A DNA stretch of 64,000 nucleotides from Crossaster papposus (taxonomy: Eukaryota > Echinodermata > Asteroidea > Velatida > Solasteridae). Below, piece by piece: positions 1 to 64,000 of this stretch. Position 1 is the stretch's first letter. The number at the start of each line of letters is the position of its first letter. A model generated the notes under the pieces. It did not search any database and had not been told where the DNA came from. It saw only the letters and a program-made list of their open reading frames with translations. The DNA is taken from contig JBAIAA010000450.1 in the NCBI GenBank assembly GCA_037893245.1, positions 1-64,000 on the forward strand. Reading direction: 5' to 3'. The position numbers were made by a program, and so were the translations under genes.

Positions 1-678
1 AAAGGAAAATAAACTCAAAAACAACGTTAAACTTATAGACTCTCTTCAACGGTTTTCGAGTTCGTACTTGGCATACCATGCACACATTTTAAGCACTTTT
101 CGCACACTGCGTGCATGTACAATGCAGCAAAATTCTGGCCATCTACCAATTTGAAATAAACATCTACCAAGTTGACCAAATTGTTACATTGTACTGATAC
201 TAGACCTAGTTCATTGACTACAATGTATGTATACACATGTACTACATATCAAATTACGTCTAGACTGATAACAGTGTTCTGGTATCTATGTTGTTGTTAC
301 TAATGTTAGATAATTGTTATGATGTTTAACACAATTTCAATGGACATGTTGTCTGTCTGGTGGAAGTAAAACCTCCGTATTGGTTGGACACTTCCTTGGT
401 AACAGTACCGGAAGAATCTAGTTGGTTTACGGATGTGCTACCAGAATTAAAACCTGTTGGCGTTCTGGTTTTGTAGGAAGCCTCCGCAGAGTTTAATCTG
501 TTGACACCTCAGTGTTTCCTTCCTCCGTAGGATGTCTGTGGTTTGAATTTGGGCAAACTGGGGTTTACCAGTTCCATGCTGGAAATGCTAAAAATGTTAG
601 GAAAGGAGGGCATTCAATATTGTGTGTCATGGTACAGCAGTTTTTTAAGACCAAATATTTATAGAATATTTGAAGGTT

Positions 679-712
679 GGGGGGGGGGGGGGGGGGGGGG
701 GGGGGCGGGGGG
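679..712. repeat. Poly-G tract
   Basis: 27 consecutive G, one C, then 6 G. Could fold into a quadruplex; length may be unreliable in the assembly. Confidence 0.9.
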
Positions 713-1430
713 AAGTATCTAGGAACATTATTTAAAATGCTTGTAGAATTGTTGTTTTGATTGTTGCCTCCATCTGCCTGTGCGAGGCCTCATTTGTAGA
801 TAATGTGTGCCCATGTGGTGTTCACGAAACATAATTGAATCGCAAAAACAAATCCCCACATCATCTGTCAATTTAATTTAACTGTTTCTTTAAACTACAT
901 TTGATTTACAAAACACAGCAGCTGTTTGAACTTTGTCATCTTCATCATTATCTTTGTCCCTCAGGCCTCGCTATCATCTGGGGTCGAGCCTCTAAATGCC
1001 ATCTCGCATACGCCATCACCATTCCTAGTCATCCCAACATCAATTACCTTCATCGCCATCTTTATTTTGTCTAATATTTCTTCATGGCAACTCGGTGGGA
1101 TACTGGTATCTTGCTCGAGGGAGTGAGTCATGTACATGTATGTTGGACTGGCTGTTAGATGTACGTGCAGGACTTGGTTAGAGAAATATGATATTCAGGC
1201 TACATGTGAATGGCAAAAGAATGTTCCCCAAATGATATTTTGTGGATTCATGGAATCGCATCTGGTACTTGAATATTGACGTGTACCGTACGCGTGTTTC
1301 CTGTGACTCAAAGCATTAGAACTCGGTTAACCCATGGATTCTTAGCTTCTGAGTTTCCAGTTCACTTCAAGGTTACCACGGGTCATGAAAAGTCATCTAA
1401 AAGTTGCCCTGGAAAGTCGTGGAAAATTGG

Positions 1431-1585
1431 GGAAAAATTCAATTTTTCAGAACAATTACCGGTAGAACAATAATTTTGTTGTATGCCTTGAATCATTATT
1501 TACTTTTAAATAAGTAAGATTTTTCTAAATAATTTGGTAGTAAAATCGTTTGAGCTGCAAATGATGTACATGTATCCTACCTTTA
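1431..1585. mobile_element. Family A MITE, 3' half
   Basis: The internal AAAAATTCAATTTTTC and ATCATTATTTACTTT match the copy at 41105-41448. The end reads TGTATCCTACCT followed by TTAA, the family terminus. Six extra bases (CATGTA) sit inside the terminus compared with other copies. Confidence 0.6.
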
Positions 1586-2601
1586 AGTGGACTCCAATCC
1601 ATTTTACCTGGATGGATGTATTTATGGCTTTACTTAAATTCATAGTTGAAACCCGAATTTGACACAAAGTTTGCCAAGTTTGTACATACTTGCAGAAGTT
1701 TGGTATTTGTTAGTAGATTAATGTTAGTAGGTTAAACATTTTTGAAGGTTCAAGTGGAGGAGTATTCAGCATACATCTAAAATACAGACATTTTAATGTG
1801 TTAGGGCTGTACAACAGAACCGGGTACCCGAGTCAGAATCCGACCGTTGATGTCAGGAACCTGTTTCAGATTATGTAATCGTACTCAACAAATTAGTTAG
1901 TTACTTCTCAGTTTATAAAAAAGAAACGTTTTAAATGTCATGAATTTGAATTTGAAAAGTGAAGATAATTATCTAAGGAGTGGCCAGATACAAATCCTTT
2001 CTATTTTTTTGGAAAAGATTAGATGATAATTTTGTTTGCCTAATATTTATAGTATATTTTAAATAAATTCATCCTCAAAGTCAGACAACCTCATCTACAT
2101 GTACGACAAGTGTGGCATCCAATTTCAAGAAAATACCATTAGTAAACCCTTTTCCTCCCGGAATGAAACTGCTTTTATGAAGTGATGTACATGTAGGTTT
2201 TCAGGGCAGAAAAGACTCGTAACGGTAATGTAGCTGGCAAATTCCGCTTCGCACTGTTGCTTCACAGACTGTGGGCGTCGATCTGTGTTCCTTATTTTTT
2301 TATCATCAATAAAAACCGTGTTAAAACGGTTAAGGCGGCTCAGCAGTGCGAGATGAACACATCGGTCTTCTGTCAGGCTTCTGTCTCTGTTAATTCTCCT
2401 AAGACAGATTTACATGCAAATTAAATTGTCCAGTTTCCAGGAGCGTCTCATTCGTGCATGTCCAGATGAAACCTGATAACAAATTTAAATCCAATTTATT
2501 TCCTGTCCCGCAGAGCTACATGTACCGGTACATGTAGTGTTGACATTTTACAGGTGTTAAGATTAAAAGCCACTCGATGTGCAGGCTGCAGAGGATCGGA
2601 G

Positions 2602-2676
2602 GGAAATGTGGAAGATGAGCCCCTCAAACTGAAACGAGACAGGACAACCTGATCTCTTCACAGGGTTGGGATGGGT
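2602..2676 (-). mobile_element. SINE fragment, minus-strand copy
   Basis: The reverse complement matches 19550-19630: CCCATCCCAACCCT, GAAGAGATCAG and GTGAGGGGCTG equivalents are all present. Only the body is present; the tRNA-like head is missing. Confidence 0.55.
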
Positions 2677-2692
2677 AAAATGGTTTTCTGCA

Positions 2693-2813
2693 AGGTACAA
2701 ACAATAGGCCTATACATCACCTGAAAATTTGGATTGTAACCCTGTTTCTGCAAAAGAGGAATTTTCATGCTAAGCAATGTTTTGTGCTAACAACAGCTCT
2801 ATGAAATAGGCTG
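2693..2813. mobile_element. Family C remnant
   Basis: CATGCTAAGCAATGTTTTGTG and the end AGCTCTATGAAAT resemble family C at 50606-50840. The opposite terminus is not visible. Confidence 0.4.
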
Positions 2814-3812
2814 TGGTGATTTTATGAGCTGTTTACTGGCAGCGGAAAACGTGGAAACCGAACAAAACTCACAATATGCCTTTCAGTTGAATGGATAACA
2901 AAACCTGTGTATGCCATTCATCTTGTTTGTAACATGTAGAGTAACAATAAAACCTGTGGGCGTGAAACTCCCAGATACACAGAACTGGCACAAAAGCCTG
3001 GTTTTAACCACAACTACTAGGGGAGGGGGAGGGGGAGGGGAGGGGGGAGGGGATTTGGGTCAGCATAACAAAGGTAAAATGTGAATCATGCAGGTTTTTC
3101 TTCCTTTAAGTAAAGTCTGTGTTATGTAAAAAAAATAAAAATAAATGGCTGTATATTGGCTGTCAGACAGACTTTTGCCTCTGATCTTAACAAAAATAGG
3201 TGATGTGGAAACTCATTGTACAGGGTGTCCCAAACAAATGGTGCAAATAGAACTTAATTTTGCTCCTTAAATATTCAGCATTTGCTATAGATGTTTGTAT
3301 GAGCTTCAAGATAACCAAATTATCTTGATATTTACCAAATGGCGCATCAAACAAGTCTTTAAAGTAGCGTCAGAAGTATAGTTTTTGATTCATTCTTGAT
3401 TTAGTGGTGGGGAAAGTGACAACAAAGGATGTACGCACCTATGGACAATGACACACCCCGGGGTCAAGGAGTCCGTCTTACAATTGACAGGAGAATTTAG
3501 TTTGCTCATGATTTGGTCTCTTGGTTTTGTTTGTTGAACTTTAAAGGAAGGACATTTGAGTTAACAGCTTTAGAGAATTTAGGACAGTATGTGTTCCCTT
3601 CAGAATGACGTATTGATTTGGGTTCAATATTGATACTCGTTTTCTTTTTGAAACTATTTCACAAGGATGAAACTGTGGGCACTGAATAGTGTACATTGAA
3701 CTTGTTTGTTTGTTCAGAGAAAAAAAAACCTGGCCTGATTAGGCCTTGAATGTTTAATACAAAACCTTTTTATACTTTCGAGTGGTTACAAACACTGGGT
3801 GTTGCTCTGGTA

Positions 3813-3835
3813 TTTTTTTTTTTTTTTTTTTTTTT
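3813..3835. repeat. Poly-T tract
   Basis: 23 consecutive T. Could be a minus-strand poly-A tail, but no retroelement body is seen next to it. Confidence 0.85.
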
Positions 3836-4654
3836 GCTTCTGGGTCTTCTCTGAAACCGAAACAAAGGCCATATTTTGTGACCATATTTGTTTGGATTGC
3901 TAAATTTTTGATTAAGCGCTAAACTGTAGGCTTAAGTTATTATTAGTTAGTTGGGTAAACATGTTGTGTAGCTTTGTTAATTAAACACTTCACATGTAAA
4001 AAGGCATAGAAAATCTCAGTTGCAAACACTGCAATTATGTTTTCTCTATTAAATAAAAACTGGTCAAATTTGAAAACTGGTTGTTTTTGTGAATTTTGGG
4101 AATCAAATGGTTGGTTTGGTTCAGAAAAATGTCTGACTTAAGCCCAATTTATGTACTTCATCCGAATGTGAAGCGACTGTCGTGACGTAAACAATTGAAG
4201 TGTCGTGACACTTTTCATTACCTTAACGTAATACATGTAGTATTCATATAAAGTGTTAACTGTACTGTAAATCTGTGCTAAGTGTTTTATCTCTGGCTAA
4301 ATAGTGAATGTACTGGTACCCCTCCATTTTAAGACACTCTTCTGTGATTCACCAAGCAGCTGTTTCAGTGAGCTGTTGGGTTGGGTTGGGTTAGGTTGGG
4401 ATGAGTTCACACTGGGGAATCTTGCTGTGTAGTGGCAGCATGGGGCTACTTGGACTTGGTTTTCTTGTGAGCTTTCCCTAAACTCCAATTATCTCTCGCC
4501 AGGACTCCACTGCCATGTCCTTATTTTTTTACCCATGTGGTTCATAAGATGCACAAATTTGCAACTCTTGTTGGAGAACATGTATACACACAATTTTCCA
4601 TGGATTCAAAACTTTTTATGTATGAATACGTACCTTAAGAGCAATGCCAAATAC

Positions 4655-4825
4655 CTGTTAGCGACCAGCTCGCAGTGAGCGAGGTCGTAAAATATCGAGG
4701 TGTGCTACCCACAGATGCCGGCCTTAACCCGTCTCGATCAGATCGAGGTTTGTAATAAACAATCTTACGCCTGGGCCCGGTGCCGCCTGGTCGATGTCAA
4801 AATAATCTTGGCGCCAACTGGTTAA
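4655..4825. mobile_element. Family E MITE
   Basis: It starts near GTTAGCGACCAGC and ends GGCGCCAACTGGTTAA. Internal CTACCCACAGATGCCGG is repeated at 61379-61395. Related copies lie at 39771-40012, 46386-46580, 47695-47872 and 61335-61487. Confidence 0.6.
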
Positions 4826-5913
4826 AAGAAAATCTGAAGAAAAACCCCACAAACAAAGGCATTGGCTAAACAAGGTTTCAACCTAAGTACATACATTTTA
4901 AAAACTGTTTGCGTTTTACTTAGTAAAAATAAAATGTTCGCATGCAATTTTGGTATAGGCTGCTATGATATCTGGTGGAACCAAGCGAAGGTAACGTTTC
5001 TTTTCACATTCCCATACAAGGTCTGCGTTCATTACATCCCAAGGCCCCTAAGCATACATGTAGCGACTGTAGACTGTTATTATTTATGCTTGCATTCCTA
5101 TCATGTCAGATTGTTTTCATCCATGCAGTTAAAGAGGAGATATCAAATGTTCAGTTTTTTGTATTAGAGATCGAAATTTAACGAGGTCAGAACTGCCAAA
5201 CCAGGTCAAAGTAATCCAACGATTTATGATTTGTTTGATCTTGAGGTATTTTTTATTTGTCCATGCAAATCGTAAATTATCTACACTTTTATTTATTCAA
5301 ACAACTGGTTTTTTTTGCTGGGATAGCTTGACATTAGGTTAAGTATTATTTACTTTAAACCTAACCCACACATTTGATTTGGGTCAAAGCTCAAGTACAC
5401 AAGTACACAATGTACACATACTACATGTACTGTACCATAATGTACCAGTACATGTACATGAATGACTAGACAATAAGTAGAATACTGCATACCGGTACAT
5501 CTATTACAGTTTACTTTATTTTGTTTTAGCTTACATGTAGGTGAGGTTAATGCATGCATGTAATGATATTGAAAATTTTGAGTCATATTTAAAAAAAAAG
5601 TGTATTTATGTAGTCGGTACTCTCAAATCTGAGACCCTACCCTTGAAAGAACTTTAGAATGTAGCCATAATTTCCTGCACAGCATTGCACATCATGAATG
5701 AAAATAACTGTTGCTATTCTAATAATAGCTACCAGTTCTGACCTCAGTCTTCAGGGCAGAGCATACTGTCCGAAAAGTTCAGTTCCCTCTGGTTCTTTAT
5801 GGAACCACACAAATTAAAAAAAGAGAATTTCCACATGGTGTTGACGCGAACTACTTATCTTGCTGCCTTTTCACCATGCAAACCATTAAATTTCTTTGTC
5901 GGTTTACACAAAA

Positions 5914-6073
5914 ATATGAACATCATCATATTGAGGATATGAACATCATCATATTGAGGATATGAACATCATCATATTGAGGATGAACATCATCATATTG
6001 AGGATATGAACATCATTATATTGAGGATATGAACATCGTCATATTGAGGATATGAACATCGTCATATTGGAGG
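5914..6073. repeat. 23-bp tandem repeat, seven copies
   Basis: The unit ATATGAACATCATCATATTG plus AGG is repeated seven times over 160 bp. Copy 4 lacks two bases, and copies 5-7 carry CATTAT or CATCGTC variants. Confidence 0.9.
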
Positions 6074-7516
6074 AAACAGAGAGTTTCAGGACTTTTAACA
6101 AAATAGAGAGAAACGAGGCATGTAAGAGCAGGTAAAAGGGGCCGTCCCGCCATTGTCAATATCTCAGTTGCATTAATTTATACAATGTCTGTCTACTGAC
6201 CCATAACAGGATCCAGGTAAGCACAGTGAGTCGGAGGTGTACACATTGAGGTAGAAAAATATCAATTGAAACCTGTACTGCATCACTCCTCCATGGGTAC
6301 ACTTGTCCAAAACAAACTGACAATGGAACTCTAGCAAAAGGGTTTCTGTATGTCTAAACTGTTTTTATTATAAAAGGTGTACAAATCCTGATTTTTTTTT
6401 CTCCTATAAGCTCACCCTTTTTGAAGCCTGTTGTGGTAAATATGTAAATTACCATCTGGGGAAGGCCAGGGTGTGTGGCACTTACTACCTGTATACTCCT
6501 TGGGGATGCTGCAAACTGTGTCACTGTAGGCCTAATGTCTTATAGCTAGACATGCTAGATCCATCAAAACTTGCTGGGAGGTTTTAGAGGACTTTAAAGG
6601 AAAGGAAGGCACGGGCATTGCTATAAAGGGAAGTGTGGGAAGCTGGGGAGGGTGTAACATCCCCCATTAACAGTTTTGTCAGCGGAAATGTGTCCATCGG
6701 CTGATTTTGCTTATTGTGCATTAGTCTCCGTAATAAGCTGCTTTTACCAAAAACAAGTACAGAAACCGACGAAAGCCATTGAGCACAAAGAATGTCTGGG
6801 GTCCTTATTGATGTTCTTTTATGAATTTGGCATTTCCTAAAAAAAAATTATCTTGTATTTCTTTTAAAGAAACTATGTGTGCTTGTACCGGTATGTGTAT
6901 GTACATGTACACGTATAAGTTTATGTACCGTTACACATGTGTTTTAGCAATTGTAGACAAACTTGTCAGTTTCTAAAATGCCAGGTTTCTGGCTGCGCAG
7001 TCTCTTTCCCACGTGAGTTAAGTTTTTGAGCTTTGCAGTTTGCATTGGAATTTGTACCCTGCAATGAAATGTGCCAGTGCGGTTTGTAGTTTGTTTGTAG
7101 TTATACTTTGCCAGGCTTGTTTACCTGTACCAATCTGAAGTTTTAGAGGCCCCACAGAATTTAGTAACCTAAGCTTTGATCCAAAGGCTGTTTTTCCCCT
7201 GTGCATTGGACTGTGTGTGGAGCCGCTGACCTGGGATTTGGAACACTGAAATAACAAAGTGCAACAATAAACTGCTTTCTGGTGTTTTTTTGTTTGTGTG
7301 TGTGTGTGAAAACCTGTTTCTTCCAAAATCTGGAGGTCCCATGTCGATGTCAAAAGCATGCTATTCTAGTTGTAAGGACTTAAATATTTGAAATGTTGCA
7401 TCTTCTGGAGAAGTGAAGAAAAATGCAAGCTTGGAAAGCAGCAGCAGTGTTGATGCATGGATGTTGTTTCATTTTCAAGATAAGTGGTAAGACAGACACA
7501 GTAGTTGTATTTGAAT
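6074..7516. other. Non-coding stretch
   Basis: No gene, RNA or repeat family was recognised. Short TG repeats lie at 7290-7308. Confidence 0.5.
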
Positions 7517-7795
7517 TCCTGCAAGTCCCTGCCAGTCCATCACAAGTTCTTCAGTCTCAAGTCAAGTCACTAACTATTCAAATGACTTGGGACTGTACTT
7601 GTGACTGGACTTGGGACTGGACTTGGGACTGGACTTGGGACTGGACTTGGGACTGGACTTGGGACTGGACCTGGGACTGGGACCTGGGACTGGGACCTGG
7701 GACTGGGACCTGGGACTGGACCTGGGAAAGGACCTGGGAAAGGACCTGTAAACAAACTTGGAAAAAGACCTGTGAACAAACTTCGAATTCGTATT
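7517..7795. mobile_element. Family D element with internal minisatellite
   Basis: TGCAAGTCCCTGCCAGTCCA and CATCACAAGTTCTTCAGT match the intact family D copy at 42516-42751. From about 7583 to 7757 the interior has expanded into a 12-bp unit GGGACTGGACTT that grades into GGGACTGGGACCT. The 12-bp period is a multiple of three, so all frames stay open and mimic a protein; this is not coding. Confidence 0.7.
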
Positions 7796-7832
7796 CACGT
7801 AAAAATGAATTGGCCTTGATGCTGAAAGACTA

Positions 7833-7965
7833 GGGGCCAATTTCATGGAGCTGCTAAGCACACAGATTTTCTTAGCCTGAAAATTCTTCCTTGGCAAAAG
7901 CAGGGTTACAGACCAAATTTTCAGTTGATGTTCATGTATATTGTTTGTGACTGGTATGCTTTAAC
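7833..7965. mobile_element. Family C MITE copy
   Basis: The terminus GGGGCCAATTTCATGGAGCT is followed by CTTAGCCTGAAAATTCTTCC and GGGTTACAGACCAAATTTTC. It is truncated at its right end. Confidence 0.55.
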
Positions 7966-9486
7966 AGACAAACAGACAAACAGACAGTGGTGAATGCATC
8001 TATACCTCAGCCATTAGACATGTACATTATCTTAAAGATAAGATAAATAATGTTACCAAATCCATCAAAAACCTAAAAGCGAAAATTCACTCCAATTTCA
8101 CCCTCATTTTATTTTGACCGGTCACAGCACAAAATTCGCCCGTGTGACTTGTTTCTGGTTGGTTGGAGAGGGTCATCCAAATAAAATGTGAAGATGATCC
8201 CTCACCATACCAGAAACATATGGCATTCCTGGGACCTTGTCAACACAGAAAGTTCACTGGGGTCTTCTGGAGTGCTGATGAGCAAGTCAATAGCAAAATT
8301 GGTTGACCTGGTCTCAGGAATGAAAACATACCGGGTATTTTAATATGACTACGATTAAAACTGCTGCAAACTGCTAACTGGCTGGAATGACCTGAAATAT
8401 ACAAATCAAATAAGTTAAGAGGGCCTAATATTTTGATCTAACAAGATCTTCAAAGGCACACAAGCATTGTGGTATTTACAGGGTTGGGAAGATAAACAAA
8501 AACTAGGATAACAGGACTGGAGTGGAATAACTAAAGAAGGAAGGAATAGGCCAAGAGGGAATAAAAGAGCAGGCCAGTACCTGATAAAAGTTGCCTGGAC
8601 AAACGGGTTGAATAGGGTACACACATGGGTGGGAAAAAACAATGAAGGGATAACAGGGGGAGTGGAAGAACCAATAAAGAGAAGATTAGGCCAAGAGAGA
8701 ATAGGTAGGATTAAAAGCCGCATTGGACTATTAAACTACCCGGTATTGACATGATTGTCGACATTCCATGGTAGGTTATTCTTCCGAGCGTCCGCACTTG
8801 GATTACACGGCTCGCACATGACAAGTACATGTATCTGGTATAATGTACTTGGTATACTTTTAGCAACACCAAATCCACAGAGAGCTAAACTGATTTCAAG
8901 TTCAGAGGTACAGACATACACATGTACATGTACCAGTACAGGTACTACATGTACACACTTTGTAGAGGTGCCTTGTTAACCCCTGACTTTAGTAAGGTGC
9001 TGGTAGTGATACTGGAAGTAATCATGCTGGGAATCTTAGCAAGTGTCAGAATTTTTTGCTGCGCAACGATTTTCCTACTCCCATGTACATATTGATCACA
9101 GATTTTTGTTCACTTTTGCAGAGTAAATTTGTACATTTGGTGTTTGTTATGTGGTAAACAGTTGAAAAGTACGGATTTGGCGCACAGTATTTTGTTGTAG
9201 CTGTTTTCTCATGAAGTCAACCGATCCAGTATAGAGAGAGAGGAAATGAAATGCTGTGTTAAAATTTATCCTAATCTCTGGGGAATTTGAGGGACCTGAT
9301 TCTTGCCTGGCATTTCAATGAAAATAAACTGTCGGGCTGCGGGTGATATTCTGAAGATTGAAGTCTCACACATGTACATTTTATTGAAACCTTTTTTTTT
9401 TCTGTCCGTAATATTAGTGCACAATTGTAAGGTGATCTGGAGTTACACCATTTTAGAAGTAATTTATGCTTGCATTGTAATTACAA
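7966..9486. other. Non-coding stretch
   Basis: A short ACAGACAA tandem lies at 7966-7987, and clustered TACATGTA motifs at 8820-8955. Nothing else is supported. Confidence 0.5.
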
Positions 9487-9489
9487 ATG

Positions 9490-9598
9490 AACATCATTCA
9501 TACTCGGGGCCTAATTGGGAATTTAGTACAAGAACATGATTGGTTTCTTGGTTTATCTAGCATCTATGAACTCAAAATGATGTACACTCCTTTAAGAT
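9490..9598. mobile_element. Family B MITE, 3' end
   Basis: AGAACATGATTGGTTTCTTG and ATCTAGCATCTATGAAC recur at 53259-53300, and the end TGATGTACACTCCT abuts TTAA. Only the terminal part remains. Confidence 0.5.
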
Positions 9599-11213
9599 CA
9601 AGATTATATCTGGTCATGGAATGTCTGGTTGTGATTAATAGCCCGACAGGGATGATCCTCGGTATTCAAAATCTAGAGTCGTCCCTGTCCTATCTCTTAA
9701 TTTCCGCTTGTATGACGGTCATTGCAAAAGTGCTAAACGCTCAGAAATGTTCACATGGCTGGTGACTTAGATCACTCGCGTTTGGTCGAATACTCGTGTC
9801 GATAAAAAGTCACGAGAAATAAGAGTATAACAAACTACTCACGAGTACTTAATAAGTACTCACATTACTCACCCAGAAGTATTAATAATAAAAGCATTAT
9901 CTTGAAGCAGTAAACAGATTTGAAGCAAAATGTTAGCCAACTGGGGATCACCACTATAGCACACAAGCTGTGGTATTGTCTGGCATTTTGCCTGCTCTGC
10001 TCTTGAAAATTGACACCCCCTGATGCTCCAAGCTGGAAAGAAGAAAACAAAAATCAAGAAAACGTTTTTCTCCTGGTTTTTCACCCATAAAGTTCGACAA
10101 GTGTGATTTGCCAGTGTTAAGTCGAGGAAACATGGGCGATGATTGAACCTTGTCACTTTTGTTGTCAAAGCATTTAGTTTGGTTGGCCTTCCTGATCAGT
10201 AAACTGTTATGCTTGGCTTGGTTGGTATTAATAGGCAGGTAGCAGGACACCTCTGGTTATTGTTGGTACTCTGCAGGTTATGAAACTGGCAAAAGTTGTA
10301 TGTTGTACTGCATGCAGGTGGTGCTAAGCCCTGCATCAATGTATAGGCACCTGTTTTTTGTTACTTTCCTAATTACCTCCACCCATCAGAGCTTGTGTAT
10401 TTACCCCTGTCTGTTTGTTTGTCTACTGGAGGGAGTTTAACAAGCTTGTTTGGTGGATAGCTTATTATGGGTCAAGGATGATTCCATTAAATTTTCAGAT
10501 TGATCTGGAGGATTCTGGATCCGCACTTTGAATGATTTGTTAACAAATGTTTTGTGGGTAAAGGTCGCCCTCTATGATTACCTTTTTCTAGTTTGGCTCC
10601 TTTTTTGTTTTGATTGTCAAATTTTTGGGTATTCAGTTAACTTTTTCAAAATTACAATTTGCAATTTTAAGTGTAATAATAGACCGGGTCAGGTTTTGCT
10701 AAAAATGCTTTTCACCATTTTTTGATTTTGAAGGGGTTGGTTTGTAACTTGTTAATGTGTATCTGATTGATTTGAGGGGCAGCAATTTCATTATTATTCA
10801 GCATTTCAATTTGTTTAGAGCAGATTATAAAAAACAAATTCCTATAAATAAGTATTGAAAAACAGACTTTTTTAAACTCAGTTTTTGGAATTCCCAGTTC
10901 AGACCATGCAAGAAATACCACTAACCTAAAACCACACATTCCTCACTGAATTCAATTCAAGTCTCTTTGAAGATAAATCAAGTTCTGTATTTGCCATTAG
11001 TGATGACGGACATCCACACATATCCTTCATGTGCTATTATTTCCTGTGTACAATATATATCTGTACTTTGCCCGGTTTAGGTATTAGCAGGGACCACACA
11101 GACTGGGTTTGTTTGTAAGTACAATCCAATGCACACAGGATGCTGAACCACAAATAAACCAGTGTGGTTTTAGGTTGTGTTCTAGTTTATAAACCCACTG
11201 CCGTGGGTAATCT
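9599..11213. other. Non-coding stretch
   Basis: No gene or clear repeat. 9770-9850 has several CACGAG/CTCGTG words with a weak inverted arrangement. Confidence 0.5.
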
Positions 11214-11400
11214 TTAAAGGTAGGATACACCATTGGTAATTGCTTGAATTATTTAACTGACCTGTCTGAAGTTTTACAATCATGGATGCCGAGAAAAAAA
11301 AGCAAGAAAAATGGCGTTAGTTTTCAACCGACGTCGGGCAGTTGTTTTTCTTAGGTTTTTCGCGATCTTCGTTCGACTTATTAAAAGAAATGTCTGCAAA
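11214..11400. mobile_element. Family A MITE, 5' half
   Basis: TTAA then AGGTAGGATACACCATT marks the terminus. ACCTGTCTGAAGTTTTACAA and GGATGCCGAGAAAA match copies at 44668-44770 and (inverted) at 49375-49450. It is truncated at the middle. Confidence 0.65.
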
Positions 11401-14400
11401 CTTGCATTTCAGCATACAAAATCTATAATGGTATTCAGTTTGAAATGATTGAAATCACTCATTACAATCAGCCTGTTCACATAAACAAATTAAAGTGATA
11501 TTTGGCATGTTGACTTTAAGAGCACTCACTGTACTATCACTTTGTGATAAACAGTTTTCTGTCATTATTTTTTTTGGGGGGAGGGGGTAGTTGTGAAATT
11601 GATACTAACAATTTTGTATATTAGATTTAAGGCTTTTTCTTCATTAATTTGTATAAAATTTTTCTTTTTCCTAATACTAACAAACCCTCACTTTAACCTC
11701 TGCCCAGTTCTGTCTCATTTTGCCAGAACGACCGGTACAATACATGTAACAATTCTGTATTTAGCTATTAGTCATTGATCAATTGATGCTGTAAAATCAA
11801 AAGCAGTTTATCTCCTTCATTTTTCCTGATATTTTTTTAAGCCACTAATTCTAGCTTTTACACGCGTACCGTACCACCTGAAGGTTTGAGTACTTAATCG
11901 TCAGCACCACTATACTACATGTATGTTAAATTGCCAAGCTGCCAGAGCTTTACTGTAATGTAACACAAGAGGGCGCCATTGACTCTTACTGTCAGACAGA
12001 TTTGTGTGGAATTCATGTGTTGTACTGTAGCAGGCGTGTGTATGTACGTTTGCTCAATATCCATTCCAAGTGAAGACTGACCTCTGTTGTTACAAAAAAA
12101 AAATTGCAACAGAGCCGAGCAACTTTATGACTTAAATTTGAATGCTGAACAATTGTTATTAGGTTCCTTTTTTAATTCATGTCTTCAGTTTAGGCTTTTA
12201 GTCTATGTTAGGCTCCTAACTGCAGAAACTCCAGCTGCATGCTGGTGCCTATCAATGCTTCAGAAACATTCAATTGGTTAATATCAAAGCCAAAAACTTA
12301 GAATATTTTCATTTGATTGGCTTCTCGACATGTTCACGGTGGAAAACCCCTGAGGAAAGATTTTGTCTAATTATACTAAAGTTTGTCCCAGCACTAATTT
12401 ACACATTTGGCCAACAATTTTAAATAGTTTTGTTAAATGATAAAGACTTCCCTGTGGGATATTGGTTAATTAAACAATGAATTAGACAGAATTAGACAGG
12501 GTTAATTAGACAGAATATTGATACAGTTACATACACCTTAAACGTAAACTGTAATTATACAATGAACGTAAATTACATACATGTATGTACTGTACATGTA
12601 AACTGTGTACGAATACCTACCTGAAAACTATTTATAGCATTCCCGTTAACGAGCAATTTTGTTCGCCCCGAATTTTGAAAGAAATTGAGAAAATATTTGC
12701 CAGCACATACCGTATGGCTTGCAAAATTAGGCACTGGCGCCCCAATCCAGTCAAGTGATGTACAGTGTTATAAACAAGGGTCGTTGAAAAAGCATGGCCT
12801 GAACAAAAACAACAATTACCTATGAGAAAACGGTCTGTTTGTGTTATGACATTGGCTCATTGCGATCTGATCTGAGACGACCCACTTTGCAACGGTTCAG
12901 CGCGCTGCTGGGCCATCCCTGCTGACGAGAATGTGTACGTTTGTACATGCACTGCCTGTGTCATTGTCAAGTTGGGCCTAATTTGCAGTTCAGTTAGAGT
13001 TTAATTTTATTGTGGGGATGGGGAGGGAGGAGGAGGGTGAGGTAAGGAGGGGGAGGGAGTTCCTGCCTCCTAGTAACACCACTGTGCTCAGCAAGTTTCA
13101 AGTACCGGTACACACAGTAACTCTTCATGTTCTACGAGTGTCCTCTAAATTTGTTGTGGATTTATTTAATATTTCTTCCGTTTTTATAGGGGAACTGTCA
13201 TTTAGAGAAAGTTAGAACTTGGAAAAGTCAATATGCCATTCAAGACATACCGGTATGTAATTAACTCCGAAATTTTACACCTGACCTACCGGTACATTGC
13301 TACATGTAGTTTGATTCTACGGTAGATCAACTTGCAAGTGAGAACAAGATACATTTACATGTACCTAGGAGCCTACTTTTGTAGCTCAGTTTATATGTAC
13401 CATTAAAACAAAGAATTGCTTCTCACTACATTTATACCTAGAAACCTGTGCTAGGCTGTAAGCCTAAGTACACATGTATAACATATATATTTACGGTACT
13501 GTATCATGTGATGTTTTAGCAAGAATGTTGACGTACTTTTTGTCCATTCTATAACTTAACGATACCAGATACCTTATGTAGCAATTATCTAAACGTGTGT
13601 TTTTTAAATTTAATTTAGTAATATTATAGCCTAAAAGGGTCAACTCGTGGCTAATCAAGTGAAACAAAATATAAGCTTCTTTGGCCAATGCGTATCTATC
13701 CTGTGTTAATTAGCACACCACAGGATACTGGTATGTACCGGTATGTAAATTCCCTAGGCACAAAATAGGATTCACAAGTGTAACAATAAAATCAGGCCCT
13801 GGCGTACCTGGACAAATCTATAGGGTAGTCGAAAAAAGGCCTGTTGATGTACATGTATACAGTCAGTATACATTGTGCAATTCCAGCGTTATAAAAGGAA
13901 GTGTAATGGCCGTGGCCAAGCCAATTAACCATGATGTATAATTAATGATTCAGAGAAATGATCCAAAAACACCCAAATTGTTTGACTATTTATGAGATGA
14001 TGGATGTAAGATTTTAAAAAGAAGAAACAAAAAGGGTTATTTACTGAGCTCTCAACAGCTCTGTCAAGTGCCATGGATATGGAATTGCTTACATTCATGC
14101 CTCATGGTATTCATTGTATACTAACAGTCGAATCACTATTAAACATGTTGATATGATTGCCAGAGCCCAAGTTTAAAACTGCGTTCCGCGAAGCGGTGAG
14201 CAAACGTTCAGGCTGGCTCTTAATGAAAAATGTGCAGCGTAGCGTGTCGTATCTCTCTCTCGTAAACATCTATCATCTGTCTGTACTGTATTTTTATCAT
14301 CATATGATGCGCAATAATTTGATTGTGTTGCAGATAACGGCGTGTTTATTGTTCTCGGGGTTAGAATCGTTAAAGTTGTGTTCTTAGGATTAGTGTGAAA

Positions 14401-15510
14401 TAGTCAGAAACCATTAAATATAACGTCAGTTTGTGGATTTTTAGTTGAATTATACTATGTGCAAGTGTTAATTTTGCCGATTTTTTTTCTTTTTTGAAAT
14501 TAAAGTATAATTAAAATAAATTAAGTCTTGTGAATGCCTGAAACAACCGAACACTCGCAAATGTTGAATTGAAGTGGATATCCTAGAATATTGTTTTCTT
14601 GGAATGTACATACAGCTACTGGCATGTACCGGTAGCTAAAAAACCCATCTGGTTATTTGTCAACCAGCTTTCTTTATATTTTAAGCACTTTTGCTGAGCA
14701 CTTCAAATGATGAAAGGGCACAACTGACAAATGGTGTACGATCCCTTAAAAAAAAATTGTTATTATCCCGAAGTGAGATCCCTGAAAATTGTTTGTGTAA
14801 TTTGCCTTCAAAAACGTGTTTTGATCTGCAGATATGGACAATGTTCATTTACATCCCAATTTAGACATGATATGAGACTCTATGGCAGGGATGTATTGAA
14901 GACAGGTGCTCCCTTCTAATTACAATCTGTGGAGTGATCAGAATGGACTCATCATCAGTATAGACTGCCTTAGAATAGACGATGGCAGCTTGGGCTAATA
15001 TGAGGATGATTGGCAAGGCAAGATGCTGTGCCATTTAAAAGAGACTGCACTGTAACCCCCCCCCCAAAAAAAAAAAAAAATAGTTGAAAATTTGGTAAAT
15101 TCATATGTATGCCGACTACATGTACATTTGTGCATGTTAATGAATGTATGCATCAACTTACCGGTACTGTGAACTAATCTCCCACGAGTACCGCGTTTGA
15201 CTAAAAGTGTAGGCGGGGTAGCGGTTAGTAATTGGTCGTCGGTGATTGAAGTCCTAGTTGAACCCCATCTGGCTGTTTGCGGCGCTATCCTTAGGTTTCT
15301 GTTTGCACTGTGCAAATACACTGTAGTTATAGCAAACAAGCTTTTCTGGGAATTTGTTTTTCTAGTGCGTACAAAATTAATTGATGTTTGATAAATAACG
15401 ACAGTTGCGAGCAAAGATCAACGAAATTCAATTAAAAAAAAAAAGCCCCAGTTGCCTGATGTATTTTTAATTGTTTTATTTTTGCCTTGAAATAAGGAGG
15501 TCTAATAATT
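11401..15510. other. Non-coding stretch
   Basis: About 4.1 kb with no supported gene. It has small GTTAATTAGACAGA repeats at 12478-12515, a purine-rich tract at 13015-13060, a poly-C/poly-A junction at 15055-15080, and many TACATGTA and TACCGGTA motifs between 12570 and 15170. Confidence 0.5.
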
Positions 15511-15900
15511 AGGTAATAACAGATTGGGTGATGACCGCTGGTAATGGATCGAGTCGAAGGCGAGGTCCATTACAAGCAGTCATCCCCCAACCCGGTCATT
15601 ATCACGCAGTAATAACCGGGTCCACGCACTGTTATTACCTTTAATAAATACCTTTTTAACGAGAACAATTGTACATTTATAGCGCGCAGTATCAAGATTT
15701 GACGCGTCCTTGTTACAAGTTACCGCAGGACTGTTACATTCGGCCAATCATAGGCTTACATGATGCTTGATTATTGCTGGTTCAGGGGACATTTATTCAC
15801 TTCTTCTTGAAAGCCAGGTTATTACTACATAATAATCCACTCCACGTGATCGAGTCTCGACCAATCGGAAGCCATCCACTCTCCTAGGTATTTATTAATC
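15511..15900. mobile_element. Family F foldback element
   Basis: The arms TTGGGTGATGACCGCTGGTA (15522) and the inverse ending CAGTCATCCCCCAA (15591) form a hairpin. CACTGTTATTACC and TCGACCAATCGGAAGCC later match the copy in EGFR intron 10. Confidence 0.6.
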
Positions 15901-18488
15901 GTACATGTCACAGGTTCAATACCTGCTCCAATCTATTTAGTTCAGCTTTGATAATAACTTGTATTAAAGTGAGGAAACCTGTGTTCTTGGAAAAACCTAC
16001 TTATTAAGTGCTATATATCTCCCAACTCAGAGACACCATCCGGTCTCAGGAAATGGCTGCTTGATTCTTAATTAAATCTTCTCTACCTCAATATAGAGAC
16101 TATTTATCTTCTGGATAGACCTTGCTCTTGGATTACAAGTGTAAATGTTGTTGTTCCCGTTTAAATGTTTTCAATGTTTTCTGTGTTTTCATACTACTGT
16201 ACGGTAGTTCACACAGTTAGAGTGAAAAATATAGAGAAAGCAATATCCTGTCCGAGTGATCCGCGTATTGTTTTATACTGGTTTGTACAGTTATAGCTCA
16301 AGGTACACATAAAGTGTAGTCCTGACTCCTCCAATTTTATGTTTTTGCGCACAAAATCCTGTCACAGGTTCAAGCCCCGCAATTTCTTTGTCCAAATTAT
16401 AAAAATGACATATTTTATTCAGAATGTTCACAAAGCCCATTATTAGACACAAGCCCAGTCTTCACTGATAAATTTCAAATTTGTAAAAGCCCAGAGACAT
16501 ACATGTAAATATGCCACCATTTCAATTAGAGTCGAGGCAATTTATTCAATGGTGTGAATAAATATTAAATTCATCTTTGCGTATAATAATTTTTTTCAAT
16601 TATGAAGCTTGAAGTGCCTGCACCTCAACACGCTTAGCTGGATTTTCATTCCTCCTCCTGCCTTAGGCGTCGTTGATCATGCTGTATCATTTCTACCTAA
16701 GGCATGACTTATTGAACTCCCTACAGGCGAAACCAGAGCTCTGTGATTATTGTGAGCGGGGAAATAATATACCCTTGTTTTCATTTTCGGGGTTGTCTTC
16801 ACAGTCCAGTGCACAGATGAGCAGTAGCTCTAGAGACGAAAACACTCGTTAATTTAGAACGTCTGTAACAGCTGGGATTTCAATGATATTAAAATATTTA
16901 TTGTCGATATATGGGTACATGTAGTGGCTCAAATTTGTTGTTTTTTACATTTGGGAATATTTTATACTCGTATCAAATCAAGTCGGTATAAACACTATAT
17001 TAAAAATGCATCAATTGCCATTATTTTGGCTTGACTACATTTTTTGTCTTTATCATTTTATTTTGCTGTTTTGGCAAAATACATTTTGTTTGTGTAGCAT
17101 GCAGAGCTTAGGCAATGTTTGCGCGTGCGTGCTACACCAGTATTGCTAGTTAAACGATTGCATCGTAAAGCGCATGCGTAACTAGCTCTATTGCGCTAGT
17201 CTACTACTAAAATAGCGGCTGGCTCATGATGGTGAATGGACCAATGAGAATGTGGCTCTCGATCATGAATGTACGAGGTACATGTATAGTAAAGTATACT
17301 CTATCCTCCTTGTGTGTTGGTACACCTGCAAATGAAGCCTTCTAACACAAACTAATACCCACCTGTTCCCTAACTCGGCTTCCCATGTGAAAGTAAACCA
17401 ATCAGTCACCCATCAATTTACCCATCAATTAGCTCAGACCGTACATGTACCTGTGGCTATGGTGAACAAATCACACAAATAACTCGCTTTGACTGGTCGT
17501 TTCCGCTGTTTTGTTAATTACTGTTCAAATCCAGTCTAACTTAGTCGCTTCCCCCCCCCCCCCCCCCCTCCCCCCTGCTGCCGGAAACAAGTTGAATCAA
17601 GGAGAAAAAAAGCCACCACTGCCTGACTGGTCTTCTGTGTTGTATTATTGGACGATGCGCAAACAGCACTAATGAAATGACAGCAGATGCCCAAAAGCCT
17701 TTTAAAATTGCCTGAGAGATTTTGTCAGTTACTGGATTGCTTGCTTTTGTAGAATTGGTTAAAATCGGAATGCGAAAAGTAAAGAAATGTGATAATGTTG
17801 TTTTTCTTATACTGGTACATGTACAATCCCGCACTTTCTTCTGTCTGGCTGCCCATCAAAGTCAGATCAAACACAATTTAAAAGACACAATTAAACCACA
17901 ATTTATAAGAAGACAATAAAGCGATAAAAGAAGTTTAGAAACAGCTGTCAAATACCATTTTTCATAAATCTAGTAAACGCGTAAACTTTTCATATTTTTC
18001 CCCCATTATGTGGATACATGTTGTATTTTGTAAAAATGTGAATTTTTTTGAGTGACAGTGTGTCAAATGTGCTTTGTACTTTTGTATCCAGTTTTGCTAA
18101 GTGCTTTTTCTGGGTATTGTTTTGTGATGAAGATAAACTAATTGTTGTTGTTGGTTTTTAAATTTTGTAATCGCCTGTTTTGCTCCCTCTCTTTTACCAT
18201 ACCCTGCGGTCACAACAACCCAGCCTAATGGCATTTTCTGTCTCCCGTAAATTTGCCAAATGGGATCGGAGCTCCCGGTAAAAGGTTTTGGCCCTTCCGT
18301 TCTCAATCTGATGAGTAGTGGTGTTTTCGCTGGGGACTGGAGGCTAACAAGCTCGTTATGTGTACCAAACGCTAAGTAATTTTCTTTTTTAATGCACTCA
18401 CAAACATGCTCACTCTAGCAAAAGGATGAAAGCTGGGCAGGATTCAGTATACATACCAGTAGGTCATGCATACATTCAAAACCAGCTT
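15901..18488. other. Non-coding stretch with poly-C tract
   Basis: No gene seen. Poly-C lies at 17551-17575 with one T. A B-box-like GGTTCAAGCCC at 16368 has no matching A box, so no RNA gene is called. Confidence 0.5.
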
Positions 18489-19404
18489 TAAAGGGATAAT
18501 ATACCATTTGTCGGTTGTGTATTTGTATTGATAGAGGCAGCCGAATTGCTCAAAATATAAAGAAAGGGGCTTGACAACCAATCAGGTGAAGTTTTCAGCC
18601 CTGTGTCAACAATCTTCGATTTCTCTCACCACTACTTAAAATTTCAGTTACATAAACATAAATTTATTTTGCTCTCTCCAATTATCAAACCAATAACAAA
18701 GTATGTTAAAATAACAAGAAAAGTATGGATAATTAACACCAGTAATAAAATAATACTTCGAAACTAATTTATTAAATCAAGATTGGTGAATAGAATAAGA
18801 CTAATATGGGAGAGGGCAAGGCTGCTCACATAAGCCAGGGCTACATGTATATCAAACAGATCCTAATTGCCGAGAACCAACCCTACACCCTAAAATAATT
18901 TATTTGTTCTTTGATAACCAGGGCAGAGATTTAATGGATTTTCCATTCTCCCCCTCCAAACTCCCCTTACAGAAATTGGATTTTTGACAAACAGAAACAG
19001 CCTCTGGTCAGATAGCACCAAATAGACTCACTGATCCTGTCTGAGGTTCTCCTTTCATCAGGGTTTTCCTCCACACGAACCTCAGTTCAGGCCTCGGGGG
19101 CCCATCATAATTATAAATAGTTTACCGAGAACAGTTTATAGAGGAAGTAATCGTGATAATTGTGAACTGAAAGAGTCTAATTTGGTCTCCGTTTATTATA
19201 GTAGTGACGTTCAAAACAGAAACTAAAGTACTGAAACTCCTGAAGAGTATAGTACCTACATTTGTATCTTTCCCCTTCCTCTCCCCTCCTAAAAAAAAGA
19301 AATTAAAGAGAAATAAAGTGACACTGTGGAAATCTTTTTTGTGAACTGTTTGCCCTAAATGTTTACAAATGAAACATGTACTTGTACCATTGACATTATC
19401 TGCA
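18489..19404. other. Non-coding stretch starting with a family B-like end
   Basis: At 18486 TTAA is followed by AGGGATAATATACCATTTG, resembling the family B terminus. The interior is not alignable by eye. Confidence 0.4.
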
Positions 19405-19660
19405 AGTGCTGTGGCCCAGTGATTTGGAGCATTGAATTCGTGGTCGGCTAGTAGTTCTGCAGGTTGGGGGTTAGCCTGGCCTGGGCTACGACACTTCTAC
19501 ACATAATATGGGTAGAGGCATTATTAATGCCTTGCTGTGGACTAGTTACCCATCCCAACCCTATTCGTGCTGTGAAGAGATCAGATTGTCTTGTTTCAGT
19601 GTGAGGGGCTGGTTCTTCCACACTTTCCTATGTAGCCCACACCTGGAGTGACCTTTGGCC
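19405..19660 (+). mobile_element. tRNA-derived SINE (probable)
   Basis: The head GTGGCCCAGTGATTTGGAGC looks like a degenerate A-box/D-arm region, and GCAGGTTGGGGGTTAGCC occupies the B-box position about 50 bp on. The body (CCCATCCCAACCCTATTCG, GTGAGGGGCTGGTTC) occurs again inverted at 2602-2676. No poly-A tail or target duplication was defined. Confidence 0.5.
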
Positions 19661-22174
19661 TTGTGATGGGAAGTTGCGTTTTCAAAATCTCAAGAAATGG
19701 TTTAAATATTGCATCACTTCATCAAGTTTTTACTTATATTCGTTTCTTTTGCTGTTTAATACAAAAATGAGTTTTGCTAATTTGTGACATCATGTCAACA
19801 AATGCAAATATTAATTCATGAAACTTCATTGAATTAAAAAAATGAAACATGTTTGTTCTAAGGAAAATCTAGTCCAAATTTGCTGTTCTTGGTACATATG
19901 TTAAACTAGCAAGATAGAGGTATTTTAAAACCTGATGATATTTACACGTACTGCACTGTCAGGCGTTTTATTACAGTCGAGATGTTTATAACATGGCAGG
20001 CTAGTGTTGAGCATCTCTAGACTCCGGTGATCACCATAAAACACCCCATAAAGCCTGCATGTGATGAATGATGTAAACATGCTCCCTTAGTGGTTTTATA
20101 ATGAAAAGAAGCTGCTGAAATTATGAAGCATGTACTGTCTGTAAGAATATTGCCTTCACGGAATAGACAGCATTCACAGGGCTAAAAGTTCAGCAGGTTA
20201 ATTAAGCTTTCTAAACTCAACTTGCCAATTTCTTTGTTTAGTATTCTAAATATCTTATTTATACATCCGAGCTACATTCGGAAAAATATTTACGTTTTAA
20301 TTTTGGAAAATGAACAACACAACAGAGTATAAAGTTCTACACACACAAAGAAAGTTTCAAACAAAGGAATTGTTCCACTCCTACAAACAGTTCAAAGTTC
20401 AAGTTCTTTTCATGAACCAAAAGAACATTGGTGTTTGTGTGCAACAAACAGACCCTGCACCTTTTGAAAATTCAAAGTAGTGGGCCTGAAAATCCCCCCC
20501 CCCCCCCCTCACCCACCCCACCAGTTAAATTGTCCATTTAAGCATTAATTAAATGGCATTTACAATGTACCAGTACATTGTAAAACACGAACACTTAATT
20601 TTGTTGTTCTTTTTGAAGGCCGAGAATGGTTTCATATATGTTTGGTACAGAAAACAACTAATTAGAAACAGAAATATGTCAACTAATAAACAATAGATTT
20701 TTATGCCAGTTGAAGGAGGAGTTTATACAAATAATGGTGTTTGGTTTGAGGTTATAGTTTATTTCTCGAAATGGATAAAAGCAACATTTATGAACAGTTT
20801 TGCTGCATCAAATCTTGTGTGTGATATGACACACACATACATACAGTAGCGTGATCCCTGTGTTTCCTCCAACTTATAAATTAATTTGTCAGCAAGTTCC
20901 GATGACCTGACAAAAGTGGTTGAACTTGCTGGAGGCCCATGCATCTGGTCCCCTCTAGGCCCTGCATGTACATGTAAGGTGGTTTTATCCAAGACCCAGA
21001 TGTCTCCAACATGTGCCCACTTGAGCCAAATAAAGGACCTGTTAAATGTATCAGTTGGTTTGTGCAGGTATTGGTACTTCCCTCTATTTATTACCATTGA
21101 CCCACTTGTCAATTGGTGGTCTAGTGTGTACACAATGCACAAAAAAAGCTTGCTGGATGAAGTTCTCTTATCAGTGTGCAATGATACTAATACGATGATG
21201 TCCATGGACAACAAATGCGAACACTTGCCAAGCTCTGGGCAATGAACATTTACCACCATTTACCAGCCTAAAGTACATTAAAAGCCCACGTGTTACAGTG
21301 CACTGTGTTTCCCCGACACACCACTGTGTGTTGTGGAGAAAGCAAGAGCTGGTGACTTTAATGCACGATGAATAGTTTATCATTAGTGGCACATTAGATT
21401 GGTTGCCAGCCAGGGAGTAAAGTGACTCGCCATCAAGAGAGACCGCTTACTAAGCCCACTGAGCAGCCATCGCCAGTGCATCACAATGCCTGCATTAACA
21501 CAGAGCCTCATTACAATGGAACAAGACCGGGTGAGTACGGTAGGGTCGTGATGGCTGAGCGTGGCTACGCCCGGTCGCCCCCTTGATGTATGCAAACACT
21601 CGCCGTCAGACGCACGTGGGTGATAAGACCAGGGACTCATGCTAGAGCACCGTCAGTCGTTGTCAGATGGTCCTATTAGCCAGTGTCAGATGGGCCCATC
21701 AGCCAGTTTCCTTACTCCCTGTTTTTATAGTGATTGATAACTCCGCAGCTCGCATTGACTTTTCGCTATCACTCCGGCTTCAGGATGTTGGTCATTAGAT
21801 GATGTTCGCTGGTTGTGAGGAAACTGAAAACGCATCTCGGGGCCCAGCCGAGAATTTTTTAACCTTGGATCACTACGTGCAATAAGTCCACAGCTTGTCT
21901 GCATTTATAATGCAACTGCATTGATCACTTCCAGAAGAGAGACGAGCGGCAATTTCATCATAAAATAATTTTATTTCTTTTGCATTGATAACTTTAATGC
22001 CATTTTGATTTTGTTTTGGGAAGAGTTAGGTGTGTATATTATTTATTAATACCTTGTCTCCCCAAGACTTAACGCAAAGGTCACACTGATAAGAACAACA
22101 TTCAGTAGAAGACTTTTCAGAAGGTTGAAGGGAAAGAACGCTGAAACTTGAGACACTGCAGCCCGACAGTTGGG
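19661..22174. other. Proximal upstream region of EGFR, low in repeats
   Basis: From about 21260 to 22170 the sequence is complex and free of recognised transposons. It has an E-box CACGTG (21612), a GATAAG (21622) and homeodomain-type ATTAG words. It is a plausible cis-regulatory region. A 166-codon open frame on the minus strand at 20759-21259 has no recognisable domain. Poly-C lies at 20488-20505. Confidence 0.4.
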
Positions 22175-22308
22175 ATTGGCTTGGCTGGCTGCCCTCAGCC
22201 TCGGTGCTGCTCTTTCTCCGTTTTGAAATCCAAACCCAATGGCTGATTAAGCGGCATTGCCCAGAACCTTCTCTCTATTGGTCGCTGGATTGGAGAAGGG
22301 ATATAAGC
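22175..22308 (+). promoter_or_regulatory. Candidate core promoter: CCAAT cluster plus TATA-like box
   Basis: A TATAAG motif lies at 22302-22307. Upstream there is one CCAAT at 22236-22240 and three reverse copies (ATTGG) at 22175-22179, 22277-22281 and 22289-22293. If the TATA motif is used, transcription would start near 22327-22340. The segment is free of the repeats that fill the surrounding DNA, and it lies about 870 bp before the first coding ATG of the EGFR gene. Use of this promoter is inferred; no transcript was seen. Confidence 0.45.
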
Positions 22309-22329
22309 TGGATTGCTTCCTACTGGAGC

Positions 22330-23177
22330 GAGCCGTGCGGAACCCTGTTGACTTACTGGTATAGCAGTGACTAGAATTGAACTGCTTGGAGGAGGACAGA
22401 TCACAGCAAGTAGTCCTGTGTCGTGTGTGTGTGTGTTCGGTTGGTCTCCCCCGTTGTTTCTTCGTGTAGCGGATTACCTCGATCCACGTACCCAGGATAC
22501 CACAGATCTGGTAGAACCCACATTGACTGATTTACAGTAGCGGTAACTTGTAAACATACATGTGCCAATCAGTATCTCCGTACCTTCAACGGAATAACAA
22601 AGCCTGATTATCAATGCCTGTAAACTCCATGCAATACTGCACAACTATATCTTTGAACACAATCACCGGCGTGCGTTTCACCTGATCCCATCTGATTGAC
22701 CAGCACCTGTTTTTTTGTTTTCTCTTCATGGACAAGAACCAAATTTCTTCGCAGATACTTGATCTCCTCTAATTTAAAATTCACCCGTTGCTAGGACAAA
22801 CAGCGATGACTTGCGGGTTCATCTCGTTAAGATCGCATTGATGAAAAGGGATTTACGTTTGCTCTTCTTCGTGATGAAGACAAGGAAATAACTCATCTGT
22901 ATGCACGTCTTCAGCTGAGGAGAGCAAAACCGCTGCTCTTTTTTCCCTACATCTAAAAGCATTTTTTCCCTCCTTCTCACTTGTAAAAACCTACAATCAA
23001 AAGCAATTGAAGTAGAAAACTCCCCAGCATTATTGAAGGTGTCACTGGAGTGTTATTACAGCCAAAACATGAACAGTTGATTGAACCACCAGGACTTAGA
23101 GAAGGAATCCAGTATTCTTGTCTGGTTATGTTCAATTCCTCTTCGGCGACGTCTGGTCTTGTACCCATCTCGGCCCG
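22330..23177 (+). other. Putative EGFR 5' untranslated leader with upstream ATGs
   Basis: This is the stretch between the candidate promoter and the first coding ATG. By eye it contains about ten ATG triplets. One (23128) opens a 24-codon upstream frame that overlaps the main start. Another near 23068 opens a four-codon frame (M-N-S-stop). No in-frame ATG precedes 23178, and an in-frame TAG lies at 23097-23099. An intron within the leader cannot be excluded. Confidence 0.4.
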
Positions 23178-23199
23178 ATGTATTGCTCTGTGGGTGTAG
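23128..23199 (+). promoter_or_regulatory. Overlapping upstream ORF
   Basis: ATG at 23128-23130 opens 23 codons and ends at TAG 23197-23199, overlapping the receptor start at 23178 in another frame. It has G at -3, whereas the receptor ATG has C at -3 and T at +4. Scanning ribosomes would therefore be expected to favour the upstream frame. This would lower receptor translation, provided transcription starts upstream as proposed. Confidence 0.4.
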
Positions 23200-23283
23200 C
23201 ATTTTTCCTGGCCGTTCTGACCGTTCTGTGTCAGAGGTCAGATTCAGATCTCGGACTGACGGGCAGTGCTGACCAATATGGGG
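23178..23283 (+). CDS. EGFR: EGFR exon 1: start codon and signal peptide
   Basis: The frame opens MYCSVGVAFFLAVLTVLC, a hydrophobic signal-peptide core, followed by a polar stretch ending in ADQYG. The exon ends in phase 1 at the strong donor GTGAGT (23284). The single leftover G completes a valine codon with the first two bases of exon 2, giving the VC that starts mature ErbB domain I. Human EGFR exon 1 also ends in phase 1 just before VC. ATG 23178 is the first in-frame ATG after TAG 23097. Its context is weak (C at -3). The assignment rests on signal-peptide character, phase and donor, since 26.6 kb of intron separates it from exon 2. An alternative first exon elsewhere in the intron is possible. 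Confidence 0.7.
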
Positions 23284-26200
23284 GTGAGTTTTTTTGGTTT
23301 TTTATTTTCGTACATTGCATGTGTAAGTTGATTCACATCCTGGTTTATTTCCCAAATCTTCAAACTAAATCCCCAAATCTTCAAAAAGTCCCCTCTCTAG
23401 TATTAACTACAATTACTTGGATTGTTATTGATTTATTTTATCTGTTACAGTTTTATTTGTCTATTACCTAGATTATTCTAAACTTGTCTATGGAAACTGA
23501 AAGTCTAACTGTGCCATTTTTTTTTTTTTTTTACCTCTGAGCTTCCTCAATCTATAACCATGTTTCACAAAATAAATGACACACTCTTGGTGTTGTAACA
23601 TTGAATAGTGGCTCGGTTAAAGTTAAACTACAAAGATGAAGTATTTTGGCTATGGCTACAACGTGTCAAGTCGATGGCACGTAAAGGCACCTCTGGCAGC
23701 CGGCCATACGACCCATATATGACCCATATTTTTGAAAGTCTGTGAGTGCCTAATCAAACAAAAGGTGGGTTTAAAAATTAAACTTCCTTAAATAGACAAA
23801 AGCTTTCACAATAATGACACGGTCCGAATCAAAGGTCTTCTCATGACCCCCATCTATAAAATATAGTTGATCCAACTGGGATACTATTTGCCTTGTTGTA
23901 GGCTATAGTATTGGTGCGTTCCAATCACATCGTGTTTCTCATGTTTATCGTGAATATCTCCATGTTCACGAGTCTGTTACATTATAATGCTACTCACTCA
24001 CTAACACACACGTGCACAGTTGTGTGTACGTAAGGACATCACCGCGTGGACTAAGTATGTAGTACGTGAACCAACACTCGTGGGTACTCCATTCGTTTGT
24101 AAAGTTGTGAATGCGAGAAGAAAATGCCGCATCCAGTTCACCACTGGTGAATACGAGTTGCCAGACGATAAGAACGCTATAATACGACCAGTGAACTCAT
24201 GAACACGAGAAACACGACATTTAGAACGTAGCATATAGTCCCTGGAGGAACAAGTTGTTTCTCCAGGGACCATACGAAAAGGTAATCATAAACGTCTTGA
24301 CTCTATCCCAGACATTCAGTAGTTGTTGACACCCTGGGGATCTCGCCCTCTGTACATCTTCATGTTTACTATGAACTGTCAAGGGTTGCCCAGTTTGGCA
24401 CGTTTTCCCTCCAGAAGAATGGCTGTTATTGCCATAAAGAAAACAAAAAAGTGGGGGGGGGGGGGGGGGGAGGGGGGCTGGAAAGATGTACCTCCGCAGC
24501 TGGAAAATGGAATATGATTGACATTTAAAATGTAAGGCCTGTTCTTATCAACTTGGGAATAGACCGGGCAATTCACTTGAAAGTAAGATAAATGACGCCG
24601 GACAGATACAGTATATTGGTTGTTATAATGTTGAAAGGGGGAGGGGGGGGGGGGGGGGGCTGACTGTTGTTAAAAAGGTTTAAAGATGGAAATTGTTGTC
24701 TATTTTGTGCTTTTAGGGTGTGGCAACCTGAATTTTGTTGGGGTAGTATTTTACTATTAGACTGATTGTGAGCTTTCCAAGTAATTAAGAGACATGGCTA
24801 TAAACTGGAATATGGAAAGAAACAAATTTTGAATTTCCATCCACTTGTACATGTATGAATTTTAAGTGTTCACTCAAGCTCCGTTGTCTACAGAACAATT
24901 AAGTTGGATGCCAGAAGGCATATTTGTGGTCGTAAATCCAAGGACGAAATTATCATAATTAAGCCTATAGACTTTTGCACGGTTGTCATTTCACAATATT
25001 CGGTTTAACAAAGAAAATCCGTTATTTATTTCGAGTTTTTCCTGAACTTTGGCAATTTATGCTTCAATTTGTGTGGTGTGCATGTGAGTTGAAAGCCCTC
25101 TCTAGACAGAACAAAATAACAAAACTGCTTAAAAAATGCAGTGAAAGTGCCATCGTACGATGTAAAATGGACAGAGATCTCACTCTTTGCAATAATATAG
25201 AAAGCATTCTGATTGGATACAAACAATCCATCGTTTATTCTTAAAAGAAATCAAAATCAGTAACTGAGCTGTTTGTTCCGTTGCTGTGCACGCATTTTGA
25301 GCTGAATCGTTGATAACTGATGGATGTGGGTGTGAAAGTGAATTGAAAACCATCATAAAACCACCCCACTGACTGCACATTATTTGTAGAAAGTTCTTAT
25401 GATTGTGTATGTCTTTATACAAACAGATAACATTCTAATTGAATTTGTTTGGAATTGCATCTTGTGACGCTGTGCAGTGGTTTAATACTGGTGTACACGT
25501 ACTCTACCAGTATGTCATCATGTACAGTGTTACATTCCCGCATTGCCGGCGGTCATTTATTGATTTGCTCACAATTTAGTCAATCAATGGGGATCTTCAG
25601 CACTCATTGCACAGTAGTCACCTGATCACTGAGGTTAATGATTGGTCGGTTCGTTCCGGTATTGCCTTTCCGCAAAGCATTTATAAACTTGCTGTTTCAA
25701 CTCCTATAACATACAGTTCACGTAGTACTTTTGCAAGTTTGTACATTGTGTAGGGGCACCTTTAGAAGGGATACAACATTTTGATGTTTTTGAAATATGC
25801 AGTGGCTATCGTTACGGCAGTCGGCGATCTGGTTACATGACTACCCGACCTCAGTTAATAAAACCATAAAACAAACCTGATTAAGTTCTCATATCTGGTA
25901 TTACATCCATATTTGTGTTGAAAATCTTTACCGCAAACACAATGCAATTTAGTATTTAAATGGTAACAAAGTGAACTTTTTAATTTTTTTATTTTAAAGA
26001 TAAATCTGTTACTCATTTCGTAGAAAACCAATACCTGTACAAATATACACGTACCGGGTAGTTAAAAGAAGAAAGATTTAATTTAGTTTCACAGCAATAA
26101 GATGCTGGCTGAAAGATATCCATTCACCTGTGAGTCAAGGCCGGGTAACACAAGAGGTGAAAAACAGCCTTTAGGCAAAAAGCTGAGAACACTACAAGGA

Positions 26201-29200
26201 GATCGTATGGCCTGGCAGGGTCTGGGTTGTACTAGTATTTGATTACAATTGCAAATCTAACTGCATATTGATTGTGGAGGGAAGAAAGTGTGACATTCTG
26301 TATTTAGGCTACATACATGTACCGTATTTATGTAAGCTCAACTGCTTGTACTTTTGAGAAAAGACAGGCTCAAAATTGTCAGAGGCAGTCTAAAAAATGT
26401 GTAAGTTTTGAAGTAAGTTTGGAAGTGACTAATAAATAAGTGTAATAAATAGATGTAACACCAAGGTGTAATAATATATAACATTTGCAAACATAAAGTC
26501 TAAACTGCGGAGTTATTATGAAATACCTTTATACTAGACTGCCAGTGAATAAACAGTCTCAATAATTTTAGTATCAAAACTTGACTGTTTCTAATACTAC
26601 AATAACCCCAATTTTATTCAAATTTAGTTATTCCATTTTTTGTTTTAATTAATCGGTTTCACATTCGTGAATTGAGGCATAAAAGCCAATTTGGTTCCCC
26701 AACTTTATAATTTCCTGACATTTGAAATTGCTCTGTTTTGTCTGAACATGGAGCTACATGTATCATGGAACCTAAAACCAATTTCCTCTAGGTTTTTCTC
26801 AACATCTGCCGTATGTGAACACAAAACCAGGTCATCAGTGTAACACTATTTTATACAGGTGCTGGTCGTCTTGCAAATCGTAATAAAACCTGTAGACCCT
26901 CATAATATAGCCATCCCTGAGAAAAGTCTAATTAATCAATAAGCTGAACATGAAGCTCTTTGGTACATGGTCTGAATGCTGAATTACTGGGACATGTACA
27001 TGTACGTGCACACTAACTTTTCCTCTGAACTTTGGCTATGTGTGCAACATTTTTGTTGCTGTACAAAATAATCTACAAAGCTATAAAAGGGAGCCCTTAA
27101 ATACGGGAAAGTATCTTAGTACACGAAGTTAATTTGTTATTATTTATATTTTTTATCAGATAATAGATTCAAGTACATGATTGTACAGTTCAAATGCATA
27201 AATTGTACTTCCTGTACCGGTATAATCTAGAAATGTACCTCATAATTTACCAGCAACTTTCATTTGATTTAACGTTCAAAAATGAGTGGCATCAAATCGA
27301 TGAAGATAAAAGACGTCAGATTATATTACCTATCTTTTTATTCCCTGCCATAAAACTGTCAAATTTTAACGATGATCAGTACCGGTTTTGGTCTTTATTT
27401 TTCTGTAATCGCAAAGCGAATTTTACTTATTATTTGAAGTCGACCAGGAAAAGTTCTATCGATTTGCTTTCAAACTGCCCAATATATTTTTTGTCCCTGT
27501 CAAATTGTCAACTTCAATTTACTGATGCTGATATTTTTAAAATGGTTACAATTGTTATTTTATTAGGAATTTTTTCTCTCCAATTGTCGTCGGAAGATCT
27601 CTCTTGCTTATAAGTTTATTTTCACCAGTGGCACAGTTTTGCAGTTGTTCAGTTCACTAGCTTCCTTCCCCTCCCCCCTCCCCCTCTTTTCCCTCCTTTT
27701 GACCAGCGTCAGCGTGATTACGGGTGAGTTTACTGCTCTCCTTACCCCTCCTGCTGTGCCCAGCCATAACCTAATTGGCACGCTGCTTATTTCGCCCCGA
27801 GTTATTGTCAGCGATACTCGATAAAATTACCCGGCCCGCACCACAGATCCTGCGATTAAACAACCCGAAATTGAGTTAGCTGGCAAAACATCTCGCCTCG
27901 AAACAATTTATTCCTTTCAGTAGTCCAGTCGGCCAATTGCTTTGGGAATTAATAAAAAATAACAACTTTTGTTCCCTGAAAATGAATAATTTTATGTTCA
28001 GAAACAGATTTGTTTTCTCTTTGAACTGATCAATTTATTTCAACTTCTCACCCGCTTACTTGAGACAAACTAGGGCACATGTAATCGCATACACGATTGC
28101 GGTTAAGCACTTCTCATCTTCCGCTAATAATACAGAAAGAGTTTGACAAATTACCTAGTTTGGAATTACATGTTAAAAAAAAGTTGATCATTAATGAATG
28201 TTAAATGAAACAGATACATCACCAAACCGACTCAAATGAAGCTTCTGTTTGAATTATCAAATCAATTTAAAAGCCAATCTGCTCTTATCACACAGTTGAA
28301 AAGAAATTACCTGTTTGATCAATACCCATCCCAATCCTGATCCTGTCCACGGATCTAAAAAGCTGCCGGGTAGATGTTAGGTTGTTCCTGATTATTTAAT
28401 TAATAATTACATAAATCAAGGTCTGTAGAGCTACGATGCCATCTGTTCTTGGGAGGATGCCCTAAACCGTCCAGCTGTCCAGTGACATTGTTACTTGTAC
28501 GTATGTTAATGCTCTTTGTGATTTCTAATCTACATGTATATTAGTAGAGGGATTTGTGGGGGGGGGGGGGGGGGGGGGAATGTTGTGGAATTGTTTGCTT
28601 GATTATAGAAAGGTGGTTGTTTAATAATTAAAAAAATTACCCAATTTAAAATTAGCCATTTAGAATTGAAGTTTAATTTAGCGTTGTTATGTTCCTTGTG
28701 GCTGGCTTTCTGTTGTCTGGACTGTAGGCCTACATTTTGCAAACAAAAATCAATAAAATATTTATTTTTGGGGGGTCGGCCTGTTGGAGTTGTGGCAATT
28801 TTTTTTGTTTACAAAGATACTAATGTAAATTTCTGATTGTTGTGGAGTCCAACAAAACCAATTTATTTCAGGTAATTTCATCAATACCGTATGTAGTTCA
28901 ACTTAACAGTATTGTATACTGTATACGGCGATCGCGATTTTGTAAAAATAAAATGCAATTTTTCCGAACAATTATAAGATATCTAGCGCAATAATTTTGC
29001 TGAATGCCTGCAAATGGTGTATCCTACATTTAAATCTGGGCCTACAATCTGCGTGTTTTGACACATACTAATCAGGTTGAGTAATTGGAATAACATTTTT
29101 TTTCATACAGATTACAAAAGATTGTGGTTCAGTGACACAGAAAAAAGAGAATAGGTGATAATTAGTTTATTGTTATTCAACAAAACCAGAAAAAAAAAAA

Positions 29201-32200
29201 AAGTGGTTTATTATGTCTTTGTAATCTGACATGGGTTCAATTCACCTTGACAGCTCACAGAATTAAATTGAATTGTGTTATGTCCACTATTTAGATGTTG
29301 TTTTTCAAAAACACTAAACCACAACTCCACATTTAATAGTTTGGAAAAAAGGAGAGAAGAAAATCAAGCTTTCAGAGCTTGTTATTACCAAGGAGTAATT
29401 CTACCTCCATGTTATGACTAGTGAATTGTTGACTTGTATTGTCATTGGAAAGGTGTTTTCAATAGAAAGTGCACAATAATGCCCAGTGTGTGGTGGAGGC
29501 ACTTTGTAATGGGCAGGTACAAATAAGACGTTTATCAATTAATTTACAACCGGGGCGAATGTCACATCTATGGAACGATTTTAGAGCTAGCCTTTAAATC
29601 CTCCCTACTGGCAGTTTTCTAAGACAACTCAGACCATCTCGGCCAAATTTTTAAACTGAATTCAAATCGTCCTCCCGAGACTGCAAACTGCATAAATTGA
29701 TATCACAAACTTGATAAGTGCTTTGGGTGACGTGGTTTCTTTTTGTTTCCTTTGACGTCACGGCCAGTCTAAAAATATGCCTGCGGCATTTTTCTTTTAT
29801 TTTGATGTGGACCATTGCATTTGCAAAGACAAGATCCATAAATTTGTCCTTTAATTTATCAGCACTGTGTAGTGGCTTCATACACACGTCCGGGTACGTT
29901 GTTGAGGGCTAATGTATCTGTCCTTGCAGATCATGTTTGAATAATGGTTTCCTCCGTGTCATCTCTAGGCATTTAGTAATACACAGCAGGTTGTTCAATT
30001 TGAACATGGTTCAGACCCGCCTCTTCAATTGCCATCTCACTTTGCATTTACATGTAAAGGCCAAATTATTTTGGACGTGTGGAAAATGTGTTTTGGCTTT
30101 GGGAAGAACAGTTGGGTGTGAAACATTCGTGGTGAAAACGGTCGTTTCTAAACTACGAAAGGCGTACAGATGCAAATTTGATCTCCACACGGATCAAAAC
30201 AATGCTGATATTACTTTTTGTCTAGCCTTTGTTGCAGTCACCAGAGCGTACAATTAACAGATGACTTTTATAGGGCATAAGGGGTAAAAAAAACACCACC
30301 CTTTGCAACGGTAGTCTTTACAATATTTTTGTTTAAAATGTCAGAAAATCAATATCTTTAATGATTTCATTGCAAAACGTAAAAAATGCCATTTTCAATT
30401 TTTGTTTAGATTAGGCCGTGTAGCACCTTACATTTATAATTCCAAGCTCAACTTTTAAAAATAAGATCTTAAATATATCACGTCTTCCAGTACATGGAAC
30501 ACATACTTTTCTTCATAATTGACCACTTTTATTTGCCAATATCTCAAATTGGAAAAATCCATACATTACGCATTTTACAATGAAACTCGTCATACAGTAT
30601 TTTAGCCTGAACCTTGATAACCAATCTTATTATACTGTTAAAATCCCTTGCTGTTCTATCCCTCTACAGTACAATGTATTGATTAAAGAATTGCCAAGCC
30701 ATTTACAGTTTTTATGCTCTTTGGTTCCACACATTGCCAATAAGATTCTTCCACGCGCAATTTTTTTTTTGTCACGCTGACTAATCACGTGTAGTATTGA
30801 TCAGATACTGACTGATGGCCTTGCAGAAACTCTCCAATGGATAAATCATCCGTTCATCCTTTGCCATACATTAGATTACTGGTTTTTGTAATGTCTACAT
30901 GATTGTTACATACAATGTAGTTGTGCTTCTATTGTCTGTTGATGTAATAAGGGGACTCGACCCACTGATTTGGGCTTTTAGTTAAGAGAAATAGCAAGAT
31001 GTTATTTTAGACATTGTCAACTAATAGTGTGCTTGGCTGTGCATTGTATCTCCCCCCTCCCCCAACCAGTACCTTTAGTCAAATTTGAACTAAATTGGCA
31101 ATAAATTAGTTGCAACCTAAGTTACTGGTTGAATTCAACATTAGATTTTGGCCTTTTATCACCGACGTGTATTAACACTGTATACTCGGTGTTGTCCTGA
31201 GAAATTCTTTTGAAATAAATCACTGACTCGGGAGGGACTCGAACCCACAACTTCCTCCTTTCTAGGAAAGACGTTTTACCACTTGACCACCGAGCTATAG
31301 CCGGGGGTCGGCTGGCTAGTTCAAATCTGATTAGCAGCGGGTACCATAACCAAATGTTTCCACCTGAGTTTCACCCAAGTCAGTGATTATTTTAAAAAGT
31401 CTACTTGAATTTACATCTCCAGACACAAATTGCATCTTGTAAAACATTTACACACATTTACTGGTACCTAAGCCTATATACTGATAGGGATCAATTTTGT
31501 TATGCATACTTACGTGTACGTACACATGTTTACATAAGCACCATGGCATAACAGACAGGACAACTACATGTACAAGTAGCTCCATGCCTGATTATCAATC
31601 CCAAGAATGTGACATCTTCACCCCGACTTGTTAAAAACAGCCCATCCCGAATAGATGGGACTACATATCGCTCGCAGAGGGGGACACCGACTGTCTTGTG
31701 GCTGTTTCACCTGATAGTCTCCTGTCAACCGACGTGGTACCTCTGATTGGCTCAGACGTCTCACTTTGAAACATCCCAGTGGGATCTCCATGGTTGGTCC
31801 CCCTGGTACAGTAGGAACTGGGGTATTACGGGACGGGGCCAAACCGTGACCAAGCTGTGAACGAACCCCCTCCCTTACCAGAGTCCATCATTCTTGCCTG
31901 CCAGACAAGAATGACAGGAATGAGCTTTAAAGACGGAGATGTGCTTCTTTACGAGTGCATTTGCTGAGATCATGATTTGACTCGTGTTTGGGTTCAAAAG
32001 TACATGTATGTACATTACAAAATGCATATTGTCCTGCTTGTGCTAGAAAAAACGTATTTCTGTAAGATAATAAGTCTCCCAATCGCGAAAACAAAACAGC
32101 ATTGTTTTATTTTTGTCAGGATCACCTGTAGGGTTACCCTGTTTTTTAACACTCAATTTCTGTGGGATATTTGAGTTAAATTTGTGTGGAGGTGAAACAT

Positions 32201-35200
32201 GTAGATGAAAAAAATATATAAAATGTACCTGTTTAAATGATCTAAGGACGGTTAGAATTTCTAAAGCAATTTTTTGGGCAAAATTACTGATCTGTTACAT
32301 TATCTATGTACTTGTAAATGTACACGTGTACATGTACATGTCTACATGTACATGTCTAGTCTGTGCATACCATGATTTTATTTCAGTGCAGACTTCAGGT
32401 CGATGCACATCATCTCTGCTTCATTATAAATTGTCTTGATCAAAGTATATTTACACGCAAGGATTATCCAGACGAACCGCGCTGCTGAGAAACTGTACTT
32501 TTTGTGTCCGGCCCTGTCATATCGATTGTGCAAGACGCCGAGTGTGTATGTGTGTAAGTGAAAAATAGATCAGCTGGAATTGATACGATCTGTACCACCA
32601 ATACATGTACGGTACATTGCACAACAAAATAAAAAATACACCATAGTTTTTACATTCGACCTTGATTATTGCGATTCTAAAGATTTTTGTCTGAATTCAG
32701 ACTTATTGAATAATTAATTATTTGTAAAGAAAGATTTAAATCTTTGAGAAATTTCATAAATTTGCTGACTATTTTTTCCTAATTGAAAATCTCGGCCTCG
32801 CTTGATTACTTAAACTGCGTTTGGTCTCTGCTTAAAAATGTGTACCCAAGTTGGAAATTTGTATAGATTAAACGCTTTGTGAAGAAATGGAAAGGAATTT
32901 GGTTAATAATTAACCCTAACTCCCTACACAACAAAGGAAGTTGGAGGATTTTGAAGGGAATTGTATTGGTCAATAACAATGGTGAGGGAGTTAGGGTTAA
33001 ACAAGCAAAAGAAATCATCCTTCTGTTCTTTATGAGAAGCTTCTTAGAAATGGCATTGAACTCTTAGGTTGGGTGATTGTAATTGATTAGATGTAAGCCT
33101 GTAGGTGACATTTGTCGCTTCATTGAAATGCCAAATTGTTTTCGCTACTCCCGGAGACCCATTCTTGCTCGAAGGAATCTGATCAGGAGTTCAGTTTCTG
33201 GATTGTTTTGCCCGATAGTCTCCGTCGGTTGAATACCATCATGCGCTGCTGGGCATCTCTTGGGCATCTCAATCTCTTTGGTCTACTGCACTTATCCAGC
33301 TTTAATACAGTGTTGTTGGTTCTTTTTTTATTATAGCAGCACTCATTTATCGCATCAGATTGACCAAGGGGCGATTTGGCGGTGCTCTGCTATCTCCTAA
33401 TCCCCCGGTTTTCTCTCTCTCTCTCTCTACAATGTGTCATTTAGTAGCATATGTTTTGTACTCCTGGCGGTGTAGTTTCTGAGGAAGAGTTACTGGCGTG
33501 TGTTGTAGCTAGTAGTATTCCCCCTCTCTCACCCCCGGGAGCGTTTCTGAAAATGAAACGTAACCAAATTAATACAGCCAACGTAACTAAATTAATCCAG
33601 CCAGGGTGTGAGAAATAGTTAGAAGAGGGGAGGGGGGAGGGGGGAGGGAGGGGGGAGGGGGCGGAGGGAGAGAATTGTTGGGTAGAGAAAGCTGTCAGAT
33701 ATTTATATGTAACACTTTAAATTTGGGGATAATATTCCCTTGAATACTCTAACAGAAAAAATGATCTTGAAAACCTGTATCGGTGATGCAAGAGCATCGT
33801 TACAATATGTTTAATGAGGGGGGGGGGGGGGTAAAACAAAATTTGCAGTTGGGCACTTGATTTTGCTGATAACAATTAATTGATAGTGAGGAAAGGGGGG
33901 GGGGGGGGAGTCGACGACGGACTCCCCCTTTTCTTCATACCCCTCTAGGGACACTCTGCAAAATGTTTGAATGTTTATTTAATTACTTTTAGATTTCATT
34001 AATTTTGTTATACTTTCTGAGTACCTGTACTTTGGACCATAAGGGTTTACTTTAGTGATAACAGTGACACTGAATAAAATGGGGGAACCATGAGTGTTGT
34101 CAAACTCAGAGATTGTCCAACTGCTGTCTTAACACCTTGTAATCATCAGGTTCTGACAACATGTATCAACTAGACATTTTACCCTGTTTAACAAGACAGA
34201 AATAAATCCGATGATAGATTTACTAGATATCCCTCCAGCTCCCTGGCCCACCCACAGCACATCACCCCCCCACTTAACCCGACCTGGATCAATCCCTTGA
34301 TACAATATTATTCCAAGGAAATCTTCTAGTATAGTATCCAGCTTACACACATGCCCTGCCCCATGTGTCAGTTGTTTACAGAAGGAACTGGATTCTGTAC
34401 AACCCCAACACACACAGTTGGTGTCAGTCTTCTAATAAATCTTTTGGCAGTCCATTCAGTAGGTGTGATGGTAGGGAATGATCATCAAGACTTCATCACT
34501 GGGGTCCAGACAGCTGGGTATCAACATTGGCCAGAGTTGACCCTGGTGTGGGGTGGCTGAGGTCATCTCAGGTCACACGGTCTGGTTATTTATACAGGTT
34601 ATTGTTTTTCCTCTTAAAAATGTCAAGAGATTTGCCTTATCGGCCATCAATCAAAAATGGGAAGTAACTGTGGCATCATGATGTCTGAAATGAGGCACTA
34701 TCTTTTGCATGGCCCAATTTCATCATAAAGCTGCTTAAACCTTGCTTAGTAAAATCAGCTTACCAGCCACAGCTCCATGTGATGTGTATTATTTGTGATT
34801 GGTATTTAGCTGTTAACTTAGCATTTGGAATTTTGGCGCGTAACCTGATTTACCAAGCAAGGGTTGTTGTGCTATGAAATTGGCCCCTTGTATCCAGATT
34901 TGTATTTGCATCTATTCAAAAGCTGACATGTTTTAAATACATTATAAATGATAATGACACTAAAGTCCCTGTGAAATAGTTCCTTCTGGCATGCTGTCGT
35001 TTTGAGGGGATAAAAGGAGGTCCTTTCCAAAGATGTGTCTACAGACAGATATGTCTACAGACACATTTTTGGGAGTTTTTTTATAGTTGGTTTGTAATCC
35101 GCGAATAGTAATTGCAAGTGTTGACATGACATGCATGCACATAGATTTTGCTACATGTATTATTCCTCAGTGTCAGTAATTGACATCAATAAAATAAAAC

Positions 35201-38200
35201 AGTTTTTTGTACCTTTGAAAATGTAGAGTAGAGAACATGTCACGCAAAATTGGCAAGCATCTACTTGTACATGTGTAGCTACAGCTTGCTTGCTGCTAGC
35301 GAGCTGACTTTGATGCAAGTTATTACAGAACAAAATCTGTTATACTAATCATGAAGCTGTCAATACAAGAACCACTGGAGTCGGATTTCCAACACCTTCT
35401 TGATAAACTTACAGTGATGAACTGGCAATGATGAACTTTATGTGTTCAGCATGAGTCAACAGACCAACTGTAAATGTTTATAGCCTTTTTACCTCCCTGA
35501 CATTTTCTCTAATCTGATGCTAGCCATTACATCTACACAACTGGTAAAGTTTAATGGCAGATTGTCTAGGGAGACAGACTGGGTGTTTTCAACCCCCCCC
35601 CCCCCCCCTCTTGATAGGAAAGACAGAGTGTGTATTTTTGTGGCTGGGAGTCCCAAATTGAAAGAATTATGAGACACTGAAATATTGAAGGGGGCTTGGT
35701 ATGGCTCTGGGAAGATTGTGTCTCAGGTCTGTTGACGAGTTTATTTCCAACATGCGATGCCCATTTGAAGAAAAAAATTGATACAAATGATTACGAAAAC
35801 AGACCAGATGTAGTATTGTAATAGGGGTAGCAATTTCCAAAAACTACATTTTTCACTTTGTTGTATTCTTAAATTGTGTTTAACTGTTGGCAGCCAGGAG
35901 AGGGCTGGATTCTAATAATAGGTCAAAATGTCATTTATCGTGTTTTGGAAAAAAACCTCTTTATTTACAAATTATACATTTACTGGTAGTTTTCACTTGA
36001 GCTAATCAATGTAAATCCAACAAGTTCGGAGATTATAGGTATTGGTCCAGTTTGTGGATCTGAGTAGCTTTTGTTATTAGACTCAGTAGACTTCAGACAT
36101 TGGTACACTCACTCTACATACATCAGTCATTGTACGGTTGCTGTTGAACAGAGCATTCAGTATGTTCCTTAGGAAACAACACTACATGTACATTATAACT
36201 GGGGTAGGATCAAAAGCCAAGACAGACAGAGAACAACTTGTTAATAGAATAGATGTTTTGATTCTTATTCAGAAATTATGGATGTTTGGCAATAGTGCAG
36301 AACAGAAAGAACCTTCTTTTGGTGTACTTTAATGTGCAAGTACTTGGTCAACCATGGTCAACCACTGGGCTATCCCAGCTAACCTAGTGGTAGACACACC
36401 CAGCATCTTTTGAGTCTTGTGGTCAGCAAGGTTGGGCAATTTGATCACAACACAGTCACTGAATCAGGATGATAATAAACAGTCATCAGTTTGCAGCAAG
36501 AAGTATAAGCCCACCAGGCAGGGACTCCCAGTCACAAAGCCCCACTTATCCTATTAGTACGTGTAGTATTAAAGAGGTATGGCTTGTGGGAACATTTATA
36601 AGTGACTACACCAAGCCCTTTGTCTGCTAAAATCAAAAGACCACACCTTGAAGAGCCTTGTTTATGGAAGGCGCTTTACAGAAATTTGTATTGTGGTCAC
36701 TTTGGTCAGTCATATCCAAGACTTCATTTGAAGAAAAAAAACAACACATTTTACAAGTGTCGTACACTTTAGAAAGACTAGCAGGTGAACAATTGAATGA
36801 TGTACTGTAACTAAACTTTTTCGTTTTCTTCTTCAATTTGATATATCGTTTCCATTTTGTAAATTAAAAAATGAAAAATATTTTTTTTCTAAAAGTTTAT
36901 ATCTATACCTGTTTATAAGGAAACAAATAACTTTGAGAAAACTTCTCGCTTTACATGTGAAATCTCCAATTTGAGGTGCCTAGAAGTTTGGTTTCTTGTA
37001 AATTCTCTTAAGAGTCTTATGTACTCGAGGTCAACTTACACGCTGTATTTTTGCGGTATGGCCAAGTCGTGCCTTGGGACGATTAGGTTTTGGTGGCGGT
37101 CGTTGTTTTTGCAAGAATCCATACAAAAGGTAGATATTGAACGAAATAAACCATTTGGGGAGCCAGGTGATTTTGTCTAAAGCCCTTGGGCATGAAATAA
37201 ACCTGCAGGGCTTTTGTGAGCTCATTTGGGTTTTTTAAATTGAATTGGTCCACTGCCCAATGATTCCTCGCTCACCTATGCAAAGCCGTCTGATTTCATA
37301 AAGCCTTCCGCCTTCAAAATACAATTACAAATTACAATCTCGAGCAAGAGGGGAGGACCTCCAATTTACCAGAGTGCCAGTGATTTCCCCTGAGCCCTAA
37401 AAGGATTACATCACATTCTCTCGCCGTTTATGTCTCCAGTTGTAATTAAAGCATGGTTCGTGTGCCACCTTAGTAAAGGTTTCGTGAAAGTAAAAACACA
37501 ACCTTTACATGTACAATGTAGGTATGTACATGGACATGGACATGGAACACATACTGTACATGTACATGTAGTTGGCAGTAACATTTTGGCAATTTGCCAC
37601 TTTTTGACAAGAAATACATTGTAATGCACTGATGATTTTTTCTGAAAACTACTCCCATACCGGTAGGCACATCATGTACATGTACCATTCTCATTTGTTG
37701 TATTACTGCATTGTACAATGTACATGAAATTGATTTGGTGTACGATGTGGCTCTGTAGCAAACACCTCCTTGAATAGAACAGAAACTACGACAGGTGCAG
37801 TCAGTTTTTTTTCCCCTCTTTGTCAGAAAGCTGACATACATGTATCAGAATGCGGATGTTGATCAGTAAAAAATATTGTTATCATCGCGCTACTTTTATT
37901 TTGATTGTCGAGTGAGGAGATCAGTTGAGGCATTATTGATTGGTTCACTTCAGTTAAATACTTTTCCGTATTAATATAAATTTTCATTTAAAGAAGAAAA
38001 AAAATGATTACAGAACAAAATCAACAAGTGATAACAAATATCAGAGGGAAAAATAAGAGACAATGTAGAAATTAGGTCAAAATAAGCATGAATGGCGGAT
38101 TTGGTGACAATAAAGTCTGTATGTGTATTTGACAATTAACTTCAGCACGTGGAGATGCCAAGCAAATAACTCAAATGCGAAAGTGATTGTTTTAATAACA

Positions 38201-41200
38201 TCAATTTAAAGCCAATTACATGTAATTCTGTAGTGAAACACATACATGTACGGTACAGAGGCCTATGACAAAAGTTTTGGTGTACAAACAAGTCTTTAGA
38301 TCCCTTAAAACAATTTTAAAAAAATTGTCAGGTTTCTGTTTTTGGGCGTTAGTTTCATCAGGAATTTGTGTGAGTTTCTTGGCTCGGATTTCTAGGTCTA
38401 ATTTATTTGGTCTGAGGGTAGGAGTTGCCCATGTAGGTACTGTTTCATCTTACCAATAGTTAAAATGGAAAAACAAATTTTGAGATGCGATATAATTTGC
38501 CTGTCGTTCTTGTCATCTGCGCTGTGCCAGTCATTTGTGCAGCTGGTGGTGTATTTGCCCAAGTAGATTAAATATCACAGAGTCATTGTTGGAAGGGAAT
38601 CAATTTTGGGTAATTGGGGATTTGAACAGCTCGCATGCTAGTATGTGTGTGCACAGTGGACCAGTTGTGGATACATTGTATTTTGTTGGTCGATCTATAG
38701 GGGCAAGATTCCCGTCATCATACGTGACTTTGTGAAAGGAAAACAGGAGGTTGGGGAGTGAGGGGGGTGGGGGGGGATAGATGTGCGGTGACGGCACGTG
38801 TGTGCGCAAGCGGCACACATACTGTACGTACACATTTGTAAATAAAGCCTGCTACTATAGGGGAATGTGGATATTTTGCGCACACACGGACCCACACAAT
38901 ATAAATGTCAAAGAATGATACAAAATACCAATGCACAGCACAAGCATTAAAAACAACAACTTATTAGGACCTAAGGTCTTTTCTCTAAATTTGCAATTTG
39001 GGTTGAACAAAAAAGTAAATGTGTAAATTTATCAGTTTTTCTTTGCATTCTGAAATGCAATTTCAAAGAATTTCTGTTTCCCCCCAACCCCCAGCCCCCG
39101 CACCCCCCCAACCCCCCTACCCCCCTCCCCCACTCCCCCACCCAACTTGGCACTACATTAGTACCTCTCTACCCTTCACACTGTATGATTTCCTTTGGTC
39201 TGGCTGTCTGACGGGACCATTTCCTTTATTGATCTTGCGCTGTTGCAAACAAATCTATATCAACTGTCAAAGTAGGTCGCTTGCAATCAAAGTGGGGGAA
39301 AGACCTGGTAAAGGACACCGAGTGTATTTTGATCAGTCGTAAGGAAGAGCAGCAGCCAGGAGAAGCAGCGTGGGACTCCTCTGTGTTGTTAACAAGCTCC
39401 TCAAGTACAGTTAGAGTTGGAAAAATTACCCTAATGTACGAGGTTATGATTCCATTTTAAATCCTGCCCTTGTTTTTACTAGTTTAAAGGGAGAAATTTG
39501 TTATGTCTTACATTTTCTCTAGTTAACATTGAAACGTTTTACATGAATGTCAACATTCGTACAAGGCTGGAACAATGTAAATAAAAAATGTATATGAACT
39601 GGTGTACAAATAATGAATGTTTGTGAATGCGATCGTAAGAATAATTTCACGAGGTGACATATACAAGTAGAATGAATGAAGCATTCTTTCTGTGACCGAA
39701 TGACATTTTTCTTTCCAGCGCACGAACGTGAAACATGCATTACAAACAACAGTACCGGTACATGTTTCATTAACCAGTTAGCGCCGGATGACGTATATAA
39801 ACGCAAAGTTTTTTGCCAAATTCAAAACAAATGACGCATAAACACGCCAAGTTCAAGTTCGGAAATGTCTGTCAGCAGCGAGCAAGACCGGAAATGCGTG
39901 GGTGTGCTTCCCGGCACTATCGGCCTGAACCCGCTTCGGATCGAGTTTCGTTAAAAATAATCCCGCCCCTCGGCTCGGTGATGTTAAAATAATCCCGGCG
40001 CGAACTGGTTAGTAAATCCTCGTCATCTGATTGATCAGAGTGCAACCGTGCAATAGAAGTCTAATACACCTTTGATCAGAACTTCTATTTTTGCGGCACA
40101 GCCGCGCCGTGCATTGGGACTAATACCGGTAATTCAATGCTGCACTCCACCAATCAGATGACAGGGATTTATTCAGGTGTTGTATGTATAAGGTATAGCA
40201 ATTAGTTTTCATTTAGTTTTCAGTTTTTATATGTAATCCATGAGAACAGAATCCATCAATATTCACCAGCACTGTCGACAGTTGGCAGATTCATTTCGGG
40301 TACAACTCGATGGACGCATTTTATGAATTTGAGTAAACTTGGGAGTGCTATACTGGGAGTATTTTATACCTAGCGAGTTGATAGGGTTTATGATTAACAC
40401 CTTGATTGAAGAGGGGTGCACGTCGGTACCCATCACATTCGCTGTTGCCATACATTGTATTGGTAGTACATGTACCGGTAATATATCCCTTCTGTCGAAG
40501 TCATTTGCCTTTCTCCAAATTTCCGGCTTGCTTCCTGCTTGATTAGCCCGCTGCATGTAGGCCAAATATGCTAGACAATGTAAATTGACTTTAATATTTC
40601 AGCGAATCAATAATGGCTCCCTCCTGCTCCTTAATGGACATCGGTTTATCCCATGGACACGAGTTACCATGCAGGCCTGTTGCTGTAGTGTTTGTTTGTT
40701 TGAGTCTGCTCCCTTGCCTAACCAAGGTTAATGCGCTAACCCAGGACAAGCCTCATACACGGGTGACTCAATTAGTGCCGCAGTTGTTCATTAGAAAACC
40801 CTAATGGTATTTCTTCCCCATCCCCCCCCCCCCCCTTTTTCTTTCTGAATGTCAGCTAATTGCGGAGCTGCCCCCACCTATTAGTTGTATGAATCTTCAA
40901 CACCTAATTGACCAATCAACAAATCTGACAGTTTCTGTCAAAGCCGGGGCGAGTATTTTTTCTGAAAAGTAAATATCGCGCCCATCCTGTGCACTTGTGG
41001 TTAGAATCTCAAGATGAGGCAGTGATAAAAATGACTTCAACATGTTCCTCAGTGTCTTATTCTTTTTTCTTAAGTACCGATAAGAGAATAAATATGTGGT
41101 TAGCTGATTTTGAGGATACACCATTAGTAATTGCTTGAATTATCAGGAATGGATGGATTTGGGGGGTTGTATTTTATAGTAAACTCGTTTAATGGATGCC

Positions 41201-44200
41201 GAGGAAAGCAAGAAAAACGGCGTTCGTTTTCAACTGGAGTCAGGCAGTGGTTCTTATTGTGCTTTTGTTCGCTATCAGCATTGGGGCGATCGTGTATTTT
41301 GTAAAATAAAATTCAATTTTTCGGAACAAATATAGGATATCTAGCGAAATTATTCAGCTGGATGCCTGCAATCATTATTTACTTTCAGATAAGATATATA
41401 AGATATTTCTTAATAATTCGGTATTACATATTTGTGATATTTGCAAATGGCGAACTTTTAAACCAGCTCATGGGCCTGACCGAGTTAATGATACTTTATG
41501 CATGTAAGGTATTTTATTATAATTTAGTAGTTTTAATTTTTGAGACTAACTTAATACACCAATACATATCCCTCAACCAGAAGTCTTGGCCTGTTTTCCA
41601 AACCCCAGCTTCGTCTCCATTGTTGGTTTAGTTCATACAATTTGGGAATGGTGATAGAGCCCGAGACTGAGACAAAACTGGGTTTGGAAAATAGGTTCCC
41701 ATCCTTATCACCAATGTGTGCCAATTTTTTTAAAATGTGTACCATGAGCCCTTGCATAAGACTGAATCCAGAGATCTTGCTTCTTCCTTTTTTAAACTAA
41801 AATCGATGACTTAAGCTTTAGTTAATCAGCTGCAGGTAATAAGCTCTCTCAATAAAACCATTGCTCATTAATCAGAGACTACTTCCTGTAATCAGGTGGC
41901 CTTTTTAGTACAGTGTCTTTGTGTATCCGACGGCTGTTTCATGTTCTGAGTGCACCATCCCTGTGCAACAAGTAGCCGTGTCACTTTGTGTGTTTTTATT
42001 CCTCCATGCTTTATGACACCAATCTCTGCCCCCCCCCCCCCCCCCCCCCCTCATTAGATGACAAATGACCAACCAACTCCATATTTATTCCCTTATCAAC
42101 AATTAAATCCCCATACACCAGCCTTCACAGTATGTACAATGTTTGTATGTAGATGATGTTAAAATCATCTCAAGTCAAATCATGCAAGTATTGTTCTTTT
42201 TTAAACAATCACAAAACAGTCGTAGACTGCTGTGTTTTTAAGACAAGTAAAGGAGCCAACTTGTGGATCAACCCTAAGCACTTTCTTCAGTCCACACCAC
42301 ACTGCCTTCAGTTAGTGATGGATCTTTGTATTTCAATCTGTCATTCTGTTTGTGTTGAAAAACCTGGCAAGCCTGCCAGTGTAATGGTGCAAACCCTTAT
42401 CTGTCTCTTAGTACATGTAGATGAATGGCCCAACCACAGGATGAGATTATAGGTGATTAGCTATGATCATGGCAATGTTGACTGGATTCTCTCTGCATTA
42501 GGAACTCACACAGGGGCAGGGATGTAGTCGAGTCCATCACAAGTCCCTGCAATTCCCTGTAAGTCCCTGCAAGTCCACCACAAGTCCTTCAGTTCCAATT
42601 TAAATCACAAGCTATTCAAATCAGCTTTGACAAAGGCATTCCTTTGTCATTGTTCAACCAGTTACTTGTGACTGCCTTTATGAAGGGACTTGTGACTGGC
42701 TTCACGAAAGGACTTGTGAAAGGACTTGCAGGGACTCGACTACAACCCTGCACAGGGGTACATCCATTCTTAAAAAGGATGATTTTCATTTTGGTCATTA
42801 CTAATCATTATTCATTAAAATAAAGGTATACACCATTTAGCAAAAATAACAACTAAACTACTGATTTATTATGAAATACCTTTAAACTTGACCGTAAATG
42901 AATAACAGTCTCAAGCAGCTGGTAAAATCACAGCATCTGGTGTGCTGTGGTTCTCAAAAAAAGTAGGATTTTGTTTATCAATTTCCAATGATTGCCAGCT
43001 GACAATCGTTGGAAATACCTGACTATTTTCAAACACTATCCCCCATTTATTAAATTTAGTTAGTCTACATTTTATTCGTAATACTGTTACACATCCGTTA
43101 ATGGATGTCAGCCAACTAGTCTGGTTCCCTAACCTGATAATTTTCTGACGTCTACAAATTTCCTTTTTTTGTTTGGACAAAATCAAGGATTCGTACTACA
43201 AAACAGCATTAATGCTCTTAGTCTTTCCATCATCTATGAACACAAAACTTGAAAAACAGGCCAGCGTCACAATATTTGCTATAATTATAAACCAACGAAC
43301 TCATCCATTATCGAAAATTACAGCAAAAGCAAATGGTGTACATGTAAAAATATACCTTTAATTGAATTTTTGTAAAGAGGTTGTTTAAGCTTTTTATGGT
43401 TAAAGGCAGTATTGTGTACATACTGTTTGTGTACGGTACATGTACGTCATTTGTTTTTGTGTAATGTTCAGAAATGTATGGATTTGAGGGGCTAGCATTT
43501 GTTTGCAGATATTTTTTGTTACACTGTCTTTTTTAAAGTGTTGTGGAACTTTATAGATGCTGGACAAAGAAAAACATGTTCATTTTTGTAGTCTGTTTCC
43601 CTGATCCTACTTCAGATGGTAATGTAAAAAAACGCTTTTAGTATTAAAAGAGTAGTGTAATAAAAGTTTAATATGAGGCAGTGAGTGATAGAAGGCCAAA
43701 CACATGGTTTATGGATTACAAGCAACGTGATCACGCAGTGTAGTGTGGCATTCTGGGAAAGGCCACTTATTAACCTGAGAGGCATTATTGCCTCTGCTTA
43801 TTCGATACAGATGTAGATGAGGTGCACACAATATTAATGTAATTAAGAAGCTATTCTTTTGGTAATGACTCATTATTGGGTCAACCAATGCTTAGTGGTA
43901 CCATAGAGCAAGGAAAAGTGATGATACAGTACTTGCATTGTACACATCTATGCATACACATCTACATGTATATGTCCCAAAATACAACTTAGAGATTTAG
44001 TGTTTTAGGGAAATGGACCAATTCAGTAGGCCACACTCTTTGCAAAATTCACTAATAACTGTGCATTATTTTAGCTATTCCTCCATGATTTTAGGGTTCA
44101 ACAAATTGTTGCTACCGGTATTTTGTCCAACCAAAAGGGGGGGGGGGGGGAGGGGGGGGGGGAGGGGGGGGGGGGGGGTGGACCAAAGTAAAAAAACAAA

Positions 44201-47200
44201 ATAAGTTCTGTATATAAGCATCTTGGCGTGTAGTTTAACCAGTTGTTTGTGTTTAACAATTTACATTATAACATGGAAAATGAATTTGTGGAGGGATTGC
44301 GCTACAATTTCTCCAAAGCCAAGTGCCCAATTTCATGGAGCTGCCAAGCACTACAAATTTGCTTAGCATGAAAATGTCCTTCTTTCTGTGCACTTTCTCT
44401 GTGCACTGTCGCCATGACGATGAAACAAAATCCAGTTCTTTTTCTCTATCGGAAGCTAAAAAACCTGGCTCTGCATCCAGCAAACCTTAATTGATTCTTC
44501 TTGAGATGGGAAAAGCCCTGTTGATCAAATGGCCCCAGGCCCCCTTCTCCGTGATCCCACATGAGGAGACCCAGTGTAGCTGTTATTCTGGTTGCGAGGA
44601 GGCCTGTGAAGTGGCTGCATCATATGTACAGTCACACATTTGTTGCCATTATAAATCCACTTGAGCCTTAAAGGTACATGTAGGACACACCATTGAATTT
44701 TTATAGTAAACATCGTTTAACTGACCTGTCAAAAGTTTTACAATCAAGGATGCCGAGAAAAAAAAAAAAGTCATTGTCGACGGAGTAGTCATTAGTACTA
44801 GTAGACATATATGAAAGTTTATAAAATATCTGAAACAAGTCTGAATTAATGGGATAATAAAACAAAAAGTCACCTTCTATAGCTTTTTTCCCCCTTCATT
44901 TTTGTTCAATATTTTCTGTGCCTTGACCTTTTTATTTTATCAGAACATCTCACAAATTGCAATGGAATACAAATCAGTATGAATTACAAGCTCCAAACAG
45001 TGGTATATTTGGTTTCAAACTGACCTGAACTTGCCCTTCGCTGTTCATGTAGTTATAAAGTCATTTGAAACCGTCCATTGTTTATCAAATAAACGTTTGG
45101 AAAGAACAAAAGATGTTATTCTTTCTGGATTAGTCACTATCGTCTGTTCTTCTCCCCCTCCTAACATTGGCCCAGAATTGTTAACCTCCTCAACGACCAC
45201 AGGCCAAGATGCACTGTCAAGTCTCTCAGCCCGCTATCTCCAGTTGCTAGGAATCTCCCAAGGATAATTTGCTTTTGATAGGCATCTCTGGTAATTTTCC
45301 TCTTATCATCCAGGGTAATATCATTTTGCAAATCACTGTGGGTTCCAGTAAGGCCAGGTCAGGTGTTGGTTGCCCTGAGGTCTTGTTAGTCGGTCACAAT
45401 CTTAGTTCTCAGGTGCGGCAAGACTGCAAGCACCCCCCCCCCATTTGGATGGATTTCTCCCTACTGACACTTATATTATAAGGAATTTGATTTTCAACAA
45501 AAAAGGAGCTTGCTACAGGTATTTGCTCTATGGATGGTGAGGAAAAAAAAGGTGGCAATTCGATACTTCCATGTTCCAGTTTCGTCCATTGTTTCCAAAT
45601 GTATAAAAGACATGAATCTGCAACTGAAAAACATTCCCAATTTTGTTAGGAAATACTTTCCATTGAAGTATAGCCTCAGGATACTACATTCTTTAAAGAA
45701 AACAAAATAAAGAAAAAATAAGCAATTGAAGAGCTGTACATTATGTATGTGCAATGTAATTGTATGTATTAAAAAGGTTTTCTATTATTTGGTGTTAATT
45801 AAAAAGAATTACTCATATTTTGTCCAGGTTACAAGATGAAATATTTATGTCTAGTAATTGTGTACCCTTTACATGTACACACCTGTATTTAGCCTCTCCA
45901 ATTGCCTTGTTTGATCCGATTACACCGTCCTTTTTTTAAAACACTGATTAACGACTTTAGTTAATTATGGTACCGGTAACTGCCAATATTTTCTTCAAAC
46001 CTTATTGCATTGGTTTTTGACCGAGCAACTTAATAAACCTAGAACGAGTCACATTTCATTGTGTACCTGACATCTGTGTGTATAAAGACTAATTAATCAG
46101 AGAGGGAGGCAAGAGATTTTAATGAAATTCTCATGACATTTACTTTGTACATTTAGATCTTGGACATGGGGGGGGGGGGGGGGGGGGGTATTCGGGTGTT
46201 TATTTATGGTATATGTACACGTAGCAAACTTTATTTATTTGTATAATCATCAGTACATGTATTGTACATTTACATGTAAATTTTGCTGTGGGAACCTTGT
46301 AGGGGGAAAAAGGTTAATATGTGATGCGGGTAGTACATGATGATTCCGATCTTGATCTAGAAAATGTACATGTGTGCAAGCTTTTTTAACTAGTTTGCGC
46401 TAGGATTATTTTGCCATTGACTGGGCTCAGGCATGGGGTTGTTTTGTAGGCCGGCCTTTGTGGGTATAGCACACCCTGATATTCCCGGCCTCTCTCGCTG
46501 CGAGCTGGTCACTGACAGATATTTCCGCCCTTGCTCATAACGTATTTATTCGTCATCTGTCCTCCGACCCGAACTGGTTAAGTTAACAAATACACTGGCA
46601 CGTAAAAAACAGAAGTCACTTTGCACTTTAACAGACTAAAAAATGTATTCCTTTGATTAGACAATTAGAACAATTAGTAATAACGTTAACGGTTGAGTTA
46701 ATAATTAGCTCCTTGTCTTTCATGGGTGTATAATTTGTAGCTGGTTCATTAGGTCACCGCAAGACTTGGAAACCCCATTACACATTATACATATGTGGAG
46801 GATGTAGAATGCATCTTTCATGCTGGGTCCTTGTTGCTCCAAAGCCACTTAAGTCAATTTCTCACAGCGTGCTCTTCCGCCGCATTTCCCCTAAAATGGA
46901 AGTCATATTTAGTACATGTTAAATGTACATCAATGGGTAAATGCTCTAATTCACATACAAATTGGCCTCAAGTGATTTTGGTAATTTGACCATTGTGTCA
47001 CTGGAAGTTTTGTATGGGAAGCCTTGTATCGGTGGCTGGGAGCGGGTAATTTAATTTTTGGTCTCTGCGAATTCACAGTGTGTGATGAAGGTGTATAGTT
47101 TTTCGTCTTTGTTAGTTCGCAATTTTTCTTCTTCAGATCCTGCCTGCTGTGATTTGGATTTGTGAAAGTTGATAAGGATAGATTTGTTGAGGTTCAAATG

Positions 47201-50200
47201 TGTGAGTGGAGTGACTTAATCTCTTGCAGCAAAGCTGTGGTGTTCTTTTAGGAGATTGCCCGGCGGGATTTCCAAAAATATCTGTGAAATCTTGCCCGGG
47301 CTGATCACACTGTTTGAAATGTGATTACGTGATACGAGCTGTATCAAGCAGGGACCAACTTATCAACTGCTGTGTCATTGACAACAGTCAGTTGATTATG
47401 GCATTCAGCTATCGGTATCACAGTTTGTAATCTTAACTCCGCAGATCGTTTTGCAAAATGCCAAACATTTTTATAAAAATATTTGATCATAAAGAGTCAA
47501 ACTTGTATCTTGATATGGTGTAACACGTTAGGTACCCTAGTACCATACATACATGTAGTTGTATGTGTACATGTTTTTGGTTTTTTTTCAGTGATAAAGG
47601 CCAGAAATGTTTAATGCAAAACAATTGCATTTGCTCAAATACAACTAAAGTGTTTGTAGGTAGTCCAGGCGCACGATTCTTTTCCAAGAAACTAAACGAT
47701 TCGAGGTGGGTTCAGGCCGATATCAGTGAGAAGCCCACCCGGCCTCGCTTGCTGCGAACCGGTTACTGACAGATATTTCCGGCCTTGCTTGTGACAGGTT
47801 TATCCATCATCCGTTTTGAATCTTGGGAAAAACTTACATACTATGTATGTCATCTGACGTGAACTGGTTAATGAGTTCTCACTGGCAGAAATCACGTGAT
47901 CTAGATGTTTGGTAATTTGGGTGAAGAAAACAAATACAGATAAATGAATGTGCACCTAATATGTAGACCCAATGAACATTTTCTTGCAAACCTCTTCATA
48001 ATTACCTGAACCTATACAATCTCAAGATCAATTGAGCTATTACATAATACATTTTTACACCTTTCTGATTGTACAAGTGTGTTTTGTCTTCCGATTAGGC
48101 CTAATCTGAAAGCTGAATTTGTAGTCTTTCCAGAGTGTGTAGCTTTTAAAAGCAATTTTCATAACTTTATGATTAAAAAGATGCGTTTCACTTGCACCAT
48201 TTCTGTTACGGACATATGTTGTATTTTCACTCGGAAGGCACACTGTCAACATTTAGTTTTTCTCTGAAGCTTCAGCCGTGCCTGATAAATTGTAATTGCA
48301 ATTTCTATTTCTAATCAAACCCACACATGGTACAGGCAAGAAAGCCAAGCGTCCCTGTCCGCGCTCCAGTAAGACCAGATGGGTTTGTTTAAACACTCGG
48401 CTCAGAAATTGTTTTGCCAATAAATACTGCCCTTCAATAATTTCCGCCTCAGAGTGAGGTCATCTCATTTCATAACTTTTTGTATTTTATTTTTTATTAC
48501 CCGCTCTGCACAAATAAGCTGGATGACTCGCAGTACACTCTCACGTACATGTACGATGCAATTTTACAATGTATGTCTCACGGGTTTCAAAAAATGAAAT
48601 TTAGTTTTCAAGTTTTTAGGTTTCTCTTATTACACAATACAATAAGGTTTCAGTCATCTTCTTACCTAATTTAAAATCCCCAACTCTGTACAAGGACTTT
48701 TTAAAATATATATTGTACATTAAACAAAATTGGTAAAAGACCGACGCATACACTACAGAGTTGTGCCATATATCCAAACTAAACGTTTTATACATGTACC
48801 TCGGCGTATACATTTACAGCTACCTGTACTACTGAATTTGCAGCCATTAATTCAGTGAAAATATAATTGCTCCCTAGTTACCTTGTCTGTAAAGGCATCA
48901 GTGAATTCATTATGGATTTTGGGATGTTGAAATGGGATATTGAAATGGCATGTGCCCACCTCGTGTGTAATTAAGCTTGTGTTACTAGTTTCTACGCAGT
49001 CGTGTGCATCTCCTGTTAACAGGGAGGTCGACAACCCCGTACTGCACTTCGTTTTAAACTAGTTAACTCATGTACAGGAGTATGAATCTAGACATCTCTA
49101 CCTAAGGATTTAATCATACATCTAGCATATGCATGGACGTGTATGTATGTGTATGTGGCTTAATAAAAGTACGATACACCATTTGCAGATATCAAAACAT
49201 TTTACTACTGAATTATTATAAAATATCTTATTTACTTTTGTATTTGAAAGTAATAATGATTGTAGACATTCAGCAAAAGAATTGCGCTAATTTTTCCGAA
49301 AAATAAAATTTTATAAAAAAACCCACAATTGCTAGACGGCGATCACGAAAAAAGAACCACTTCCTGACGCTAGTTGAAAACGAACGTCGTTTTTTTCTTG
49401 CTTTTCTCAGCATCTACATTGTATGATTGTAAAACTTCGGACAGGTCAGGTATTTACTATAAAATACAATCTCCCAAATGCACCCATTTATGATAATTCA
49501 AGTAATTACCAATGGTGTATCCTACCTTTAATTTAGTTAACTTTCCCAAGAACTCACTGCAGAGCTGCAGATGTTAAATTTGAATGTTACAAGTTTTGGG
49601 GATGAGCATTTATTTCTAAGGCTTGGTGTCATGGGATGATTTATCATTTGTGAAGTAAAATAAGGAGTTCACTGTCGACATATATATTAGTATAAAAAAA
49701 AAAAATTAGTCATATGAGGCATCATTTGATTATTTTAAGTCAAAATAATACCTCTTAATTTACATTATTTGGACTAATACATGTTGACAGTGTAATGTGT
49801 ACTGTGGTAGTACATGGACGTATAGTTTAAAGATGTCTGGCCTCCGATAATGGCTAAACATAATGGTTAAAACAAAAAGTTAAAAAGTTGACAAACTTCC
49901 AATGAGTTTCTTTTTTTCTTTCCTTTTGCAGTGTGCTCTGGAAATGGCAACGGAGTTTCTAGCACCACCATTTTGGAAAATGACGATTTGGTCTACCAGT
50001 TATTGAAAGAACGATTTGAAGGTAAAGTCATCTTGATATCTAGAAATGCAATCAGGAATATTTGGCCCCTTGCTTTTAGAACTCAGTCATGCAAACAGAA
50101 GAACTACCGGTACAGGCAGTCTAGACTGGCGTTCCAAAAAAAAGTACTACTAGTACTGTGCCACTCTGACACTCAAGACTTGAGATGGATTGTACCCGTA

Positions 50201-53200
50201 CCACAACGCTGGCTATGCATTGATGACCATTCCTTTTCTTACTTTCCTCTCTCTACTTTGCCAGGTTGCACATATGTGGACGGTAACCTGGAAGTGAAGT
50301 TACTGAAACAGACACACTATGACATGTCCTTTCTCAAGGACATACGGGAGGTGACGGGCTACGTCTTAATCGTCTACAACTACCCAGAGGTGATTTCCTT
50401 CCCCAACCTCCGTGTGATCCGCGGCACAGAGCTGTATGACAACAATCTGGCGCTGTACGTGGCCATCACGTACCACACTAGGCTACCGGAGGTTGGGCTC
50501 AGGCTCTTGCAGTTTCCCAAACTACACGGTGAGTACTAGGCTTGGAAACCTCCATTTGGAAACTGTACGGTGTGCTGTCTGGCTAAACTGCAGGTTACAG
50601 GCCAGAGGCCAATTTCATAAAGCCCACAAATTTGCTTAGCACAACAAAGTTGTGCTTAGTAAAAACAGGTTACCAGCCAAATCTCCATGATATTTTCATG
50701 CTAAGCAAGCAAAAACAAGCTGAGTACAAGTCACAAACAATAAACATCATCTGAACATTTGGTTAGTAATGACCTTTTTTTTTTTTCAAGGAAGAATGTT
50801 CATGCTAAGTACATTTTAGTGCAGCTCCATGCAATTGGGCTCTGGTATATCAGTCAGCGTCAAAGGTGTTTTATATCATTATAGGGCATGGCGGCATTAC
50901 GTTATCCGGAGAAAACATCTTTTCATTAGCACGTACTCTATGCTTTCTTTCGGTTGCTATGCGTCACCATTCAGCACTCGATCCAGACTCGAGAACCATT
51001 CAGTTTTATAAAAATGGGTCTGGAAACGAGATAAGGGGACTTGAGAAGTCCTGAATGGCTGCACTTACCTATTCCTACGCTCGACATGAATCAATTAGAA
51101 CTTGTACGACAGTCTGTTTTAATTCAGAAAATGGAATAAATTATGGCAAAATGTTTTCATTTTCACTCGTAGAGATCATAAAAGGCAATGTCAAATTTGA
51201 AGATAATCGGGACCTGTGTTACGTTCAAACTATCGACTGGACCGACTTGCGTGAGGATATTGTCCCCTTTTACTCAGGTCATGGCTTGTCCTGCACGGAG
51301 GGTAAGTTGGAAAGTTGAAGTTAATCGTATTAATAAGGACAGTCTGACAAATATTGTTAAGTTTGCGAGTTTTTAGTTTTTAATTTTGAATGAGATTTGA
51401 AGGTTTGCATGGTGAAAAGGCAATTAGACATTGTTTGCCGAAGCACTGTGTGGTAATTTTTATTTGTGAGTTTGTGTGGTTAAATTTCATTGCGAAAAAT
51501 ACATTTCTTTTCAACTTTTTTGTTTTTTTTCTCTCTAGCAATTACATTCATTTTTTAATTGACATGGACAGAAAAATAAAACATTGGGTTCGTGTTTAGT
51601 TACTGAATTATTACTTTGTACTCTGTAAAGTATTTGGCTGCCGGCCAATTGTTTCTTGCATTGGGTAGGCTGGTACCCATCCCGCACAATAAGCGATGAT
51701 GTACACGTACAGACTGGGATCCGGTCTGTTGTACTCAAATCAAACACCTGTTTAGAGGGTTGCATATATGCCCAAACGATGATTAAAGCATACATCAATT
51801 TAGATATAAATCGTACAAGGAAAAAATTGAATTTGTTGAAGAGCTCGGGTAACTTTAACCCTTCAACTGCTGCTATCCATTTGCAAATGTTGTATTTCGG
51901 AAGATTATGAGTTGACTGGCATGTTCAACCTGGGGTAATACTTTATGTGGGAATGATGTAACAGGGTAAATTATGTTGTGAGTAGTAGTAACTTTACAAA
52001 GATACAATTATTTCTCAAACCACTTTTTTGTTTATTTTTTGTTTTACCCTCACAGAGGATAAATGTGCCTCAAATTGCTCCGGTGGATGTTGGGGCCCTG
52101 AACCTGATATGTGCCAAGTATGTAAGTAGAGACTGAGTTTGTTTGAGATGACATCTTCCGTGGCTGAAGGAAATTGTCTTTTTTTCTGTTATGCCAATCT
52201 GTTGTTTTGTACTGTTAGTATTTTATTTGCTACATATTCATTGTATTTTATACTTTTTACGTGGTTTAAGACGGGCTCATGGGCCTGGATACATTATTGT
52301 CTGAGCTGAAGACAAGGGTCATTTACAACATCCAGGTCCATCAGCCAGTTTTAAATACCGGCCAACCATCTACATTGTAATTTTCACATTCATATTAAAG
52401 GTCAAAACAAGTATCCATTTGTTTTACAAATTTGCTCCGATTTTGTTAAATTTTACCTGGTGTTTTGAGAAACACGCCCCACTGGCTATGTGCTTCACAC
52501 AATTCTACTAAAAATGTTCTTATATGGAGATTGACACGAGCATACCTACTGCTCGATGTTGAGTGACGTGGCTCAGTGTTAAAGGTGTTGTGACTATGAA
52601 ATAGACATCATTAGTACTGGTAATATCGCACACATGCTGTGTGGGCTTTCAACCAAAGAAAGATTTAAATGGACCAGACTTTACAGGTGTCAACATATTA
52701 ATGCAACAGTTAAAAAAAAGGTGTTTAAAACTAGTTGTTGTTTTATCGACTTTCACAAACACCCACATAACAATCACTTGAGTAAAAGAATAGGCTAAAC
52801 TGTCCTGTATATTTATAAATGATGTAATTAAATTGTGTGTTTGTTACTGCTTTTTTTCTTAAAAATTAACAAAAAATATTTTCTTTTTTCTTAAAAAAAA
52901 ATGTTCTTGCCAGTTACTCGTAAGAATTGCAGTGGGACCTGTGACTATCGGTGCAGGGGACCAACACAGGCTGACTGCTGCCACAGGAGCTGTGCTGGTG
53001 GCTGTACTGGACCGAGCAATAGCGAATGCTTGGTAAGAATAGTGGATTGGTTAGACTTCTTGACTTGGGAGGTAGTGGGTTAGAACCCGGAAAGGGAGAT
53101 TTGATATGTGGTAATGTTTGAGATTGTAGACCAAGTAACAAAGAGTTCGAACAAAAACTAATTTTTAATATTTAGTTATTCTGAATTTTCTTTGCAATTG

Positions 53201-56200
53201 CTCGCACACCTGTCAAGGGGTACAACTGATTCTCTGACCTTTGAACCAGACTACAAGAACATGATTGGTTTTCTTGATTTATCTAGCATCGTATGAACCC
53301 AAAACGTCAAACATGTCAGTGTAACAGTATTTGCTGTAACATACTAACCCTCAAATCTATCTATTTTTTTAAATTGCAGCAAAAGCAAACGATGTACATT
53401 TTAAATCCAAGTGTGTTTTTTTATAATTGGTAGGTTACTTTTGGGATAAAATGCTTTTGATCCTACATGCCCGTTAAGTTTGACCCAAACTGCAAGTGGT
53501 ATTTCTTTCATTTTTCAGGCTTGTCTGAAATTCACCATGGACGACCAGTGTGTGGAGGCGTGCCCACCCCGCACCTTGTACAACTCTGATACGTACCGGA
53601 ATGAGCCCAATCCTGACTTCAGATACGCCTATGGCTCCAGATGTTTGACCCAGTGCCCAGGTATAGGCTAGTCCGAGTATCATACTAAGGTTAACGGAGC
53701 CATCTCCGAACCAACGTCTGGACATGCACATTTATGCGACCCTGCGCACCAGCCAATCAAAGTTCACTGTGACGTAATTTAGAGCAGAAATCTGGACAAA
53801 GCCGCTGATTGGCCAATTTGGCTGCCATGTTTTTTGTAACATAGCAACAGAAGACGCGATATCGCGATTAAAACCCCCTGTTAAATGGACAGAATCTTGA
53901 GGTCAAGATGCAGGCTTGTTTGAATAATTAATCACCAAATCTGCTCGCATATCATATCCGCTCGTCGTTCAACCAGCGGATATTGTATAGGCAAGGTATA
54001 CCCACTCATCTCGTGTAATTCCTAAGATAACTTCCAGACTCGGTTTTATCATTAGTCTTGGTTCCAGGACGTCCTTCGCGGTGCGATGCAGATTGATAAA
54101 CCGTACAGTTATTCACCGGCCCTTTATGCCAACTTTTCAGTATTTTGCTCTGGAAAATTCTGAGCAGAATTGTGTGTGCAATTTGCATGCGTAGCGTGAC
54201 GTAGGCAATGTCTGGTTTCTGTACGTTAATTTACCTGTAAGTTACCCCAAATCAAGCAGAATCTGTGGGTGTTATAAAACAAATACCGCGTAGTTACTCC
54301 TTAATCTCGTGGTGTAGTAAAACTATTCTCCCTCGGTGATTCATGGAGCATTCCATTTCCCCCCCCAGAGGTGAAGCCGAGGGAAAATAGAACGTTCTAC
54401 CGATCACCGAGGGAAGCTAGTTTTACTACATCACTAGAATATTTGAATAATATATATTTGAATATATTTAAATAATATCCAACAATGGATATTAAACATA
54501 AATCATTGTTTGTTTTGTCAAAATGTGTACAGATAATGTACTAGAAGAAGGCGACAACTGTATCAACGATTGCCCGATAGGAACCATTGAAAGTGGAAAC
54601 AAATGTGTCGAATGTGATGGTCCATGCGCCAAAGGTATGTTAGGCTGACTGACAATTTATCACAGACCCAAATAGGATCATGCTATTAACATTCGCTTCT
54701 GTGCCAAATGGTATTTTTCTAGCATTGAATTACTATTTTTTCAGTGATGTGCTTAAGACTGCCAAGCGAAAACGGGAAATTAGAAAAGTTTCTGATTTTC
54801 ATTGAAGGTCATCCATGTCCTAATTTATTATCTTAACATTGTATCGCTCTGACTGTTCGCACCTAATACTGGGGCAGCCAAACAGAGTGAAGAAGATTTG
54901 TATCATTATGTGACCTGTCACCACGATATAAGAGTAAAGTCGGAAAAATTGAGATAGTGGTATTTTCAAATTCTTGAGAAAGAGAGCTTTCCAATGGTGC
55001 ATAACACTTCATAACCGTCTGCTATTGTACTGTCTACTGTTGTACCAAACTCATTTCTTTTTTTTGAAATTGTTTCTTTTGACTATTATAGAGTGTGAGG
55101 GTGCAGTCGATGCTTTGTACAAGCAAGACTTTGACAATGAAGCATTATCTAATTGCACCATCATCAGGAATAACATCTTCATCGGCACCGCTTCATTTGA
55201 AGGGTATATTTAGTCGTCATTGTCATTTTTATAAAGAAAATTTCCAAAGATGCGTCTCTAGTTTGAAAATTACTTTCTTTTTTGTTTGTAATTCGCAATT
55301 GGTGTGCACAAGCTTTGGAACGATGCATGGTTATCTCAAAAGAACAATTTTCAAATCTTGTTGTGTACCTGCGTAGTTGTCATACTGAAACTGGCTTATT
55401 CAAATTTTAAAGTGTATTTTTAATCTTATATTATTATTTTCTCGAATATACAGCATTTACCACGATAAAACTTCATTGTGTCTTTAGATTTTGAGCAAAC
55501 TTTGCTGCTTCAAACGAAAAGAAACAAAAATTGCACAACTACCAAATGGTATACTATTACCTTTAAGGGAATTTGTGTCATCGGTTTTCTCTCCAGGGAT
55601 GTATTTTTGGGGAAGAACGGTATCACCCTGGAGTTGCTGGAGCAACTGAGCACTGTGCAGGAGATCAAAGGCTTCGTGACGGTACAAGGCCATCATGCCA
55701 ACTTCCATAACCTCACCTTCCTACGAAACCTCAAGAAGATCTACGGCCGGAAGTTGTATGGGTAAGGACTAGGTGCAGTTTGGGGAGGCAGAGACGCGAG
55801 AGTTGGTTACGTTTATGTTAACGAATGACAAAATTATTCTTTAGGGAATAACAGTGTGAGGACCCGGTCCTTTACTGAGTGATAAAGACCGGGTTGGGGG
55901 ATGGCTACTGTCCCCAAACCCGTTCATTATCACACAGTGAAGACTGGGTCTCCACACTGTTATTCCCAAAGACTTTTTAACAAAATAAAATGCTCCAAAT
56001 TCTGTGACTTTTCTTTAGGCGATATTTCTAGACTTTTGTGTTCATGTTTAGGGGCCATATTCGTTTAAAAAAATATATTACTGATCTTGACCAATCAGAA
56101 GCTATTATCTTACCAAGGTATTTATGAATTGTATTTCAAGGAAGCGAGAGGATGCGAGAAGAAAGAGAGAGAGTTTGTTTAAGTTGTGATAATATCATGC

Positions 56201-57601
56201 TGAGACTATAAGGATGCCAAGACAGTATTATGTGATGAACACTTTCTTTTGCGACGTGCAAGTTACAGAGTTTTGTTCGTCGATATTTTTTTCTCCAAGA
56301 AACACACAAATTTAATAAAACAAGTGACATTAATTAAGAGAGCAAATGAATGGAAACGGATTTCCGTAGGTTTGTAGCAAAGATGAACTTGGGAGTTTTA
56401 GGGTTAAGGATGTTGATAGGAATGACACTGGAAATGGAGATTAAGGTGGATGAGAAATGTTTACATCATTTGAAGAAAGAAAAAAACTGTCGGAGTCGGA
56501 GAGACTGAGAGTTGAAGAACAGTACACAGAAACATGTCTAATAATCCGAATGAAAATGCAATATTACCCTGATTCATTACAGCAATATGTCTGATCCTTT
56601 TGTACCTACCCTACCACCTCCACACTTTTCCAGCATCGATGGACCCAAGCAGTATTCGCTGTTCATTAACAGCGACTCGATAGAGTCACTTGGGTTGACC
56701 TCTCTGGAGCGCATCAACAAGGGGAATGTTCTGTTTTACGAAAACCCCAACATGTGCTATGCTGCCGAGGGCATGTGGGAAAGTATTTTGAAACAGCCCG
56801 GCCCGGAAGCTCAAACGGTGGAGTTTTATGAGAATAAACCAGGGCAAGAGTGCAGTAAGTACCGGAAAACTCCATAACCTTGGCATGCACACGTACCGGC
56901 ATGACATCGGCCTGGAACCTCTTTGGGAAGAGTGGTCGATTGAGCTTCCTGGATTGTATTGGAATTCCTAGCTGCAACGTTTATTTCATGCTGAAAATGC
57001 AAAACATTTCTTAACAGGGAGAAATAGAGATTCCTTTTAATACTAAAAGCATAAACAAACAACCTGCTGCCAAAGTCTGAAATCACCAGGAACTGAACCT
57101 GATCTAAAAGATCTCGCACCATCGTTTTATTTTTATGACGTCCCGAATCTGCAGTTATTAAGCTTAACCCTAACAGTACCGAATCCTCCAATAATAATAG
57201 ACATTTGCAAACATCCTACGGAGTTAAGGTCATTCATGTTTGTATCTCAGCATGGAATGTTGCAGGGATTCCAATACAGCGAAGGTTGCCAGTAGATTGC
57301 AGAAACTTTGCATGTTGAATGATGTGGTACTAACCCGCGAATGTCTTTGTTTTCCTGGACGTATATCCCCCACTGTTGGCCGCATGAATGCGTTGTCGTT
57401 CCGATAGCAAACACTCTCTATCGGTCATGTCCTCGACTGTGCGGTCGCTCAATCTCATCAGTTTGCAATCCATTGAGCACGGTAACGTCAATATCAAGTT
57501 AAACCCGAAGTTGTGCTATGCCAAGGCAGAAATGTTCCAAGGGATAATCCACGAAGACGGAGAGGTCACGGTTGAGAGCAACCTTCGGGAATCTGCCTGT
57601 G
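23178..57601 (+). CDS. EGFR: EGFR/ErbB receptor tyrosine kinase, 5' part (span of all coding exons; partial)
   Basis: This entry is the overall gene. Joined coding segments: 23178-23283, 49932-50021, 50265-50528, 51173-51301, 52056-52121, 52914-53032, 53519-53660, 54533-54634, 55092-55203, 55597-55761, then either 56634-56854 or 57408-57601. The joined frame stays open with GT..AG introns throughout. The product is the extracellular part of a single-pass growth-factor receptor: signal peptide, L domain I, furin-like cysteine-rich domain II, L domain III. Family hallmarks visible are GYVLI and NLRVIRG in domain I, CWGPEP, DCCHRSCAGGCTGP and CPPRTLYN in domain II, and NPNMCYA in domain III. ErbB receptors bind EGF-like ligands at the plasma membrane, dimerise and signal through a cytoplasmic kinase; that kinase lies beyond position 64000. 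An insulin receptor is unlikely, because the domain II spacing and intron phases follow EGFR. Confidence 0.9.
23914..24226. mobile_element. Terminal-inverted-repeat element
   Basis: The left end GGTGCGTTCCAATCACATCG TGTTTCTCATG is inverted at the right end, CATGAACACGAGAAACACGA followed by CATTTAGAACG. The arms are about 30 bp with several mismatches. The interior is non-coding. It sits 630 bp into intron 1. Confidence 0.6.
24453..24477. repeat. Poly-G tract
   Basis: 18 G, one A, 6 G. A second tract of the same kind lies at 24637-24659, 160 bp away. Confidence 0.85.
24637..24659. repeat. Poly-G tract
   Basis: 5 G, one A, then 17 G. Confidence 0.85.
26470..26860. mobile_element. Family B MITE, diverged copy
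   Basis: TTATTATGAAATACCTTTA and GTGAATAAACAGTCTCAA match 42860-42915. CCAATTTGGTTCCCCAACTT and GAACACAAAACCAGG match 43115-43260. The termini have decayed. Confidence 0.55.
27640..27930. promoter_or_regulatory. Repeat-poor complex patch, possible enhancer
   Basis: A pyrimidine-rich run at 27664-27700 is followed by about 200 bp of unique, GC-richer sequence with CTAATTGG, GATAAAATTACC and GATTAAAC homeodomain/GATA-like words. No open frame of note. The regulatory role is a guess from composition only. Confidence 0.2.
28558..28578. repeat. Poly-G tract
   Basis: 21 consecutive G. Confidence 0.85.
28921..29033. mobile_element. Family A MITE, 3' part
   Basis: GGCGATCGCGATTTTGTAAA, AAGATATCTAGCGCAATAAT and the terminus TGCAAATGGTGTATCCTACA next to TTAA match 41290-41360 and 49500-49531. 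Confidence 0.6.
29034..31206. other. Intron 1 stretch without recognised features
   Basis: About 2.2 kb, AT-rich, no repeat family or gene supported. Confidence 0.4.
31207..31399. mobile_element. TIR element containing a tRNA-like sequence
   Basis: The left end CTTTTGAAATAAATCACTGA CT is inverted at 31377-31399 (AGTCAGTGATTATTTTAAAA AG). A tRNA-like segment lies immediately inside the left end. The element is about 193 bp and non-coding. Confidence 0.6.
31226..31297 (-). tRNA. tRNA-like sequence (probably pseudogene or SINE head)
   Basis: On the minus strand, CTCGGTGGTCAAGTGGTAAA contains a good A box (TGGTCAAGTGG), and GGTTCGAGTCC is a perfect B box. CTCGG near the 5' end pairs with CCGAG near the 3' end. 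An anticodon arm with loop CTAGAAA can be drawn (anticodon AGA). The acceptor stem has only five good pairs, and there is no long variable arm as a serine tRNA would need. Pol III transcription is plausible; a working tRNA is not. Confidence 0.4.
32908..33001. repeat. 94-bp inverted-repeat element
   Basis: Perfect 16-bp arms TTAACCCTAACTCCCT and AGGGAGTTAGGGTTAA flank about 60 bp. The arms include a TTAGGG word, but only once per arm, so it is not telomeric. Confidence 0.7.
33410..33428. repeat. (CT)n microsatellite
   Basis: About nine CT units; a polypurine run (minus in sense) follows at 33625-33668. Confidence 0.8.
34709..34888. mobile_element. Family C MITE, both ends present
   Basis: The ends GGCCCAATTTCAT (34711) and ATGAAATTGGCCCC (34874) are inverted. 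Internal TTGCTTAGTAAAATCAGCTT and TTACCAGCCACAGCTCCATG match 50640-50690. Confidence 0.7.
34889..39770. other. Intron 1 stretch
   Basis: Contains poly-C at 35593-35608, TACATGTA clusters at 37505-37840 and a C-rich run at 39079-39141. A 34-codon frame at 38465 with a good start context and hydrophobic middle was considered as an alternative first exon and not accepted. Confidence 0.4.
39771..40012. mobile_element. Family E MITE, both ends present
   Basis: It starts TAACCAGTTAGCGCCGGATG and ends CCGGCGCGAACTGGTTA, an inverted pair. Internal GACCGGAAATGCG and AAAATAATCCCG match 61350-61465. Confidence 0.7.
40013..40170. mobile_element. Foldback MITE abutting the family E copy
   Basis: The left arm AAATCCTCGTCATCTGATTG and the right arm CAATCAGATGACAGGGATTT are inverted, with GAGTGCA and TGCACTC continuing the pairing. 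It directly touches the right end of the family E element. Confidence 0.7.
41105..41448. mobile_element. Family A MITE, nearly complete
   Basis: It begins GAGGATACACCATTAGTAAT and contains GGATGCCGAGGAAAGCAAGA, GGGCGATCGTGTATTTTGT and ATCATTATTTACTTTC. The right end decays at TTTGCAAATGGCG. Same order as the full copy at 49165-49531, inverted relative to it. Confidence 0.65.
41588..41696. repeat. Family G hairpin
   Basis: TTTTCCAAACCCCAGCTTCG and the inverse ACTGGGTTTGGAAAA are about 110 bp apart. A second copy is at 61085-61197. Confidence 0.65.
42029..42050. repeat. Poly-C tract
   Basis: 22 consecutive C. Confidence 0.85.
42516..42751. mobile_element. Family D MITE, complete
   Basis: The ends GCAGGGATGTAGTCGAGTCC and GGACTCGACTACAACCCTGC are inverted over 20 bp with one mismatch. 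The interior repeats CAAGTCCCTGCA and GGACTTGTGAC words. This copy identifies the source of the minisatellite at 7583-7757. Confidence 0.8.
42822..43364. mobile_element. Family B MITE, complete
   Basis: It begins AAAGGTATACACCATTTAGC and ends GCAAATGGTGTACATGTAAA followed by AATATACCT and TTAA. About 540 bp, non-coding. Fragments are at 9490, 26470 and 53255. Confidence 0.7.
44137..44178. repeat. Poly-G tract with interspersed A
   Basis: 42 bp of G broken by two A and ending in TGG. Confidence 0.85.
44325..44390. mobile_element. Family C remnant
   Basis: GCCCAATTTCATGGAGCTGC and ATTTGCTTAGCATGAAAATG match the left end of the family. Confidence 0.5.
44668..44880. mobile_element. Family A MITE, 5' part, with CATGTA insertion
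   Basis: TTAA then AGGTACATGTAGGACACACC ATT shows the family end with six extra bases. ACTGACCTGTCAAAAGTTTT and GGATGCCGAGAAAAA follow. Confidence 0.6.
46168..46188. repeat. Poly-G tract
   Basis: 21 consecutive G. Confidence 0.85.
46386..46580. mobile_element. Family E MITE copy
   Basis: It starts AACTAGTTTGCGCTAGGATT and ends CCGACCCGAACTGGTTAA. CGAGCTGGTCACTGACAGAT matches 47756-47775. Confidence 0.65.
47695..47872. mobile_element. Family E MITE copy
   Basis: GCGAACCGGTTACTGACAGA, TATTTCCGGCCTTGCT and the end TGACGTGAACTGGTTAA define it. The left terminus is less clear. Confidence 0.6.
47873..49164. other. Intron 1 stretch
   Basis: No gene or repeat family was recognised. Confidence 0.4.
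49165..49531. mobile_element. Family A MITE, complete
   Basis: The left end AAAGTACGATACACCATTTG and the right end AATGGTGTATCCTACCT before TTAA are inverted. About 367 bp. It lies 400 bp before EGFR exon 2. Confidence 0.75.
49932..50021 (+). CDS. EGFR: EGFR exon 2: start of L domain I
   Basis: The acceptor TTTTGCAG precedes 49932 and the donor GTAAAG begins at 50022. The exon encodes VCSGNGNGVSS.. through LLKERFE and is phase 1 at both ends. VCSG matches the VCQG that opens mature human EGFR, and the LLKERFE end corresponds to the helix before the first conserved cysteine pair. In human EGFR this region is not interrupted here; the intron after FE is an extra position. The exon is 90 nt. 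The following intron is only 243 nt, has no stop in frame and is a multiple of three. Confidence 0.88.
50022..50264 (+). other. EGFR intron 2 (243 bp, stop-free in the receptor frame)
   Basis: The intron is bounded by GTAAAG at 50022 and TTTGCCAG ending at 50264. It is 81 codons long with no stop in the coding frame, so retention would insert 81 residues into domain I without a frameshift. The intervening peptide has no L-domain features and contains one TACCGGTA palindrome, so I treat it as intron. Confidence 0.75.
50265..50528 (+). CDS. EGFR: EGFR exon 3: body of L domain I
   Basis: The exon begins after TTTGCCAG and ends before GTGAGT at 50529, phase 1 to phase 1, 264 nt. The peptide contains CTYVDGNLEVKLL, YDMSFLKDIREVTGYVLIV and NLRVIRGTELYDNN, the repeated beta-helix strands of a receptor L domain. 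These align with human EGFR CEVVLGNLEI, YDLSFLKTIQEVAGYVLI and NLQIIRGNMYYENS. The human intron after SFLK (phase 0) is absent; exons 2 and 3 are fused there. Together exons 2+3 here total 354 nt, against 336 in human (from memory). Confidence 0.93.
50529..51172 (+). other. EGFR intron 3
   Basis: The donor is GTGAGT and the acceptor TTTCACTCGTAG. About 235 bp is a family C element (50606-50840). The rest shows nothing recognisable. Confidence 0.75.
50606..50840. mobile_element. Family C MITE in intron 3
   Basis: One end reads AGGCCAATTTCATAAAGC and the other ends GCAGCTCCATGCAATTGGGC, an imperfect terminal inverted repeat. Internal motifs such as GCTTAGCACAA and ATGCTAAGCA recur in copies at 34709-34888 and 7833-7965. 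It is non-coding and lies wholly inside intron 3 (50529-51172). Confidence 0.6.
51173..51301 (+). CDS. EGFR: EGFR exon 4: end of L domain I
   Basis: The exon runs from the acceptor ending CTCGTAG to the donor GTAAGT at 51302, phase 1 to phase 1, 129 nt (human exon 4 is 135). The peptide EIIKGNVKFEDNRDLCYV..IDWTDL..LSCTE aligns with human [26 protein letters not shown] ending in GSCQ. The NxxLCY motif that caps L domains is intact. Of two possible AG sites, only 51173 gives the conserved LHEII junction. Confidence 0.92.
51302..52055 (+). other. EGFR intron 4
   Basis: The intron runs from donor GTAAGT to acceptor TTTTACCCTCACAG. It is 754 bp of AT-rich sequence with no recognised repeat or gene. 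Confidence 0.75.
52056..52121 (+). CDS. EGFR: EGFR exon 5: start of furin-like domain II
   Basis: The peptide DKCASNCSGGCWGPEPDMCQ carries the CWG motif that opens the ErbB cysteine-rich domain (human [21 protein letters not shown]). The exon is 66 nt, phase 1 at both ends, against 69 in human. The alternative acceptor two bases on would give an immediate stop, which fixes 52056. Two donors overlap: GTATGT at 52118 and GTAAGT at 52122. Only 52122 keeps phase 1 and joins exon 6 correctly. N-C-S is a possible glycosylation site. Confidence 0.9.
52122..52913 (+). other. EGFR intron 5
   Basis: 792 bp from GTAAGT to TTCTTGCCAG. Nothing beyond AT-rich intronic sequence was recognised. Confidence 0.7.
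52914..53032 (+). CDS. EGFR: EGFR exon 6: cysteine-rich domain II
   Basis: The exon starts after TTCTTGCCAG and ends before GTAAGA, phase 1 to phase 0, 119 nt, the same length as human exon 6 from memory. The peptide has CDYRCRGPTQADCCHRSC followed by AGGCTGPSNSECL, aligning with human CSGRCRGKSPSDCCHNQC AAGCTGPRESDCL with every cysteine in place. KNCSGT is a further N-x-S site. Confidence 0.95.
53033..53518 (+). other. EGFR intron 6 with family B remnant
   Basis: 486 bp from GTAAGA to CATTTTTCAG. From about 53255 to 53410 it contains the 3' portion of family B (ACAAGAACATGATTGGTTTTC, AGCAAAAGCAAACGATGTACA), as also seen at 9490-9598 and 42822-43364. Confidence 0.65.
53519..53660 (+). CDS. 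EGFR: EGFR exon 7: domain II dimerisation arm
   Basis: The exon starts after CATTTTTCAG and ends before GTATAG, phase 0 to phase 1, 142 nt, equal to human exon 7 from memory. The peptide includes CVEACPPRTLYNSDTYRN and NPDFRYAYGSRCLTQCP, aligning with human CKDTCPPLMLYNPTTYQM and NPEGKYSFGATCVKKCP. In the crystal structures this CPPxxLYNxxTY hairpin is the dimerisation arm; both tyrosines (human 246 and 251, mature numbering) are kept. The receptor is therefore likely competent for ErbB-type back-to-back dimers. Confidence 0.95.
53661..54532 (+). other. EGFR intron 7
   Basis: 872 bp from GTATAG to AATGTGTACAG. It includes a long hairpin element at 54309-54434; the rest has no assignable content. 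Confidence 0.7.
54309..54434. repeat. Hairpin repeat in intron 7
   Basis: The left arm GTGGTGTAGTAAAACTATTC and the right arm ending TAGTTTTACTACATCAC are inverted. Inner arms CTCCCTCGGTGAT and ATCACCGAGGGA also pair. It looks like a small foldback transposon; no coding content. Confidence 0.6.
54533..54634 (+). CDS. EGFR: EGFR exon 8: end of cysteine-rich domain II
   Basis: The exon begins after GTGTACAG and ends before GTATGT, phase 1 to phase 1, 102 nt (human 117). The peptide NVLEEGDNCINDCPIGTIE and NKCVECDGPCAK matches human GSCVRACGADSYE and KCKKCEGPCRK, with the C-x2-C-x3-C pattern intact. It is slightly shorter than human between the cysteine pairs. Confidence 0.92.
54635..55091 (+). 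other. EGFR intron 8
   Basis: 457 bp from GTATGT to GACTATTATAG. No recognised repeat or gene. Confidence 0.7.
55092..55203 (+). CDS. EGFR: EGFR exon 9: start of L domain III
   Basis: The peptide ECEGAVDALYKQDF and SNCTIIRNNIFIGTASFEG aligns with human VCNGIGIGEFKDSLS and KNCTSISGDLHILPVAFRG. NCT is a conserved glycosylation site. The exon is 112 nt, phase 1 to phase 2. The donor GTATAT (55204) is weak, and reading through it would add two residues (Y-I) and stop at TAG 55208-55210. Phase 2 here matches the human exon 9 end. Confidence 0.9.
55204..55596 (+). other. EGFR intron 9
   Basis: 393 bp from the weak donor GTATAT to TTTTCTCTCCAG. It contains a stop three codons in. No repeats were recognised. 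Confidence 0.7.
55597..55761 (+). CDS. EGFR: EGFR exon 10: first half of L domain III (human exons 10+11 fused)
   Basis: The exon starts after TTCTCTCCAG and ends before GTAAGG, phase 2 to phase 2, 165 nt. The peptide contains LELLEQLSTVQEIKGFVTVQ and HNLTFLRNLKKIYGRKLYG, aligning with human [20 protein letters not shown] and HAFENLEIIRGRTKQ. Human uses two exons here (74 and 91 nt from memory), which sum to exactly 165; the intervening intron is absent. NLT is a possible glycosylation site. A 33-nt fragment of the start of this exon is found again at 59409. Confidence 0.93.
55762..56633 (+). other. EGFR intron 10
   Basis: 872 bp from GTAAGG to CACACTTTTCCAG, with a family F hairpin element filling 55842-56130. 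The rest is AT-rich with no gene. Confidence 0.7.
55842..56130. mobile_element. Family F foldback element in intron 10
   Basis: The arms GGGAATAACAGTGTG at 55844 and CACACTGTTATTCCC ending at 55967 are inverted, with GACCCGGTC and GACTGGGTC nested inside. Past the hairpin, TTGACCAATCAGAAGC and AAGGTATTTAT resemble the tail of the copy at 15511-15900. Confidence 0.55.
56634..56854 (+). CDS. EGFR: EGFR exon 11a: C-terminal half of L domain III (alternative a)
   Basis: The exon starts after CACTTTTCCAG and ends before GTAAGT, phase 2 to phase 1, 221 nt (human exon 12 is 200, same phases, from memory). The peptide KQYSLFINSDSIESLGLTSL then RINKGNVLFYENPNMCYA and PGQEC aligns with human [38 protein letters not shown] and ENSC. 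In human EGFR this region supplies several EGF contacts in domain III. A second exon with the same phases and related sequence follows at 57408. Confidence 0.93.
56855..57407 (+). other. Spacer between exons 11a and 11b
   Basis: 553 bp separating the two alternative exons. No recognised transposon lies in it, so the duplication is not obviously element-mediated. No obvious docking-site complementarity was found by eye. Confidence 0.6.
57408..57601 (+). CDS. EGFR: EGFR exon 11b: duplicated, probably mutually exclusive exon for L domain III
   Basis: The acceptor CGTTCCGATAG precedes 57408 and the strong donor GTAAGT starts at 57602; the exon is 194 nt, phase 2 to phase 1, identical phases to exon 11a. 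The peptide KHSLSVMSSTVRSLNLISL then SIEHGNVNIKLNPKLCYA and LRESAC repeats the exon 11a pattern with about 40% identity over the core (19 of 45 by hand alignment). The frame is open, and the structural residues (SL..L.SL, GNV, NP..CYA, final Cys) are kept. Splicing 11a to 11b directly shifts the frame and reaches TAA near 57500. It is 9 codons shorter than 11a, mostly before SL and before the last strand. The acceptor has a poor pyrimidine tract, which fits regulated use. A decaying duplicate is the alternative, but nothing in it is broken. Confidence 0.8.
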
Positions 57602-58221
57602 GTAAGTATGAACACCCTCCACGTCCCCACCTGAACCCCCACCCCCAATACCCATCCCCCACCCCTTGTGCATGTTTTTATCTTTATTTATCCAACGTCA
57701 CCACTGCAGGCCGGCTTACATTATGGTTGAAGGGAGACTGTGCTGTTATGCCAGCAATCCTGTTTAAACTAAATAAAACTGGCGACGGATTACAAAATAA
57801 AAAAATTCTGACGAAAAGGGCAATGGTGTTGCCCGGAAGATAAAGTCTAAACATGCAAGTTTGATAGTGTAAAAATAACAGTTTTCGACTGCAAAACAAA
57901 AGTCGTTTCACCTCAGTGGTTGCTTTGAAACAGTCTCCCCTATGCCACATAACAGTCACCATGTCCTATAAACCAGCATGTTTGCATGTATCAATAACTA
58001 ATAATCAACTACCAATCCTGAAATGTGCATTCCTTATGTTTAACACCACTTCACTGCCAGGTTGATTGCAGAGCTTTCTCCTTGTAGTGATATTTCACAG
58101 AGCAAACATTCCCTCTATGTATTAACTCAACAGTGTTCCGTGTCAATTTCCACAAAGAAATCTGCAGTTTCCTTATTATTCTCTGCATTATTTTTAGACT
58201 ATTTTTCACCCAAAAGTTTTA

Positions 58222-58242
58222 CCCCCCCCCCCCCCCCCCCCC
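58222..58242. repeat. Poly-C tract
   Basis: 21 consecutive C. Confidence 0.85.
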
Positions 58243-58568
58243 TTACGAGAAATCCTCAAAACTTGACATAACTTTTAATTCTTGAAGCTTGATCTGCCCT
58301 TGTGTGCAACTGCTAACAGTGCTGCATTGAGCTGCAATTTTCAAATCCTTCCCTTCAATTTAAAATAACCACATGTAGCAATACTTCCGATAGTACGCAC
58401 ATGATCTTAAAATCTTCCATCGCAAAAACGTAACCCCTTTTCTCGGCCACAAAATTGCAATTCTTAGGCCATCAGCCTGGGGGGGTTGGTCAGTATTAAA
58501 CGAGGGGAATATTGCTCATGGCAAGGTACATCATGTACATGTATGCACCCCTGTGGTTGGAAAACATG

Positions 58569-58733
58569 GGATAGCATTTCAGCGGTGGTAGCTATTTGGG
58601 TGTTACCACATTTGTTTAATTTTTTTTTAATGGCTGCCAATTTCCAAACAAGCATATTGGCAGACATTATAAAAAAAGAAATATAAAAGTGATAACACCC
58701 AAAAGCTACCACCGCTCTCCCTGCAAGGCTATC
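58569..58733. repeat. Long hairpin
   Basis: AGCGGTGGTAGCTATTTGGG and the inverse CCCAAAAGCTACCACCGCT pair over about 27 bp including TGTTA/TAACA. Weaker outer arms ATAGC and GGCTAT extend it. Confidence 0.7.
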
Positions 58734-59408
58734 ATACATTGTCCAACTCTAGTTGTGAATATCTTGCCAAAAATCACTATGAACATTACTCCTCTCGATC
58801 ATTTGATACCGGTGGACCAATTTTTGAACCGAGGCTGAAGGCCTATCTGTTCCTTTTTCCGTTGCCTGATTAGAAACTTCTGATTATTGTAAAGCAGCTT
58901 GCTCTACCGGGAACAAATCCCTTCCTTGCATTCCATCCAATCTTGCTCATCAAAGGGAACATAACCTTAAGCTCTCAGTCAGCCTGACTGTAAAGTGAAC
59001 ATCAAACTGAATAGGTGGTCTGTAATCCATACTGTTATTGATATCGGTGGGCGTGTTTCCTTCGGTACGGATCTAAATCCAGAGCCTTGGAACCAGGGGC
59101 ATGTTTTTTTGGCAATCCTAGACCAAGAGTTTGAAGTGGTGATACATTGGCTTATTTCAGTATTTGCTGAAGAGAAAGTTTCTTAACATACTCAACTTTT
59201 TACTGGCATTTGTTTCAAGTGACAACCAACCCCGACTGTTGGTTAAACCTTGATCAGAAAAGTCGCATGATCACGATACAACCGAGGTCGCTAAAACACC
59301 AGTCGTAGGACTAGTTAAAAGTTAACATAGAAACAGTTAACATCTGAAATCATTTTGTAAGTCGCCTTTTTTCAACCTCGCATCGATCTGGCTCTTGGGA
59401 AGTATCCA

Positions 59409-59441
59409 AGGGATGTATTTTTGGGGAAGAATGGTATCACC
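59409..59441 (+). pseudogene. 33-nt duplicated fragment of EGFR exon 10
   Basis: The segment matches 55595-55627 (acceptor AG plus the first 31 exon bases) at 32 of 33 positions. The single difference is C to T at 59432, which is silent (AAC/AAT, Asn). It encodes GDVFLGKNGIT and then diverges completely, soon reaching a stop. Upstream there is no good pyrimidine tract. It is therefore a relic rather than a working exon. Confidence 0.75.
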
Positions 59442-61084
59442 ATTTTCTGCTGTATGAACATCCTTTATAATAATGCCAAGGTCCAGATTTCCTTCATTTT
59501 GGATTTTTCATTAAAAGCTTCATAATAATTCTACTGCTTGCAATGAAGCTGTGACCTCACTGGCCTGAATAATGAAACCGTGGCCTGAAAAATGAACGCT
59601 CTGTGTTATAGGACAGTCAGGATTCCAGACCACTTATCGTGCCTGGTTGTGATTTCAAGCTAACAGATATCTGTGTTCTTGCAACCAGGCATCTGCACGA
59701 GTTGAACTGAAATTGTTTGCACATTTTTTACTAATTTGTTTTATTTTGTTTATTTATTTATTTTATTGCACGCATGTTTTTATTTTTTTGGCATCTTGGT
59801 TTGCAGAAATTAGTCAATAATACAGAACCACACGTTTAAAAGATTGACATTTCACGACATAAAACAGGCATACTTTTCCTTGGATCAGCTGAAAATTGAA
59901 AAACACTGTACAAGTCTTGCAAAGATTAGAATTTCCTAATTTTTTGTGGTTGTTAGTTCCAAGTTGCCAGCCTGTTAAAAAGACACTAACTTGCACTGTC
60001 AACTAAAAACAAGGGGGATTTAAAACATGCATATTCAACTCCTTAATTACAAATACTGTTCCCACCAATCGGTTTTTGTGTCTCTTGAAATTTTGTAATA
60101 CCGGTACATGAAAGGGTCATGACCTTTCATTTTCAATATAAATTGCACACTTCACCTTTTAGTCACAGTTTGTTTTTCACCATATTTTTTTGTGAAAGAC
60201 ACTTTAATATATTCAACCTTACCACATTTGAGTTCATTTTGTGTCAATTTTGTGGATCCTTATCTTATCATTGTTTTGTTTCGTTTTTTTGTTGTTCTTT
60301 TTTGAAGTAAAGTTGAATTGTTTGTCACTTTCCCATTCCCACTTTCCCATCGATTGTGGTATTTATTTCCAATGCGTCTTAACCAGAATATGTCATTCTA
60401 AGTGACAAATGTATCTGAATATCGCACATACAGATCAGTATAAGACATGCACATGTACATACAAGTACACAACTTTACACCATGCAAAACATCTAGGATA
60501 AATTCTTGAAATCTTGAAGACACTGCAGACAAAGTTGATTGCATTTTGCCTGTGCAAGCGTAGAATAACCACTAGTAATTTAGATGCATGAGAAATGAGA
60601 ATAAGATAATATGAAATGTATGCATTAATAAGCTACATGTAACAGGAATGGCTGCATCTTCGTAACTAAATGTAGTATTATGTCAGTATTCATTAATATG
60701 AGACCCAATTAAACAAATTAAAAAAATTATCTCATAGATTAGCAGACTTTTTGTAAGATTGGGCTCATATGTATGTAGTAACAGTGGTGCAGGCTTTATG
60801 GCTAATTTGTTTTGATATCTTGATCTTCAGATAAGAGAAATTGTTTTTTTCCTTATGCTTATTTCTGATTTTAGATCAAAGATCAGGCAAGAATGTTTGT
60901 TATAATGAAACATTTCAAAACGAAGTTGTTGACAAAGCCTGCATTACAGGATTAGGTTATGATAGAGAACCCAAGTGTAGTGTCACCTGTCTTTGTTTTG
61001 GTTGAAGTCTTTACACACTTAAGCTGTGCACATAAACCAGAATGCAATGTACATGGTACACTTTGGTACTCAATACAGTGCACT

Positions 61085-61197
61085 AGGGCCATTTTCCAAA
61101 CCCCAGCTTGGGCTCCTTTTCCGGCTCCGTCACCATTGCCAAACTGAATGAACAAAGCCAAAGACGAAAACGAAGCTGGGGATTGGAAAATTGCCCT
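61085..61197. repeat. Family G hairpin
   Basis: AGGGCCATTTTCCAAACCCC and the inverse GGGGATTGGAAAATTGCCCT. Same ends as 41588-41696. Confidence 0.7.
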
Positions 61198-61334
61198 GTT
61201 GTGTTTAACATGTCTTTGTACAAGACTATTAACTCCAACACACCACCAACCTATAACCTCGGTGTTTCGAAGCCCTACCCTTTCAGATCTGGAACCTAAA
61301 GTGTTATATTCCAGTCCCACATTGTAAAAAATTG

Positions 61335-61487
61335 CGGATAAACACGTCACGAGCAAGGCCGGAAATATCAGGGTGGGCTACCCACAGATGCCGGCTGAAC
61401 CCATCTCAGATCAAGGGTTGTGAATACAAAAATACGTGGTTGTGCCTGATCAATGTCGAAATAATCCCGACGCGAACTGGATTGGTT
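61335..61487. mobile_element. Family E MITE copy
   Basis: GAGCAAGGCCGGAAATATCA, CTACCCACAGATGCCGG and CCCGACGCGAACTGG match the copies at 4655 and 39771. Confidence 0.65.
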
Positions 61488-62273
61488 GGTGTTGTGTGGA
61501 GAATTAATTCGGAATAGTTATTTTTTGTAAAAGATTAAGACAGGTGAGACATTCTGAAATAAAATTCTGAATTCTTAAGACTTTTGGAACATCTGTGTGG
61601 GTAACGCTTTCAGAATGTCACACCGTCATGCACGTACTCATTTGGTTGAAAAGGCTGCAACCTTGGCACACTTACTGAGAACTCTCCCCACTTAATAATA
61701 ACGACCCATTTTCATAGAATTTGTTTTTCATAAATGTTATGAAGCGTGAAACCAACCTACATATGTTTACAGTTAATGAAGACAAAAAATGAAATGTCTG
61801 GTTTTGATTAAAAATTGTTGCGTGATCCAATCAAAAAAAAAAGAAGTAGACATTTATTTTAAAGGAGATATACTCCGAAATAAAAAATCTCTTCTTTTCT
61901 CTAAAAACATTTATTTACATGCAAGAAAGAAAACAAATTGAGGTGGAGAGTGTCAAGTTAACAGTCTTGTGTTGTAAATCTCTTGTAGTGATAACAAGTT
62001 TTTCAGGTGTTCTTGTTCCTGTAAATCATGATGAACCACATGTTTTTCCCTGATTCTGCTTTAAATTTATCTCAGTCCCAAAAAGTAGGACTAAAAATCT
62101 AAAATCTAAAAGAAAACAAATTATATTTAAAATATTATAATGTTAAAGACATTGGAGTCGATTCAGTTATTGGTCACTACATTTTATACATGAGATTTCT
62201 CCACAGTTAATTTCATCTTATCTATACGTGGTGGCAAACAAAAATGGACAAAGTGTGCTTTCGCCGCATTTTT

Positions 62274-62357
62274 CTGAAAGAAAAATGATACCAAGATAGG
62301 ATCTGGAGCTAAAACTACTGGACCAAATCGAGATTTCTTGGTATCATTTCTCTTCTA
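62274..62357. repeat. Inverted repeat
   Basis: AAATGATACCAAGA (62283) and TCTTGGTATCATTT (62335) with AGAAA-type extensions; loop about 38 bp. Confidence 0.65.
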
Positions 62358-63131
62358 GGAGGATTCTCCATCCATTGGTATTGGTAGTTTTGGGTGGTGG
62401 AGGTGTGTTTGTCTGTTTTTGTGTGTGTGTACCACCTTATATTCATTTATATATAAAACCAACTGAAGATATAGGCTTCAGATGGTTATGTATAGGCCTA
62501 CACATGTATCTACTGAAAATGCCCGAAAAAAAATTAATTTATGTGAATGAATACTAGTGCCTGATTGCCTGTGTAATGCCTAACTTTAATCATAATCATT
62601 AATAACCAAAGAAAACAAGTAAGAGTCTCCAACAGAGCTCCTGACCAATCAAGGGCAAGAGGTGAAATAAGAAAATAACAATTGAACCCATTTTTCACGG
62701 TGTCTGCAGGATTTTGCTCAAATGCAGCCTGTAATTTGTGTACAGGTTGGAAAGCAATGATAGTGTTGTGAATACACAATGTTTGAAATGGGCAAAATTA
62801 AATACAAGCCACTGAATAGTTTCAGCAATTTTAATCATAAATGATACACGATTACAAATAAAAAATCTGAAGAAAAGAAAAGTAAATGGTGCAAAGCATT
62901 TAAGGAATTAAGTTCAAAATTTCGTCTGTCAGTAAAACTGCATTGTGAAACAGACACCTGCCCTGTAAGCCAGTTTGGAAACTCTTACCCCCTAACTGCA
63001 CCCTTAACTGTACCCTTCCAATGCCTGACAAGACTCTGACTGTCGAGTACTGATGTGCCTGATGCAGATTGCATGCGTCAAGAATCCCATTAGGCCCCAT
63101 GTACATGTAACCCCCCCCCCCATATACTTCA

Positions 63132-63277
63132 AGCAAATGCGAATGCAATGCGAATTTGACGTCACGTAGCATTTTCTGCGAAGTTAGTTGGAGTTGAAAT
63201 GTGTTTAACATTTGCAAATTGGCAGAGCGAAAACCTTGCCTGACGTCACAAATTTGCGATTGCGTTCGCATTCAAGC
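63132..63277. mobile_element. Foldback MITE with TGACGTCA in both arms
   Basis: The left arm GCGAATGCAATGCGAATTTG and the right arm CAAATTTGCGATTGCGTTCG are inverted, each with a TGACGTCA palindrome at the inner edge. Confidence 0.65.
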
Positions 63278-64000
63278 TGATTACGAAATGGCCTTGAAAC
63301 CTTCAATCAACATCCCTCCAACCCCCAATTTCCCCCTTCCCATTCCACAGGGTTTGCCACAGTTTCCCCACCCGCTGGAAAAGTATCAGTCAAAACCAAA
63401 TGCACCTTCTCTCGTTCGCAGTCATTATTCCAGGCCCAGTGTTTTTTCACTGAGCCAGGAAGCAGAAAACAGTATTCAGCGTATTTCGTTTATTAATCCA
63501 ACTTGCGACTACCGGTAGTCACAACTAAATTTGCATTAAATTGTGGCCAGTACCCACCCAAATAGTTCTGGCTAAGTAACATTTCAGAGCTGAGCAGCTA
63601 CAAGAAATTTATTGCTTGAACAAATTTCATCTCCCCCGAAAAAAATAAAAAAATAAAATAAAAATAAGAAAAGTTGTATTCCCTCCCATTTTGTTTAAGC
63701 GTGATATTGATTGGACTTTTATCACCAATTTCTTTTTTTATTATTTAGTTTTTTAAACTATCAAAAAATTGTATTTTCTCCAAAAATCTGTGGCAAGCCC
63801 TGCTTCTTTCCCAGCAGGTATTCTCAGTTTCCTGGACGGCCGTCTCTTCTTCACATCGTCTCCTGCCGACGCCTTCTAGCTCCCTCGCTAAACTGCCTTC
63901 CTGCTGTCTTAAAACAAAACCAAAACTAGACGAGCTTATGCCAAACGCTATAAACTTGTGTCTGTGCTGAGCGGGGCATATTTGGGAATTTAACCTAACA
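63278..64000. other. Non-coding end of window
   Basis: An open frame runs to 63518 but starts inside the foldback element and has no family signature. AT-rich intronic sequence follows. Confidence 0.4.

Follow-up and report, generated by a model that had tools for sequence, protein, structure and literature searches.

A probable pair of mutually exclusive domain III exons in an ErbB/EGFR gene of Crossaster papposus

Analysis of a 64,000-nt stretch of C. papposus DNA (the window; positions 1 to 64,000 of contig C450) revealed two adjacent exons, 11a and 11b, in an apparently intact ErbB/EGFR gene. As judged from the sequence, they are probably mutually exclusive, tandem-duplicated exons that alter the ligand pocket. 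If this is true, one EGFR gene would yield two receptors with different ligand pockets.

Exon pair and reading frame

Features of the gene that lie in the window are listed below.

50265–50528, + strand: ErbB domain I exon, first half of L1 (PF01030, 58.1 bits; tblastn to EGFR, 1.6e-13; boundaries modelled)
51173–51301, + strand: ErbB domain I exon, second half of L1, counterpart of exon 11 (tblastn, 0.005; profile match of 26–28 bits on the two gene copies; boundaries modelled)
52056–52121, + strand: ErbB furin-like exon (weak tblastn match, E >1; placed by order and splice sites)
52914–53032, + strand: ErbB domain II (furin-like) exon (tblastn, 7.5e-08)
53519–53660, + strand: ErbB domain II (furin-like) exon (tblastn, 1.5e-07)
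54533–54634, + strand: ErbB domain II (furin-like) exon (tblastn match weak, at E 9.1; position assigned from exon order, frame and splice sites)
55092–55203, + strand: ErbB exon 9, start of domain III (no match of its own; position, splice sites and open frame)
55597–55761, + strand: ErbB exon 10, first half of domain III, ends in phase 2 (PF01030, 31.7 bits)
56634–56854, + strand: exon 11a, second half of domain III, 221 nt, phase 2 in and phase 1 out (PF01030, 29.7 bits; EGFR 411–465)
56855–57407, + strand: intron between 11a and 11b, 553 nt (boundaries of both exons)
57408–57601, + strand: exon 11b, putative alternative second half of domain III, 194 nt, phase 2 in and phase 1 out (PF01030, 24.7 bits; EGFR 410–475 over full length)
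57602–64000, + strand: start of the 8.7-kb intron between 11b and exon 12 (exon boundaries)

Exon 12 lies beyond the window, at positions 66305–66437 of the same contig. A preliminary description of this DNA had placed the pair at 56634–57601 and reported shared phases, open frames and canonical splice sites; the span was exact, and the other statements were confirmed, with AG or GT at 4/4 sites and donors GCA/GTAAGT (11a) and GTG/GTAAGT (11b). A stop near 57500 had been claimed for the joining of 11a to 11b, and the 10-11a-11b product indeed meets TAA at 57500–57502. Direct joining of exons 10 and 12, absent from that description, reads GGC TGA and terminates at once. Since inclusion of both exons and inclusion of neither each bring an early stop, exactly one of the two is needed; the earlier claim that a productive mRNA uses only one of them holds.

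Homology, ligand pocket and candidate splicing signals

The identity of 11a and 11b, previously put at about 40%, was 25/65 aligned residues (38%). Taken singly, each exon peptide scored above the Pfam cut-off for PF01030 (Receptor-L; 21.8 bits). The best whole-chain phmmer E values against human EGFR were 4.6e-10 for 11a and 6.4e-08 for 11b, values that also include weaker matches to other parts of the chain, chiefly domain I; for the domain III stretch alone, they were 5.4e-05 and 0.0017, respectively. Exon 11b matched domain III better than domain I (21.4 versus 11.1 bits). The scores of the two exons against human EGFR were nearly equal (97 for 11a, 98 for 11b), and human length was fitted better by 11b. 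Six-frame translations of C450 44001–80000 and of most of a stretch of contig C657, which carries a second copy of the gene, were searched with a profile. No third exon copy passed the inclusion threshold; on each gene copy, the hits were limited to 11a, 11b and the domain I exon that corresponds to them.

In a neutral-decay control that started from 11a (two settings, 2000 simulated copies each), 0/2000 copies kept the similarity of 11b to human EGFR in either setting, and only 61/2000 and 107/2000 copies, respectively, stayed open. On C450, exon 11a shows good splice sites, an uninterrupted frame, both cysteines and the conserved Trp; since it keeps these features and scores about as well as 11b, we infer that it was constrained until recently. 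These comparisons support the view that an exon of EGFR domain III was duplicated in tandem in the distant past and that both copies have long been constrained.

In the available text of PMC4282322, the pocket for Leu47 of EGF consists of six listed receptor residues. The exon 11 region covers 5/6 of them, so the claim that the exon carries domain III EGF contacts is borne out for most of this pocket. Four of these five positions (412, 417, 438 and 440) are alignable in 11a as well as 11b, and at each of them the two exons encode different residues; the 11b pocket is much more polar, with polar or charged residues where human EGFR has hydrophobic ones.

At 553 nt, the intron exceeds the length at which steric hindrance could serve as the exclusion mechanism. 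The following candidate signals were found in it.

56883–56903, + strand: pair of GCATG motifs that begin 29 and 45 nt after the final base of 11a
57250–57254, + strand: GCATG motif, starting 158 nt before 11b
57310–57314, + strand: GCATG motif (within TGCATG), starting 98 nt before 11b
57328–57334, + strand: TACTAAC, candidate 11b branch point, A 75 nt upstream of 11b
57382–57386, + strand: GCATG motif, starting 26 nt before 11b

GCATG is the core of the RBFOX site. Five copies were observed in this intron versus 0.7 expected, and even four were reached in 0/279 overlapping, same-size intronic windows elsewhere in the gene; it is the top enriched 5-mer between the exons, a post hoc result that would fail correction over all 5-mers. 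The first 400 nt after 11b hold three further copies, including a TGCATG that is 69 nt beyond the exon. An RBFOX-like RRM, split across two exons (87% and 59% identity), was found on contig C524; PF12414, the profile of the specific RBFOX family, gave no match. Inverted repeats were also seen, which may be chance occurrences.

In the proposed mechanism, exactly one of 11a and 11b would be spliced between exons 10 and 12, both exons would be used in mRNA, and the choice would be regulated. The resulting receptors would differ in the second half of domain III and thus present different pockets to the C-terminal part of an EGF-like ligand, so that ligand binding may differ between them. An RBFOX-type factor bound downstream of 11a could favour 11a, and one bound upstream of 11b could repress 11b; this step is plausible but the weakest of the scheme.

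Second gene copy and alternative readings

The gene copy on C657 is probably a recent paralogue. Between the two copies, 11b has one difference in 194 sites, an amino-acid change, which is fewer than in its two flanking introns (54/1360; one-sided Fisher p 0.005). Exon 11a has 7 substitutions in 218 sites plus one lost codon, and shows no constraint relative to flanking introns (54/1360; p 0.38), so its function may be in the course of being lost; when 11a is set directly against 11b, the difference is no more than suggestive (p 0.07). The 11a changes are 6 nonsynonymous and 1 synonymous, versus 32:35 elsewhere (p 0.11; 0.06 with the lost codon). The latter ratio comes from 16 other exons, with 35 synonymous changes in 511 sites and 32 nonsynonymous codons in 1847 sites, K5 being aligned only in part and K6 not aligned. 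On C657, a 956-bp transposon lies within the 11a donor and changes GTAAGT to GTACCG; this copy probably makes 11b only.

These differences, together with the better length fit of 11b, speak for a reading in which most mRNAs rely on 11b alone and 11a is a disappearing relic, open and with good splicing on C450 but no longer selected, and already damaged on C657. We consider it unlikely, given how well 11a is preserved on C450. Moreover, many of the 11a changes may have arisen in the damaged C657 copy. On visual comparison with 11b and human EGFR, the codon loss and the Arg-to-Cys change look derived on C657 and Met39 on C450, the remaining changes being unplaceable. That 11b is instead a pseudo-exon, a dead duplicate never or hardly spliced, agrees with its weaker pyrimidine tract (0.55 versus 0.82 for 11a at -25 to -4), but is highly improbable for an exon open over 64 codons, with a full-length human EGFR match, a strong donor, a single change between copies and a similarity that neutral decay did not reproduce. 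In addition, among the 19 modelled exons, 11b alone has a TACTAAC in the 150 nt before it, and this motif is present on C657 too. Still less probable is use of 11b as an alternative last exon, read through its donor into a short new tail of a truncated soluble receptor. A 151-aa open frame (57388–57843) does run through the donor, but the donor is strong and conserved, and the tail diverges on C657 within about 20 residues past it while 11b is kept. Mutually exclusive use of 11a and 11b thus stays the preferred reading. The duplicated exon pair and the one-exon frame logic of the preliminary description stand; its view of 11b as the doubtful, weaker copy does not, 11b being more conserved between gene copies and 11a having no sound donor on C657.

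Comparison with known systems

One close comparison is vertebrate EGFR/ErbB, with the same gene family and the same part of domain III; the positions of C446 and C475 are kept in 11a and 11b. The human EGFR gene has a single exon here, and a literature search found no alternative copy of this vertebrate EGFR/ErbB exon. The system described in PMC9741552 resembles the present pair in that adjacent homologous exons are swapped within a protein; EGFR/ERBB occurs 0 times in the main text, as far as available, which says little because FGFR is not named there either. In the accessible part of PMC7969005, OGDH exons 4a and 4b are mutually exclusive and have distant branch points; OGDH, unlike EGFR, is a metabolic enzyme, and the 11b branch point is only a candidate.

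According to the portion of PMC5703972 available to us, FGFR1-3 IIIb/IIIc are mutually exclusive tandem-duplicated exons in the ligand-binding ectodomain. That pair arose in the chordate lineage; the non-chordates studied there have a single constitutive exon at its place, and in the sea urchin and other Ambulacraria the alternative FGFR exon is a different one, located upstream and without homology to the pair. The FGFR exons encode part of Ig domain III and are unrelated to 11a and 11b, which encode part of an L domain. The comparison with FGFR drawn earlier is fair as a way of working, though not as kinship: common to both are a receptor tyrosine kinase and tandem-duplicated ectodomain exons (PMC5703972, same portion).

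An ErbB receptor gene with two probably alternative domain III exons

A tblastn search, with human EGFR as the query, located an ErbB gene on the forward strand of C450, the contig of 326,809 bases (assembly size, 1.02 Gb) whose bases 1-64000 form the window. The parts of the gene lie in order, with domain I starting at 50265 and the kinase at 72887-75499. Matches to PF01030, PF14843 and EGFR place L1 and L2 (receptor L domains I and III), the furin-like region, domain IV and the tyrosine kinase in ErbB order over C450 50265-75499, and the kinase exons are 41-71% identical to their human counterparts. By this domain order, the gene is that of an ErbB/EGFR receptor. Two furin-like exons, with weak EGFR matches, and exon 9, with no match of its own, were positioned from order, frame and splice sites; the model leaves out the first exon, the signal peptide, the transmembrane segment and the C-terminal tail. 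Domain IV reads in frame once an exon of 85 nt is added. Furin-like repeats are present beyond the usual domain IV, at C450 70917-71860, and the receptor may therefore have an extended stalk.

Exons of the C450 gene discussed in the text
Exon 11a: 56634-56854, forward strand, 221 nt, phase 2 in and phase 1 out
Exon 11b: 57408-57601, forward strand, 194 nt, phase 2 in and phase 1 out
Exon 12: C450 66305-66437, forward strand, beyond the window
Domain IV exon of 85 nt: C450 66563-66647, forward strand, restores the frame from exon 12 to exon 13 (joined in that check to just the final two bases of exon 12)

Exons 11a and 11b, alternative second halves of domain III, each complete the last two bases (GG) of the upstream exon 10, and each pass one base to exon 12. 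All four possible joins were translated. The 10-11a-12 and 10-11b-12 joins are open, the 10-11a-11b-12 join reaches a stop inside 11b (TAA at 57500), and the 10-12 join stops immediately (GGC TGA). Since both the double inclusion and the double omission stop early, a productive mRNA has to contain exactly one of the two exons. The preliminary description had noted matching phases and open frames and had concluded, from a TAA near 57500 in the 11a-11b join, that only one of the two is usable; all of these observations were recovered, with the stop in the 10-12 join in addition; its value of about 40% identity becomes, when measured, 25 of 65 residues. Both exons match PF01030 and EGFR domain III. 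The 65-residue 11b peptide scores 24.7 bits as a receptor L domain, against a Pfam cut-off of 21.8, and aligns over its full length with human EGFR 410-475 in phmmer; the E value is 0.0017 for the domain III stretch alone and 6.4e-08 for the whole chain, a value to which a weaker domain I match contributes. A profile search covering C450 44001-80000 and most of the C657 stretch, translated in six frames, yielded no further copy of the exon above its inclusion threshold. The pair is thus probably one of mutually exclusive tandem-duplicated exons: the two are adjacent and homologous, equal in phase, and non-productive when both or neither are included.

The ligand pocket and the deep constraint on both exons

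In a molecular dynamics study, the pocket for EGF Leu47 is made up of Leu382, Phe412, Val417, Ser440, Ile438 and Ile467 (PMC4282322). By alignment, and with the contacts being those of human EGFR, exon 11 covers five of these six positions (412, 417, 438, 440 and 467). The residues aligned in 11a are Tyr412, Asn417, Leu438 and Tyr440, position 467 having no confident alignment, and those in 11b are His412, Met417, Asn438, Lys440 and Glu467. The cysteines C446 and C475 are present in both exons. A supplementary figure legend (PMC2834686) gives radical substitutions at 409, 412, 417 and 438, in a comparison where teleost Egfrb is named, which indicates that this face can change in evolution. The earlier proposal that the alternative exon carries EGF contacts thus holds by alignment to human EGFR, and we infer that the 11a and 11b isoforms may bind different ligands.

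Of the aligned bases, 55% differ between 11a and 11b, and the two exons align with human EGFR almost equally well (scores of 97 and 98, respectively). In a neutral simulation, the divergence between 11a and 11b was placed, wholly or by half, on a neutral branch leading from 11a, with 2000 copies generated in each case. Only 61 and 107 of the 2000 copies in the two settings were still open, and in neither setting did any of the 2000 reach the similarity to human EGFR that is observed for 11b. We therefore conclude that 11b has been under selection for most of its life; 11a, whose EGFR score is nearly equal, is likely to have been held by selection as well.

A second gene copy and a transposon in the exon 11a donor

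Apart from a short intronic repeat, the exon region has a single other match in the genome, on the opposite strand of C657, a contig that carries a second copy of the same gene. All 19 modelled exons were found there, with an AG acceptor and a GT donor in every case except the acceptor of exon K1, for which, by eye, an AG three bases further on would suit both gene copies. The comparison covered C657 686001-764000 and C450 up to 114000 plus two 4-kb pieces. Homology extends between C450 29073-82595 and C657 740829-690176 but is broken by large indels (C450 29570-47660 is mostly without a C657 match), and elsewhere consists of short scattered pieces.

The C657 copy was first considered as the other haplotype. 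Such unpurged haplotypes may occur in the assembly, since a different L-domain gene is represented twice by near-identical sequence (99.5% identity over 3341 bases; 97.0% over 1942 and 99.0% over 829). The homology around the ErbB gene is bounded, however, and three 4-kb C450 probes (at 107, 200 and 318 kb) had only short multi-copy pieces as partners among the best 40 or so candidates, the number scored in each DNA search. Taken together, the bounded homology and the partnerless probes argue for a recent duplicate gene over a second haplotype, and we lean towards a recent paralogue. For RPS6, a single locus was found. The paired L-domain gene, on C549/C711 and C1097, is possibly insulin-receptor-like, and its pairs are 97-99.5% identical, versus about 94% for ErbB introns. 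Another L-domain locus was seen on C1120 (252256-253027 and 294997-295332), with a TGA inside one of the matches. A different contig, C8 (5,301,754 bases), contains intronless COX1-type genes amid tightly packed frames and has a G+C content of 0.47-0.49 in two pieces, versus 0.39 in the window; it looks like a bacterial chromosome, from a symbiont or a contaminant. The mitochondrial contig, C1841 (16,330 bases), carries a COX1 frame that is open under six of the seven genetic codes tried (code 2 is the exception), next to a COX2 frame. The AAA, AGR and TGA codons of this COX1 occur at sites of conserved Asn, Ser and Trp, in keeping with NCBI code 9, which echinoderms and flatworms use, and the protein looks like that of an echinoderm.

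The exon 11a donor of the C657 copy is interrupted by a transposon.

Inserted element of the C657 copy
Inverted-repeat element: C657 724659-725614, 956 bp, within the 11a donor, with a TA target duplication

The inverted ends of the element are perfect over 17 bases, and a 952-base query retrieved at least 71 matching pieces at many genomic sites, including the element itself, with 40 of 1341 candidates scored. The insertion turns the donor from GTAAGT into GTACCG, so that the GT is kept and the remaining consensus is gone. With a matrix built from 17 other donors of the same gene, it scores -3.3, whereas the 19 donors on C450 range from 6.3 to 11.5. The far end of the element recreates, by chance, a good donor (score 10.4), the use of which would put the element into the mRNA, with an in-frame stop seven codons past the last cysteine of 11a. 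On the simplest reading, the C657 receptor would be made with 11b only, and this copy offers a natural test, as a gene that can probably make just one form. Whether the insertion represents a fixed loss or a polymorphism hinges on C657 being a paralogue or an allele.

The two exons may also differ in their recent history. Between C450 and C657, 11b has a single change in 194 bases, which alters an amino acid, versus 54 in 1360 in its two flanking introns (one-sided p 0.005). Exon 11a has seven substitutions in 218 bases, of which six alter an amino acid, and lacks one codon; its rate is similar to that of the introns (p 0.38). These comparisons involve few changes, and setting the two exons directly against each other gives p 0.07. 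Thus, deep constraint is seen for both exons in the simulation, and recent constraint between the gene copies for 11b only.

A possible switch between the exons and the relation to known receptors

The 553-nt intron between 11a and 11b contains five copies of GCATG, the RBFOX core, where the gene's other introns predict 0.7. GCATG is the most enriched 5-mer of this intron (p 0.0008 before correction, in a post hoc test). In the rest of the gene, 279 overlapping intronic windows of equal length all had fewer than four copies, and on both strands of 114 kb five copies were found in one of 2270 windows, on a 100-base grid that missed the intron itself. Two of the copies lie shortly after 11a and three ahead of 11b, and three further copies lie within 400 nt past 11b. 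All five copies of the intron are retained on C657, though the whole intron is itself 96.6% identical there. RBFOX2 bound downstream of an exon promotes inclusion and bound upstream promotes skipping, according to a review (PMC10835012). Combined with this rule, the placement of the sites predicts the use of 11a in the presence of RBFOX and of 11b in its absence; an RBFOX-type factor would favour 11a through the sites past 11a and ahead of 11b. The post hoc nature of the test, the three further copies past 11b and the absence of a match to the RBFOX-specific family PF12414 speak against this switch, although an RBFOX-like RRM, split across two exons, is present on C524. Exclusion by steric hindrance or by the minor spliceosome is disfavoured by the 553-nt intron length and the ordinary GTAAGT donors. 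Eight inverted repeats, as a raw count, are putative candidates for competing RNA structure.

Two other properties of the intron were considered and set aside. Its apparent conservation between the gene copies (96.7% versus about 88% elsewhere in a first alignment) disappeared with gaps excluded: noncoding 500-base windows then have a median of 93.8%, and the argument was dropped because six of 179 exceed the window starting at 56800. The 103-nt AG-free zone before 11b is equalled or exceeded by the zones of exons FU2, K2 and E9 (118, 113 and 103 nt, respectively), which leaves only TACTAAC, a candidate branch point of 11b, as weak support. Positions 57155-57238 of the intron are a short repeat with at least 36 other places in the genome (76-89% identity). 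In the intron past 11b, 33 bases at 59409-59441 duplicate the beginning of exon 10 with a single mismatch (32 of 33 identical); a 20-base exact search of C657 matched exon 10 alone, and the fragment may therefore be a recent small templated insertion.

Among the open-access matches listed, no description was found of a mutually exclusive or alternative exon pair in EGFR/ErbB, in invertebrates or in echinoderms, in agreement with the preliminary description, which knew of no ErbB precedent. A paper that surveys bilaterian FGFR splicing covers the FGFR event and does not mention EGFR (PMC5703972). In the main text of a survey on tandem-duplicated exons in human, EGFR and ERBB do not occur (PMC9741552), which is weak evidence because FGFR is not named there either. 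Mutually exclusive exons are known as a kind; what appears new is their probable presence in the ErbB family. ErbB receptors are usually held to diversify by gene duplication and additional ligands. If the exon choice is real, alternative splicing of the pocket itself would add a third route of ErbB diversification, and one gene would yield two receptors in a species whose ErbB loci are very few. This route would parallel that of FGFR, and the likeness to the FGFR IIIb/IIIc switch lies in an alternative exon that bears ligand contacts, here assigned by alignment to human EGFR.

A more elaborate account, which we consider possible but rather doubtful, is that the two exclusive exons specify two ligand pockets under an RBFOX-type switch, and that duplication is sorting the isoforms, with C450 retaining both and C657 locked to 11b by the transposon. 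If so, a splice switch would have been caught part way in becoming two genes.
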